Below, piece by piece: positions 1 through 64,000 of a DNA stretch of 64,000 nucleotides. Below the pieces are notes generated by a model, which saw nothing but the letters and a program-made list of their open reading frames with translations, had not been told where the DNA came from and searched no databases. Position numbers and translations under genes: made by a program. Origin of the DNA: Nematopogon swammerdamellus (Eukaryota > Arthropoda > Insecta > Lepidoptera > Adelidae); NCBI GenBank assembly GCA_946902875.1, contig OX336342.1:10471523-10535522 (forward strand). The letters run 5' to 3'. Every line of letters starts with the position of its first letter. The first letter of the stretch is position 1.

Positions 1-414
1 AGCACTTGCGGCATTACCCCGCTGGATGGCAAGGCTTACCCTTTGAATGAAGTACATAAGCCCTTGATGGCGGGACACCAGTTGCGTCAACCAGCTCACG
101 CCTCTTTTGGCTTCACTGCTCCACGGACCGAGGGTTTCAACCGCAAACGCAACAAATTCGAAATCTTGAATTATATTTCTATATTTGCTGCGTTTGAGGC
201 TCTCCGCCCCAGCCTCGGCCGCGCCAGCCGCTCTTGAAGATGTCCTAACGTGACTTGGAGCCAATGTGAGAACAAAAGTGGCGTCCCACATCAAAGAACT
301 ACCCTTAGTCCATGGCACTAAGGTGATAGCATCGGGCCTCTTGCCATCCAGCCGGGAATAACCGCGAGGTTCTAGGATGCACGGTATATTTGCCGTTAGA
401 AGCGTGGACTTTAT
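1..414 (-). pseudogene. Non-LTR retrotransposon ORF fragment (C-terminal region), runs off the window start
   Basis: Read on the minus strand from about 414 down to base 1 there is an open frame without stops. It reads ...EPRGYSRLDGKRPDAITL, then VPWTKGSSLMWDATFVLTLA, then an alanine-rich stretch (RAAGAAEAGAESLKRSKYRN), and ends ...ETLGPWSSEAK...RVSLAIQRGNAASA. The motifs DGKRPD, PW..G..L.WDAT, AGAA, ETLGPW and AIQRGNAAS recur in the C-terminal part of reverse-transcriptase-like repeat proteins of many invertebrates. I infer the degraded end of such an element; the reverse transcriptase core is not in the window. The clade cannot be named from this piece. It is not a host gene: the upstream side merges into AT-rich repeat without a promoter or start. 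Confidence 0.6.
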
Positions 415-454
415 AATAAAATTTAAATTAAATTTACTCAATCTTAATATTAAT

Positions 455-1002
455 TAACTTTATTCGAGATGGTTTAGCTTCTTCCTGAACGCAGCTCGGC
501 CTTCGGCCTCGCCCTTAGTTACTTGCTTTCCTCGAGATGGCTTATCATTTGTCAGAACGTAGCTCGGCCTTCGGCCTCGCCTTAGTTACTTACTTTCTTC
601 AAGATGGTTTAGCTTCTTCCTGAACGCAGCTCGGCCTTCGGCCTCGCCCTTAGTTACTTGCTTTCTTCGAGATGGTTTTTCAATTATACGAACGTAGGTC
701 GGCCTTCGGCCTCGCCTTAGTTACTTACTTTCTTCAAGATGGTTTAGCTTCTTCCTGAACGCAGCTCGGCCTGCGGCCTCGCCCATAGTTACTTACTTTC
801 TTCGAGAAGGTTTATGGTCTTCCAGAATAGAGCTCGGCCTTCGGCCTCGCCCTTAAATACTTACTTTCTTCAAGAATGTTTTTCTTCTTCCTGAACTCAG
901 CTCCGCCTTCCGCCTCGCCCTTAGTTACTTTCATCGAGAAAAAATGTCGTTTACGTGAGCGCAGATCCGCCTTCGGGCCCGCCTTTAGTTACTTACTTTC
1001 TT
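455..1002. repeat. Minisatellite, about 60-bp unit with GGCC-hairpin core
   Basis: About nine imperfect head-to-tail units. Each contains GAACGCAGCTCGGCCTTCGG followed by CCTCGCCCTTAGTTACTTAC and TTTCTTCGAGATGGTTTA. The core GGCCTTCGGCC can fold into a 4-bp stem. The array abuts a conserved element terminus (CACGCGAGCGAAGCCGCGGG) at 1,020. The same unit reappears near 29 kb and at 41.9-42.6 kb, so it travels inside a dispersed element. Confidence 0.8.
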
Positions 1003-1008
1003 TTTTTT

Positions 1009-1742
1009 AAATACGAATTTCACGCGAGCGAAGCCGCGGGCAACAGATATATAAATTTTATTGCACCATTATTATTTTTATTTATCAAACAATTTGTCAC
1101 CGGCCAGCTCACGTCGAGATGACAGTTCTCCGTTGTCAACATGACATTTAAAATTGTTTTTACCTTTACTTTGGATTACGTGATTTTTATTATATTTTTT
1201 AATTATTATGTTAATCCGGGATATACACTGTCACTATAAAAAGTTTCATCAAATTCCGTTCAGTGGTTTTTGCGAGATGCGCGTACAAATAGACATTTTT
1301 GCATTTACGATTTTATGATATGTATAGAAAGAATAAATATGTATAGACTATTGTGTTCAAGTTATAAAAAAGAAGAACTGTCATTTTCGTTGTATCTACT
1401 TATTTTTAAATTTCGAATGAATATTTTATTCAAGTTGTATTTGCTGCCAGTTCTCAAGATATAATTATGTACTTTGGACTACGTGATTTTAAACGCGCAA
1501 TAATGTTTATAATTGTTAATTTTTTTTTATTTTTGTTATTTTTTTTTTACGTATTATGTTAACCCGGCATATAAACTGCCACTATACAAAGTTTCGTCTA
1601 ATTCCGTTCAGTGGTTTTTGCGTGATGCGCGTACAGACAAACAAACAAACAAACAAAAATTTTAAAAACTGTTCTAACATGTTCAGTATCTCATTTTAAG
1701 CCACCCTGGTTAGTTTTTTTCCGAATACATTCAATGTACAGA
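1009..1742 (+). repeat. 734-bp direct duplication, copy 1
   Basis: Offset by 768 bp from copy 2 at 1,777-2,510; I saw no base difference when reading both. It starts with the terminus CACGCGAGCGAAGCCGCGGG and ends AT-rich at TTCAATGTACAGA. Each copy itself contains two older related halves (ATGTTAATCCGGGATATACA and ATGTTAACCCGGCATATAAA, each followed by TTCCGTTCAGTGGTTTTTGC). An (ACAA)n-like run, ACAAACAAACAAACAAACAA, lies near 1,636. The 64-codon open frames at 1,270 and 2,038 are identical by-products of the duplication and are not genes. Confidence 0.85.
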
Positions 1743-1776
1743 CTTTCTTACCTCTACGATTTTATTATATGTATTT

Positions 1777-2510
1777 AAATACGAATTTCACGCGAGCGAA
1801 GCCGCGGGCAACAGATATATAAATTTTATTGCACCATTATTATTTTTATTTATCAAACAATTTGTCACCGGCCAGCTCACGTCGAGATGACAGTTCTCCG
1901 TTGTCAACATGACATTTAAAATTGTTTTTACCTTTACTTTGGATTACGTGATTTTTATTATATTTTTTAATTATTATGTTAATCCGGGATATACACTGTC
2001 ACTATAAAAAGTTTCATCAAATTCCGTTCAGTGGTTTTTGCGAGATGCGCGTACAAATAGACATTTTTGCATTTACGATTTTATGATATGTATAGAAAGA
2101 ATAAATATGTATAGACTATTGTGTTCAAGTTATAAAAAAGAAGAACTGTCATTTTCGTTGTATCTACTTATTTTTAAATTTCGAATGAATATTTTATTCA
2201 AGTTGTATTTGCTGCCAGTTCTCAAGATATAATTATGTACTTTGGACTACGTGATTTTAAACGCGCAATAATGTTTATAATTGTTAATTTTTTTTTATTT
2301 TTGTTATTTTTTTTTTACGTATTATGTTAACCCGGCATATAAACTGCCACTATACAAAGTTTCGTCTAATTCCGTTCAGTGGTTTTTGCGTGATGCGCGT
2401 ACAGACAAACAAACAAACAAACAAAAATTTTAAAAACTGTTCTAACATGTTCAGTATCTCATTTTAAGCCACCCTGGTTAGTTTTTTTCCGAATACATTC
2501 AATGTACAGA
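1777..2510 (+). repeat. 734-bp direct duplication, copy 2
   Basis: Second copy of the unit at 1,009-1,742, separated from it by a 34-bp spacer. The identity implies a very recent tandem duplication, gene conversion or an assembly duplication. After the copy the sequence diverges into unrelated AT-rich DNA at TTTATTATTTGTACCGCC. Confidence 0.85.
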
Positions 2511-2830
2511 TTTATTATTTGTACCGCCTTCAAATCAAGAGTTCGAATATGAATCAAAATATTATTTAACACTTTTAAGGTTCTAGTTGTTTTTTTAAGT
2601 CGGTGCAATGTTCTTAAAAAGAGTTTTTATTATTTATTTCACTCTTTTTTTTTTTGTTATATCACATAACAAGTTCTGTTTTTCAGTGATTGGTACACAC
2701 TTAACAGTCCATATCGTGAAAACTATTGAACCGATTTAGATGAAACTTGCACTATTCCCTAAGTTGGAAAATACTTAATCCAATAATATTTACGGCAATT
2801 CAATTTCTAGTTTCCGAGAAATTCGTGGAC

Positions 2831-2908
2831 AAACATACATACATACATACATACATACATTCATACATACATAAATACATACATACATACATACAAACAT
2901 ACACTTAT
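2831..2908. repeat. (CATA)n microsatellite
   Basis: Interrupted tetranucleotide run of ACAT/CATA units. It follows a sequence resembling the tail of a dispersed repeat (GAACCGATTTAGATGAAACT near 2,730), a common arrangement at retroelement 3' ends in Lepidoptera. Open frames across it in both directions are repeat artefacts. Confidence 0.9.
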
Positions 2909-3019
2909 GAAATTTGGCACACCTGTTTAGCAGCCCACATAGTCTAACATTTAATGAGACATGAAACAGTGGACAGTGGAGCGGGATGACCAAGGGGAAG
3001 CATGATACTTATTTCCGAC

Positions 3020-3245
3020 AGGAACGCGATGTATTTGGCTAATAACATGTTTGAAGCACTTTTTTTTATGTAAACCAACATGGGTGGCTGCGTCGATGGA
3101 CCAATGGGCCAGTCGACAGAGCCAAAATCACCTGTCCTCGGGAAACCACGCTCGTCACGTGCCATGCCAGCAGATTTGCGGTCTGTTGTTAGGCCGCCTA
3201 GCCTAGTAGTTTGAAGACACCCACGTTAAAGGAATCGGGCAAAAC
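3020..3245. repeat. Dispersed repeat (family C) fragment
   Basis: Contains CCTCGGGAAACCACGCTCGT, then a GCCAGCAGATTT-type stretch and GAAGACACCCACGTT. Related pieces occur at 5,690-5,775 and 18,140-18,330. This is probably an old retroelement remnant; no convincing protein frame was found. Confidence 0.45.
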
Positions 3246-3310
3246 ACTCGCCAGAAAGACAGTTCCACACACTAGCGGTGCGACAAAGAAACGATTTAGA
3301 GAAGCGATTT

Positions 3311-3670
3311 GTCAGCCTCGGTAGCTCAGTGGTGCGGTCGGATGACTGTTGTTAAGCAACCCTGAGCGCCGTCAGATTGGTGACCGCTCGACCGTTGGAG
3401 GCTGATCGTGGTTCGGATTCCACGTAAAACTGTAGGTCCCTTCCCTTCTTACCTTACTAGGCGGTAGGGTTTATCTCGCCCGGGTTAGTACCACCGCACT
3501 GAATGAAACGTCGGTCGAAACGGCTATGTAAATACTTCGTGTTTTCCGCCCAGTTCAGTGTAGCCGACATGAAATGAAGGGAAGCACTGACATGGACCTA
3601 GTTCACCCGGGCTGACATCACGGATGTTGTAGGTGATGTAGCCAACCGTGTCAGTTTCAATAAAAAAAAC
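3311..3670 (+). mobile_element. tRNA-derived SINE, family A, full length
   Basis: Begins with a tRNA-like head: CCTCGGTAGCTCAGTGGTGC is an A-box region and GTGGTTCGGATTCCACG a B-box region. The body follows (GGTAGGGTTTATCTCGCCCG, GTACCACCGCACTGAATGAA), then a tail GTAGCCAACCGTGTCAGTTT and an A-run. This is the RNA polymerase III SINE layout. It is one of about ten copies in the window and the most complete plus-strand one. Confidence 0.85.
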
Positions 3671-4343
3671 GATGGGTTCTCAAAAGCCCAATGTCGACAA
3701 CAAAAGGGTGCTGAGTCTCTTTTGTGACGAGTTATGCGGAGATAGAACGGGTGGCAGGGGAATAAGGGATGCTAGTTCCACAGAGCAGCGTTCGTGATAG
3801 TACATGTAAAACAGACTAAGCGAACCTACAAATCGTCTGTGACTCAGAGACATGATGTAGCCAACTACGATATTATTATGTCAGGTTACGTAAGACGGCA
3901 CAAAAGGTTTCTATCGATTAGATTGTCATGTGTGCTTTTGCACCGTCTATGTCTCAAGGATCCGGATATTAATCGAAACGATTTAGTTATCAAAGAAAAT
4001 ATGTTATTTCATAAGTTTTCTTTCATTTATTTTAAGTCGGTTGGTACGTTTTTCTTTCGCCATACTCCCCAGACTAGCATTATAACCTCTCCGAATCGAT
4101 TATCCCTTTCGCAAACTTAAGAGGTGTTTCCTTCGTGGAGAGTGTATACTGTGGAGATTCCCTAGTTCGTCAGAAAAAACTATAGAAATCAATCAAGTAA
4201 TACAAGATTCGTTACTAAAGATTCTTCATTATACTTCGTTAAACTTAGAGTTATTGTAACAGGGAGAATGCCGCGCCGCCGCCGCCGGGAAATCATTTAT
4301 CCATGGTATTCACGGTTGGGTTCTTTTGGTTTGGGTTCTTGGG

Positions 4344-4727
4344 TTTTTTTTTTTTTATGGAACCTGACACGGTTGGCTACATCACCTACAACATCCGTGA
4401 TGTCAGCCCATAACACGGGGTGAACTAGGTGCCATGTCAGTGCTTCCCTTCATTTCATGTCGGCTACACTAAACTGGACGGAAAACACGAACTATTTACA
4501 TAGCCGTTTCGACCGACGTTTCGTTCAGTGCGGTGGTACCAATCCGGCCGGGATAAACCCTACCACCTAGTAAGGTAAGAAGGGAAGGGACCTACAGTTT
4601 AACGTGGAATCCGAACCACGGTCAGCCTCCAACGGTCGAGCGGTCACCCATCCAATCACTGACCGCGCTCAGCGTTGCTTAATAACAGTTGACTAACCAA
4701 CCGCTCCACTGAGCTACCGAGGCTGAC
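4344..4727 (-). mobile_element. tRNA-derived SINE, family A, full length, reverse orientation
   Basis: Starts with the T-run (tail) and GGAACCTGACACGGTTGGCT and ends with the head ACTGAGCTACCGAGGCTGAC, the reverse complement of the A-box region. With the copy at 3,311-3,670 it forms an inverted pair about 700 bp apart that could fold back in a transcript. Confidence 0.85.
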
Positions 4728-4734
4728 GAATTTT

Positions 4735-4815
4735 CTTATCCCTTAGTCGACTTTTACGACATGCGACGGGGAGAGATGCAGTGGGGCTATTCTTTTTAAG
4801 TACCGACCCCACACG
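4735..4815 (-). repeat. Non-LTR-like 3' fragment next to the SINE
   Basis: Reads TCGACTTTTACGACATGCGA then GGGGCTATTCTTTTTAAGTA and CCGACCCCACACGG. A homologous piece lies at 19,562-19,655, again at the head side of a family A SINE. This resembles a conserved lepidopteran retroelement segment ending ACCACACGG; the family is unresolved. Confidence 0.45.
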
Positions 4816-5070
4816 GGTTTCTTTATGTAATACTGCCGTGTACTTGCCTTTGCCTTGTTCTCTCATGATTTATTTTCTTTAGGTAGGTTTATTGTTACTA
4901 GTTTTTAAATAAGTAAAATGGTAACGTCCCTCTATAATTTTCTTTGTGAAAAACGCTGCTGGACATGTATTTATTCTTTGTTATTATGTTTGCTATTGTT
5001 TTTTATTTTCTGTAGATGTCTGTTTGTTTTTCCAAAATAAATAAAATAAAAAATAAAAATAAAATAAAAA

Positions 5071-5320
5071 TCCGCTATGGGTGTCTGAGTCAGAGGGGCC
5101 AAGCCACATCCTTCGCCCAGTCAATATAACCTCCGAGTAGGTAGGTGCCATACCGGAGAGTTTGCTGGATTGCTGGCTATCCTGGACTAGAGGAGAACAT
5201 AGGCGAGGCTGCTATGCGACCATCTTACATTTAGTATGGTGGTACCAACTCAGTCGGCTACAATTAAGCGTACTACCTAGTAAGGCAAAAGGGTAGGGAC
5301 CTACACTTACTTGGTGTGCG
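5071..5320 (-). mobile_element. SINE family B, body only
   Basis: Reads GGGTGTCTGAGTCAGAGGGG, then TGGTGGTACCAACTCAGTCG and CTACCTAGTAAGG...GGGACCTACA. It matches the body of the copies at 33.8 and 49.3 kb but lacks the tRNA-like head. An A-rich AAATA run precedes it. Confidence 0.55.
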
Positions 5321-6135
5321 ATTATTGCGACGTTTGCAGCTGCGCTGGCTCTTTCCAGTTACTTTCATAATTATTTGAATTCTATTCTATATAAATACAC
5401 ATTTCAAGTTACAATGGAGTAACAAAATGACGTTTTCCGTATTTTCCTTATGACGAATGACAAAAATAAGGTAACAGTGCCCGTAATTAGCTGAGCCATA
5501 TTTCCGGGTTCAGATGGCTCATCCTCGGAGGGATTGAATGTATTGAACAATTTCAGCTGAATTAGTTACAGGTCTAAGGTAAAATAAAATATGTTTTATA
5601 TTGTTCTAAATTCACAATCTACGTACATTCTAGTAGATTTTTATTAGATACCTAGTCGGCTAACCTAACCCAACGATCAGTCGAATGAAGACAGTTAGTC
5701 AGGCATAGCCAATAACACCTCTCCTCGCGAAACCACGCTCAGTGAGGCGCCAATGAGGCGGACTAAAAAGGTCACCAGGCAGTTTGTTCATGCGTCTTAG
5801 GAGTAAGGAAACTTGTGAAAATTCTTGAAAAAGTCAACTAAGTAATACAAGGTTGGCTAGTCTTGCGAATATGCTAGTTGACTCCGGCCACATAACGGTC
5901 ATGTAAAGCAGATACCTACGTTCGTTTCATCTTCCTTTCAATGGCTTAATAAGGAAGATTAAACTAAAGTATTTCCTTTGGCGAAACTGTGGCCATTATG
6001 CGTCATACAAAAAGTACGTGATATCTCTGTCCTACTTTAATAACTTATATAAACCCTTACCTGCTGTCATGTGCATCGCGTATCTATGAACAAAGTATAA
6101 GTGTTGTATAAATCAGCTTGTCCACTTGCCGGCAG
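5321..6135. other. Upstream region of the sNPF first coding exon
   Basis: Mostly AT-rich with a family C repeat fragment at 5,690-5,775. A TATATAA at about 6,046 and a TATAAAT at about 6,107 precede the first coding exon. The base pair before the ATG is CAG preceded by a weak pyrimidine stretch, so the ATG may sit at the start of a second exon with an unseen noncoding exon upstream. No transcript evidence is available. Confidence 0.3.
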
Positions 6136-6226
6136 ATGTGCGCGATGTCAGCTGTGAGCGCGGCGCTGTGTGGCCTCGCCCTGCTCAGCCTGAGCGGAGC
6201 GCACGCGCAAGACTTGTCCTATGACA
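6136..6226 (+). CDS. sNPF: sNPF coding exon 1 (signal peptide)
   Basis: Encodes MCAMSAVSAALCGLALLSLS then GAHAQDLSYD, a hydrophobic signal peptide with predicted cleavage after AHA. It ends in phase 1 at donor GTGAGT (6227). The second Met (codon 4) is also possible as a start; the first is taken because it gives the longer n-region. Confidence 0.88.
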
Positions 6227-9200
6227 GTGAGTATTGCACCATAAATCAGTAACTTTTTAGTTTCCCACTTACCGCACATACATTTAGATGTGAGCGCGCA
6301 CACAGCGATAATGGTTAGTAATTGGCACAACCCTTCGAGCACGAGTCCTCGGTTCAACCTATGCTATTGATTCTGTCGATAACTACTCGTAAATGTAAAC
6401 AGATTCTAATGTACTTCCGTGTGCTTTATAAGTTCAGCGCGAATACAAAATGTTATTACACAGTCTACCGGGCAATCTCTAAATTAAAAGTTAATTCTAA
6501 ATATAGACAAAGGTTTTGGACCCAACTGGACAATTTCGCCTCACTTTTTTACCGAAAAAATGACATTAAAGTGTTTTTTTATTCTAATTATAACGGCCTA
6601 ATTAGCCTGTAATTAAATAGACAACCAATCAGAACTCGCGTCAATTAAAAGTTAAAACGTGCCAAAAAACATAGACAATTTAGAGATTTGAGAAAGAACA
6701 GAAAGACAATTTGTGTAACTATCCACGTGGCAGTCGGTTCGAAATTTCGAGGTTCATTAAAAAAAATCATTCCTATTTCATTTATAAATGTTACTTGTCA
6801 ATCAATTAGCGTCAAACTTTGCTCATTTTTCTAAGCCGAACATTTTATAAATACTTTGCGAAATAATTTGGTCATACACTTTCCATAATAAATAACAGTC
6901 AATATAACTACGTCCTAAAATTAATTAAAGTTGGAAACAACAGAAACAAAAGCTCTTCAAAACGTTACATCGTTCAGTTAATTTTTCGTTGTTCATTAGA
7001 TGAGCAATCCAAAGTTATGTCGAATAGCCAATAAAATTAGAATAGAAGCCACACACTAGCGATTTATGTGGAAATTTATATAAAGTGAGTGAAGTGGATA
7101 CGGTATTAAAGATTTAAAACGCAAACACCTATAACCAAAATATTAGACGTTTAATTTGAATTTCACATAATTTTATAAATACACAAGTATAAATGAGCGG
7201 AACTATTATAGTCTTCACAGAAACAACAAATTGTAGTTGAACAAAAAATATGCAAAATTGACTAACCTAACCTAACCTAATATAAAATATAGGTATTTAG
7301 TCTTTCCATATCGCTACTGCTGCACTAGACATTATTTTATAGTTTTTTACGACCAGAGGCGAAAATTTGCAGCAAATTGCAGCAAAGTCGTAATAATAAA
7401 ATAAAATGAAACCACCTTGGTACGCTCACAGAGCCAATAAAGCTTCTCTAAGGACACATAGCAGGTGCAACTAGACGACGACGACGCACAGAATTAACTA
7501 CATCTTAACGGCAATGATGTAAACCGCAAATAACATTAACTTTTGTAGAGCAGAAAGATAAACCAGACTTAGAGACGAATCCGGAGCAAACTGCATTGCA
7601 ATGTTGAGGTGATGTGAGGCTAGCGCAGATTGAACTGTAAGAGTTAATTAGAGTTCGACCAAAAATACGGCTAGTCTTCTTCTTCAGCAGCGTATGCTAG
7701 TTCACTGCAATTTGCAAACTGTTTTTCGGGAGTACGGCGATGGTATCTCCCGGTGAAGTCCTTTGTCGGTCGGTGAAGGTCGCCATTCTTCCTACATTTC
7801 GTTTTCCTGTCCACGAACGCTAGTGTAGTTTTTTCCAACTCTCGTTATTAAAGGCGAAACATTTCATAGTACTTTTCTGCATAGGCATCAGTATTTTGCT
7901 CTAGTTATAAAAGCCAAGGCGCACAGTTTATGGGTTGGCCTTGGAAACGAGCTCAGCAATAAATTGATAATAAAGATGTCCAACACCTGAAGATACAATA
8001 TCAACTGCGGCTTCGCTCGCACAAGCTCGTAAGCTTTCATCGTACCAACATATTTTTTACAACTCTTCATAAAATCTTCTGCATGATAGCAACTAAATAT
8101 ACCTAAGTATACTCTTACTTGTTGCGTTTTCATAGCTACGATGCTGCTTCCAGGTATGTTAGCAATGACATCCAAAGAGCTTTTATGTATGACATCTGCA
8201 TAATTTGTGATGTTTGAAAACGTAATTTGATTCCACCCACATATTACTGATATATAATATAACAACACCATTTATAACGGTGCGCCTCCTGAAAGACTTC
8301 CTGGCTCCTTTAGCTCCTTTCAGCAGACTTCGGCTCGAAGGAAAGTGTGTTATGATTATGAGTGATGTTTTGGTGGTTTAAAAAAATAACCAGGGTTAAT
8401 ATAAAGCGACGCATCTTCTCTATATTAACCCTAACCTAATGGCGGTGCATGTCATTTTTGTTACGTTTGGTTTCGAGCCGAGTGTTCACAAAAGGAGCCA
8501 AAGGAGCCAGGAAGGAGCCGAAATGTCTTTCAGGTGTCGAACGCCATTTATAACGCCCATTTATAAGTACACTAGCTGTGCTCGCGGCTCCGCCCGCTCT
8601 CATATTTGACTTCTCTGCTAACCTCATAAGCAATTTAGCGTGATAGTAAGTAGCCTATAGTTGATGGGAAGAATCAAGCTATCCGTAGATTTTTTTTATT
8701 AAAATCGGTTCAGTGGTTCTCGAGTTATAAGCGGACAGACAGACATACATACAGACAGAAAGCAGACGTTGGATTTTATTAAAGGTAAGGATAATCGGTG
8801 GCTTCGCGGCGGTGATAGTTCATTCCCCGCCATTTTCGCATTTGATTTTGACAGCTTGCCACGAGTGGTTTATTTTTAGGGTCCCGTCGGCTGACACAGA
8901 GGTGACGGCGCGGCGCCGGCGGCGCACAGTGGCGCGTAAATCGATTTTAGTGGACATTAGGTACTGATGAAACTAACTTTGGTTTTTCGCTGTTTTGATG
9001 ATGCAGTTTTATTGTTCTCGACATTTTAAGGTCTTTTTATTCTTGCGTGATTTTCAAATAGACGAGTATTTTGGGAGATATTTCGCAACATTTATTTAAA
9101 TGTATGGGGAAATATATAAAAGTGCCGATAAATCGAAAAGCACAAGCGATCACAATATAATATTATAGGATCGTAATAAAGTCTATGTATGTGATATTTT

Positions 9201-12200
9201 GGCTATGACCTTCAACCTCGCAAATGCTCGTAACTTTAGAAAAAAAAATATTTTATGTAAATATAATATGGATTTATTTTTATTTACAGTAAATTACAAA
9301 TCCCAATAAATTATTGATATATTTATATGCCAGAGAGAATAAATTAGAGAGAGCTTATGTATAAATTGGTAGTAATAAGTTAACGAAACCTAAGAAATAA
9401 AATATAACTAAGTTTAATATTTAGAAAAAAAAATCAAATATGAAATAAATCACAAATCTAAGACATTATTGATATATTTTTATATCAAATACTGCTTATA
9501 CTCCCTTACATTTGAATACTCTCAACACCTTCATGCAATATATGCAATTGCTAATTTATTAAATAAATACTAGTATGGCTGAATGAATACGAGAATTTTA
9601 AAAATGTTTTTAATGGAATCGCCCCAGATCACCGCGAATTCCACGTAGCTCCCTCCTCGTGTCTTATGGACTTAGATAAAAAGAAAATGGATGGTTCAGT
9701 GTTTTTCTTAGTGGAGCTTCCGTTTGCAACGTCCAATATGATATGACAGGACTGAATCTTACTTTTGTGCAAAAACGCTTGACGCTTGACCTGTCGAAAA
9801 TGACAGTTAATCTCGTAAAGTGTAATTGGTGCGCTTGTTTCGTGAAAATAGAAATCTTCACGAAGCAGAGCCGACGACTAATGTATGTACAGTAGTTTAA
9901 AAAAGGATCAGCTGTTGTTTACAACCTGTATAAACATATATACATATAGATAGCCAGTAAAAACGTAACAATTTATATTTCATCTACATCAACAAACTCA
10001 ATATTTTCCTTATCATAATTTGAGATTAACAAACTCTTTACTTCGTCTGAATGGGGTTTCTTGTTTTTTTCTAATTTAGGTCTTATTGTGGATAACCAAG
10101 GATCGGAAGTTAATAGAAGTCTATTGCAAGTATCTTGGTTCGTAGCTGTTCTTGAGAATTTTCGTGTGTGACTTCGACGATACTCCCTAAAGTCTTTGTT
10201 TCGGGCTTCTGATGCCTCTTCTGATAGATGTCTTGCTTTATTGTCAGTCTTGCTTTATTGATTGCAACTTGAAAGTTGATGGCAATACATCAAAGCCTTC
10301 TTCTTTCAATATTTTCCTCCAAGAATTGTATTGCCATCTAGACATATTGGTAGAGAGCATGCCACCAAGAGCTTTTTCGGGACAGAGTTGACGTTTTTCT
10401 TCCTTATTCTCAGTTAATGCTTTGAACCGTGGTACGTCGTCAGGATTCTTCAATAGGTACTCTATTATGTGTACCACGTCTTGGTTACCATTAGCTTTTA
10501 GTCTCATTGACGTAGCGAAAGCCAATTCAGGGGAAGTGTACTGTTCTCTTATCTGCTCAGTCCTCCTTTTCTTTTGTTTTGGGCATATTTCACTGAAAGG
10601 TTTTCTCGGAGTTTGAGTTGAAGTGCCAAGCGAAGTTTTGTTAGTAGACGCTAAATCAGTCGACTCCATCTCATCGTAGCTTACTTCTTCGGCATTTGTT
10701 GCAGTAGTGTCACGCGAAGTACTTGGCAAATCAATCGACTGCGACTCTTTGATATTTTGTGCTTGAAGAGCATTCATCATACAATCGGGCCACTGTATCG
10801 GTGTTTCTAACCATGCACTATAGCTCTTAAAGAACTGATCTACTTTTGAACCAACATTCATCCATCTTCTATGTAGAGTAAAACAAAATTGTCTGCAGAA
10901 AGCACGAAGAGCGGAGAGAATGTCACTTGTGAAGTCAACGGGAAGTTTGGACACAATGATATTATATAACAGTTCTTGGTTTTGTTGTCTTTTAGGATCA
11001 CATATAGATCCAAATTTGTACAGAGACCTTCCATAATTAAGACGATTATACAATAACTAGAGATTTATTTGGTACAAAAAATCCTCAAATGGCTTAGTCT
11101 TCAGCAAAAATATACACCGCGATCGATTACGTCAATGCAAGATCTTTTATGGCAATTTTGATTTGTAAATAAAACAAATCATCACCTTACAAAAACTGGT
11201 AGGTGGATCAGATCCGTACACATGACCTGCCGCACAGCCAGAGTCCCACGAAATCTCACGTTCCAAGAGAATAGCTGTAACTGGCCTTGGTCCAATGTAT
11301 ATCGGGCCACGGCGACTTTAGCGTGGTCCACGCTTCGCCGGGAGGTTAATCTTCAAAAATTTGGCTCGAGTAAGAACCAGAGTACCTCAAAGCAATTATG
11401 TTTGTAAAACAAAATCACTAAGAAGCACTTACTGTCAATATATATCGTTTCAATATGTAGTCATGTTAGTTGAACTACACCATTACCGAGTAATGTCACA
11501 CCTAACGCCATCTCGTGGCGGCCATAATCAAAACTAAGCTGGAAATATTACTTTGCCTTTAACTATTGCGTAAACAATAGTTTTTCCAGAGAACTATTAA
11601 GCTTTAAACACGTTAAATTTCAGATACATAATACACTATTAAACGAGCACGTAAATATTTATGTTTTGAGATCTCGAAAACGGTTTTAACGATTTCTATG
11701 AAATTTGAAATTTTCGATGATATATGGGCCTTTTGAGGGCGAAAAATTGATCTAGGTAGGTCTCATCTATGGGAAAATGCGTTTTTTCCTAGTTTTCACA
11801 TACCCAGTGAAGCTCGGTTACCCAAAATAACGATTAGAAATATTAAATAACAACATAAAGATTAGTGGGTAGATAGAGGTCTCTGGCAGAGAGATAAGTA
11901 AGCTCAAATGAACTGAAATGAAATGAATGCTCAATGAAATTAATGAGTCAGTCCTGGTTGGAATAGAAATAGATACACTTTGCATCCCTACCTGGCATAT
12001 AAGTATATAAATAATTACTTAAGATTTGTGATTTACTTCAAATTTCATGTTTTATAAATATTTTTCTAAATATTAAATATATTTATATTTTATTTTTTAA
12101 GTTGCGTTAACTTATTAATACCAATTTATACATAAGCTCTCTCTAAATTATTCTTTCTGGCATATAAATATATCAATAATTTATTAGGATTTGTAATTTA

Positions 12201-15200
12201 ATGAAAATAAAAATAAATCCATATTATATTTACATAAAATATTTTTTTGTCTAAAGTTACGAGCATTTGCGAGGTTGAAGGTCACAGCCAAAATATCACA
12301 TATGTAGACTTTATTACGATCCTATAATATTATATTGTGATCGCTTGTGCTTTTCGATTTATCGGCACTTTTATATATTTTCCCATACATTTAAATAAAT
12401 ATTGCGAAATATCTCCCAAAATACTCGTCTATTTGAAAATCACGCAAGAATAAAAAGACCTTAAAATGTCGAGAACAATAAAACTGCATCATCAAAATAT
12501 CGAATGTCCACTAAAATCGATTTACGCGCCACTGTGCGGCGTATCGCGTGCGTTGGGACGGCTTTGCGAGGTCTCCGCGCGAGATCGCTCCGTGTTATAG
12601 GTCGCGTCGCGAAAGTTCGCCGCGACTGTGAAAAGACATGTGTGAGGTTTCGACATAGACGCCTTCGGCAGCGGAACCCTCGATCTATATCTGAGTTCAA
12701 AGATACTCTGGTGTGAGACTCCACGGCGGACAAATATCTAGCAATCGAAAAAAAAATCCATGATATTTGAACCAAAGTGCAGCTGTATTTTTAATTATAA
12801 AAAACCTAACACACTTGGCTCAACACCCGTTACACCCATAATTTGAGTCTATTACTTGTCGGAACTAGGTGCCGTGTCATGTATCTCACCTGGGTGAGTG
12901 TCGGCTTTGTTTGGGCGCTCCACCCCAGCGAGCGACTTGTTCGAAAATTTTTATTTATTGAAAGCGCGTCTTAAGTTATCTAACGACGCCCATTGACATT
13001 TGGTCGTATGCGGGGGTTGCGAATGCCATGCCGGCCTGAAAGGTGCCCATTCACGTCCCTCTTGAAGGACACGCAGCTGTACTTGGGGGGAAATATATGG
13101 GCAGCAAGAGCGTTCCAGAGTTTATCGCTTCTGTAAAGGAAAGATCTACAGAACGGATTGGTACGCATAAGTCACCGCGGTAAGTCAATCCCTGCCCAGT
13201 GCGCGTGGTGCGGAGGTGGAAAGGGGACGGCGGTATCGCGTTAAACTGCTCCTCCGAAATATTGAATTTTTATTTATTTCATTACTACCGTTGGTGGAAT
13301 GTCGAATCATGTATATAATTATGTTAGTCTGCCTATTTGTTAAGGTTTTGAGGTACCTACATATAATTTATTTATGTTGGGTAGTTAGAAATTTATGATC
13401 GTCTAGAAATTACGTATTCGTAGTCCTCCCCGAAACCGCCTTTTCATTATAAAGTATTAAGTACTGGTACATAAACAATATTGCGTGCAGGGGACCAAGT
13501 TCATAAGGTTACGCTTACCTAAATTATCTTAAAATCTGTTAGGTCGTGAGCCGCAATATCGTAACATTTCAAAATTTGTGAAACAAATTTTCCCTCAGGA
13601 AAACACTTAATGAAATATGAGCAGTCGGATAATTTGAGTTATTACGCCTCTAACACAACACATACGTGAACTTGAAAGTTCTCAATGAAAACTTGAAATG
13701 AGAATTTTAGACATTATTTTTCATCAAAACACAAGGTACTTGTACTTTTGGGCAAAATTTTCTTACTGGAAAAGACCGTTAGGCATCTTTATTTTTCTCG
13801 TGAATTTCATCAAGGTTATCTATTATTTTATTTTAATTAATTTATTCATTAGAATTCAAACTTATACAAGGTCAACGCTCCATAGAAATCATATTTAGCG
13901 ACAATTTGGTCGAAATAGAAATATCAAATTCTAAATGTAACTTTTAATCCGAAAATTTACAAATTCCCAAAGGGCATATTGAGTTGTGGTCGATAATCAC
14001 TTTGAGAAAGCCGAGAATGGCCAAATGCTCGCAGGAGGATCCATTATTTGTTCAAAGAATTGAATTATGAATATCTCATGACTGAACATTGACGGATTAA
14101 TCCATTTCTTTGATATCTACCTAAGAGCGAACATCCTGGGTTATTATTCAATTCATACTGAACCCGTGCAATTTAAAAAAATCTGCGCTATAAACCATTA
14201 TGTGTAATCATTCAAATTTACAAATGTATCATTCTTCAACAATCGAAAAAAAAAATCCATGACCTTTGACAACCAAAGTGCAGCTATATCTTTATAAAAA
14301 TATAATATATAAGTCAAATGATAACAAACTACACTAAAAAGTTGCAAATTGCAATTCATTAACAAAAAAACAAAATGATGGTACTTGTGTTAAAAACAAG
14401 TTGCATAATATGCACGATCATAATAAAATCAAACCTACTAACTTTTAAAGTTAGGGTCAAAACGATAGCTTGGCCGTGACCCACGACCACGCTGAGTAAG
14501 CTAAGAGGCTCTGCCGTCCTTCGTTGTAATGGACTACGTGCCCGTTGTCCCCTCGGCAGACTTCTCTCTCGCTAAGTTTGCGCCGCGGCTGGCGCTGACA
14601 ATAAAGTAACTGAGCGGTCTGTACTTATAAACTTGTAAAATGTTATTAGATGAGCATTTTATGTTATGGCCACGGAATTTCATACTGTGAAGCAATTTGT
14701 TATTTTATACTTATTAAAAGGTTTCATAATTTCTTAGCGATAAAAATAGCTTATTTAATTTTTTAAATCTGAGGTGAATATGCACTTGAATATGTCTACC
14801 TCTACTGCCAATAGTGGCAAATATCGAATAAAATCTAGCTGCTTGTTAAAACTTCATCATTGTTTTCTTGTTCAAATGAGAACAACTGACACTGAAACGG
14901 GTGCCGAAGAACCGGAGAGAAAATTTTAAAATTGTAACGTTTTCTTGTGAGCGAGTGTATCAGATTGTCTCTTCAGAAATAATGCGATTACGTATGTACA
15001 ACCTTTGAAAAAAAAAGCCGCCAAGTGCGAGTCAAACTCGCTCACCGAGGGTCACCTACAACCACAAAATATATTTGTGTTCTGTTTACCAAAATAATTG
15101 TGGTTTCGAAAATAACGAAACGCCTAAATAACAATTACAGAAATGATTTGACTGTCAGGCAAACCATTGCTTCTAGTATTTAAAATATACATTGTCGCAC

Positions 15201-18200
15201 CTGCAGTTTTCCTGTAATCTATGGCTTAGTATCTACTAACCTTATTATAACCTAAATTTTAGCTTTAGAAACCGAGGAGAACAGGGGAGGGGAACTCTCT
15301 TTTTGCACATATAACCCCCCACATTAATCTCAAAAAATGAAAACGTATCATTAACTATGCCAAATGTCAAGTTTCAACGTTACATAATTTGCGCGAAAAA
15401 CCTCTGACAGGCGAACGGACACGGGAGTGATCTTATAAGAGTTCCGCTTTTACCTTTTAAGGTACGGAACCCTAAGAACATATTACAGAGCACAGAGGAA
15501 GAAATCGCATCGCGGCCCTCCTGGGGGAAGACCGCCGATCGCTGCTCTGTGAAGCAAACGTTGCTGCTTTCAATGTATCCATTTACTATTGTCTTCCGAC
15601 CTATCACAAGCAATTATTAATTTAACTTGGGGAAATCAATTCCACGAAGTAACGTCAACGATTGTATTGGAAATACTGAGCGAATGTGCTCGTCGCTTTC
15701 CGAAAGGTCGTCTTCATTTAATAAACGAGTTTATGAAACATTTATATGGCATTTGAATGCCTTTTCAGGAACCTACATATGAACGCAATTTAGTAAATTG
15801 ACATACATTTAATGTACAGTTTTTAAAAGGGCAGCATAGCGAACTAATATGAAACGGTTCTATTTGGCTTTTCCGCCCTATATCTGCAATTGGGTGAATC
15901 AACTTTTTATTGTTTTTGGTATCTGTCTGAAAACAGGATATTATCTTGATAAATTTACCTTATTTTAATAGTTACTGCAACTCTCAGATAAGTAATTGAT
16001 TAATAGGAAAGAAGCTGCACAAAGAATTTTGAGTAATAAAAAAAAATTGGTTACCCTGGGGACAATCCCTTTTATTCCATACAAAACTGGGGACAAAATT
16101 GTCCCCTGGGTCACCCCTAAAAATTTGGTTAATGTTTTATTTTAAATAGTTCTCTACTTTTATTTCAATTGCCTATAAACCTAAGTATTTTATACTTATT
16201 GATTTTCAACTAAGTAATAAATTGTAATAAACTTTTTTTTTATTTGACTTTGCAGCTGGTTTTTACGTTACAAGAAAAAGTTTATCCACCCATTAGTAAA
16301 CTTTCTGTATCATAGTAAAGTACAAATACAAAGAGACGGGCTGATTGATTCTATTCGATTTTTATGATAAGTGGTCACATCCACTTAAACACAAATGTAG
16401 TCAATGCTATAACCTATCTATGTCAATTCTATAGTAGTAGTGCGTTGGGGAAGAGCTGTCACGTGGACGTCTTCAGCAGGAACTCGGTTCGCTGATCACG
16501 AGGCTAGGGGTGGTTAGGGGATAATGGGGAGAGGAAGAGGATCGACTTAGAATAAAGTATAGAATATGGAATTACGGAAATTTGAAGAAGGTTGTCATAA
16601 CTGTGTTCACTCGGGTGATGTGTTTAATTAACACTATCAGCGTTTTATGAATGTTTTGTTCAAAACATTTCGACACATATTTTTTCATTAACACAAACTG
16701 AGTTTCAAACACCAGACTAGTAGCGTGAAAAATGGCTATTGTAAAAATGGCTATTGAAAATACTGTATTAATTAATTGTGTCAATGTATGTCTAACTGTG
16801 TATTTATTTTTTATGGTGTAAGTAATTAAAAGCAGGGTGTTTCAGGATAGGGTAACTTCAGGGTTCGAAAGGGTTTCATATATGAAGAGGAAAAGCTCTG
16901 AAACTTTTTTCCAGATTCGGTCATTTTATATTACTTTTTAGTGAAAATCGTTTCATCGAGATTTGGTGGACGGTCAACGTCCGCCTTCATTAAATAAAAA
17001 TAAAATGACTAACTTATGTATATGCTTAAATAGTAGAATTCTACTGCATTAGGTAAATTCCAAACATTTAAATTTGAATGGCATCAAAAGAAAAAGGGGA
17101 CTGGATTAGGTCACAAATCTCTCCGTACTCACTGGCCATCGAGTTTTTATTACAATTTTCAATGTTTGTATGAAAACGAAAGTACGGAATTTCAGTTCGA
17201 GTGATGAGGACTTTTCTTATAATAAAAAGTACTTTCTATTCCTGAAGTTTCTCAAGCCTATCCTGAAACACCCTGTTTTTAATTACTTACACCATAAAAA
17301 AATTTAACAGGTTCGCTATCGGACTCCGGGAGCGGGTGGGACGCCCTGGGCGGGCTGTACGCGCTGCTGGCGCAGCACGACGCGCTCGGCGGGCACGCGC
17401 TCGCGCGCAAGTCCGTGCGCTCGCCCTCGCGCCGCCTGCGCTTCGGCCGCCGCTCCGACCCAGACATGCCGCCCCAAGCACCAGTCAGTTTACTATTCTT
17501 TTATTTATATAACGTGCTTCGTTCTGAAAAAATATGAATATGAATATGATTCATGTCAAATGTTTCGGGAGGGTTACATACAGACTCAAATAAACACGTT
17601 ACGCAAAAAAAAATGTTTTTAGCATTTACTTTTCGAGAAATTTAACAAAACATGTTTGACCGTATAAAAAATGACCGTACTATGTTCAAACGCAGAACAG
17701 CTGTTTGTTGTAAGTAAGTCACAAGGTCAATCAAACCAAGTCACAAGGTCATGGTTTTTACAGCTACTTATTTGATTTTATTTTTTTGTTAGGAGAAAAA
17801 ATGGTCCCATAAACATATGTTGTTTTCTTACGTAAAGTGTTTGTTTGAGTGCGTATGTAACCCTCCCAAAGTTATTGACATGAATAACGAAGCACCTTAT
17901 AAGAGAAGGACAGTCTACGCGTAAGTGGTCGTACACATTGTCTGTCCGCATCTAAAATTCGTATTTTCCACGTTTTATAACCACCCGCCTTTTAAATTGT
18001 AATAACCACTAAGCATGTGATGTCTGCGAACTACACCAAGTTTCTGTATGAATTAAATACCTACTATGTGAGTGCTCTTTGACTTCGTTGCATCGACCTT
18101 CATTCAGTGCAATCAATCCGGACGAGATTATCTTTGTGTTTTTTTAATGAGAACCAGTATGGATATCTGCAATGTCACAGGGACCAAAGGTGCTCAACAC

Positions 18201-21200
18201 AGTCATTTCACCTTCCCTCGCGAAAACCACGTTAGTGAGATACCAGCAAACTTCTGGATTATTGAAGTCCGGCCTGTTGATACGATGCTTGAAGACTCCC
18301 AGGTTGATGGAGTGTTGTATGTTATCACATACAACACAGGTTAAGAGCAACCTGTTGTTCACCTAATAGAACGCACTTAGCCAACCCGGAATAATAGAAA
18401 GGAAGAGTGAAGTACGCCACATACAATTACTCCTTATTGTATATAAGGTCTTTCAAAATTAGTTAATAGTACGCTAAGGGGGGGTTCTGTATCATATAGT
18501 TAGGAAAACCTATATAATTTTTTTTGGACCTGGTGCTTTTTTTAAGTAAAATATTTTTTTAAATGTTTAAATAAAAAAATAGGTGGTTGATTTTTATAGC
18601 CTAATCGATTCAGTTTCATAACAGTAACAAAAAATTATTCATTACCATTATGACGTAACACGTGTAAGTTGGTAAAAAAAATCAAATTCTTTCTATTCCA
18701 TACTAAGTGGGAAGACATTTTTGTTCCTGGCATGAAACTTAAACAATTAAGAAATAATTTTTTTTTGTAAAAAAAATTCTTTGTTATTCAAAAGTGATCT
18801 ACATATTTCCGATACAGAAAACCCCCTTAGCGTACTATCAACTAATTTTGAAAGACCTTATATAATGAGAAGGTTTGCTTGCACGTGTGTGCAGTTGGAG
18901 GAGGTGGAGGAGCTGCTGGGGCTGCGCGAGAGTCGCACTCCGGTGCGCCTGCGCTTCGGTCGCCGCTCCGCCGAGCGCGTCGTGCCGCACGTCTTCCCTC
19001 AGGAGGTGAGACTTCACTCAGCACGGCTGAAGCTACATTTTGTTAGGTTACAGGCGAGAGTAGCAGCGGCCGACTGTCATGTCCATGTCATGTCATGTCA
19101 TGACTCATGATGACGCGCGGGCGGTCCTATACGTTTTCTATCAGCACATTTGGTCGGACGCGGATGGCCAATGCTGATTTATAGATAAGCCATAGCACAG
19201 GCTCAACAGCTCCTGCTATCGAGTACAACCATGGACGAAAAAACGAGCTTTCGCGTGTAGCTCGAAGAGTGCGACACACCAAAGTATACCAATTTGAATG
19301 TTCTTGTTTTATTTTGTACGTCGAAAATTCTGCTAATTCCTATTCTTTTTTTTTATGGAAACTGACACGGTTGGCTACATCACCTACAACATCCGTGATT
19401 TCAGCCCATAACACCGAGTGAACTTGGTGCAACATCAGTGCTTCCCTTCGGTCGTGCCAGCTACACTGAACTGGACGGAAAACACAAACTATTTACATAG
19501 CCGTTTCACCGACCTTTCATTCAGTGCGGGTTAAACCCCACCACCTAGTAATATACGAAGGGAGTCATATCCCTCAATCGCCTTTTATGAAATACACGGG
19601 GAGAGATGCAGTGGGGCTATTCTTTTAAAGTACCGGCTCCACACGGTACAATGCGGTATTCAATGCGAAGAAAAACTGACTAACATCACAAGTGTCTTGT
19701 CATACATAGTAAAGTGAGTATTATAGTCACTTACAAATAATTAACCCATACTACCGCTAACAAGAACATTATTATTAACAGCATAAACGTGAATACTTAA
19801 TAATCTGACGACTCTGCCTATTTACATTACCTATGTACATCTGGTGCCATCGTCAATTTTGTTACTTAAGTATCAATATTTATCGAGTAAACAACAATGA
19901 TTAATTACCTACATTTATTACAAGGAAATGTAGATTACAAATCTAAAGACATAAAGTGTATCCAATTATCAAAGTTAGGGGGGGGGGGGGGGGGGGGCAG
20001 TCTTAGATAAAATTATGGTCAGCTAGCGCATCCTTTTAATAGTGTAGATAATAACTCTTTTAGTTAGTTTAACTTGTTGTTTAAAATTATTCTCGTAAAT
20101 TTTTTTTATGTCTAATGACAGGTTATTATATTAAGGTTAACACGATTGCAAATAAAGCTTTTTGAAGTTTTATATTATCGATGACTTACTAATTGTACAT
20201 TATTATTTATTACGTATAGCTTTTGTGCGCGGCTTCGCTCGCGTGAAATTCGTTTTAAAAAGAAGAAAGGAAGTAAGCCCGCTACCGTACCTTTATTTTG
20301 GCGCGCGGAACAAATCGGTTTGTAGCCAGAGCCACATCTTAGCGAAACCGGAACTGAATTCTATCCTGTGTCCCGTATAGGTAAATGTGCTTGTACTAAG
20401 TTTCATCAAATTCAGATGACCGGTTTAAGAGTTATGGAGGAACATACATACATACAGAAAAGATTTCTAAAAATCGTCAATTTAGTTTTAGTATCATACC
20501 TACTTAAAGTCCACAAGTAACTTACTCTATGACCATTCCTTACAGATTTATTATTAGTATGGATATGATGATGATTGATTGATCATAGTTATGATTATCG
20601 GAATGTAGATAAATGATGAATATATTTTCTGGCATAGCATAATTATGTTATGTCGTTGTACCTATGTAGTCTAATATTGTTGTTTATGTCACCTGCTAGA
20701 TTGGCGATGTTAATTACACCCTGACAAAGAAAAACTGCCGAAAATATAAAACACTTAGGTACTCAATCTCTAGGGAGAACTTTTATTACCATAACAATAC
20801 CAAACATGATGACTATGATAATGATGGCTCCCACTTAAAATGATGAAATGTAAACGGGCAATATTATGTTCCGCAGCAAGATCAGGAGCGCGACGCGCGC
20901 GCACCTTCCATGCGTCTGCGCTTCGGTCGCCGCTCCGACAACAACATGTTCGTGCTACCCTTCGAGGTTGGTGTCCGGGTGTCCGTCTTTATTCTTTATC
21001 TTCTACCTTTAACTGTTTTTCATTTTCCTATAAACTGTCATGTATAAATTCCAAGTTATCCCAACTTACAAACTTGGAATTTCCAAGTTTCATCAGCAGT
21101 TTTCGAATTAGTAGCACTTACAAACCAAACTTAGAATGAGTAAGTTCCAGAAACGTAAATCGAACCCAGAACACTCGCTTTGTATCCGGCGTATGCTTTG

Positions 21201-21288
21201 TTGACCTTCAATGTCTCTGCAGCAGACCCTCCCCAAGGACGTGAAAGTGACGGGATCAACGGAAGACAACGACAGGCAGCAGGAGTAA
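6136..21288 (+). CDS. sNPF: Short neuropeptide F precursor (gene span; five coding exons)
   Basis: Joined exons 6136-6226, 17311-17483, 18895-19005, 20877-20966 and 21223-21288 give a 176-residue prepropeptide with intact frames at every junction. Residues 1-24 are a signal peptide ending AHA. Three amidated peptides follow, each ending RLRFG-RR: SVRSPSRRLRFG (65-76, after a KR-type RK site), RTPVRLRFG (102-110) and APSMRLRFG (134-142). G donates the amide and RR is the cleavage site. The SPSRRLRF, TPVRLRF and APSMRLRF sequences are the sNPF set known from moths. sNPFs are secreted neuropeptides acting on a G-protein-coupled receptor in feeding and growth control; that role is family knowledge. 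Exon boundaries are inferred from splice consensus. AATAAA signals occur at 21,463 and about 21,925. Confidence 0.93.
8280..8540. mobile_element. Palindromic MITE-like element
   Basis: Left end CTCCTGAAAGACTTCCTGGC and right end GAAATGTCTTTCAGGTGTCG are imperfect inverted repeats rich in GGCTCCTT. An inner inverted pair, AGGGTTAATATA / TATATTAACCCT, lies near 8,392-8,435. The flanks carry the direct repeat CATTTATAACG (about 8,269 and 8,542), which would be an 11-bp target duplication. No coding capacity. Confidence 0.45.
8576..8790 (-). repeat. Dispersed element with CTAGT terminus and TTCAGTGG motif
   Basis: Read on the minus strand it ends GCCGCGAGCACAGCTAGT. The other side holds AAAATCGGTTCAGTGGTTCT and ACAGACAGACATACATACAG. 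Similar paired motifs recur at 20.2-20.46 kb and around 1.0-2.5 kb. The GC-hairpin followed by CTAG-T is Helitron-like, but the tail resembles non-LTR or SINE ends, so the class is unresolved. Confidence 0.45.
8925..9480 (+). repeat. Left long terminal inverted repeat of Transib copy
   Basis: Pairs with 12,000-12,536. Shared blocks include TTATTGTTCTCGACATTTTA, GACGAGTATTTTGGGAGATA and ACCTTCAACCTCGCAAATGC. Identity is high in the outer 400 bp and decays inward. The inner boundary is approximate. Confidence 0.85.
9973..11053 (-). pseudogene. Transib/RAG1-like transposase, catalytic core deleted
   Basis: On the minus strand, 11,053 down to 10,244 encodes a 269-residue N-terminal part. It includes PRKPFSEICPKQKKRRTEQI and TSPELAFATSMRLKANGNQD, which align with the intact transposase at 37,555 (RKPFESLGAKQKRRRTEDIR, TSQELAFATKMRLKANGNED). 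A stop then follows. In another frame, 10,233-9,973 encodes the C-terminus: HLSEEASEARNKDFREYRRS ... TNQDTCNRLLLTSDPWLS ... and a terminal ENIEFVDVDEI. The D-D part of the triad and both zinc-site halves are gone; only the final E motif remains. The junction at 10,230-10,260 carries GTCTTGCTTTATTG twice. About 350 residues are missing relative to the intact relative. No function is expected, though the N-terminal domain could in principle still bind DNA. Confidence 0.88.
10230..10260. repeat. 14-bp direct repeat at the transposase deletion junction
   Basis: GTCTTGCTTTATTG occurs at 10,230-10,243 and 10,247-10,260, separated by TCA, which is the in-frame stop on the minus strand. It marks the join between the N-terminal and C-terminal transposase segments. 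Confidence 0.85.
11640..11830. repeat. Dispersed repeat fragment inside the Transib copy
   Basis: Reads TTTTGAGATCTCGAAAACGG then TTTGAAATTTTCGATGATAT and ends near ACCCAGTGAAGCTCGGTTAC. This resembles common lepidopteran retroelement tails. It is probably a secondary insertion; the class is unresolved. Confidence 0.35.
12000..12536 (-). repeat. Right long terminal inverted repeat of Transib copy
   Basis: Reverse complement of 8,925-9,480. It ends ...TCGATTTACGCGCCACTGTG immediately before the CGGCG duplication. Confidence 0.85.
12738..12790. repeat. Short dispersed repeat D, copy 1
   Basis: CAATCGAAAAAAAAATCCAT followed by GA..TTTGA...ACCAAAGTGCAGCT. A second copy lies at 14,241-14,295. 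It is of unknown origin. Confidence 0.5.
12980..13168 (-). pseudogene. CR1/jockey-like non-LTR ORF2 C-terminal fragment
   Basis: The minus strand encodes RTNPFCRSFLYRSDKLWNAL then AAHIFPPKYSCVSFKRDVNG and HLSGR. The pattern R..F..SF..R...LWNAL....FP..Y....FK..VN.HL.GR is the C-terminal tail of CR1/jockey-type reverse transcriptase proteins. It is preceded by a stop and followed by an AT-rich tail (TTATTGAAAGCGCG at 12,955). The same tail motif (TTATTGAAAGCGCGATGGCG) appears alone at 37,098-37,150. This is a 5'-truncated dead copy. Confidence 0.7.
14241..14295. repeat. Short dispersed repeat D, copy 2
   Basis: Direct copy of 12,738-12,790 with a few differences (CAATCGAAAAAAAAAATCCA ... ACCAAAGTGCAGCTATAT). 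Confidence 0.5.
15015..15475 (+). repeat. Dispersed lepidopteran repeat (AAGTGCGAGTC family)
   Basis: Opens GCCAAGTGCGAGTCAAACTC, then CGCTCACCGAGGG, and closes TTTTACCTTTTAAGGTACGG, AACCCTAA. Start and end match a very common moth and butterfly interspersed repeat, and a diverged copy sits at 22,437-22,895. No protein is encoded. Confidence 0.6.
16807..17302. mobile_element. MITE with 45-bp inverted ends, adjoining sNPF exon 2
   Basis: Left arm TTATGGTGTAAGTAATTAAA plus AGCAGGGTGTTTCAGGATAGG mirrors the right arm at 17,256-17,301 with one mismatch. A second family member (46,701-47,207) shares only the inner part, GGTGTTTCAGGATAGG. The outer 25 bp here are therefore either an extended end or an older palindromic site that received the element. 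The right arm ends 9 bp before exon 2. Confidence 0.75.
17311..17483 (+). CDS. sNPF: sNPF coding exon 2 (peptide 1)
   Basis: Follows acceptor TTTAACAG and ends at donor GTCAGT. It encodes a spacer (SDSGSGWDALGGLYALLAQH...), then the RK site and SVRSPSRRLRFGRRSDPDMP. Strongly GC-rich, unlike the AT-rich intron around it. The minus-strand open frames here are GC artefacts. Confidence 0.93.
18140..18330. repeat. Dispersed repeat family C fragment
   Basis: Contains CCCTCGCGAAAACCACGTTA and CTTGAAGACTCCCAGGTTGA, matching 3,020-3,245 and 5,690-5,775 in order. It lies in sNPF intron 2. Confidence 0.4.
18444..18862. mobile_element. MITE, 419 bp, TA-flanked, just before sNPF exon 3
   Basis: Inverted ends of about 45 bp: TATAAGGTCTTTCAAAATTA then GTTAATAGTACGCTAAGGGG at the left, and the mirrored CCCTTAGCGTACTATCAACT then AATTTTGAAAGACCTTATA at the right. 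TA is on both sides (18,442-18,443; 18,863-18,864), fitting a Tc1/mariner-type or similar MITE. It ends 32 bp before exon 3, so the branch point and pyrimidine tract are MITE-derived or squeezed into 32 bp. Confidence 0.8.
18895..19005 (+). CDS. sNPF: sNPF coding exon 3 (peptide 2)
   Basis: 111 nt, phase 0 at both ends, between acceptor GTGTGCAG and donor GTGAGA. It encodes LEEVEELLGLRESRTPVRLR then FGRRSAERVVPHVFPQE. Confidence 0.93.
19347..19655 (-). mobile_element. SINE family A, head-truncated, with non-LTR-like fragment
   Basis: T-run and GGAAACTGACACGGTTGGCT through CCCCACCACCTAGTAA. The sequence then passes to the ATATCCCTCAATCGCCTTTT...GGGGCTATTC segment also seen at 4,735-4,815. The tRNA-like head is absent. 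Confidence 0.65.
19978..19997. repeat. Poly-G run of 20
   Basis: Uninterrupted G homopolymer in sNPF intron 3. Its length is likely unreliable in any assembly. Confidence 0.9.
20216..20465 (-). repeat. Dispersed element terminus and tail
   Basis: GCGCGGCTTCGCTCGCGTGA near 20,233 and AAGTTTCATCAAATTCAGAT ... ACATACATACATACAG near 20,397-20,457. Same architecture as 8,576-8,790. Confidence 0.45.
20877..20966 (+). CDS. sNPF: sNPF coding exon 4 (peptide 3)
   Basis: 90 nt, phase 0 at both ends, between acceptor TTCCGCAG and donor GTTGGT. It encodes QDQERDARAPSMRLRFGRRS then DNNMFVLPFE. The donor is weaker than the others (GTTGGT). Confidence 0.9.
21223..21288 (+). CDS. sNPF: sNPF coding exon 5 (C-terminal tail)
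   Basis: Follows CTCTGCAG and encodes QTLPKDVKVTGSTEDNDRQQ, E, then TAA. The acceptor is a tandem CAGCAG, so the first Gln could be skipped without a frame change. Very GC-rich 3' UTR follows to about 21,370, then AT-rich sequence with AATAAA at 21,463. Confidence 0.88.
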   Translation, partial: QTLPKDVKVTGSTEDNDRQQE

Positions 21289-21462
21289 GGCAGCCGGCCG
21301 CGCCCCGCCGCCGCCCCCGCCGCTCCGCACTCACATATCCCGCCGCCGCCGCCCGCGCCCGCCCCTCATACACTTTTTCCTTCTCCAGACGACTCTAGCC
21401 ATCTGTCAAACTACATAAAATGTCTTACATATATATAATTACATTCTACGTATATTGTGTCA

Positions 21463-21468
21463 AATAAA
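21463..21468 (+). terminator. Candidate polyadenylation signal of sNPF
   Basis: AATAAA 175 bp after the stop codon. Another AATAAA followed by an A-run occurs near 21,925. Which one is used cannot be told. Confidence 0.4.
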
Positions 21469-22436
21469 TTTTAAAATCAGCTATAGTTGGTAAAGTATTT
21501 ACGAGTACTATCTTGTAAGGCTACGGATAAATGTATGTACATAATATTTGAATGTCAGGATTATTACATAGATACAATCTTTGTGTATGTACTTCCTAAT
21601 AACTAAACGATTGAAAGTGTTACCTTCAAAATGATATGTAAATTGTATTTTAATTTTACGGTCGGAGTTCAGTTGCGTACCTTCGCCATTCCAGTATTCT
21701 GTAGGGTTTATTTAGAACTTAGTTTTAGTTAGTTATTGAGTGCTGTGATGGTTATTTTTCGCATTTTGTACCTATGTATTTTAGTCATAAGACTGTTTCT
21801 ACGTGTACTGTGTAATTTGTTTTTTCCATTTCATCCAAACGATTTATTCAGTTCAACTCAATAATTTTGTGTTTAAATTTTTCAGTGAACATGACACACG
21901 AAACATTTTATGTTTTATTATACTTAAATAAAAAAAAACCTAAAAGTGTTTACACAGGGCTGGGTTTATATAACGCTTTATTATCTTTTCAATGTTATAT
22001 TATAGCCTTACGGCTACATTTTTCACTAAGTTTTCAGTAAACGCCTCTTTGCATATATTTGAGAGGAGCCAGAAACATATTATTTAGTTGTACTTTATGA
22101 AACCAGCAGATATTTATTTACAATAATATAGACGTACGAGCGATAAGCTTATCATAGATGTTGTTTAATTTTGTATAGGAGGATATTTTAGAATCAATGA
22201 GTTTAAATACAAAAAATACTGTCATCAACATTGTTGTTTTATTCTTCCCTTACTCATTCATACTTGGTTTCATTATTTTAAATGGTCGACTGGAAGAAAT
22301 CACTCATACCAATAAGTCCGTCTTTGCGCACTCCGGAAATTCTTTATTTCTTCTCTTGCAATGATTGATTTTTTTCAAAAATGTGGGCAATAAACCCTAT
22401 TATAAATTTGAATATCTATTCTAAGTACCTAATTGA

Positions 22437-22895
22437 AAAAATGCTAGTCAACTCGCGTGGAGTGGGTTCCGTACCATTCCGTTTTCCTGGAGAACTTTAA
22501 GACTTCGAATTTTTGTTAAGGTTTTCCTGCAAACTATAAGTGAGGTCCTATGTTTCCATTTTTTTTAAATTGTAGACTCCGTAGCTTCGAAAATAAGTGG
22601 GGAATACTTGATTATAGAATATTTTCTTTAATATCTTTTAAACTGTGCAATTTAAAATAATTATAAAACAAATATATTTGTATTTCTTACAACGAGCCCT
22701 ATCCAATTATATATGTCACATTATGGACTTGATATTGATTATTTTATACTTTCAAATTTATCCCCCAAAATCTAAATTCGTTCATTTACGCTATACGTCC
22801 GTGATTGGGCCATCTAACTCTGTATAGATGGCCGGATGGTGGGGATCCTGTAAGGGTTACGTTTTTTTTCCTCTTTTGAGGTATGGAAGCCTAAA
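22437..22895 (+). repeat. Dispersed lepidopteran repeat, diverged copy
   Basis: Opens AATGCTAGTCAACTCGCGTG then GAGTGGGTTCCGTACCATTC and closes TTTCCTCTTTTGAGGTATGG. Related to 15,015-15,475. Confidence 0.5.
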
Positions 22896-22939
22896 ACAAA
22901 ACTATTGAGAGTAAAGTTACCATAGATGAACTACAAAGT

Positions 22940-23100
22940 TTTAACATAGTTTAATGGCGGGACGACGACCGACGCCATCAATTACGTGTGCGGAAAATAG
23001 TGGTTCCGTACCGCTGAAGGCCGGGAGGACTGGATGAAATTGGAGAGGTGTATGTCCAGCAGTGGATGCATACACGCTGACTGACTGACTGTCAGGGCTT
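22940..23100 (+). pseudogene. Non-LTR retrotransposon 3' end (RT C-terminus)
   Basis: Frames read ...DAINYVCGK then WFRTAEGREDWMKLE and, after a frameshift, EVYVQQWMHT. The pattern W...A.DR..W..L.EAYVQQWT is the usual RTE/CR1-type C-terminus in moths. It ends in the repeats CTGACTGACTGACTG. 5'-truncated. Confidence 0.6.
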
Positions 23101-23398
23101 ATTATTGATTTGACTTGAAATTGAAGGCTTACCTATATGTGTGTGTGTGTGCGAGTGTTTGTGCATCCGGCTGCCACATGACCTACTTGTTTCCTTACAT
23201 TATGCAACTCTTCCGTAAGTATGAAGTTGTGTTTTCTTTAGCCACTTTGTGCATGTGAGGATATGCAAATGCGAGGAAAACGCAGCTTTGCTCTATAATA
23301 TTGGAAAATATGATACTCTACATTTTCTTGGAGCTGTGGGTGAATAAAATGAAAATTTTACAGAAGAAACTGTAAATTTGAATATCTAACTAAAGCTA

Positions 23399-24108
23399 CC
23401 CTTTCGTAACCCTCTGATACGATCGTGCGTTCGACTTTAAAAAATTCTAGCGCCGTGCGGAATCAACTTTACTGAACGAAGACGGTGTCAAACGATCGTG
23501 CGTTCACTTCACTTATGAATTTGGCGCAGTTGGCGGACTTGCATGAAGTAGTTTCCTGTCAGTTCGTTCGCAAAAATGGCGGCTCACTTTGTGGATCGTC
23601 GCGGTCGAATTGAGTAAACACTAACATTATTTTCAGTGTTTAATTCTGCTTAGTTTTGCGCTTGTTTTTATGTTTATGTAGCCTATTTCGTGTGTAAGTA
23701 ATAATTTAATGAAAACGAATAGTATAGATGTAAATATTGTGGTGTTCATTTTTAAACGCACGAAAGTGCGACTTGGGCTTCAACTGACTCAGAGTAAAAA
23801 AAATGATTGACAGTGAAATAAAAAAAATAAAGACTTATTACTGTTTATTAAGAATTAAAAAGTAAATAAACAATAATAGGTAACAGAATCTTGTCTATTT
23901 TCGTGCAATATCGTCTTTCTTGGGGTGACTTCACATTACATGCTCATTGTACGATAGAAGGGTTAAAGCCTATAGCGTACGATCGTGACATGCGCTTTCC
24001 GAGGGGTGAGATTTTTTTTTATAATTTTTTTGGGATAATTTTAGGTCTATGTACTAAGAAACCAACGCAGTATCAAGAGATTCGAAAAAAAATTCAGGCC
24101 TGAAAGGG
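23399..24108. mobile_element. Possible piggyBac-like MITE
   Basis: Left end CCCTTTCGTAACCCTCTGAT and right end CAGGCCTGAAAGGG followed by TTAA. Subterminal ACGATCGTG motifs occur near both ends (about 23,420 and 23,979). The left target site is CTAA-like rather than TTAA, so this is a weak call. Confidence 0.3.
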
Positions 24109-26374
24109 TTAAAACAAGAGAATAATGCAAACAGGTTACTTTTACTTTGACGTGGATATTATATAGGAGTAAAATTTATCATTTCACTACAATACTGTTT
24201 ATAAATTATTTTTTATTTATTTAACAAATAAGATAAACTACATATTTTCCCGTCGTCAACCTGTCTGCTCATTCAAGAACATCTCATCCACTGCAGAGTC
24301 TATTTCTGCATCCGCACTGAACTCGAGAACAACAATAAATTAGTCAGCGACGTTGAAATAGTCAGCACTGTATCGATGCACCGAGATGTGTATTGTGTAC
24401 TCCCCGGGGCGCGCGACAGTTCGTGGGCGGCGCTCGTTTCTGCTCTACACGAGCAGTAGTGATGACGTTAGAGGGCCTCGGCCGTGGCTCGATCGGCTTG
24501 TGACTTGCGAGAAGGTGATGTAACGGGAAATAGGAAGCGCAGTTTGAATTGAGATTACTTTATTGGTGATTTGATTCTATTTGATGGAAATATGAATAGA
24601 ATAACTTCCGAAACAAAAGTACACAAACAAAATTACTTAAGGGACAGTAGGGGCCAAAGGTCACGATATTACTATATAAGAACAAACAGGAAAAGAGGCA
24701 TACTCTTTAAATGTTTGTATAATAGCTGTCTACAATATATTGCCTATAAAGGAACATAGTTAGTATTTTTTTTATTACAAGTATTCCCTAAAACAGTTTT
24801 AGAAATTAAAAAACAATAATTGAATATAAAAGTAGGTAGATAAGAGAACGACGAAACACCTGATGAGTACTGAATATAATATAATATAATATAATACTGA
24901 ATCTCCTGTCCACATGATCGAACTTCAATGTCATCTCTATTCTAGTCACATGTCACACATCGCTACAACTGAAGCTGAAACAAGAATGCAAGATGCCACA
25001 GGAACAAAATAAGTGTTTTGAATAAAAATAGAAAGTTATTACACACCTCAGAAAGAATGTAACTCATATGAAGCGTAAACACTATAATGTACGAAATATG
25101 AAAGGTAAATATGAAAATGTAAGCGATAGGTACAAAGCTGATTGATATAGGTGATGAGCGTGCGCAGGTGGAGTGCAGACCGCGCTTCACATCACCAGTC
25201 TGACGCGCGTGGGCTATAGACAAGGTTCATCAGACGCATTATAAATCTTAGGATTAATCTGCACGAACACGTTGTACGCATAGGCAATTAGAACGGTACA
25301 TTTCTTCAGTGTTGCGAGACCTTCCCTCCGAGCCGATGCAAGATTCAAAATAATTTCAAGGTGAATATGATTTGACGTCGGATGCTTTGGTAGAGTGCCA
25401 CAGTGTTTTTATAAAAATACCTAAATAAAAAGTCACGTAGATAATGAGCGTTCCGTGATGTTTTGCTACAGTGATTGCGTTCCGAGCAAAATAAACAATG
25501 ATTCAAATGTACTGAAATACCAGTACACAATGTACGTAGTATACACACAGGCCTAACCTCCGAAGCCGCAACACATTAGCGGCTGCTACAAGTTTGAAAA
25601 GTTTCCAAATTCGAGGCAACTCTGGAATTTTGTGAGCTTCTCATCAATGTACAAGTATATCGAGGGGGTATGTAGGAGGATACCTATTTCTTGTGAATAC
25701 ATTTTGTTTATAAAATCTAGAAATATATAATATATATATAAAACGAATAGTAAAGGTTTTGTTATAAAGAAACAAAGGTTAGTGATAATGATAAATGAAA
25801 GGATAAAGATTCGTGACCGGTCTGGTGTTTCTTTATGTTACATCTTTACTTGGTTTTAAATGTTTGAATTTATATGTGAAATGTTTATGGGCAAACCATA
25901 TATAGAATACAGAATTAAAATAAACAATTACCACAATAAGTCAGTCTACGCGATATATTTAATCAATCACACAAATCAATAATAAACTACCCGATATTGA
26001 AGATCATTTTCCAAGGTCACATAACGAATCAATTAAAATAATAAGCGGCAGAAAACTACTTAACACGGCCTGCTTTCCGTGTTTGTTTTTGGTTTGGATA
26101 GGTAACAAAACACATTAAATGTGTAATACCTAGGCTCCGGTTTTAATCAAGGTTGCGACTGCAAATTCGCCAATGTGCCTAAAAAATCAAACTTCAGACT
26201 TTCTGTTCAACTTCAATTTATTCACGCTTGCCATGATTAATTTAAGAAACGCATACATATTATGCGTCTATATAAATAACGTTGCGAGAATATCGTAGGT
26301 TAAAAGGGTACGTCAGTCATATCAAAGTGTGCAGCGTCTATTCATCGAATGAAGCGAGAAGGGCGCATTCAAAA

Positions 26375-26486
26375 GTGCGCACGTGCGTGGGCGGGCGGGG
26401 CGGGGCGAGCGGCGAGTTTGGGCGGGCGCGGCAGTAAGAATTGGGCGCCGACGCCGCTCGCACGACCGCTCCGCACGCCGCACAAG
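26375..26486 (+). promoter_or_regulatory. Candidate noncoding first exon and GC-rich promoter of the Zasp-like gene
   Basis: A CpG-rich island (GGGCGGGCGGGGCGGGGCGA) ends at CCGCACAAG followed by donor GTAAGC (26,487). It lies upstream of the ATG exon on the same strand with no other gene between. It is read as a 5' UTR exon by inference. Minus-strand open frames across it are composition artefacts. Confidence 0.35.
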
Positions 26487-28929
26487 GTAAGCTTGCCGCC
26501 GGACATCGCCTCGGCAGCCTCTTGAAATAGAGCGCACTCATCGTAACTCCATAACCGCAGATTAACGCTACTAGAGACCGGGACTAATGCTGTCATAATA
26601 TTATATTAATAAAACATGTACCCATTGCGCTTTATCGATTTTCATTTAACACTCGCATTACCATACTCTACTGTCTAGTCTAGTGCTGACTACCAAGTGA
26701 CGACCGACCAACCGACCATCCATTACACACAGGTTAATCGCCTGAAGGTTCAGGTATCCTCTTATACTAGTGGCGCGGAGTTGCCATCGTGTCGACCCGT
26801 GCACGTGTGTGGGTGCGACTTTTGAGTGAGTCAAAAATACACCTCAGTGACTTCATCGCGCTGAAATAACGCTTAGTTGGTCGCTCGGCTCATTCATTAT
26901 GTGGATATTATCTTTCATCCTCCTTCCACGTGTAGAAAGCAGAAGCTTTTATAATGGTATTATACCCCACTGTGTCTTAGGAATGTTTGAATAGATTTCG
27001 AGGTTTAAATAAAGTAAAGAACGTTCAAATATTACATTACTTGCTTTATTTTTTATAATTTCAAGAATTTAGTGCTAAAACAATGCTAGTTTAAATTTCC
27101 ACTATTTCCACAAAAATAAACATTTTAAAGAATAAGTTCAATTTCGAATGCTTCAGATGCGTAGTATATTTGGACATCAAAGAGTTTTCAATCACACAAG
27201 ACTCTGGTGTGGTAATGCTACATGCCTACGTTATTTTTGAAACATGTGTTTCTAAATTTAAACTCGGTGCAAACGGAACGAACTCCCTGACCTTCGCATT
27301 TGGAAAGATGTAACCTTGCACCTTCAAATGGTTCTATTTTTAAAATTGTCCTTCCTTGACCGATGCGAGTTATTTTATTTTGGAAGTATACAGAATGGAT
27401 TAAATTTACTTTTCAGTTGGTTTCGAGCCCCCGATAAGCGAAGCAAAGATTTAATTAATCTGCATAGGTAGGTTCAAAATTATTTGTTGTAACTTCAAGG
27501 AAGGTTTTCGTGAATAAAGTAAAACAATGCGGCTCGCGCCTCTCGCACGATAGAGATCTCGCGCGTCAGGCGTCTGGAGCATATACGAGTAATATCTACG
27601 TAGACAAACCTCCCGAAATAACTTGGCGAATATTTATTAGTGTAAGTCGGAGAGCAGAAGAATCCGCAGTGAAAATAACCTCGCCTTTCGTCGTGCAAGT
27701 TAAATATTGCATGTTCTCGAAAAATCTAGGCGCATTCGCTCTCTCGTCTATTCACTTACGAGATTTTCCGCTGCATTATCGGGATGATCGCGTGTGGAAT
27801 GGAATAATGCTGGCGCTAATAGAGAATAATGGATGCTTCTTATTACATTCCTTCTTCCTTCCTCATTCTTCCTCATCTGACAACATGCATCGCTCGCTCG
27901 CTAGATACCTCTACCGAGCTGAGACTGAAATACTTCCATATTCACAAACTTGAATTATACATAAGTAAATGTCAAAATTTTCCAAAATTTATTTTATCTT
28001 CAAGGAATTCTGGTGGCCAACGGAATCTTAACATAACACTTACCTACCTATTTACCAAAAAATGTCAAACATGTTAAGCCTGAGTTCAGTATTTTCCAGC
28101 GTGCTCCGGCATTTTTCATCCGTTAACATTACATTACAACAAAAACCGATGCAAAACCTGAGCAGATTTACGTGGTCGTAAATCACTATTATCCGGCTCT
28201 TTGGAGATACAGGATATGTATTCGGATTTTTCAGAAAATGAAACTCGGAGACTTGGCGACTTCCGCGTCGCAAACTCTCTTCATGCCGACATGCGAAACA
28301 AAAATATCTTATCGCTAACGAAAAACATAGAACGAAAATAAATAAAACATTAAGTTGAAATGAGGCGAGAGGTGTATAAAAACTAGTGTCTCGCAAGTTG
28401 TGTGTGACGCAAGGAGCGTGAATTTGCTTTTATTAAAATGTATTAGTACGTATGAAAAAAATATTTTTAGATGCATAAATAATGTAGTATATCTTATCTA
28501 TCTCTACATAGTATAAAATGCAACGTTAGCCTATGCATTAAGTATACTTACTTAGTTGGTTAGTAAGTTTTTAACCGTACGCCCATTACCATATGAAAGT
28601 AAAATAGTTAACTGCTTGAAGTCGTGACACCTATAGGACCTATGTGGTCTATTTCAACATAAATTGATGTGCTGAAACATTTAGGTAGGCACATAAACTC
28701 AGTCTATATGTTCTTCGAGCGAGGTTCTATAGCGGGAGAGGCGGTGGAGTGTAATGCTCTGATCAATAGAGTGGAGGATGACGTCACAGGCGACAGGACA
28801 AATTTTTTATGCGAAAACGTTAATAAAAATGAATTATTAATGCCGGCACACATCCGAAGGGATTATGTTTACATTAATAAAATTCCTTAATGACCAGAAT
28901 TTTAGAACTACATAGTAAGAATATAATTC

Positions 28930-29225
28930 AATAACATGTACTAGCGTTTGCCCGCGGCTTCGTTCGCATGCAATTCGGAAAGGACAAAGCAAGTCACTAA
29001 GGGCGACTCTGACGAAGAGCTAAGAGTGAAGGGGCGAAGGCCGAGCTGCGTTCAGGTGAACGTTTCGAATAAAGTAAGTTTACATGAACGCAGCTCAGCC
29101 TTCGGCCTTAGTGACTCACTTTCTTCTGGAAAGTATATCATTTACGTGAATGCAACTCCGTTTTCGGTAAGGCCCTTAGTAGCTTTCTTTATTCGGAAGT
29201 GCATACCGTTTACCTTCGTAATATT
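28930..29225 (-). repeat. Dispersed element with CTAG terminus and degenerate minisatellite
   Basis: Starts TACTAGCGTTTGCCCGCGGC, TTCGTTCGCATG. It then holds units of GCCGAGCTGCGTTCAGGTGA and the mirrored GAACGCAGCTCAGCCTTCGG. It links the minisatellite unit of 455-1,002 to the CTAG-terminated element. Confidence 0.5.
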
Positions 29226-30274
29226 ATGTATTGATTAAATGTAGAGCTATACTCATATTAAGTATGTTGTAGTAACTTTGTTTTCTTTCCTTTATCTCGA
29301 CTCGAAAGCTATTTTTGTAAACATCTGGCCTATAAGAAGTTCAAAATCAAGGAGTCCTTGAACTAAAAGAAAAAAAAATGGAAATAGAACTTGGCCTTGT
29401 TGAGACTCTCGTAATATTTATGACTCAGGATACGTCAAAATTTATAGCTCAATATTAGGTAATAAACACGGCAAGTTATGCTCCGCCGTCTTGCAAAAAC
29501 ATCCGCTTTCGATCGCTATTTTCGCTGAAAGCGTGTAAACTAGTTCAAGGTACTGGCGGCTGTTTGCATGCAGCCAGATAGAACATTCAACATATTGTTC
29601 ACTTTCATATATGCGGTTCAATGATTTGTCGATAGTCAGTAATCATACAGCATTACAACTATTTAATGTGGATTTTCAATTTAATCAGTATACTTACACA
29701 TTTCATACTTAACTTCGAACATGGTTAATATACTTAATTGATAATTTTCTCCAGCTGCCATCATACCCGACCCCACTGCTCTGTCCTGTTAATTATATTT
29801 TGATATTACATATTCTGCTAACTTTAGTCCAAAAATTTGTTCGCTTGAAATAAGTTAAAGGTTGGCTAAGTTAGAACAAACTCTAATTAGTTTTATGAAA
29901 TATGCGTTATTCTGTCAAAAAATACATACAAATCTAACTGAAACTCGGCTCTAACCCCAGTCCAAATTTTAGAAGTTAATTTCAGAAGTATTGCAAACAA
30001 TTTTCAAGAGTAATAAATGACATTAAGACAAACAGACATGAAATGAAAATATTTATTACTCCTATAGGTACACATATAAAACGAAAACAAGAAAAACAAT
30101 AACAGAAAGAAACCTGAAGGAGAAAAAGGAACCAACTTACCATTTTTGCTGTAGGTACGTGCCCTATAGCGCTGTTTTTCGGTTGGCCCGTGAAAAAAAC
30201 ATACTAAAAGACATACTCTATTTACCATAGATAGAGAAGTACCTAGTACATTTAATGTAAGTATATCAAATTTT

Positions 30275-30389
30275 TAGTGGCCGGGAGTGGATGGATGAGA
30301 AGAGCGGAAGACCGCGTGTGGTGGCGTGCCTTGGGAGAGGCCTATGTCCAGCAGTGGACCGATACAGGCTGATGATGATGATGATGATG
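30275..30389 (+). mobile_element. RTE-type retrotransposon, severely 5'-truncated, with target duplication
   Basis: Encodes the C-terminus GWMRRAEDRVWWRALGEAYV then QQWTDTG and a stop, followed by a (GAT)n tail. It is flanked by 12-bp direct repeats ATATCAAATTTT at 30,263-30,274 and 30,390-30,401. The exact duplication shows a recent target-primed insertion of only about 115 bp. Confidence 0.85.
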
Positions 30390-30770
30390 ATATCAAATTT
30401 TATTAGCTAGAAATCAAGGGTAAGCACGGACAGACGACAAAATGTTGACATGTAGAGAATACGTATGAAGATAGAGATTTAGTGTCGATGAATTTCTATG
30501 CATTTGAGCATTACACCGTGTCGCCGCTTCTCTACAGTCGCTCGGCACGTGAGCGTGCTCGGCCGCGCGGCAGTAATCGCCTCTGACTCCACTCACATAT
30601 GAAAGGTTCCCGTCGCACCGCTCTTTGTCCCATTCCGATATAAGTTTCATAAAAAATAAGTAAATGTGGGCTTGTTTTTGACTAGGGTGCAAACAGACAT
30701 GTTTGATTTGGAAGCACGATACGCGAGCCGTCTAAGGCAAATTATGTGCATTACAAAACAAATTGTAACG

Positions 30771-30980
30771 TGGAACTCGAACTGCGACTTTGGATCACAT
30801 GTCCACTGCTCTAACCACTGAGCTACCCAGTAAGTACCCGGTAAGGCTTTCGATATTCGACTTCAACATACTTACTGCGCTAACCGATGCTCATTGTGTT
30901 ATGTCTCTACTATCTGCGCTGCGCGCAGTGGAAATGTAATCCTAAAGTCGTGGGTTCGAGTCCCACTTCAGATATCTGCT
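30771..30980. tRNA. Pair of tRNA-like pseudogenes in inverted orientation
   Basis: Minus strand 30,835-30,771 reads GGGTAGCTCAGTGGTTAGAG (A box), then AGTGGACATGTGATCCAAAG and a B box AGTTCGAGTTCC. Plus strand 30,915-30,980 reads GCAGTGGAAATGTAATCCTA, then GTGGGTTCGAGTCCCAC (a perfect 5-bp T-arm) but lacks the A box. The anticodon-arm sequences are related. Neither has a complete cloverleaf by eye, so these are likely tRNA-derived repeat heads rather than working tRNAs. Confidence 0.4.
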
Positions 30981-31137
30981 ACGAGCACATTGTACCTAAT
31001 GGCAGTTAGATCCCTTTGAATTATTTCTTATCAATGCTCTGAAGTGTACAACGCTGGAAAAAACAGCATTTAGAAAATAGGCAAAATGTAAATATAAGTA
31101 GAGCAAGTATTAATGTGTATGTGACCGTGGTTTGCAG

Positions 31138-34100
31138 CGCTGAACGAACGACTCCACCATGGCTACGGGTCCAAAGCTAGTCCACAAGCAGTTCAACTCG
31201 CCTATAGGGCTGTACTCACAGCAGAACATTCAGGAAACCCTCAACAAGCACATACATCACCTCGACAATGGCGCCACCGGGTGAGTTCGTTGCTTATTCA
31301 CTCACTTTCAAATCAATTCACACCACTGACACCTCTAGCGTTACCGATAGTGCGAACTGACCACTGGTGGTGAGATTTGGTCGGTGGATTTAGTGGTCAA
31401 ATGGACTGAAGGGGCAATTCGCCACCGCTGGCAAGTTGACACGGAAAAATTTCCATCTGTCTACTGAAGGTCACTTGGGAGAATTTTTTTCCAATTTCAC
31501 CACCAGTGATGAAGTGAGAAATATTTCGTCTCAACTGACCACCAGTGGTGGGTGAGATTTGGTGGTCAGCTGGTCCGGAGCGTTACCTTTAGTCATAATA
31601 TCCAGAAACAATGCACGACGATGTGCAGTTTGTTACCGACATATCTCACTAGAAATAAATAAATACAGTCACTTGGCAGAGATATCGCCATTTACATCTA
31701 TTCGCAGAGCAAATTAGTCATATGTTGTGGGATGAAGAGTCATAAAGAAACGCGGTTGAATGCGCTGCCAGGAGTTGGATTGTCTGGCGAGTGACTAAAT
31801 AGACGACCATCTGCCGCATCCAATTCGTATTTTCAACGATATTTTTTTTGTAAATTAGTTTTCAGGTACGTCGTAATATGACATACTGTTGCGTATTTTT
31901 TGTTATAGGACTAAATATTGGTAATCTTGTGCACATCCTTCGATAATATATAAATCGTGGGGCAAACTAAAATCAATAAGATTATATTTGCTAATGACAT
32001 TGCATACAATTAATTGAATTTTACATTTTGAATATATTTAGTTCAAATTGCGTTTGGATAAGGCGCAATATAGTTATAAAATAAGTGGTAAACGAGTAAA
32101 AAGTAATAAATGAGTTAAAATAGCAGCTGAGTATCTGAGAACATAATGAACAATATTTTCCAAACTCTATCGAATGGATAGTACCCAAAGATTACTGCGT
32201 GCTAACTTATTTACAAGTTAGTACGCAGAGGGTTCCGTGGTACATTACCGCCACTCGGTGATAATCGCTACCGGTCCGCAAACCCTCGCACTTCACACCC
32301 TGCGAGGCGCCTCCGCGCGCCCGTGAGACGTAGGTATCTTACATAATCTACTTCAAAATTGTTTTCATGCCCTAAGCTCTAACGTAAAGGGATTACTTAA
32401 AAAAAGTATTTTAAGTTTTCTAATTTTATATATATTTAACATTTTAAACAATAATGTTTTTAAACAAATTTGCTTTTTAAGACCTTTTCAACGATATACC
32501 TACAACTCAATTAATAGAATAACATTTTTATTTTCAACTAGATTTTTGTGGCCTATTTAAAGAATAATAACGCCTGACTTTGTTTAGATTTTTTCATACA
32601 TATTTTTTTATTTTATAAAATTTGCCTGAAGCAAATTTCATATCTATTGAACTAAAACTCACATATTATTTATTACATATTTACACTAAAACAATACATA
32701 AAATAGAACATGCTGTGCTATACACAAAGAAATCACGTTAAGAGTGCATCTGTGTGCGTCAGAGACGGTGTTGACGGCTTCAGTGTTTATCGCCTGTCCT
32801 AATTCGCTCAACACTTTCGCTTCCAAGAGCGCGCTAGGTGTCGGAAATACACGAGCTGCGAGTGTAGGTAAACACACTTTTCTTTAAACTCTTAAGCAAG
32901 GATAGTTTAAATAATAGTATACATTAGTATCTGTTCAACTTGATCTATATATTATGATTTACTCAGATAGCATAAATATTCTTTGGTAAAATAGGTTATT
33001 CATTGAATAAAATTAAGTATTTTACTTTTAAAAGTAGCTTTTGTAACGAGAAACATTGAAAATTCCTGTAATAAAATTCATTATAGACGCACCAGCGAAG
33101 ACTGTGTCAATTAGTGTGTATGTTATTTATTACGCAAACATTAATTTTTGAAAGTTCATAAACAATGTCTACAAATTGTTATAAATTAAAAATTTTAACA
33201 TCTTTATCAGAGCTGAGGACTGAAGGTTGGTTTATCAACACACGTAAGACGCGAGCGTTACATAATATGACGTGTCACGAAATCTCAATTCACTCTATCC
33301 CCGGTATAAATAGTTACTATTCAGAAAACAATAATTACTTCATTGAGTCGACTTTCATAGTCCCGTTCAGCAGCTCACTTTCCGAATGTAAATTTTATAA
33401 TTTCTAAACTTCTTCATTCCAGAAGAGATCAAATTTTAATATGAAGTTTCATTTCGCAAACTTCTCCAATCAATTTCTCGCGATTGGGCTTCCCGTAAAC
33501 GAGCATTCCTTCGCGAGCGGATAAAAAGATGTCCTTAGCCAAGGACGGAAAAAGTTTGTTTAAAAACTGAATGTTGTGAGGGCTTTCACTACTTACCCTG
33601 GAACGACTACAATCATTTTGCTACCGTCTTTTAAAATTTAAATCAATAACTGATGGATTCGATACATTTAATGTATAAGCTAATGATCCAATTGGACGCA
33701 TGGACATACTGCTGAAAAACCTTACTTAGGCAAATAATGAACAACAAGTTATAGGAGTGCAAGACGTAGATTGTCTAGTTACCGTTATCGGTAATTCAGT
33801 ACGGTGGTACCAACCCAGTCGGTTACAATTCCAGCCTACCACCTATTAAGGGGCAAGGGAAGGGACCTACAGTTTTACACGGATTCCGAACGTAAATTTG
33901 TACGCAGCAGGTATACGTAAATTTTTCCGACAAAAAAAAACTGATTGTTCACTCAAAATTAAAAATCTCCGGTTCGAATCAAATCTCGGACCTCCCGCAA
34001 GAGGAGCCGATGCCGGTCCACTCGGATACCCGTCGCTTAAAGAATTCAATACCTGAAGAATATTTCCTAAAACCCGACGAATTTGAAATGCCTTTCAACA

Positions 34101-37100
34101 AGGTGAGGAATACGTGGTGGGTTTAGTTTTTTTTTACGTGATGCATAAACAAACACACAACCAGACTTCGACTTGATGCTATCTATTTATATTGTATGTA
34201 AGTGTGCGTGAGTTATTGTTAGTCAGTCAGTGTCAGCGAGGTGCCACGTCACTGCTTCCGTTTGGTTGTGCTGGCTACATTGAACTGGACAAAAAACACG
34301 AATTATTTGTATAGTCATTTCGTTCGATCGACCTTCGTTCTGTGCCGTTGTGCCGATCTGGATGGGTTAAGTCTACCACCTACTCATTCACGTAGTAAGT
34401 AAGGTAAGGGGAGTGACCTAACAGTTTCAAGTTAAATCCGTCGGACGTCCACACATCCAATATCTGACCATACGTAGAAAAATACACGACAGCAAAGCGG
34501 CGGCGGCGGCGGTGGCGGGACGCTCGCCACGTGAATATGGTTCACACTTGAGTGGTTTTTTATCTTCGGATTTGACTGGCGGAAACTGAAAAGCAGAGGC
34601 GAATTTCACTCTCGCATCGGGTACGTGCTGAAGGGCGGAGGGGCGGGGGCGAGGGATTTTCCCGCTCGTAATACGTTTCGTACTCTTCGGATTGTGTCGT
34701 GACAATAGATAAGGGGAATAAGACAGAAGTGTCTTAAAAATGTGTACTAAAATTTGTCCGTAAAATGTTTACTGAACAAGGCAGGAAAAGCACTTAATGT
34801 TAGACGCTTTATGCACATACCGCACAGAGTTCACGAATGCGTATATTAAAACGCATTCGTGAACTCTGTTGAGTTTGAACTGAGTGTACATTTTAGTGAA
34901 AACCTAAGCACTTTGCTTAATTTTTATTCACACAATTTTTTTAACTAGGATTATCCACACATAATTATTCTATACACGCAACTACAATACAATATATATT
35001 TAATAGGGATTGAATTATAATTCTAAGTACAGTTGCTTTCACGAGTCTTGAGCACAGATGGACAGTGGACTAACATTGCACGCAAGTGTATAGTAGTCGA
35101 ACGACGCGTGTGAGCCCAATAGGCGACGAGCGTCGACTGACGCTGACTGACGAACCAATCGCGTGAAGCGTCGTCGGCGCCGTCGACGTCGCATTCCATC
35201 AAACCGACCAATGAAAAGTGTGCTCATGACTCGTGAAAGCAACTGTAAGCTAAAATGAATAAAATAAAACACACGTGACTGGTTTAAAAGACTTAAAACA
35301 TTAAAATTAAAACGAGCACTAATAAAAACAACAAACAAACAAAAGAGATTAATAGGTACATAATTACCAGTAAGAGAAGTCAGCTATAATAAAAAAAGAA
35401 AGGCTAACCAAAAACGAAACCTAAATAATATTAAAAGTAGACAAATTTTTTTAATGAGAAAACTAACATAACAACAAATTAACAGAAATTAAACAAATCT
35501 ATCTCGCCTTAATTAGTTTTGTAATAATGTTCGTTTATTTACTTAAAGACGATGAGTGAAAGTGTAATACATTTCCATTTTAAAGCAGAGATCCCTTCAC
35601 CAATAGGAATAGTGTCGATGATCTTCAAATCGGCTCACCTGATCTTCATCAAACATAATTAAGAACCATCCCAGTTAAACCAGCTTACTAATTAATAAAA
35701 ATAAAAAAAACGCATCCAAATCGGTCTATCCGTTTTGGAGCTACGATGCCACAGACAGACAAACAGACTCACAGACTGACGGACGACGCGTCAAACTTAT
35801 AACACCCCTCCTTTTGCGTTGGGGTACGTCAATAAATGAAGCAAGAAGTTTAATTAGTTAAATATTCAAGGATATAATTCCCTTGAAAAGAATGTAAGTT
35901 GTAAATAAGTAAGAGTAAACGTCGATATTTCAAGATTATATTTTGTAACAGTTGAGACAGTTGTATCAATTAGATTTCTCGTCCTACTAAATTTCCATAT
36001 TCACTTGATAAGCATTAACTTGTCTTGCTTTGCTGCCAGGTATGAGAGATACTGAATTACAGATTGAATTATCAGAGAAAAGCAAAATAATGTTAGGTAG
36101 GAAAGTATTAGTAGGTACTCGGTTCTTAGGTTTTTTTTTAATTGGTGACTTTCGTGTTATTGTATGCAATAACCCTGCAGTATCTCTCTCGCACCGCACA
36201 ATACACTTCTCGGTGCTGTTAGCCCTGTGAGGAGCGCCGCGCCGCCGCGCCGCCGCCGACGGCGCCGTTGGGCGCCGCCGCCGCGCCGCGCCGCACAGTG
36301 GGGCGATACCGTAAAAAATGGGACATAGGATAATTAAATTTTTTTATTTTTATTTCTGAAATTTAAGTACGCTAAATTAATCTACCCATCATTATAAATA
36401 ACATTCATAGATTCATATTTTCTCATTTAAGCCTTATTTTTCGAGATATACCACTTTTTATTAATTTGTACTATGGAAATTGGGTAACTTTATTTTTTTT
36501 CTCGAAATGCTTAAAATAGCTAGACCCGTGGTTACTAAATAATGATTCCCCAAGTTAAAAAGATTATTACTGTGTAAAAACCGTATCCGACGACGTCCGA
36601 CTTTTCCGTATAATGCCATTTTAATATTATAATAACATTTATTCCTGCAAAGCTCACCTTTATTCTTTTTTTTTTTTTATTGAAACTGACACGGTTGGCT
36701 ACATCACCTACAACGTCCGTGATGTCAGCCCATAGCACCGGGTGAACTAGGTGCCATGTCAGTGCTTCCCCCTTTGATCGTGCCGGCTACACTGAACTGG
36801 TCGGAGAACACAAACTATTTACATAGCCGTTTCGACCGACGTTTCATTCAGTGCGGTGGTACCAACCCGGGCGGGTTAAACCCTACCACCAAGTAAGATT
36901 AGGAGGGAAGGGACCTACAGTTTTACGAGGAATCCGCTCGAATTACGAGGAATTCACTATATTCGTAACTTTCAGCTATATTCAAATAACAAATATTGTT
37001 TATTTGCATTGGATGTATATATTTGTATTTTAATGGTAAATATATTTCTCCATATCACCTATATATTTGAACTTGATGAAAATGTTTAATTTTTTTTTTA

Positions 37101-40100
37101 TTGAAAGCGCGATGGCGCTGAGGCACCCAGAAGGTGACAAACGACGCCCATCTAATTAACTTTGTACTTTTAGTTTCATTGGTCTATTTTGATAATAATC
37201 TACGGAGCCTCTATTATCGGCTGCTATACTTACTTATAATATCTCTTATAAATGCTTACCATTATATTAGGAATATTTTCAACTTCGCGAGGATTAGCGG
37301 ATTAGGGATATTTATGTGAATTGTCACGTATTTCCATGAAAGCTCTCGAAGAAACAATTACACTGCATTGCTAATTGTTATCTACTTAACAAGGATTAAC
37401 GATATACCAGGAATACTGCAAACTGTGCGAACTAATTAGCAGTATTCATTAGTGAACAACACAATCAATCTGGCACTCAGTCTGCTCCAGTCGTTTGCAC
37501 GAGTCAGTCTTCCTACCCGTGCTTTACATATTTAAAACTATTCAATACGAAAACATGGAGTCTTTTGTTAATAACATTGATATTTACGTGTTTATGAGAA
37601 ATTGTGACAGTTTTCTGAATTACGCGGTATTGGTTGCCGCTATTGCCTCAATAGTTAGTGTAAATTTGCCCGAAGAGACACAAGTGAAAGAATTTTGTCG
37701 TAAATATTGTTACAATCTACACAAACGATGGGTGAAGTCAAGCTACAACGAGGAACGTTTTCTACAGAAGAATCGAGAATGGTTGGACTCGGCCATCAAG
37801 TGGCCCGAATTCGTAAAGAAACAACTGCCTTCAGCGAGTAGCGACCTCGCGGATAACCAAAAGGTTTGCACTTCTCAAATAATTTCTCCGGGACCATCGA
37901 CAGCGCCTCCTATCTTTGTAGCATCTTCACATAAATCATCGCCGAGAAAACCATTTGAAAGTTTAGGAGCCAAACAAAAGCGAAGAAGAACCGAAGACAT
38001 TCGCACAAACTATACATCGCAGGAACTAGCATTTGCGACCAAAATGCGTTTGAAGGCAAATGGGAACGAGGACCTGGGGAAAGTTTTGGACCATTTGCTT
38101 CAGAATCCAGGCGAAATCGAAAAAGTCAAAGAATTCATTGAAAAAAAGGAGTCCAAGACTGTTTATTCATCTGAAAAAGCACTTGCGATTTTGGTGTCTT
38201 TAAAGCAATCAAGATGGCAATATATAACTTTAAGAGACATGGCTAAGGAAGAAGGTTCCGACCTCTATCCATCTTATTATAAAATTCAACATGCGAAAAT
38301 TGAGTGTTACCCCCCAAAACAGGACATTGAAGTTACCGAAACACAGGCCAAAATTAAACTGCAAGCGCTTTTGGACCATACTGCAAAAAGAATTTTGAAA
38401 GTGGCGAACCGAAACCTCACAGGTTGCCAGCTAACATTAACAAGCAAGTGGGGATTCGATGGCGCTTCTGGCCAAAGTACATATAAACAAAGATTTCAAG
38501 AACTGAACGAAGGAGACGACTCAAGCATTTTCATGGCAAGTTTGGTTCCTATAAAACTGGTTTATGGAGACGAAGTGATCTGGGAAAATGAGACGCCATC
38601 TTCGACGAACTACTGCCGTCCTATCTTCTTCAAATTTATGAAGGAGACAATCGATAACGTGAAAAGTGAAATGGCTACCATAGAATCCGAAATACGAGAT
38701 CTCAAAACCAGCGATTACGAAGGCGTTTTGATTGAGCATTCGTTAATTATGACGATGATCGATGGTAAAATTACGTCGATTATCTCCGGTACCTCTAATC
38801 AGTCATGTGATATTTGCAGAGCTAAACCGTCTGAGATGAATAACGTTAATATAATTAAAAGTAAAGAAGTAAACACAAATATGTACCGGTTCGGACTATC
38901 TACGTTGCATGCCTGGATTCGATGCATGGAATGCCTTCTCCATATTGCATACCGCATGGATTTTCAGCAGTGGTCGGCCAAAGGTAATAATAAAGAAATT
39001 ATGACCGAGAAAAAAAAACAAATTCAAGATAATTTCAGGAAAGAAACTGGTTTATTGATCGACGTGGTAAAACAAGGTTCAGGAACCACGAACGATGGCA
39101 ACACTGCAAGGCGCTTTTTCCAGAATCCCGAGCAAACTGCCTCTATTACCGGTCTCGATAAGGATTTAATTAATAGATTCGCGGTGATCCTTAAGGCCAT
39201 CTCCTCGGGAGAAAAATTTTGCACTCAAAACTTTGAAATCTATGCTCAAGAAACAATTCAACTTTATATATCATTGTATAGCTGGTATCATATGCCAGCA
39301 AGTGTTCATAAACTTTTATTCCATGGATCTGAAATAATAAAGCATTTTAACGTAATTCCAATTGGCATACTCTCCGAAGAGGCATCAGAAGCAAGAAATA
39401 AAGATTTCAAGAAGTACAGGGAACACTACTCTCGAAAATGCGATCGCAAATCGACTAATCAAGACATTCTCAACAACTTGCTCGTATCGTCGGATCCATA
39501 TTTGTCTAGTATGAAGCCAAAACTTCAAAAACAAAAGCAGCCCTTATCCAGTGAAGTGCGACATTTGCTAATTATAGACGATAAAAATAAGGAAAATATT
39601 GAATTTATTGATACCAGTATTATCTGTGTTCAATCGGATGTGGAGGATGATGATGATTCTGACGCTGAAGACGCTTTAGGTTGTTCCAGTGATGAAAATG
39701 AAAATTTGTAGAAATATTGAGTAAATAAATTGTAATAAAAATAGGAAGCTTTATGTACTTTAAAAATATTTATTTAAAAGTTATTAAGTATGTTTTATTT
39801 TAAGGTTTTTGTAAGATTGAAATAAGATTTTTTCTCAGAAATATGAAGTTTGAATTTCTTTTTGTTATGCACGATAAACATACTTCAGAAAATTACTTTT
39901 ATTCTTGACCATAATTTTTATTGATGATTGGTATTTTTACATTAAATAGGCTCCGTTAAAAGCCATGGGTATTTGGGTAATAATGTATTATTACTTTGAA
40001 AACTTTTATTATTACTTTTAATAATGTATTATTACTTTTCTCATCATTAATCACTATTCTTAATGTTGATGTTATTAATTTTATACTTTGAAGTAGGTTT

Positions 40101-43100
40101 ATAATATACTTTGACGGGGGCAATTTTTTGCCTAATTATAATAAATTATAGTAAGTTTGATATATCGAAGTGTGCAGAGCCACCAAAATGACGAAATGAA
40201 AATACACAACGATATATATAACTTATAATAAGTTAATAATTCGGTAAGTTCCGTAAATACAAAAATATATGTAGTTAGTTAAATATGTAGTAATTTATAT
40301 ATGTTTAATTTAATTACTATCGCCAGATTAATTTGTAATATTTTATGCAAATATGCGCCGTCTGATTGATTGTATTTTGTGTGTAATAAACGTACCATTC
40401 CACTATAATAATTTTATTCAGATTAGACTACTCAACTTGAAGAATCATTATTAAGTAACCACAGGTCTAGTTATTTTAAGCATTTCAATAAAAAAAGTTA
40501 CTAAATCTCCATTATACAAACTATTGAAAAGGATTATAACACCTTAACAGAAAATCTCTGAGAACAAAAGGTTTTTCTAAATGCTGGTAAAATGTATTCA
40601 TATATTCAGTTTTCCACATATCTCAATTTTTTTTACTAAAGAATTTTCAATGTGATATATCTAAAAAATAACAATTGAAACCGAAAATATGGAAGAGTAA
40701 TACTAGTTACAAGAAAATGTTTTTTTTTAAAGTTCAAATTGCTATATCTCAGAAAATAAGACTTAAAATGGAAAATTTCTAAGAATAAAAGTAGTTTGTA
40801 ATCATTAAGAGAATATATTAACATACTCACTTTTTACTATATTATAAATGTTTTTATAAGTGCTTATATCTCGGAAAATAATTTTTTTATCAAAAAATCT
40901 CACAGAATGAAAGTTGTTCGTAATTAATAGTAGAATCTATTTGCGTAGTCATTTCGCCCTATGTCCCGGTTTTTGCGGTATCGCCCCACTGTGCGCCGGC
41001 GGCGGCACTAGCGCTCCCACTCGTTGATTGCGGAAGTGTGATCGCATTCCGTATTCACTTTTAGAACTCACACCCTATCTACAATCCGTCCGTGCCTAGA
41101 GATAATTCGTATCAGGAATGTACTTTTTATTTATTATGTAGTACGTATATAAAGTTTAAATGAAATTAAATTAAAATATAGTTCACTAGGTGGGCCCGCG
41201 GCTTCGCTCGCGGTAAAGTCGATATAATAGCAAATCGGATTTGAACCTATTATTGCTGCCAATAATACTCAATCCCTGTAATATGTAATGGAGTGATGTT
41301 AAACAAATGTAAAAATACCAAAACAACACAGATCATAATTTATTTATTTATTAAATTAGGATTAATACAAAGACAGGAATATATTTAAGCATAAATTTGT
41401 TCACATGTGATTTATGACCTGCCTCCGCCACATAATCCGCCAGCCTCGGTAGCTCAGTGGTGCGGTCGGGAGCGCGGTCATTTCTTGGACGCATGATCGA
41501 TCGATTGTTGGAGGCTGACCGTGGTTCGGATTCCACGTAACACTGTACGTATACCTTCCCTTCTTACCTTACTAGGTTAGGTAGTAGGGTTTAACCCGCC
41601 CGGGTTGGTACCACCGGACTGAATGAAAAGTCGGCCGAAACGACAGGTTCGAATCCTAGTCGGGACGTATTTTTTCTCTTCATTTTCGGCTTTGCATTTA
41701 TCTATAGAAAAATATAAAAAGCGAGTACATGCTTAGTACTAACATATAAAAAAATAAAAAAATATAATATTAAAAATCCCAAGTCCTAGAATATATTATT
41801 AAAAGTCCCAAGAAACTAAGAACGATGTCGAAGACCGAAATACGTTAAGTCAAACAATAAACCTTCTCGAAGAAATTAAGTGACTAAGAGCGAGTCCAAA
41901 GGCCGAGCTTCGTTCACGTAAATGATTTTATATTATATCGAAGAAAGCAAGTCATTAAGGGCAGTCCCGAAGACGGAAAAGGGTTTATTGTATACCTGAA
42001 CGCAGCTCGGCCTTCGGCCTCGCACTTAGTTACTTCCTTTCTTCGAGATGGTTTATTGTCTTCCTAAACGCAGCTCGGCTTCGGCGCGGGCGAAGCGGCT
42101 TCGGCCTCGCCCATAGTTACTGACATTCTTTGAGGACGTTTATCGTCTTACAGAATACAGCTCGGCCTTCGGCCTCGCCCTATTTACTTACTTTCTTCAA
42201 GAAGGTTTATCTTCTTCCTGAACGCAGCTCGGCTTTAGGCCTCGCCGTTAGTTATTTAATTTCATCGAGAAAGTGACACCAAGTTCACCCGGTGTTATGG
42301 GCTGACATCACGGATGTTGTAGGTTATGTAGCCAACCGTGTCAGTTTCTATAAAAAAAAAGGTTTATTGTCTTCCAGGATGCAGCTGGGCCTTCGGCCTC
42401 ACCGTTTGTTACTTACTTTATTTGAGAACGTTTATCGTTTACCTGAACGCAGCTCGGCCTTCGGCCTCACCCTTAGTTAGCTACTTTCTTTGAGAAGGTT
42501 TATCGTTTACCTGGACTCAGCTCGGCCTTCGGCCTCACCCGTAGTTACCTACATTCTTCGTTGAAATAAGAATTTCACGCGAGCGAAGTCGCGGGCAACA
42601 GCTAGTCTCTCAATAAAATTACCGCGTATCCTTATGCGTTAAAAAAAATCAACGCACGTGGTAATAAATAAGAAACGAAATAAATATTTTGTTTACAAAA
42701 TGTCGAATATTTGACCCCGGTTTCACAAAACAACCTAAAGGGACTCAATAAATAGATAAAACAGTTTATGCGGAGAACATTTCGCTTTCGAATATCATCG
42801 AGTAGAATCTGAAAAGTCTTCATGAGATCATTTGATCGCATAACGTAATGAGCTCAGCGACTCATCGCCTTGCCACTTCGCTAATATTTCATCTCGTAAT
42901 TCTAAAGTTTATAGAATTACATTATGTGTAATATGAAAACATCCCGGATAACATTTTATGATAATATGTATGTAAATAAAAACTTCAGTCGTGGTTATAA
43001 AATAATATAGGCTATGAATAACGTACTTGATATAATAAAAATATTTCATAAAAAGAAGTGAGCGTTGCAGATAAGTTTTCCTCTTTCACGCGGAGTCGCA

Positions 43101-43946
43101 AGATAGAGACAGTACTTTTGAGACAAGTTTCAAAGAATACGTTATGCTCTCACGTACCTTAGAACTAGTAGAGATTGTGTTCTATGCTCCATTACATGCA
43201 GACGTAACGCCTATTACAAACCTAGCGCTCGAATGACTCCTTTGATGACACCGAGTTTAGTTCCTACATAGTGTCTAGCTAGTTAGGACATTAGTTACGC
43301 CTCAGTGTACATTGTCAATTTGTCTTAGGTACTTTAAGTATGGTATAACTTGTTAACGCATAGTTGATCGTTATGTAACGTACATTCCTACATGCCGAAT
43401 ATTTTTATGACATATTTTTTTGGAACCTGACCTGGTATCCTGAATGTAGCCAACATTACCAACTACACCCTCGATGTCAGCCCATCAGACCTTAGCGAAC
43501 TAGGTGCCATGTTAGGGGTTATCTTTGGTCGCTAACTATTTTCATAGCCGTCTCGACCGACCACGAAGTACGGTTATATCAATCCGGACTGGTTCAACCC
43601 TATCACCTAGTAAGGTAAGGGAAGAGACCTAGAGTTTAGCCTGGAATCCAAACCACCACGGTGGTGCCAGGCTTAACGGTCGCATGCTCGCCCATCCGAA
43701 ATCCTATCGCGCCCAGTCAGGCCTCCGTAACTATTACTTAATCTGTGGCCCAGTGTTGGATTATCTATCATTTATGCCAAAGTACTTACGTAAATTTGTG
43801 TAGCGCGGTCGTATTTTTGCATTCGCGAAAACTGTATGTATGTAGATATATCTACACACGAACAGACGTGGCGTTTTATAACGTTAAGTACTTGCAGCGC
43901 AACACCGATTACTCTGCTTACCCCGATCGTCGGGATATAGCGTGTG

Positions 43947-43977
<31 letters not shown>

Positions 43978-46900
43978 TGTATTTATGTATGTATAGGAAA
44001 ATAAGGATTTGACCAAGAGTGAATCTGCCGCGGGCATGATATTGTGAGGCGGGTCGGGGCGGCGGCGGCGCACTGTGGTCAGCTTTGATGATCTGATCGA
44101 GCGAAAGTATTTTATGCTTGCAACATTTCATAAATTACTACTGAAAGTGAGGAAATATCAACTGAACCTTGAAAAATATTATTTTCTGTCTTGAAATTGT
44201 TTTTCATTTTTCATAGAAAATTTTCACAATTTTTTTTTATAATGCACTGGTATTTTACATCAAAGTCATTATAATCACTGTTTTCACACACATAGTCCAA
44301 AGCTGATTGATATTATTCTCTGGAAGTGGTTCATTTGACCATACGTCGAATAAAATCCGCCGAGTAATACCATTCGCCAACGCTGAAAAGAAAAATTATA
44401 ACTACTCAGGACGCAGGTTGACGCAGCTGAATGTAGCATAAATATAATCCTTAATACATGTTTGACGTTATAAAGTCACAATCATTAGCAATCCGTAGCA
44501 ATCCCATACTTTTCCAGCCTAATAAATGTAATGCAAATTTATAAAATTATCAATTATCGATACACAGATTTCATAAAATTTTTTTTGTATGCAAATGAAA
44601 ACTTTGTTAATGTTTATATGCTAAAAATTAAAGATACTTACCCATATTTACGACATCCACGAAGAAATCCGAGACATAAACCCCGCTACGTCAACTTTGA
44701 AGCAGTTAATATGTTCAACTAACAGCGCGGTAATTTTGTGCGCCCCAACAGACATTAAAACATATTGTGACAAGCACTCGCGACGAGTCAAGTGTTCGAC
44801 TATGACTGGATTTATTTATTGTGGTGTACTGCCGTGTTAATAGGGCATCTTTGTCAATGCTTAGTGATTAAATAGGAAAAAGTTGGATTTTGAGGTTTCG
44901 CTCGTTCAGATCGACAAAGCTAACGTACGTGCGGAGGCGGGGCGGTGTGGCGCGGTCGCTCGCTTGTTCGGCGTGTTCACAATAATTTGCCGCTTTGAGA
45001 ATGCAACAAGAAAACTCGGACTGCCTCCGTTAACAAACCGGATTCACATACAGCTAGCTTCAATATTTATTGGTCTAACATTCAAGAGGGCTTAAAAGTA
45101 GGGATAAAACATTTAGATAAACTACTAGAGAACATACGTAAGTAATTTCCCATTTGTTTTTATTTTGAACATTGCGAAGTAACTCTTGATATGCATGGTT
45201 TTGCAATTGTTCGCATATCTATTGCAATATATTAGTTAGATCCTACTTTCATCTTCACATTAAAAAAACCTGAAAATATAAAAACATAATTATCCATTGG
45301 ATAAAAACATCCAAAACATGGCCATTCCGCGGAGGAACAGTCCTTGGGACAAATATCTTTACTTCCGGAAGATCATCCGGTGATGACTTATTCGCCTCAC
45401 GACATAAAGTCATCCACACCCGATCCAAACTTCAAATTGGGCTAGGTTTCCCATTGGCAGCAGAGGGCATCACTATTCAAGAGGCAGGAGCTACTCTTGA
45501 AAAGGCGTTCTTGTACGTTACATACTCAGAAAGTATGACGAAGTAGAAGTTCCGGCTACATTGAACTGGATGGAAAACACGAACAATTTTCATAGCCAGT
45601 TTCCACCAACATTCATTCATTTCATTGAGTGCGGTTGTACCAGCCCGGACGGGTTAAGCCCTACTAAGCTGCATAATATGTATAGATCGTTCGTTCTAAC
45701 CTGAGGCGTACAAATAAATTCACGCATGACGGTGAGCATACAATTCTGCGAGTGTAGTAGTGCTTAGGCCATGTATAGGTGCATGTCAAACATTTGTATT
45801 AGAGAAATGCATTTGTGTGCGTACGTGCGTTCGCCTCAGGTTAGGCCGTCCATGCTATACATAGTAAGGTAACGGGAGGGAGCTAACTTTTTCACGTGGA
45901 ATTTGAACACCCATCCAAAGTCTGACCGCGCCCTCGTTGAAAATGTAAAGATGAGGCAAAGCAGCGGTGACGGGACCCTCGGCTCGTGAATGTGGCTCAC
46001 CTTTTACCGGTATTTTATATACTATTTTAGCCTTAATTATTTCTTTGTAAATAAATCATTTCAACCACGAAAGCATATTTTACTTCAACAAAACATCACA
46101 TTTCCCGAACTCCGTCTTCAAACACGCTGTACAAGCAGTCACCATCATGCGTACTACATTGAGCGCTGCATCACTGCGTACAGCTATACATAGTACCTTG
46201 GTACCTGCGGAATTCGCCTGGCACCCGACCGCGCACAAATAGAATGCCGTTGACCGATCAATTATCAACCGCATGACGTCGCATCAACACGGCGGCGACT
46301 TGTCCGCAGACCAAGCAACACTTTTCGAAGTGGGGCCAAGAATCATTTCCGTCACCGCTCCCTGCTTCCATTTGGAATTACTATGTGGTGTATGAAGGAT
46401 CTGCCCGGATTGATACCACCGCACTGAATGAAACGTCGGTTGAAACGGCTTTTTCAAGTAGTTCGTGTTTTCCGTCAAGATGAAGGGAAGCACTAACACT
46501 GGCACCTAGTTCACCCGGTGCTATGGGCTGACATCACGGATGTTGTAGGTGATGTAGACGACCGTGTCAGTTTCCATAAAAAAAAAACTACACGTGTTAT
46601 AAAAACATACCTACATGTTATGATGAAAATATTCCTGTGCATTAGGTATTTATTACTTTTGGAACATTATCATGAACATCCTTTGGTACTCCTATGTATA
46701 CAGGTGTTTCAGGATAGGGTTTCGTAACTTCAGGGTTCGAAAGGGGTCCATATTTGAAGACCAAAAGCTCTGAAACTTTTTCCCAGATTCGGGCATTTTA
46801 TAGTACTTTTTAGTGAAAATAGTTTCATCGAGCATTGGTGGACGGTTAACGTCCACCTTTATTAAATAAAAATAAAATAACTAACTTACATACTTAACTG

Positions 46901-49900
46901 TAGAATTGTACTGCATGTAGGTAAATTCCAAACACTTAAATTTGAATGACATCAAAAGAAAAAGGGGACTAGACTAGGTCATTGCACTCCTTAGACCTAG
47001 ACAGCACCACAGACAGCACTGTTGCCAAATCTCACTGTCCATCGAGTTTTTATTAGAACTTTAAATTTTTTTATGAAAAAAAAAATACGGAATTTCGATT
47101 TGAGTGATACGGATTTTTTTCTTCTTATTAGAAGAAAAAAATACTTACTTGTAAAAGTACTTTCTTGTATTTTCCTGAAGTTTCTCAATCCTATCCTGAA
47201 ACACCCATATTCTGTGATGAATTTTCCGGCTTCGTTGGTGCAGCGCCGATATTATATTACATCAACGTTTCAATTTCGAAAACTTATTAGCGTACGATGG
47301 TTTTTGACCTATAGACGGATGTACAGACCTTTCGGCCGACATCTCCGTCAATGAAGATTTGACTCTAAAACCAGGGCGACGATGTTGCCCTGTCCTTAGT
47401 TACGGTACTGTTGATCTGCCCGTGAAGAGACCGTTCTCTCTGCCTAGGGCGTCACGTTTCGTGGGCCAAACGGATTTCGAAAGTCAAAACTGCATTTTGC
47501 TAGCAGTTTCGATGCGCCGTGCACAAGCTAGAGGTCACAAAGGAAAGCTGATATGACAGGTTGACAGGAATAGTTTGTAAGGTTCATACAAATTATTATT
47601 TTACGATACGGAAATGATGCGTTTTAAAATAACATCCTTACATAACATCTCAATATTTTCAAGGAAATTTGCTTTAGGTAATTATGACAATTTTAATTAT
47701 TTCTGTTTTTTAATAAATACATTCATGTAAGACGATACAATTGTCAATATGTACTTACAGCTTTTACATTGGATCTTTGGTAGTACTCAGCAGCAGTCAG
47801 TACAGTACAGTAAGTACAGTAAAAGAACCAAGAGCAAGAACCTTTCATTCTATGAGGACCGCTAAGCAAGTTATTATTCTTTGACGGTTTGAAGTAACAT
47901 GTATGTAAGCCATATTTTAGTTTTTGCGGATTTAATTTTCTATTAATAACACTAGTTTACAAATTATTATTTTTTTCAATACCCATAGAAAATTTATAGT
48001 AAATTTGATTTGTGTCGACCCTCATATCATTATAACTTAAGCCATATATTTTTATCACGTCACGTTTTTTAAATATACCCTAAAGTAGTTTTATACGGAT
48101 TTATACTTCGTGTCTAGTTTGTTACTATAATATTGTAAGATTAAAGTAATTGTTGAAAGTCATTTCCTTTTAAATATATCTTCAAGACAGTGTAAATTAA
48201 GCCCGAATAGTTTTTGTTATGTTTGCGGTAAATTTATCATAACCAAAAAAAAAGAGAAATATTACAGAAGCGGTAAAATGAGCCTACTTCCAATACTTTC
48301 AAATTCCTGTATCAAATCTTGATAAAAAAATGGGTACCTGGAGTAGTGTGTGATTATTGCAGAAGTGTGCTTACTGGGCAACAGGAAAAAATAAATACTT
48401 AACATTTGGCATACCAATGTAATGGAGAGAACCAACAAATCACGGTTGTGAAAATTTTCTTAGGTAACCACAAAGCAGAAAATTAAAAAGAAATTGTTTC
48501 CAATTTATTACAAAATTACCACAAAATGGGAGTGCATATGTCCCTTAAAATCCACTTTTTGCACTCTCACTTGGATTTTTTTCCCGAAAACCTAGGAAGC
48601 GTAATATATATAAGTGTCGAGCATGGCGAACGTTTCCATCAAGATTTAAAGTCATTTGAAGAGAGGTACCATGGTTTTTGGGACAAAAATATGTTAGCTG
48701 AGTACTGCTGGTCTATCTTGAGAGAAACTGACCCCGACCAGTATAAAAGAAAAGTACTTTGAGTCATTTTTAATTTTTTTATTGTATAACTAAGCAAAAA
48801 ATTTGCAAATTTTTTTAAATAAATATTTTCAAAATGTGACGTGCTAATTTTTTTTTTACTTCAGTATCGAACTAAGGATGGTTTATTCTAAAGATACACA
48901 TCACTTTCATGCGTGGGTATTTTTTGTTGTAAACTAGTGTAATTGAAGTCTTCGGACCCGGGGTCGTAAAGTACGGCATGCAGTAAATCCTCAGAGCCAG
49001 CCGGGAAAGGTCTCACTGTTTACGACCCAGTGCGCGCCCGAGCTAGACTAGACTGGTTTTCATAGAGTTAATTCGAAAGAAACTGCAAGCTACTATGCAC
49101 CTACCTACGCAAGTATATAGATGCGAGTTTGCACACAGCGAAATAAGAAACACCGGGAAGCGCAATACAATACAACGCAACGTGCTGACTTGGGACACGC
49201 AAACCGGGAGAATATTGCTCCCCTTGTTTCGCGGGCGATCAGTCCGCCGGCGATTGTCTTGCTCTATTTTTTTTATATAATCCGGTATGTGTGGCTGAAT
49301 CGGAGGGGCCAAAGCACATGCTCCGACTAGCTAATATCACGTCCGAGAAGGTATGTGCCATACAGGAGACTTCCCTTTGGATTTTGTTGGACTGCTGTCT
49401 GTCTATACTGGAGAGAACACAACCGAGTATGCGGCCATCCAGTCGGCTAAAACTTGAGCCTACCACCTAGTAAGGACTGACCTAGAAGGGACCCACAGTT
49501 GTACACCAGTTTCGAACGGTGAAGAAGCAGGAGTAATGCACGTAATTTTTTTCGTCAGAAAAAACTGATTGGTAGACGCCGACCGAATTCGAATCTCGGA
49601 CCTCTCATACGAGAAGCCGACGCCTAAACCACTCCGGCACCCACCGCGCCGCTTGTTTAGATATTAGGTGGATATTAGCAATATGTATTAATTAAGCACT
49701 ATCCCTTTTGCGTTCACGGCGTTTTCGTCTGTACGTCTTATTCAAGCAAAATTTTACGTGTGTGATTAAAATTTTAGCTTCGTGTGCATCGAAATACCAA
49801 AAAAGAAATACCATTTCTACAGAGGGAAACGTATGGCGAGGGCTCGTAATGTCGTTGTTTGCAGATAATTATTTTTATTGTTTAAATGCGGATTCCATTT

Positions 49901-52900
49901 ATATCAGGTTAAGGCCAGCGAGCTGTGTCCAATACTCCACCCGTGCTAACATTGGTCTTAGTAACAAATGGGTTTTCTTGCTCATTAAAGTGTATTATTA
50001 TTTATTTTCAAAACGGATGGAGCTGCAAACCAGTATAGTAATGTAACTGCGTCCTGCCAGCTGGGTACCATATGTTTCACCGTCTTCGTTTTATAGGTAA
50101 TGCTAAAATTGTATTTTCTTGTCAGATGGTTAATAATATTTGTAATTTCTCTCATTTTCAAATATGATCACATTGTTATCACTAACAACGAACACCTTCC
50201 GACTTCAGTGATCTACTTCTAAAGATAGCGTGTGTGCTCGCTATCAGGTCATCTAATCATCCCGGGATATGCCAGATTTTCTTTCAGGTACTTCTCCGGG
50301 GGTGCGCTGCCCTCCCGAAGTGTGTTCACCGCCCCCAGAAGAAGAAAACCGATTTCCATTCTATGTCATTTTTATATATACAGAGCGCACTCGGTCTTCG
50401 TGCCTTACTTGCTGTTTGTTAGTTATCTTGTCCGAATACTTTGCTGTGGTGGTCAGTGTTGTGCTGTAATATACAAGAGTACCTACAGCATAACTCCGAT
50501 TGCTCTGCTTACCCCGATTGTCGGTATACAGCGTGTGATATGTGTGATATGCAGCGCACTCCGGAATCCTTGAGAGGGCCCGAAAAAAAATTCTGAAAGA
50601 AACACTGCAGACGTACAGTATGCGAACAGTATGCGAAATGCGTGGATATTTTTGCAATATGAAAAAAATTCTTCAGCGGTTGAACGGTCACCCGTCCAAG
50701 TTCATACTGCGCCCAGGTGTGCTAAGGAAATAGCATAAGGTACGAATTTCAAGCTTGTTATGTTCAGGCTTGTTATGTGCCGACTTTAGGTTGATAGATA
50801 ACATGAGTGACTAATAAACTTTTAAATTAAAAAATTTGCTACATGAAATTTGCTCAAAAAGGGGAACGTGCGTAGTACCCGTAACCGACGAGCATGCATG
50901 AAGAACATTATGGAAGTGGAAGAGGCGGCAGAGGTATGTCAGGATCGTGGCACGTGGAGATCCGTTGTCTCTGCCTACCCCACCGGGAAACAGGCGTGAC
51001 GCTATGTATGTATGCTACATGAAAATGTGAAAAAGTAATAATTTTAACATTCTCGAAAGATTCCCAAAGATTTCTGAAACTAAAGGAAAGATTATTCCCT
51101 TAACCAAAGCATACACCATTAACAAATGAACACAATAATTACGAATACCTAGCGATAAGCGACTAAAAAAATGAATGTCCACGAAATATAAAAATAAATA
51201 GGTATAGAATCTACGTTTCGATGTTTAAGTGTTTTAATACGACTGTTTTTATAACCTTAATAGAAATCATTAACCACGCACGGTGCAAAACTTCAAACGG
51301 GGTTCTCGGGGTGAAGATTTGAATGTAGAACGTCCCGCACGATCATTTCAATACGAGTTGCCCTCGTCCGTCAGTTCCCGCCAAAGCGCGCCGAGATCGC
51401 TCGCGCATGCGCTAAACGCGTCCGCCCGTCGCGCTCTCCCGCCAAATTGTACAAGGCGGCAAATAATTGAAAAATCAAACACGGACACAAACTTTATACA
51501 TTTGAATGGCAATATTTTATTTCATGAAATCTATCGCGGACTAAACTAGCGAACTGCCGGTGTAGTATTTTCTTTGACACTTTTATCGTAAAATCAAATT
51601 CATTTTATGGATTTGCCTGAAGCAGGTGTTAATTGAAAAATATAATATAATTTTTGCACCTTATTTACACCTTTGTTGACCATTGCTTTCGGTCATCACA
51701 GTCCAAGTTCCAACCAATTTGCTATTTTGGTTTTCCTCTATCACGTGTGGGCATATTTTGGCAGCCTTTCTAAGAAAATCTTTCACCTGGTGGCTAGTTG
51801 TACCAGGACAGTGGTCAGTGCTGAGTGGGCAGTGAAGTGACTGTTTTAAAACATTTCGTATAGTTTGAGGAGCGAATATGTCGAGTGTAATTGAAAATAC
51901 GGGGTAAGTTACTATATTTGCAAATTCTAATCACACCAATTTAAATTGCCAATTAAAGCACTTTACAGTATAGGAAAGGGTTTTTCAACCTTTTCTATTA
52001 ACTGGCACACTTTTTCATCTACGAAAATTTTACGGCATACCACATATAAGTCATACAGAAAGCATTATACAATTTTAAAAATTAAAAACTATTGGCGACT
52101 TCGTATACGTAATGTACGCCGTATGTAATTTACAGTGAAAACTGTCATTTTATCCGAGGATGTCAAAATGTTCTCATTACTTCCCTGCGAACTCGCATTT
52201 AATTTGTTCTGATGTTCAAACAAATCAGTCAAAAAATGACATTGTGGATCATTGATCTACATAGATAGACGAAAAATTATGCTCGCTCTTTTCTTCCGCT
52301 GTTTTCATGCAAATTTTAAATGAGTTACTTAGAATTCGCGGCACATCTGGATGTCACTCAAAATGAAATAATGCGTATACTAAAGTCATTGAAATGTAAA
52401 AAAAATATTAATTTTAAATTTGATAGTTAACCCGATGACTTCCAGCAGTTAAATAATGTTAAATTAGTCACCTATTCATCTCATCATATTACTACATAAT
52501 ATCTAACTTTTTCTTAATTTTTAATTCAATTTCTTTTTTAAATACTTATATTAAATAACGGATTGGTACATATTCAAATAATTAAAATTTTAAATGCTTT
52601 AAAATCTACGCTATTACCTACTTTAATTTATAATATATCAAATTTCTCTACAGGACATTAGTACCTCATGTGTAAACGTCAAATTACCAATAATCTTGTC
52701 TACATTTGGACTGACAAGTCACCTAGAAATAACTAACCAAACAGAATAAAAGTAGTTGCCTAGAAATCATTGACCTACAATGTAAACCCTCGGCTTGCTA
52801 ATTAAGGCAGCATCGTACTCGATAATCCATAGTACAAGTGAACGCAAAAAACCTGGTCAAACTGACCCCTAACCACAACTGCGACCGTGTCGGTCGTGCG

Positions 52901-55900
52901 CTCCGGCAGTCGACACGGAGCGGGTTTCCATATGCGGTCTGTCTCGCTGGGACCAGTCCATTGCACGGTTCGATGTAAATGATGGGTCCTCCCCTCCCTC
53001 TCCTCTATCTACCGCAAAATCGATGTTATATTTATGAAAATTCGCAACAAGTCGTCGCGACGGTAATGTCGCTTCGTTATTCTATACTGGCTGTAAGTGC
53101 ATTATTTAACTTTTCACTTTATATTCTAGTTATTGTTCTTTCATGTCAGGCTGTGACATAGAAGGTTCCAGAATCAGATGTACCTACGGACTAGTTTCCG
53201 TTTTCACGAATCAATAAATATGCCTGTGATACCGCTGGTCCCTGCCAGATTCGGCCCTTTAAAATATATCTAAAGATGTGAACACAGTGATATTTCAAAT
53301 ATAAAACATAGCTTGTGTCCCCTATGTGATTTCGATTTAGTTCTTTATGCAGATTCCTCCTGGCCTGCGGCTATCTAAATAGGGGAACCCTAGCAGAATT
53401 AATCTAAGAAGTTAATCAAGAAGTAATCGGAGAACCCGGTTGAATTCTCTTTATTTTCACGAAAATTATGTGTTTTAAATGAAAATTATACGTACGTAAT
53501 ACCGTAATGTACGTAAGCGAAAACACCGCATTGTCGAGAAAGTGCTTATGTGACGAATTTTCGTGAATGTAGAATCGGCACAAAACGTCGAACGTCTTTT
53601 CTCTTGAGGCTTCTTTTTTATTGACGAGCCGCAATGCAGGATAGTTCAAGGTTTAAAATATCTAAAAATCTACTCTTTACAATAACGAAATAGGATTATT
53701 ATATATAATCCAAACTATGGGCATGGTCGGGTGTACACATATGTGTACACCTACACATGTTCTAGTACCTATGTAATATGTATTCGATGTATCGTGTAAC
53801 TAGATCACAGTGACAATATGACAACACGCAGGTGCCACACACAACACAAACGAGTTTACTAACACTGTGAGGTGCGGCGGGCGGGGGCGGGTACAGCGAA
53901 TCAAAATTAATCCCTAGTTTTGCTGCATTTCTTCGTAGATTTATCTGCTTTTGTTTAATATCACAATCGGAATTCTTTTCAGGAATCAATGTTTATATTT
54001 ATTAATATACATGAAACAATATTTATGAATAAATTGTTTAAAGAAAATCAGAAATATTACAAAACGTATACCTATTATAATTTTGTCAGGATTTTAGAGA
54101 TGTTGAAGTTATCTCTACCATTACGACTTGCTAGATATTTTGGTAGAATAAAATTATATTATTTGTTGATCTAAAATTGTCTTACAATTATTTAATTTTT
54201 AATTCCTTGGCCCTACAGGATCAAGACGAAAAGAAAACGAAGGAAGAAAACGAAGACAAAACGAAAGAATTTCCACTCCAAAACCGATCCATCAAATAAA
54301 CATTTCAAAATAACGCATACTCACTGTATGTACGAAATAGGGTACGCGTAGCGCGCGCGGGGCAGGCAGTAGACAGTCTGCAGGAGGCTCCGGGGCAACC
54401 GCAACTAATGGCACCTACGCTCAAAGTTAACACAATATGTAATTAATAAATCGATTATCGCGGTTTACACAAGTGTGCTACTGAGTCTTGCCTGTCTCTC
54501 GAGGCCTCGAATATACAGTACTAGAAGTCGAAACGGCTATAATAGAAAATATGTTGTGAAATTACACGTTGTGGTCGGTCGGACAATTTACAATAATACG
54601 CACTCGCACTCTGTCCATAGTTAAGCGTTCATTTTATAAAAAAATAAAAAAATCAAATTGATTTTAATAATTTTCAATTGAACAAAAATATGCTTTATTG
54701 AACGCCATTAAAAACACGAAACACAAAAGGCGGGCTTGTCATGCTAGGCATCTGTAGCTAGGCTAACATTTGTGATTCGATGCATTTATTTTATCGTAAG
54801 ATTTTTCCTGAATAAATTAATCGAAATAGCAAAAGAAGATTTCGAAAAACACTGTTATAATACTTATACTTAGTTCAATTAAAAAAATATATTCATCATT
54901 TCTTGGTGTTTTCCATTCAATGTACACACAACATTGTGAGATTACCTGTGCTTATACTAAAAAGCTCATGTTGAACGGCCTCTGTCTCACTCAATATGCC
55001 GCTTCACCTCTGGGAAGTATGTGGTCTAGGGAATGGTAGATACACGAACCACACCACGTAACATTCTAGTGCATGACCTTTCACAAAGCTTCGTACACGC
55101 AACCCAATGTTGATCTTATTTCAACATTACCTAGTTCTTATATATCCACGTCAGCCTGTCCTACCAGCCTCTGTAGCTCGGTGCCTGGTGGTGCGATGCT
55201 CCGGCCTCTGATCACCAAAAACAAGCAACGTTGGGCGCGGTCATACTTTGGATGGGTGGCTATTCGACCGTTGAAGTTGACCGTGGTTCGAATTCCACTT
55301 AAAACTGTAGGTCTCTCCCCTTGCATTAACTTTGTAATAATAACACGTGTTTAAAGGGTGGAAGTTATTTAATGGGAAGCAAACGAACGAGAGATGAAGA
55401 TGAAAGAACAGATTAGGTCCGAGATTTGTCCTCTAGGCCAACGTCAGACTGAAACGCCCATTACGGTGTAGTTGTAAGCTTCTTCTTGGGAACTGATGTG
55501 CCTTTCATGGCTAATTCGATCCTGTGCCCAAGGAATTCACAACAAAATTTTCGACATCTTCTTTCGACGTGCAGAACATTAGAAACTTGATTGACGAGTC
55601 CACTTAAACAGTTAATGATTTGAACGATTAAATTCCCGGCCAACTCCGTTATTTATTTATACAATATTCCTTTTATCGATGTAAGGAAGGCTTTAGATTT
55701 AATGAAAATACAGAAATATGAAAAATATCAGATCCGTAGTCAGTCTCAAATGCTCTCAAAAGTCTATTAACCAGTCAGTTTCAAAAGTCTATTAACCTGC
55801 CATGATGGCACCATGGTATGTTACCATGGGTGCACTATAGGTGATGCAGCCAACGCACTGAACATTTATCGCGTCATTATAAAATATGTGCATTGAATGA

Positions 55901-58271
55901 AAAGAATATTCTAATAGATGTGTAAATTAACTTTCCTTCTATTAATATAACTCAAAGTAATCTCTGTACTTATCGATAAAATTGAATTGAATGAGAAAAT
56001 CATCATCAACGTAATTGTCACGATTTCTATTATGAGCAAGAATTCTCCCACGATAGAAGTGCTATAGAAACCACAAGTAGTAAAAACAGAATGGTATTAT
56101 TAGGTACGTTGAATTTTCGTACGGAAAATCACTGCTAACGCTCTTTAGAAAAAAAATAAAATAATAATCCTAATGCGGACAATTTGGTTTCTTATAAATA
56201 TTTGGTCCCCGAGCTGGATAGTAAGTCAGTATTCCTCTAAACTTCGGTTTAAAAAATCTTTATTGGTCTCAAAGAACGTTATAATAACAGTCGCTTAAAG
56301 ATATTGGCACATTAAATATAAATTATATAAATGAAAATAATTTCTTTATTGCAATATGGTTTTAGAAGTATACAGAGTGATTTCATTAAACTATACATAT
56401 AAAAGAAAAAAGAACAACCCCGGACCAGTGATATGAATGAGATCTGTAAATCAGGTTGATAAATAAAAAAAAAATTATATAAATTTTATGCGGTTACAAA
56501 TAAGTATAAGTATAAAATAGAAAGTTTAAACTATTAGTAAAATAAAATTATTGTAGATACAATAGACAAGGTTAGGTAAATTGGTTGGCGTCACTCGATG
56601 ATCAATACCAGGTACTAAATAGTTTAATAAAAAAGTTAAGACTTTCTCGACCGCTGGTTTGTGGTAATATGTTAATGATCGTGCAATGTTCCGATCGCAG
56701 ATAGAACATAATTGATTATCATGGAAGACTGCGTCCGTCTGATAAACCATTTAATTGCTTTGAAGCCGTAAACATTATTACGGAAAATTAATATAGGTAC
56801 TTACCAGTATATTAATTTTCCGCGGCGTCTCGCGGCGAGTGGTTATCATCACATCAGTCTGAAAAAAACATTTATTGGGAAATGTTTCGTTATTTGTCGT
56901 ATTTATAAAATCTTTTCGGTCGGTTTTATAATAACATTTAATATTTTTGATAAATAACATCTTAGCCCTCGGAATGGGCAGTCATTTTGTGAATGAAGCC
57001 GAAATGCGTTAAGGAAGTGACGTTATTTTATGATGAGTGAAGCGCTCGCTATTAAATTTACTAAAATATTTGGTGCAGCCTAACAGTTGGCGCATGTCAA
57101 CAGCTCTGTCTACTCATGTTACAAATGATTGGGGCCTACTAAGACTCGTTGCATTTTTTATTCCATGTGCGACTGACTGCTGAATGAAACAATGATTGCA
57201 TTGTCTATATTGGAACGTACCCAGTAGTTCATAGATAGGTAGTGAGTATGGTTGTTGATTGTTCCAGGATCGACTTCAACGACCCGGCGACCGGCAAGCC
57301 CGGCAACCTCGCCAACTCAGCCGTACTGCGCATGCTCGAAGAGGAGGAGCGAACGCGTCGCGGCTATCCCAGTAAGTACTACACTCTCGCATTGTGTTTC
57401 GCATACTTTTGTCCGCGACTTCTTAAATACCTATACATTTTACATAATCAAAAATACACATAATAATATTGTAGGTACCATGTTCAAATTTACTTCACAT
57501 TGGAGGATCAACTATATGTAGAGCATTCCGATTATGTATACACTTTCTGAAATTCTACGTACTCTAGCGGTGTGAAAGAGTGCATTGAACGAACAACCAA
57601 TGAAAACTCACAACCTGATAGACTGACGACACGTGTCGATATCATTTTCTGTCGCGCAAGCAAGTATTTCACCCGTTTAATCAAAACACAAAGATTGTAT
57701 GTCATATAAAACGCCATCGACTTCTCTTGTTTTCGCGACAATACACATGGACGGATCGCATATCAACATTTGTTGAAGTACCTATGTACATAAATAGAGA
57801 TTTCTTGAAATGTTACTACAACCCAATATATCATAGGTTGAATGGTAGATTGAATGTGTTCCACAGAAATAACTTTGAAAAAATTCGTTTGTAACTTTCG
57901 TAAGCATGGAGGGCAGTGAATAGGCCACATGGCTAGCCCTTAGTAATGCGGGCACAGCGATACCATGTTAGAGCAGTTAATATTATCCGAACTTGGCCTT
58001 TGACCCTGCTTCCTCATGCTTCCGCAAAACCGTTGTATATTAAACGGCCTAACCCACTAACTGATTACCAGAGCTAGATCCCACGCAAGTGCAAGCCATC
58101 CTGGACACGCTAACCCACGCCACCCACCGGTTCGACGAGTCTTGGCCGCCAGGCAGCAGTCCCCGGCTCTCCAGCGCTAAGAGCTGGGAGGGCGAACTGG
58201 ATAAAACCTACTACTTCCCCCCCGGTTCCAGGACGGCTGTCCCAGCAGGTACAGGCTTGGCCGTAGAGTAG
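31138..58271 (+). CDS. Zasp-family ZM-motif protein, short form (gene span)
   Basis: Coding parts 31159-31280, 57268-57371 and 58072-58271 join in frame to 426 nt, i.e. 141 residues. Residues 6-30 (KLVHKQFNSPIGLYSQQNIQ...) match the ZASP-like motif (ZM), an alpha-actinin-binding element of Alp/Enigma family Z-disc proteins. A conserved-looking helix follows (SAVLRMLEEEERTRRGYP). The last exon gives LDPTQVQAILDTLTHATHRF and ends ...GTGLAVE. There is no PDZ or LIM domain in this form; neither was found elsewhere in the window. By family knowledge these proteins act at muscle Z-discs and integrin sites. The match is to the motif, not to a named orthologue; Zasp66 or Zasp52 are the candidates. 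The 26-kb second intron holds many transposons. Confidence 0.78.
31159..31280 (+). CDS. Zasp-like coding exon 1 (ZM motif)
   Basis: The exon likely begins at 31,138 after acceptor GGTTTGCAG. ATG follows 21 nt of 5' UTR with context ACTCCACC. It encodes MATGPKLVHKQFNSPIGLYS then QQNIQETLNKHIHHLDNGAT, ending in phase 2 at donor GTGAGT. Confidence 0.8.
31346..31578. mobile_element. MITE with 9-bp target duplication
   Basis: Flanked by AGCGTTACC at 31,337-31,345 and 31,579-31,587. Internal palindromic ACCACTGGTGGT / ACCACCAGTGGT motifs and GTGAGATTTGGT repeats sit near both ends. A 9-bp duplication suggests a Mutator-like or foldback relative. No coding capacity. Confidence 0.6.
33785..34045 (-). 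mobile_element. SINE family B with tRNA-like head
   Basis: The body GGTGGTACCAACCCAGTCGG and GGGAAGGGACCTACAGTTTT passes into a different head than family A. On the minus strand the head reads GGGTATCCGAGTGGACCGGC, then GAGGTCCGAGATTTGATTCG. A second example with head is at 49,266-49,640. Confidence 0.65.
34225..34441 (-). mobile_element. SINE family A, old diverged copy
   Basis: AGGTGCCACGTCACTGCTTC, GGCTACATTGAACTGGACAA and GGATGGGTTAAGTCTACCAC follow the family A order with many changes. Confidence 0.55.
34824..34869. repeat. Perfect 19-bp inverted repeat with 8-nt loop
   Basis: ACAGAGTTCACGAATGCGT, loop ATATTAAA, then the exact reverse complement. It is isolated in AT-rich intron sequence with no T-run terminator. 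Confidence 0.9.
35029..35246. mobile_element. MITE, 218 bp, about 28-bp inverted ends
   Basis: Left ACAGTTGCTTTCACGAGTC then TTGAGCACA; right TGTGCTCATGACTCGTGAAA then GCAACTGT. The GC-rich centre, with repeated GTCGAC/CGACG motifs, differs from the surrounding AT-rich intron. Confidence 0.7.
35680..35835 (+). repeat. Retroelement tail fragment
   Basis: Contains CATCCAAATCGGTCTATCCG, TTTTGGAGCTACGATGCCAC and AGACAGACAAACAGACTCAC, then AACACCCCTCCTTTTGCGTT. A typical lepidopteran dispersed repeat end. Confidence 0.45.
36294..36329 (+). repeat. Transib left terminal inverted repeat (RSS-like heptamer)
   Basis: CACAGTG heptamer (36,294-36,300), a 10-bp stretch GGGCGATACC, an A-rich nonamer position GTAAAAAAT, then GGGACATAGG. 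Confidence 0.95.
36666..36930 (-). mobile_element. SINE family A nested in the Transib 5' region
   Basis: T-run, GAAACTGACACGGTTGGCTA, GGTGGTACCAACCCGGGCGG, ending near GGGACCTACAGTTTTACGAG. The tRNA-like head is truncated. It lies upstream of the transposase start and so may affect its promoter. Confidence 0.8.
37555..39711 (+). CDS. Transib/RAG1-like transposase
   Basis: 718 codons from ATG at 37,555 (an upstream TTG at 37,495 would add 20 residues; the ATG is preferred). Residues near 142-185 hold the conserved PRKPFESLGAKQKRRRTEDI and TSQELAFATKMRLKANGNED blocks, shared with the deleted copy at 9,973-11,053. The catalytic triad inferred by alignment with RAG1 is D302 (KWGFDGASGQS), D403 (MTMIDGK) and E612 (LSEEASEARNK, matching RAG1 SEGNESGNK). 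The zinc-site pairs are C418/C421 (CDIC) and H585/H590 (HKLLFH), with RAG1's HxxxxH spacing. The acidic C-terminus ends after EDDDDSDAED. It cuts at CAC-type termini and inserts the element, by family knowledge. All motifs are intact, so the protein could be active; that is inference. Confidence 0.93.
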   Translation: MESFVNNIDIYVFMRNCDSFLNYAVLVAAIASIVSVNLPEETQVKEFCRKYCYNLHKRWVKSSYNEERFLQKNREWLDSAIKWPEFVKKQLPSASSDLADNQKVCTSQIISPGPSTAPPIFVASSHKSSPRKPFESLGAKQKRRRTEDIRTNYTSQELAFATKMRLKANGNEDLGKVLDHLLQNPGEIEKVKEFIEKKESKTVYSSEKALAILVSLKQSRWQYITLRDMAKEEGSDLYPSYYKIQHAKIECYPPKQDIEVTETQAKIKLQALLDHTAKRILKVANRNLTGCQLTLTSKWGFDGASGQSTYKQRFQELNEGDDSSIFMASLVPIKLVYGDEVIWENETPSSTNYCRPIFFKFMKETIDNVKSEMATIESEIRDLKTSDYEGVLIEHSLIMTMIDGKITSIISGTSNQSCDICRAKPSEMNNVNIIKSKEVNTNMYRFGLSTLHAWIRCMECLLHIAYRMDFQQWSAKGNNKEIMTEKKKQIQDNFRKETGLLIDVVKQGSGTTNDGNTARRFFQNPEQTASITGLDKDLINRFAVILKAISSGEKFCTQNFEIYAQETIQLYISLYSWYHMPASVHKLLFHGSEIIKHFNVIPIGILSEEASEARNKDFKKYREHYSRKCDRKSTNQDILNNLLVSSDPYLSSMKPKLQKQKQPLSSEVRHLLIIDDKNKENIEFIDTSIICVQSDVEDDDDSDAEDALGCSSDENENL
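39712..40957 (+). other. Transib 3' noncoding region
   Basis: AT-rich. AATAAA occurs shortly after the stop (about 39,724) and could serve as its polyadenylation signal. Blocks such as ATATCTCAGAAAATAAG and ATATCTCGGAAAATAAT at 40.7-40.9 kb are internal repeats. The inverted block at 40,441-40,497 mirrors the left subterminal region. Confidence 0.5.
40958..40993 (-). repeat. Transib right terminal inverted repeat (heptamer and nonamer-like)
   Basis: On the minus strand: CACAGTG (40,993-40,987), GGGCGATACC (10 bp), GCAAAAACC (40,976-40,968), then GGGACATAGG. The nonamer-like block matches the RSS consensus ACAAAAACC at 8 of 9 positions. Confidence 0.95.
41441..41690 (+). mobile_element. SINE family A, 3'-truncated, plus extra B-box-like end
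   Basis: CAGCCTCGGTAGCTCAGTGG head and GTGGTTCGGATTCCACGTAA, through to ACTGAATGAAAAGTCGGCCG. It then joins CAGGTTCGAATCCTAGTCGG, a second B-box-like segment not present in other copies. Confidence 0.7.
41870..42560. repeat. Minisatellite array with GGCCTTCGGCC core
   Basis: About ten degenerate units like those at 455-1,002 (GAACGCAGCTCGGCCTTCGG; TTTCTTCGAGATGGTTTATT). Some early units are in the opposite orientation (GGCCGAGCTTCGTTCACGTA). It is interrupted by a SINE tail at 42,274-42,360. Confidence 0.8.
43414..43730 (-). mobile_element. SINE family A, diverged near-full copy
   Basis: TTTTTTTGGAACCTGACCTG, CATCAGACCTTAGCGAACTA, GGTTCAACCCTATCACCTAG, GTAAGGTAAGGGAAGAGACC. The head region is much altered. 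Confidence 0.6.
43948..43995. repeat. (GTAT)n microsatellite
   Basis: ATATGTATGTATGTATGTAT and onward, with one interruption. It ends at GTATGTATAGG. Confidence 0.9.
45548..45925 (-). mobile_element. SINE family A, diverged, split by a nested MITE
   Basis: GGCTACATTGAACTGGATGG to GGACGGGTTAAGCCCTACTA (45,558-45,666), then an interruption. The SINE resumes with ACATAGTAAGGTAACGGGAG (from about 45,857) and CACCCATCCAAAGTCTGACC. The interruption includes a 149-bp inverted-repeat element. Confidence 0.65.
45696..45844. mobile_element. Small MITE nested in a SINE
   Basis: Ends CTAACCTGAGGCG and CGCCTCAGGTTAG are exact inverted repeats of 13 bp. No coding capacity. Confidence 0.65.
46402..46587 (+). 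mobile_element. SINE family A, 5'-truncated
   Basis: CCCGGATTGATACCACCGCA, GGCACCTAGTTCACCCGGTG, GATGTTGTAGGTGATGTAGA, then an A-run. Well conserved. Confidence 0.8.
46701..47207. mobile_element. MITE, same family as 16,807-17,302
   Basis: Left CAGGTGTTTCAGGATAGGGT; right CCTATCCTGAAACACCC. Internal blocks GTAACTTCAGGGTTCGAAAG and GACATCAAAAGAAAAAGGGG are shared with the sNPF intron copy. Confidence 0.8.
48436..48762 (+). pseudogene. Fragment of a repeated uncharacterised protein family (HFLHSHLDFFPENLG)
   Basis: Reads NHKAEN, a stop, KEIVSNLLQNYHKMGVHMSL, KIHFLHSHLDFFPENLGSV, a 4-residue insertion IYIS, then VEHGERFHQDLKSFEERYHG and FWDKNMLAEYCWSIL... The HFLHSHLDFFPENLG...HGERFHQD...YCW pattern belongs to an uncharacterised family that I recall as multi-copy in several insects and cnidarians, probably transposon-linked. 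Here it has an in-frame stop upstream and no recognisable N-terminal part, so it looks like a dead fragment. The protein's function is unknown to me. Confidence 0.6.
49266..49640 (-). mobile_element. SINE family B, near full length
   Basis: Tail side TTTTTTTATATAATCCGGTA, body GGCTGAATCGGAGGGGCCAA and GCCTACCACCTAGTAAGGAC. The head on the minus strand is GGGTGCCGGAGTGGTTTAGG (A box) and GAGGTCCGAGATTCGAATTC (B box). The head resembles a Leu/Ser-type tRNA rather than the family A head. Confidence 0.7.
50880..51005 (+). pseudogene. Non-LTR retrotransposon 3' end (RT C-terminus)
   Basis: Encodes RRACMKNIMEVEEAAEVCQD, RGTWRSVVSAYPTGKQA and a stop, then ATGTATGTATG. The pattern ...CQDR..WRSVVSAYPTGKQA is typical of moth non-LTR ends. 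Confidence 0.65.
51878..51903 (+). CDS. Candidate alternative first coding exon of the Zasp-like gene
   Basis: ATG opens MSSVIENT plus two bases, ending at donor GTAAGT (51,904) in phase 2. This is the same phase as the main first exon, so splicing to 57,268 would give MSSVIENTG-IDFNDPATGK... It would make a form without the ZM motif. The call rests only on phase match, a strong donor and a plausible 5' UTR; no transcript is available. Confidence 0.4.
55160..55330 (+). mobile_element. SINE family A head, diverged
   Basis: CCAGCCTCTGTAGCTCGGTG (A-box region), GTTGAAGTTGACCGTGGTTC, GAATTCCACTTAAAACTGTA. The body is missing. Confidence 0.6.
57268..57371 (+). CDS. Zasp-like coding exon 2
   Basis: After acceptor TTGTTCCAG it encodes (G)IDFNDPATGKPGNLANSAV then LRMLEEEERTRRGYP, ending in phase 1 at donor GTAAGT. 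Codon use is GC-rich, unlike the flanks. Confidence 0.85.
57372..58071 (+). other. Zasp-like intron between exons 2 and 3
   Basis: AT-rich, 700 bp, from GTAAGT to ACCAG. No repeat or gene recognised. Confidence 0.6.
58072..58271 (+). CDS. Zasp-like terminal coding exon
   Basis: Continues the frame: KLDPTQVQAILDTLTHATHR, FDESWPPGSSPRLSSAKSWE, GELDKTYYFPPGSRTAVPAG, TGLAVE, TAG. The total of 142 codons across the three exons supports the join. The 3' UTR extends beyond; no clear AATAAA was seen in the next kilobase. Confidence 0.82.
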
Positions 58272-61200
58272 ACCAGGCGCTGTCGATAGCCTGTGCCGAT
58301 CGTCATCATCGCATTTGTTGGCTGCTCTTGTGAGCGATCGTAAATGTACAAAGCATTTGGTTCGCTGTTACTGAAAGATGCAAGATGCAAGCTGGATTGA
58401 CTTTAGCAAGTTTTAAAACTGTGTGAGTAAACATTATGTTAACAACGTTGAGACCATTTTGTACAAAATTCAAAAGTGATCATTTGTATATAATTGAGAC
58501 GACGACGCATGTCACAATAATTTTACGAGTGTAAAACTGTGTGCAATTTTAATCGTTGGAGATTGGATAAGCAATCCATTCACAGTGTATCGATTAACCC
58601 ATTTTATTCAGGATTCAATTCATAGTTTCGAAAACGCCTGTCCATTCAAACCAACAGTGCTCCCACTAACGAACAAATTCTAACAAAAACCAAATACAGT
58701 GGGCTCTGAAAGTGAAGTAAAGCTTGTTGGCATATCTACACAAGCGTGCTCGTTTATTGTATTAATGTGACACGATTCTACGGGCGTGTTCATTTTTGTG
58801 GTCGACGGTATTTGGGAAAACAGTGATGTAAATATACATAAATTACTACGCTTACACCGAAAAGTGACGCATGTCTACATTTCAACGCAACAACGTAGCC
58901 AGTGAAATGAAGCATGAATTGTTTCTATTTCCATGTTCGAGAGTAATGCCCTGGATGACTTTGATCAGTTAGTTAGCTCGCATCGCATGCTGTCACTTTC
59001 GCGACAAGGCATCATCGGTGTCGGACAACGCCTTTGCCGCCTCTTTCGGCTTCATTAGAGGATATATTTTGGCAAGCGGCTAGCACTAACACCCATTGTG
59101 CGGAGAACAGTCGGGCTATGTGTTTCTATATCGTGTTCTACCTGATCGTGCATAGGAGACGGAGAACTGTAACATTGTATTGAGGAAGTGCTATGTTTGT
59201 GAGCTCTTTAGGTAAGCCAGTCAATTTTACATAAAATACAGCGTGGGAATATTTAACAGAAAGTCGTATAAACCCGTAAACAATTTAAGTTTTCGTTGTT
59301 TGTAAGGCTAACCTTGAAAATAATAATGAAAAAAAATAATTAAATTTCATTGACAGCGCTTCTTGCGTTTTTATTGCCGTTACAAACGTTAAATTTCGAA
59401 GTGTTAAATATTTCTGTCGAATGACAAAGTGACATGAAAATATATTTCTGTGTTCGTGAGCGGGCATCTTGTCAACATTTTTTTATTTCTTATTTGTGTT
59501 CATCAATATTAGTCACGTTCGCTAGTGTGCTATGTTTATTTATTCGATTTTAATAATAATGGTACATTTTCAGTAAATTGCTACAGGTTATGTTATGCTA
59601 CAGGTTAGGAATATGTGTTCTTATGTTTATTGAAAGCAGATTTCTTTATGTTTCCACATACATTAGGTTATCCAGTGATACTAAAAGGCATCTAAAAGGA
59701 GGAATGAAATAATTTACGCGTTCGAATAACTTAAACAAGTTTGATTTGAATTTGACTGAGATACCTACGTGTACGCATAAATAACAGTTTAAAATTGTAT
59801 CCATAACTTGCTTTCTATGTATTATCATATGATGTGACTGAGATATGTTGGTGGTGCGAAAATTGGCAACCTTCACTCGGAATGCATTAAATAGGACATT
59901 CGATTTGGTAACCCGTCGAGACTGTTGATTTGGTCGATTGAGGCAGGATCAAATAAAATGTAGAGCGCAAAGAAATTCATTTTGCTCAGTCACCGCGTTG
60001 AGTGCGAGCCAAATGTTTCAACTAATTATGGAGAGCTAATAACGGTTTTCAGCCAATGAAAAGAGGAATGCTTCCTTTGTCTTAGATTTATAGAGAAGCA
60101 CCAATTGTTTTATGTTCTGGCACAATGCAATATGAAAACTGTCTTGATTAATTATATTTGTATGTTAGTGTCAGTGATATGATATACCTACATTTGCAAA
60201 AAAATGTTTTAATTTATTATACTGAGTTGAAACTATTAAAATTCTACCAGCCGCCCAAACACTGCCAATCTTATATAGATAAATAAATAATAACATTCTT
60301 TAAGCTTTGACGAATGATATGTAATTTTCGCCATAAATCTTTCATCGCGATGACCACACAGATCGGACATCGCTGCCGTCGCCGCCTCCGCCGCATCCAC
60401 CGCACCGCGCCGCCGCCGCCTGGTTTCTCGAATGTTCTGAAGCTCGTTGACATATTTTATGAAATGTGGACGGGTACAGCCGGTTTCAAATCTTAAAACT
60501 TCTCCATAGTGATAGGTATTGCAACTGCCAACTGTATATAAAATGCACAATGAATGATGTAATGTAGCCACCTTGTTAACCACAAATTTTACATGGTAAC
60601 AGCTGACGACTTGCGAATACAGAAAATTTAACGTAAGCTTAGCCGCGGGCAAATCATCATTATCGTGCACCACAAAATAACGATCGGCGGCCGTCTTACC
60701 CCGGTGACCCCGACGACGCGGCGGCGCGTCTTTCTTAACTGTGTGATGCACTTAACTACGCCTTCAAAGACATGACGGCTACACGTATAAATGTTCGAGC
60801 TCGTATTTTGTAGATAAAACACATAGTTAGGGGAAACATCCTTCGTCTACAGCTAGCGGCAATAAATCTCGCTGAAACAAAGAACACTCTGTGCACACCT
60901 AGCTATTTCCACCCGACACCCGCGCACGCGCACACTTGACCGCGCGCAGCCGCGCCAGTATCGCGCCGCCGCCGTCCGCGTCCGCGACTCCTGCAGTTGC
61001 TCCCGAGTTACTCAGGAGCACGTGCGCGGTGACATTCAACCTAAGTGCATCCGGGGAGGAGCTTTCGTAAAACGTTTCCAGTATCTATGTAAGTTACTCG
61101 AAAGTATACAGTAACCAACCAAAGAATTCCGGGAATTCAATTTAAAAAAAAAACCGTCGTTGCCTACATCAGCACTTGTATTCATGATAAGTAGCCCCTT

Positions 61201-62917
61201 TCATCACGTTCGAATATCCTGTATCTAAGTAATCATTGGTTACATCAGTGCATGTATTCATGATGCTAGCTCATGCACCCTGTTTGCGCTAATGTTCTAG
61301 TCGGGTTGTACTGAACGTGGATGAAAAACACTAATAATGTTTACATACTTAGCCATTTCGAACTGTTTTCCTGTAAATTCGCTAGCGTAGGCTATGTACA
61401 CACACACACGCGAGCATCCGACCCTTGAGCCGCTCATGAAGCCGCTCAGCTCGAGTGTCTGCACCAAAGACATTAAACCCACCCTCTTTGGTCTGCTGCA
61501 CCTATCCGCCCGCAGCTGAGCGACTCGTCTCGCGTCGCTCGGCTGCGACGACCCCTGCGTGAGGGACAGGCACAAAGTCATTTTCAAAATTAGACGGCCT
61601 ACATTCTTGCGCACACATTTTTTTTGCATTTGTAGGACTTAGTACCTAGGTACCAACACATTTTACTACCGCTAACAATGTAAGTAGTAGGTTGTGCGCA
61701 TAGTAATAGATTTGTCGTCTGGAGCAGTTGGTCAGGTACCTAACCGCTATCTAGAATTCATAAACGAACAAATTTCCGTTTTAATGTTAACAAAATAATG
61801 ACGTAGATCCATAGGCACGCAAGTGGCATAGATAGCCAATTAAACAAACGATTTTCCTAAATAGCAAAATAAAAAAAATATATCAATCAATATGTCAATT
61901 TCACGTAGGTAATGTCCTAACCAACATTTACAAAATGTAAAGATAAATTATCTTTATTTATGGACATAGGAACCGCCCGCACTTACATACCTAGCGAACA
62001 TGACAAGGTACTACCGGTGGTCAGTGTAGCTGTAGGTACAGGAGCGGCTACACTGTAGGTAGAGCCTACCTACTGCGCCTCGTATGTTGACGTATACACC
62101 TGAAGTTAGAATAGACAGGTATTTCTGGCATGTGTACAATGAATCTAACACTGGAAATAGGCCAGCTGCCTATGTCCAGCGCATTACCTGACTTCAGATA
62201 TATACCAATAATCCAGCTATTTCCCACAGAGCTTGGCACTACTCCAGAATTTGTGTTCTTAATTTCAACGTGAGCGCGCCTACGGGCGCGAATGTTGTCA
62301 GCAAATTCTAAAATAACTGTTCAAAATAACATTTTGTGACAAGCATGAGTGCGGACACGCTAGGCTATAGGGGCTGCGGCCGCGGGACCGATCACATCTT
62401 GGATGTTGCAAGTGTTAGAAGATTTTTTTTTACAAACAAATCAAAAGGATAGAAAGGCCCTCTACTCGTCGAGCACACAGTCTTTACAAAAGGTGTGACA
62501 CAAAGACCAAATTCAATATATATCACACTTGAGACCTCACGTTTATCAAAACACATGTTCCCAGCCGTATGATTTTAATTATGTGCATTTGTAGAATACA
62601 TTGGGACGATTAAAAAGTTATGCAATATACGACAATACCAGTTCTAACTGTTAAGTGTTTCGAATCAAAATTGAAAAAAAAAAAACAAAACGTAAGACAT
62701 ATGGCCTCACTCCGATGTCTGTCTCATAGAGTAACTTATATGTGGTCTGTCTGTCGTCGGTCTGTCACAAGCTTCCAGAGCCAAACGGCACAAGCTTATT
62801 AAATGGTAAAAAAGTTATGGTAAGGAACTTGAAATTTGGCCTAATTAAAGCTTGTTGTGGCCCAATGCTGTGGTTTAGATATGGATAAATATTAAAATAT
62901 TCTTAATGGGGTGTATA
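58272..62917. other. Downstream region without recognisable genes
   Basis: Includes the Zasp-like 3' UTR of unknown length, AT-rich DNA to 60.3 kb, GC-rich patches at 60,360-60,430 and 60,900-61,030 that could be CpG promoter sequence of a gene outside the window, and an internal direct repeat (ACATCAG..C.TGTATTCATGAT) at 61,165 and 61,240. The 171-codon minus-strand frame at 60,236 has no recognisable features. Confidence 0.45.
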
Positions 62918-63832
62918 CGAGGGTGGTCCCAGAAGTACCCGGCCTAACAAAGAAAACGAAACAAATTTTGGAAAAACTACCTTTATTTCTCAACGTAGTC
63001 TCCTTTTAGCTCGATACACTTTTCCCAGCGATGTTCAATAGCTTCGATACCATGTTTATAGCGAGAACCGTCGAGCTCCTCAAAGTAGCCCTCAACTGCC
63101 GACTCTACCTCTTTATTGTTTGTAAATCTTTTACGCCCGAGCCATTTTTTCAAGTTTCAAGGTCTCAGGTGTGAAATGATGAACCCATGGTCTCGTCCAT
63201 TGTTACGAATCGGCGCAAAAATTCGACTTTATTATTGTAAAACACTCGATTGAAACATCCTCACGAAGTTGTTTTTGTTCCATTGTGAGTAAACGCGGCA
63301 CCCATCTTGCGCACAGCTTTCTCATGTCCAAATTTTCAGTCAATATGCGATGTACAGCACTTTTTGAAATGCCTACCATATCTTCTAACTCGCGCACTTT
63401 CAATCGACGGTCATCCAATACTATTTTATCGATTTTCTTCACCATATCTGGCGTGGTCACTTCGTTTGGCCGACCACTGCGATGTTCGTCTTGGCAGATC
63501 GTACGACCTCGTTTGAACTTTGCCACCCATTATTTTACTGTCGTAAACGATGGAGCAGACTCCCCCAGAGTTGAATACATCTTTGATATTAGTTGAAGTC
63601 AGACCTTTCAGAAGAAAATATTGAATCACATAACGGTGACCAATTTTATCCATTTCTAAAACTTCCCTCAGAGCGTGCACTATTGATGGCCGACAAACAA
63701 AAACAAAAGCACGTAGCGTGTTCTTTTTTTAAATTTAAATTTAATTCGAATAGTACTTTCAAATGCAGTAAGTTTTTTCAAACAACAACTGCCATCTATA
63801 CGTCAGGTCGGGTACTTCTGGGACCACCCGGG
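62918..63832 (-). mobile_element. mariner element, internally deleted
   Basis: Inverted ends GGGTGGTCCCAGAAGTACCC (left) and its mirror GGGTACTTCTGGGACCACCC (right), with TA on both sides (62,916-62,917; 63,833-63,834). It is 915 bp, against the usual roughly 1.3 kb. Confidence 0.9.
62983..63653 (-). pseudogene. mariner transposase, frameshifted and core-deleted
   Basis: The minus strand starts MDKIGHRYVIQYFLLKGLTS. After a frameshift near 63,530 it reads AKFKRGRTICQDEHRSGRPN, EVTTPDMVKKIDKIVLDDRR, LKVRELEDMVGISKSAVHRI (helix-turn-helix) and CARWVPRLLTMEQKQLRED. A broken piece around the first catalytic Asp (TMDET) remains. Most of the DDD domain is then missing, and the frame resumes at the C-terminus (KEVESAVEGYFEELDGSRYK ... 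KGDYVEK, stop). The protein cannot transpose the element. Confidence 0.88.
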
Positions 63833-64000
63833 TAATGAAAGGTACTGTGTAGTACGTAGGTACAGAAAACCATCATATTTTTTACTTGGTTAAATTAGAA
63901 AAAAAAATTTAGTGGGAAAATGTATTGTCCCCATTTAGTTTTAATCCAAAATATATATTAAATAAATTTAGCAAATGTATCATAACTAACAAAGTCTACA

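Follow-up and report, generated by a model that had tools for sequence, protein, structure and literature searches.

RAG1 is the protein that assembles antibody genes in V(D)J recombination. The RAG recombinase is thought to descend from Transib transposons, whose target-site duplications (TSDs) are 5-bp and GC-rich. Transib ends have been drawn as a heptamer and nonamer-like blocks separated by symmetric spacers of 20-22 bp (PMC8355894, figure 2 legend), and Transib subgroups I and II are told apart by the type of C-terminal tail and by the alpha11-alpha12 region (PMC9435367). Our search of solved structures returned a single Transib transposase, HzTransib from Helicoverpa zea (6pqn, 6pqr, 6pqu, 6pqx, 6pqy, 6pr5; PMC1852546). 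A moth Transib, that of Trichoplusia ni, has been caught transposing, and uses CGNCG targets (PMC4735498); Drosophila hopper and transib2 use a CCANTGG target (PMC3276498); and Transib1 reached Drosophila only in 2013-2016, two of its three fully determined lethal insertions being internally deleted (PMC12974806).

We analysed a stretch of 64,000 nucleotides (the window) from a genome of 699 Mb in 39 contigs. It holds a Transib element of a new family within this known superfamily, recently and perhaps still mobile, and not categorically new.

The element and its transposase

Direct reading of the window places the transposon at 36,294-40,993 (4,700 bp). It opens with CACAGTGGGGCGATACCG... at 36294, and the inverse copy closes at 40993, with CGCCG on both sides. 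The sequence-only reading had set the element with its TSDs at 36289..40998, which is correct to the base, and the CGCCG duplication and 36-bp inverted ends starting CACAGTG that it described can be read directly from the letters. The two terminal inverted repeats (TIRs) are identical at 33 of 36 positions (91.7%), differing at three; with the TSDs counted in, the arms are 41 nt and 90% complementary. The features are as follows.

36289-36293, unstranded: TSD, left copy, CGCCG (direct reading; copy comparison)
36294-36329, plus: left TIR, 36 bp; heptamer CACAGTG at 36294-36300, GGACAT block at 36321-36326
36454-36556, plus: subterminal inverted repeat, left arm, 80.6% identity to right arm
36666-36936, unstranded: nested SINE-like interspersed repeat
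37477-37508, plus: two TCAGT words (37477, 37504), possible insect initiator (prediction)
37555-39711, plus: transposase gene, 718 codons, stop-free, without need for an intron
37933-38103, plus: segment inside the transposase gene, with weak scores
38458-38460, plus: codon of catalytic residue D302
38761-38763, plus: codon of catalytic residue D403
38806-38817, plus: codons of zinc pair C418-x2-C421
39307-39324, plus: codons of zinc pair H585-x4-H590
39388-39390, plus: codon of catalytic residue E612
39724-39739, plus: two AATAAA words (39724, 39734), predicted polyadenylation signals directly 3' of the stop codon
40434-40531, minus: subterminal inverted repeat, right arm
40958-40993, minus: right TIR, 36 bp; heptamer at 40987-40993, GGACAT at 40961-40966
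40994-40998, unstranded: TSD, right copy, CGCCG (direct reading; copy comparison)

The SINE-like repeat is a passenger inside the transposon and, being complete in 41 of 41 compared copies, was probably already in the founder element. Repeats 81-90% alike, with a T run, also lie at 4344-4613, 3414-3669, 19343-19529 and 46403-46587 in the window. The AATAAA and TCAGT words near the gene are predicted to be regulatory, TCAGT being the insect initiator motif. Rfam at its gathering threshold gave no match anywhere in the window.

The arms of the subterminal inverted repeat, about 103 bp, lie at unequal distances from the two element ends. The repeat may be what is left of once longer inverted ends. 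Such ends, 444 nt at 95%, occur in the window on a second Transib, which is defective (8920-12541 with its TSDs, flanked by CGGCG; gene on the minus strand). The transposase remnant of this second element matches only residues 10-248 and 606-690, and it is therefore without the catalytic core.

Translation of 37555-39711 confirmed the frame of 718 codons without stops, and D302, D403, E612, C418, C421, H585 and H590 all stand where the sequence-only reading had put them. The transposase is homologous to Transib and RAG1, and the placement proposed for it holds, as the DDE triad aligns in register with both. Its protein identity is 52% to HzTransib, over the core, and 16-17% to RAG1 and ProtoRAG RAG1L, so that HzTransib is by far the nearer relative; triad, zinc residues and fold are shared with RAG1 and RAG1L. 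The seven best named homologues come from moths and butterflies. A Pfam search of the transposase gave no RAG1 match and one chance match, to PriX (E 0.13); the RAG1 family of Pfam did match all four homologues that were tried, in two cases at scores under the curated cut-off. The nonamer-binding domain of RAG1 is recognised as a helical domain with the fold of residues 389-464 that immediately precedes the dimerisation domain; the candidate nonamer-binding-like domain here has weak scores, and the transposase likely bears a domain of this kind. The element as a whole is a complete Transib transposon.

These comparisons bear on two other possible origins. That an element of a different DDE superfamily that forms hairpins (P element or hAT) came to look RAG1-like by convergence is extremely improbable, since the comparisons run point the opposite way. 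Scarcely more probable is a RAGL (ProtoRAG-type) transposon whose RAG2-like partner was once, or is still, present. RAGL elements carry a RAG1L and RAG2L gene pair, whereas here there is a single gene without a RAG2-like partner, every other open reading frame inside the element being at most 72 aa (counting continuous frames). One and the same layout recurs in all 41 compared copies, and in sequence the element stands much nearer to HzTransib.

Copies, recency and target choice

A protein search of the genome, in which we scored the best 62 of 2,647 first-look candidates, returned 62 copies that are all 99-100% identical over residues 1-718, 60 of them without a stop. In a second search, with a 52%-identical homologue as query, the best 64 of 2,658 candidates were scored, and all matched that query at 53-55% identity; 54 were places from the first search. 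The 10 new places score like the main family against this query, rather than in direct comparison with the family, and five of them carry one stop. When both searches are pooled, 65 of 72 transposase copies are without a stop; because the other seven carry an in-frame stop, some family copies are already dead.

The further copies with matching ends that the sequence-only reading had proposed to look for were abundant: a 35-bp end pattern gave 238 exact matches across the whole genome (119 forward, 119 reverse) and none in a reversed control. Among 100 end places listed, 54 are left ends and 46 right ends. Each of the 46 right ends pairs with a left end at a spacing of 4,651-5,174 bp, and five more left ends pair at 4,671-4,865 bp with a variant right end, which has GCAAAAACA where the main family has GCAAAAACC. 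For two of the last three left ends (on C1 and C4) the transposase lies at the expected 1,262 bp, and the third is on C2. None of the 51 length-resolved copies among these 100 places is an internally deleted derivative, no pair being shorter than 4.65 kb. From the end and transposase counts we estimate the family at about 120 copies. The sub-lineage with the changed right end stands at 11 places in the genome, so the changed base is probably dispensable for transposition. A pattern search of viral contigs gave 29 matches, none confirmed as a relative.

We compared the window copy with 40 others of the 62 scored; because these 41 copies were drawn from the best protein matches, their openness and identity are biased upwards. 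All 41 span the element in the same layout, L032 reaching nt 4698, as if two bases had been lost at its right terminus, and L017 carrying an insertion. An exact 5-bp TSD flanks 37 of the 41 (all except L018, L019, L032 and L033), and the 5 bp are identical in 33 of 34 copies with CGNCG on both flanks. At the window locus CGCCG is frequent in the left flank, so the CGCCG pair there would by itself say little; the TSD claim rests on the other copies. Variants number none in the left end and two in the right. Across the 41 copies (about 4,650 bp each) there are 62 private substitutions, or about 3.3 in 10,000, and 31 shared variants, including those of an eight-copy group. Assuming about 3e-9 mutations per site in each moth generation, the copies, sampled by protein score, may be of the order of 1e5 generations old or less. 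Private coding changes are 17 nonsynonymous (1713 sites) and 7 synonymous (441 sites), roughly 0.6 times the ratio expected under neutrality; with so few events this is not clearly below neutral and gives no clear sign, for or against, of purifying selection since insertion.

The search for empty sites, also proposed from the sequence alone, succeeded for copy L040, which lies inside a host repeat for which a first-look search gave 1,685 candidate relatives. In the best 40 of these 1,685 the joined site is covered end to end at 95%, and all 12 relatives that were fetched are uninterrupted at this paralogous target site, matching the joined L040 flanks letter for letter over 78 nt with the 5 bp present once. 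The insertion point cannot be placed to the base within this site, which consists of a short run of CGG. Copy L036 lies in a relative of the same host repeat, 72% alike, likewise at CGGCG. This abundant repeat (L040 flanks, L049-L060) includes a CGGCG-bearing stretch.

The 37 exact TSDs are GC-rich: CGCCG 17, CGGCG 14, GGGCG 2, and CGTCG, GAGCG, CGATG and CGACG 1 each, so that 31 are CGSCG. Numbering the first TSD base 0 and taking the 99 CGSCG sites of the window as background, we found C at -1 in 61% of the 31 CGSCG insertions (31% of window sites), G at +5 in 58% (23%) and C at +6 in 84% (48%), while CGNCGSCGNCG accounts for 11 of 31 insertions and 17 of 99 window sites. The preferred target reads C[CGSCG]G, which is palindromic, and it often lies in a run of CGN. 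GC content within 50 bp is 62% at insertions and 53% at window CGNCG sites (P 4e-5, with this one window as background). A target of this kind is already known, as CGNCG for T. ni Transib (PMC4735498) and CCANTGG for hopper/transib2 (PMC3276498) are on record.

Near-identical copies in different flanks, with 5-bp TSDs in 37 of 41, bear out the recent activity suspected from the window alone, and the presence of at least 62 almost identical copies of the transposase gene makes recent spread probable. We hold it very likely that these copies arose very recently by cut-and-paste transposition through the family's own enzyme. Segmental or assembly duplication of one locus could account for them only with very low probability. 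In its favour, L036 and L040 both lie in related copies of a host repeat, at similar sites. Against it, their elements agree at about 99% but their flanks at only 72%, and the fetched relatives of the L040 site show no interruption. Elsewhere the flanks of the compared copies are unrelated except for scattered repeats, and the match stops at the element ends with a 5-bp TSD in 37 of 41, which refutes duplication for those 41. A stronger contender, to which we give somewhat less than an even chance, is that a recent amplification has already ended: the copies would now be silenced, or the enzyme inactive, and their intact look a sign of youth only. The seven of 72 transposase copies that already carry a stop speak for it, as does the ratio of 17 to 7 private changes, few as they are; yet 65 of 72 frames are stop-free, and source copies must have been active very recently. 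After its probable recent spread, the family may still be able to jump.

The two-block ends

The family ends consist of CACAGTG and GGACAT with 20 bp between. The ends of the second window Transib (8925-12536) are different, yet CACAGTGG, GCG at nt 10-12 and GGACAT at nt 28-33 are kept, and GGACAT is the inner block common to both window families. Genome-wide, CACAGTG-20 bp-GGACAT with the main family excluded by one position gave 176 matches, the second element's own two ends among them, and 6 in the reversed control; ends built of two blocks at a fixed distance are thus common in this genome. At 21-bp spacing the same blocks gave 20 matches and the control 7. Some of the 20-bp matches face each other 541 bp apart (e.g. 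C10:6791383-6791923), possibly a short non-autonomous Transib of another family, and others stand back to back, 14 bp apart (e.g. C6:9051405-9051484). The arrangement is not new in kind, as Transib ends of this sort are described in the figure legend cited above (PMC8355894).

We also asked whether the ends hold a recombination signal sequence (RSS), that is, a heptamer and the nonamer ACAAAAACC spaced by 12 or 23 bp. The right end reads CACAGTG-10 bp-GCAAAAACC, which has 8 of the 9 nonamer letters, a score reached by shuffled spacers in 0.6% of 20,000 trials. We rejected this candidate: the spacing is 10, the left end and the second window Transib each have 5 of 9, and 11 copies spread with GCAAAAACA. 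The ends thus carry no 12/23-type signal.

By analogy with HzTransib and RAG1, a transposase dimer would pair both of the observed ends, nick at the heptamer and form hairpins on the flanking DNA with its intact active site; the freed ends would then be inserted into C[CGSCG]G with a 5-bp stagger, giving the TSDs seen. The N-terminal nonamer-binding-like domain may bind further inside each end, perhaps at GGACAT. We consider it rather unlikely, though worth stating, that the element jumps today with its catalytic core on CACAGTG and the nonamer-binding-like domain on GGACAT 20 bp inward, in RAG1 style. If this is true, two-block recognition predates RAG2 and the 12/23 rule, and is open to dissection in a single-protein system.

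Comparison with described Transib and RAG systems

Transposon families are usually drawn at about 80% identity. At 52% core protein identity, a comparison made at the protein level, the element lies outside the HzTransib family: about half of the core residues differ, and the possibly new family of the sequence-only reading stands as a separate family within Transib. HzTransib also has about 176 fewer N-terminal residues, and from this offset would be without most of the nonamer-binding-like domain; as described, it is 3,518 bp long with "long TIRs" (PMC1852546), compared with 4,700 bp and 36-bp inverted ends here. Judged by titles and abstract openings, our literature search included no paper that we recognised as describing this family, and we make no claim that it is unpublished.

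CGNCG insertion sites are shared with the T. ni Transib that jumps into baculovirus genomes (PMC4735498), a likeness drawn from target motif and counts alone. Drosophila Transib1 and hopper/Transib2 are likewise recently spreading, with 5-bp TSDs (PMC12974806, PMC3276498). The palindromic form is shared by the hopper/transib2 target CCANTGG, whose 5 bp likewise stand between C and G (PMC3276498), but its core contains AT where the target here is CGSCG. Internal deletions mark two of three lethal Transib1 insertions (PMC12974806) and none of 51 length-resolved copies here. This lack of deleted copies, unlike Transib1, suggests that copies may be gained by jumping during replication and not by gap repair, and may tell how the element multiplies. 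The roughly 120 copies also form a natural insertion set for measuring target choice by a RAG-like enzyme.

Set against jawed-vertebrate RAG1 and ProtoRAG RAG1L (3jbw, 6xnx, 6b40), the element is without a RAG2-like partner, and no RSS nonamer follows its heptamers at the 12- or 23-bp spacing; it has in common with them the catalytic triad, zinc residues and fold, and probably the nonamer-binding domain. We suggest that its value is that of a clean, full-length RAG1 relative: a natural, intact and recently multiplied enzyme, likely with a nonamer-binding domain, nearly invariant ends and a well-defined target, which makes testable the role of that domain before vertebrate V(D)J recombination.
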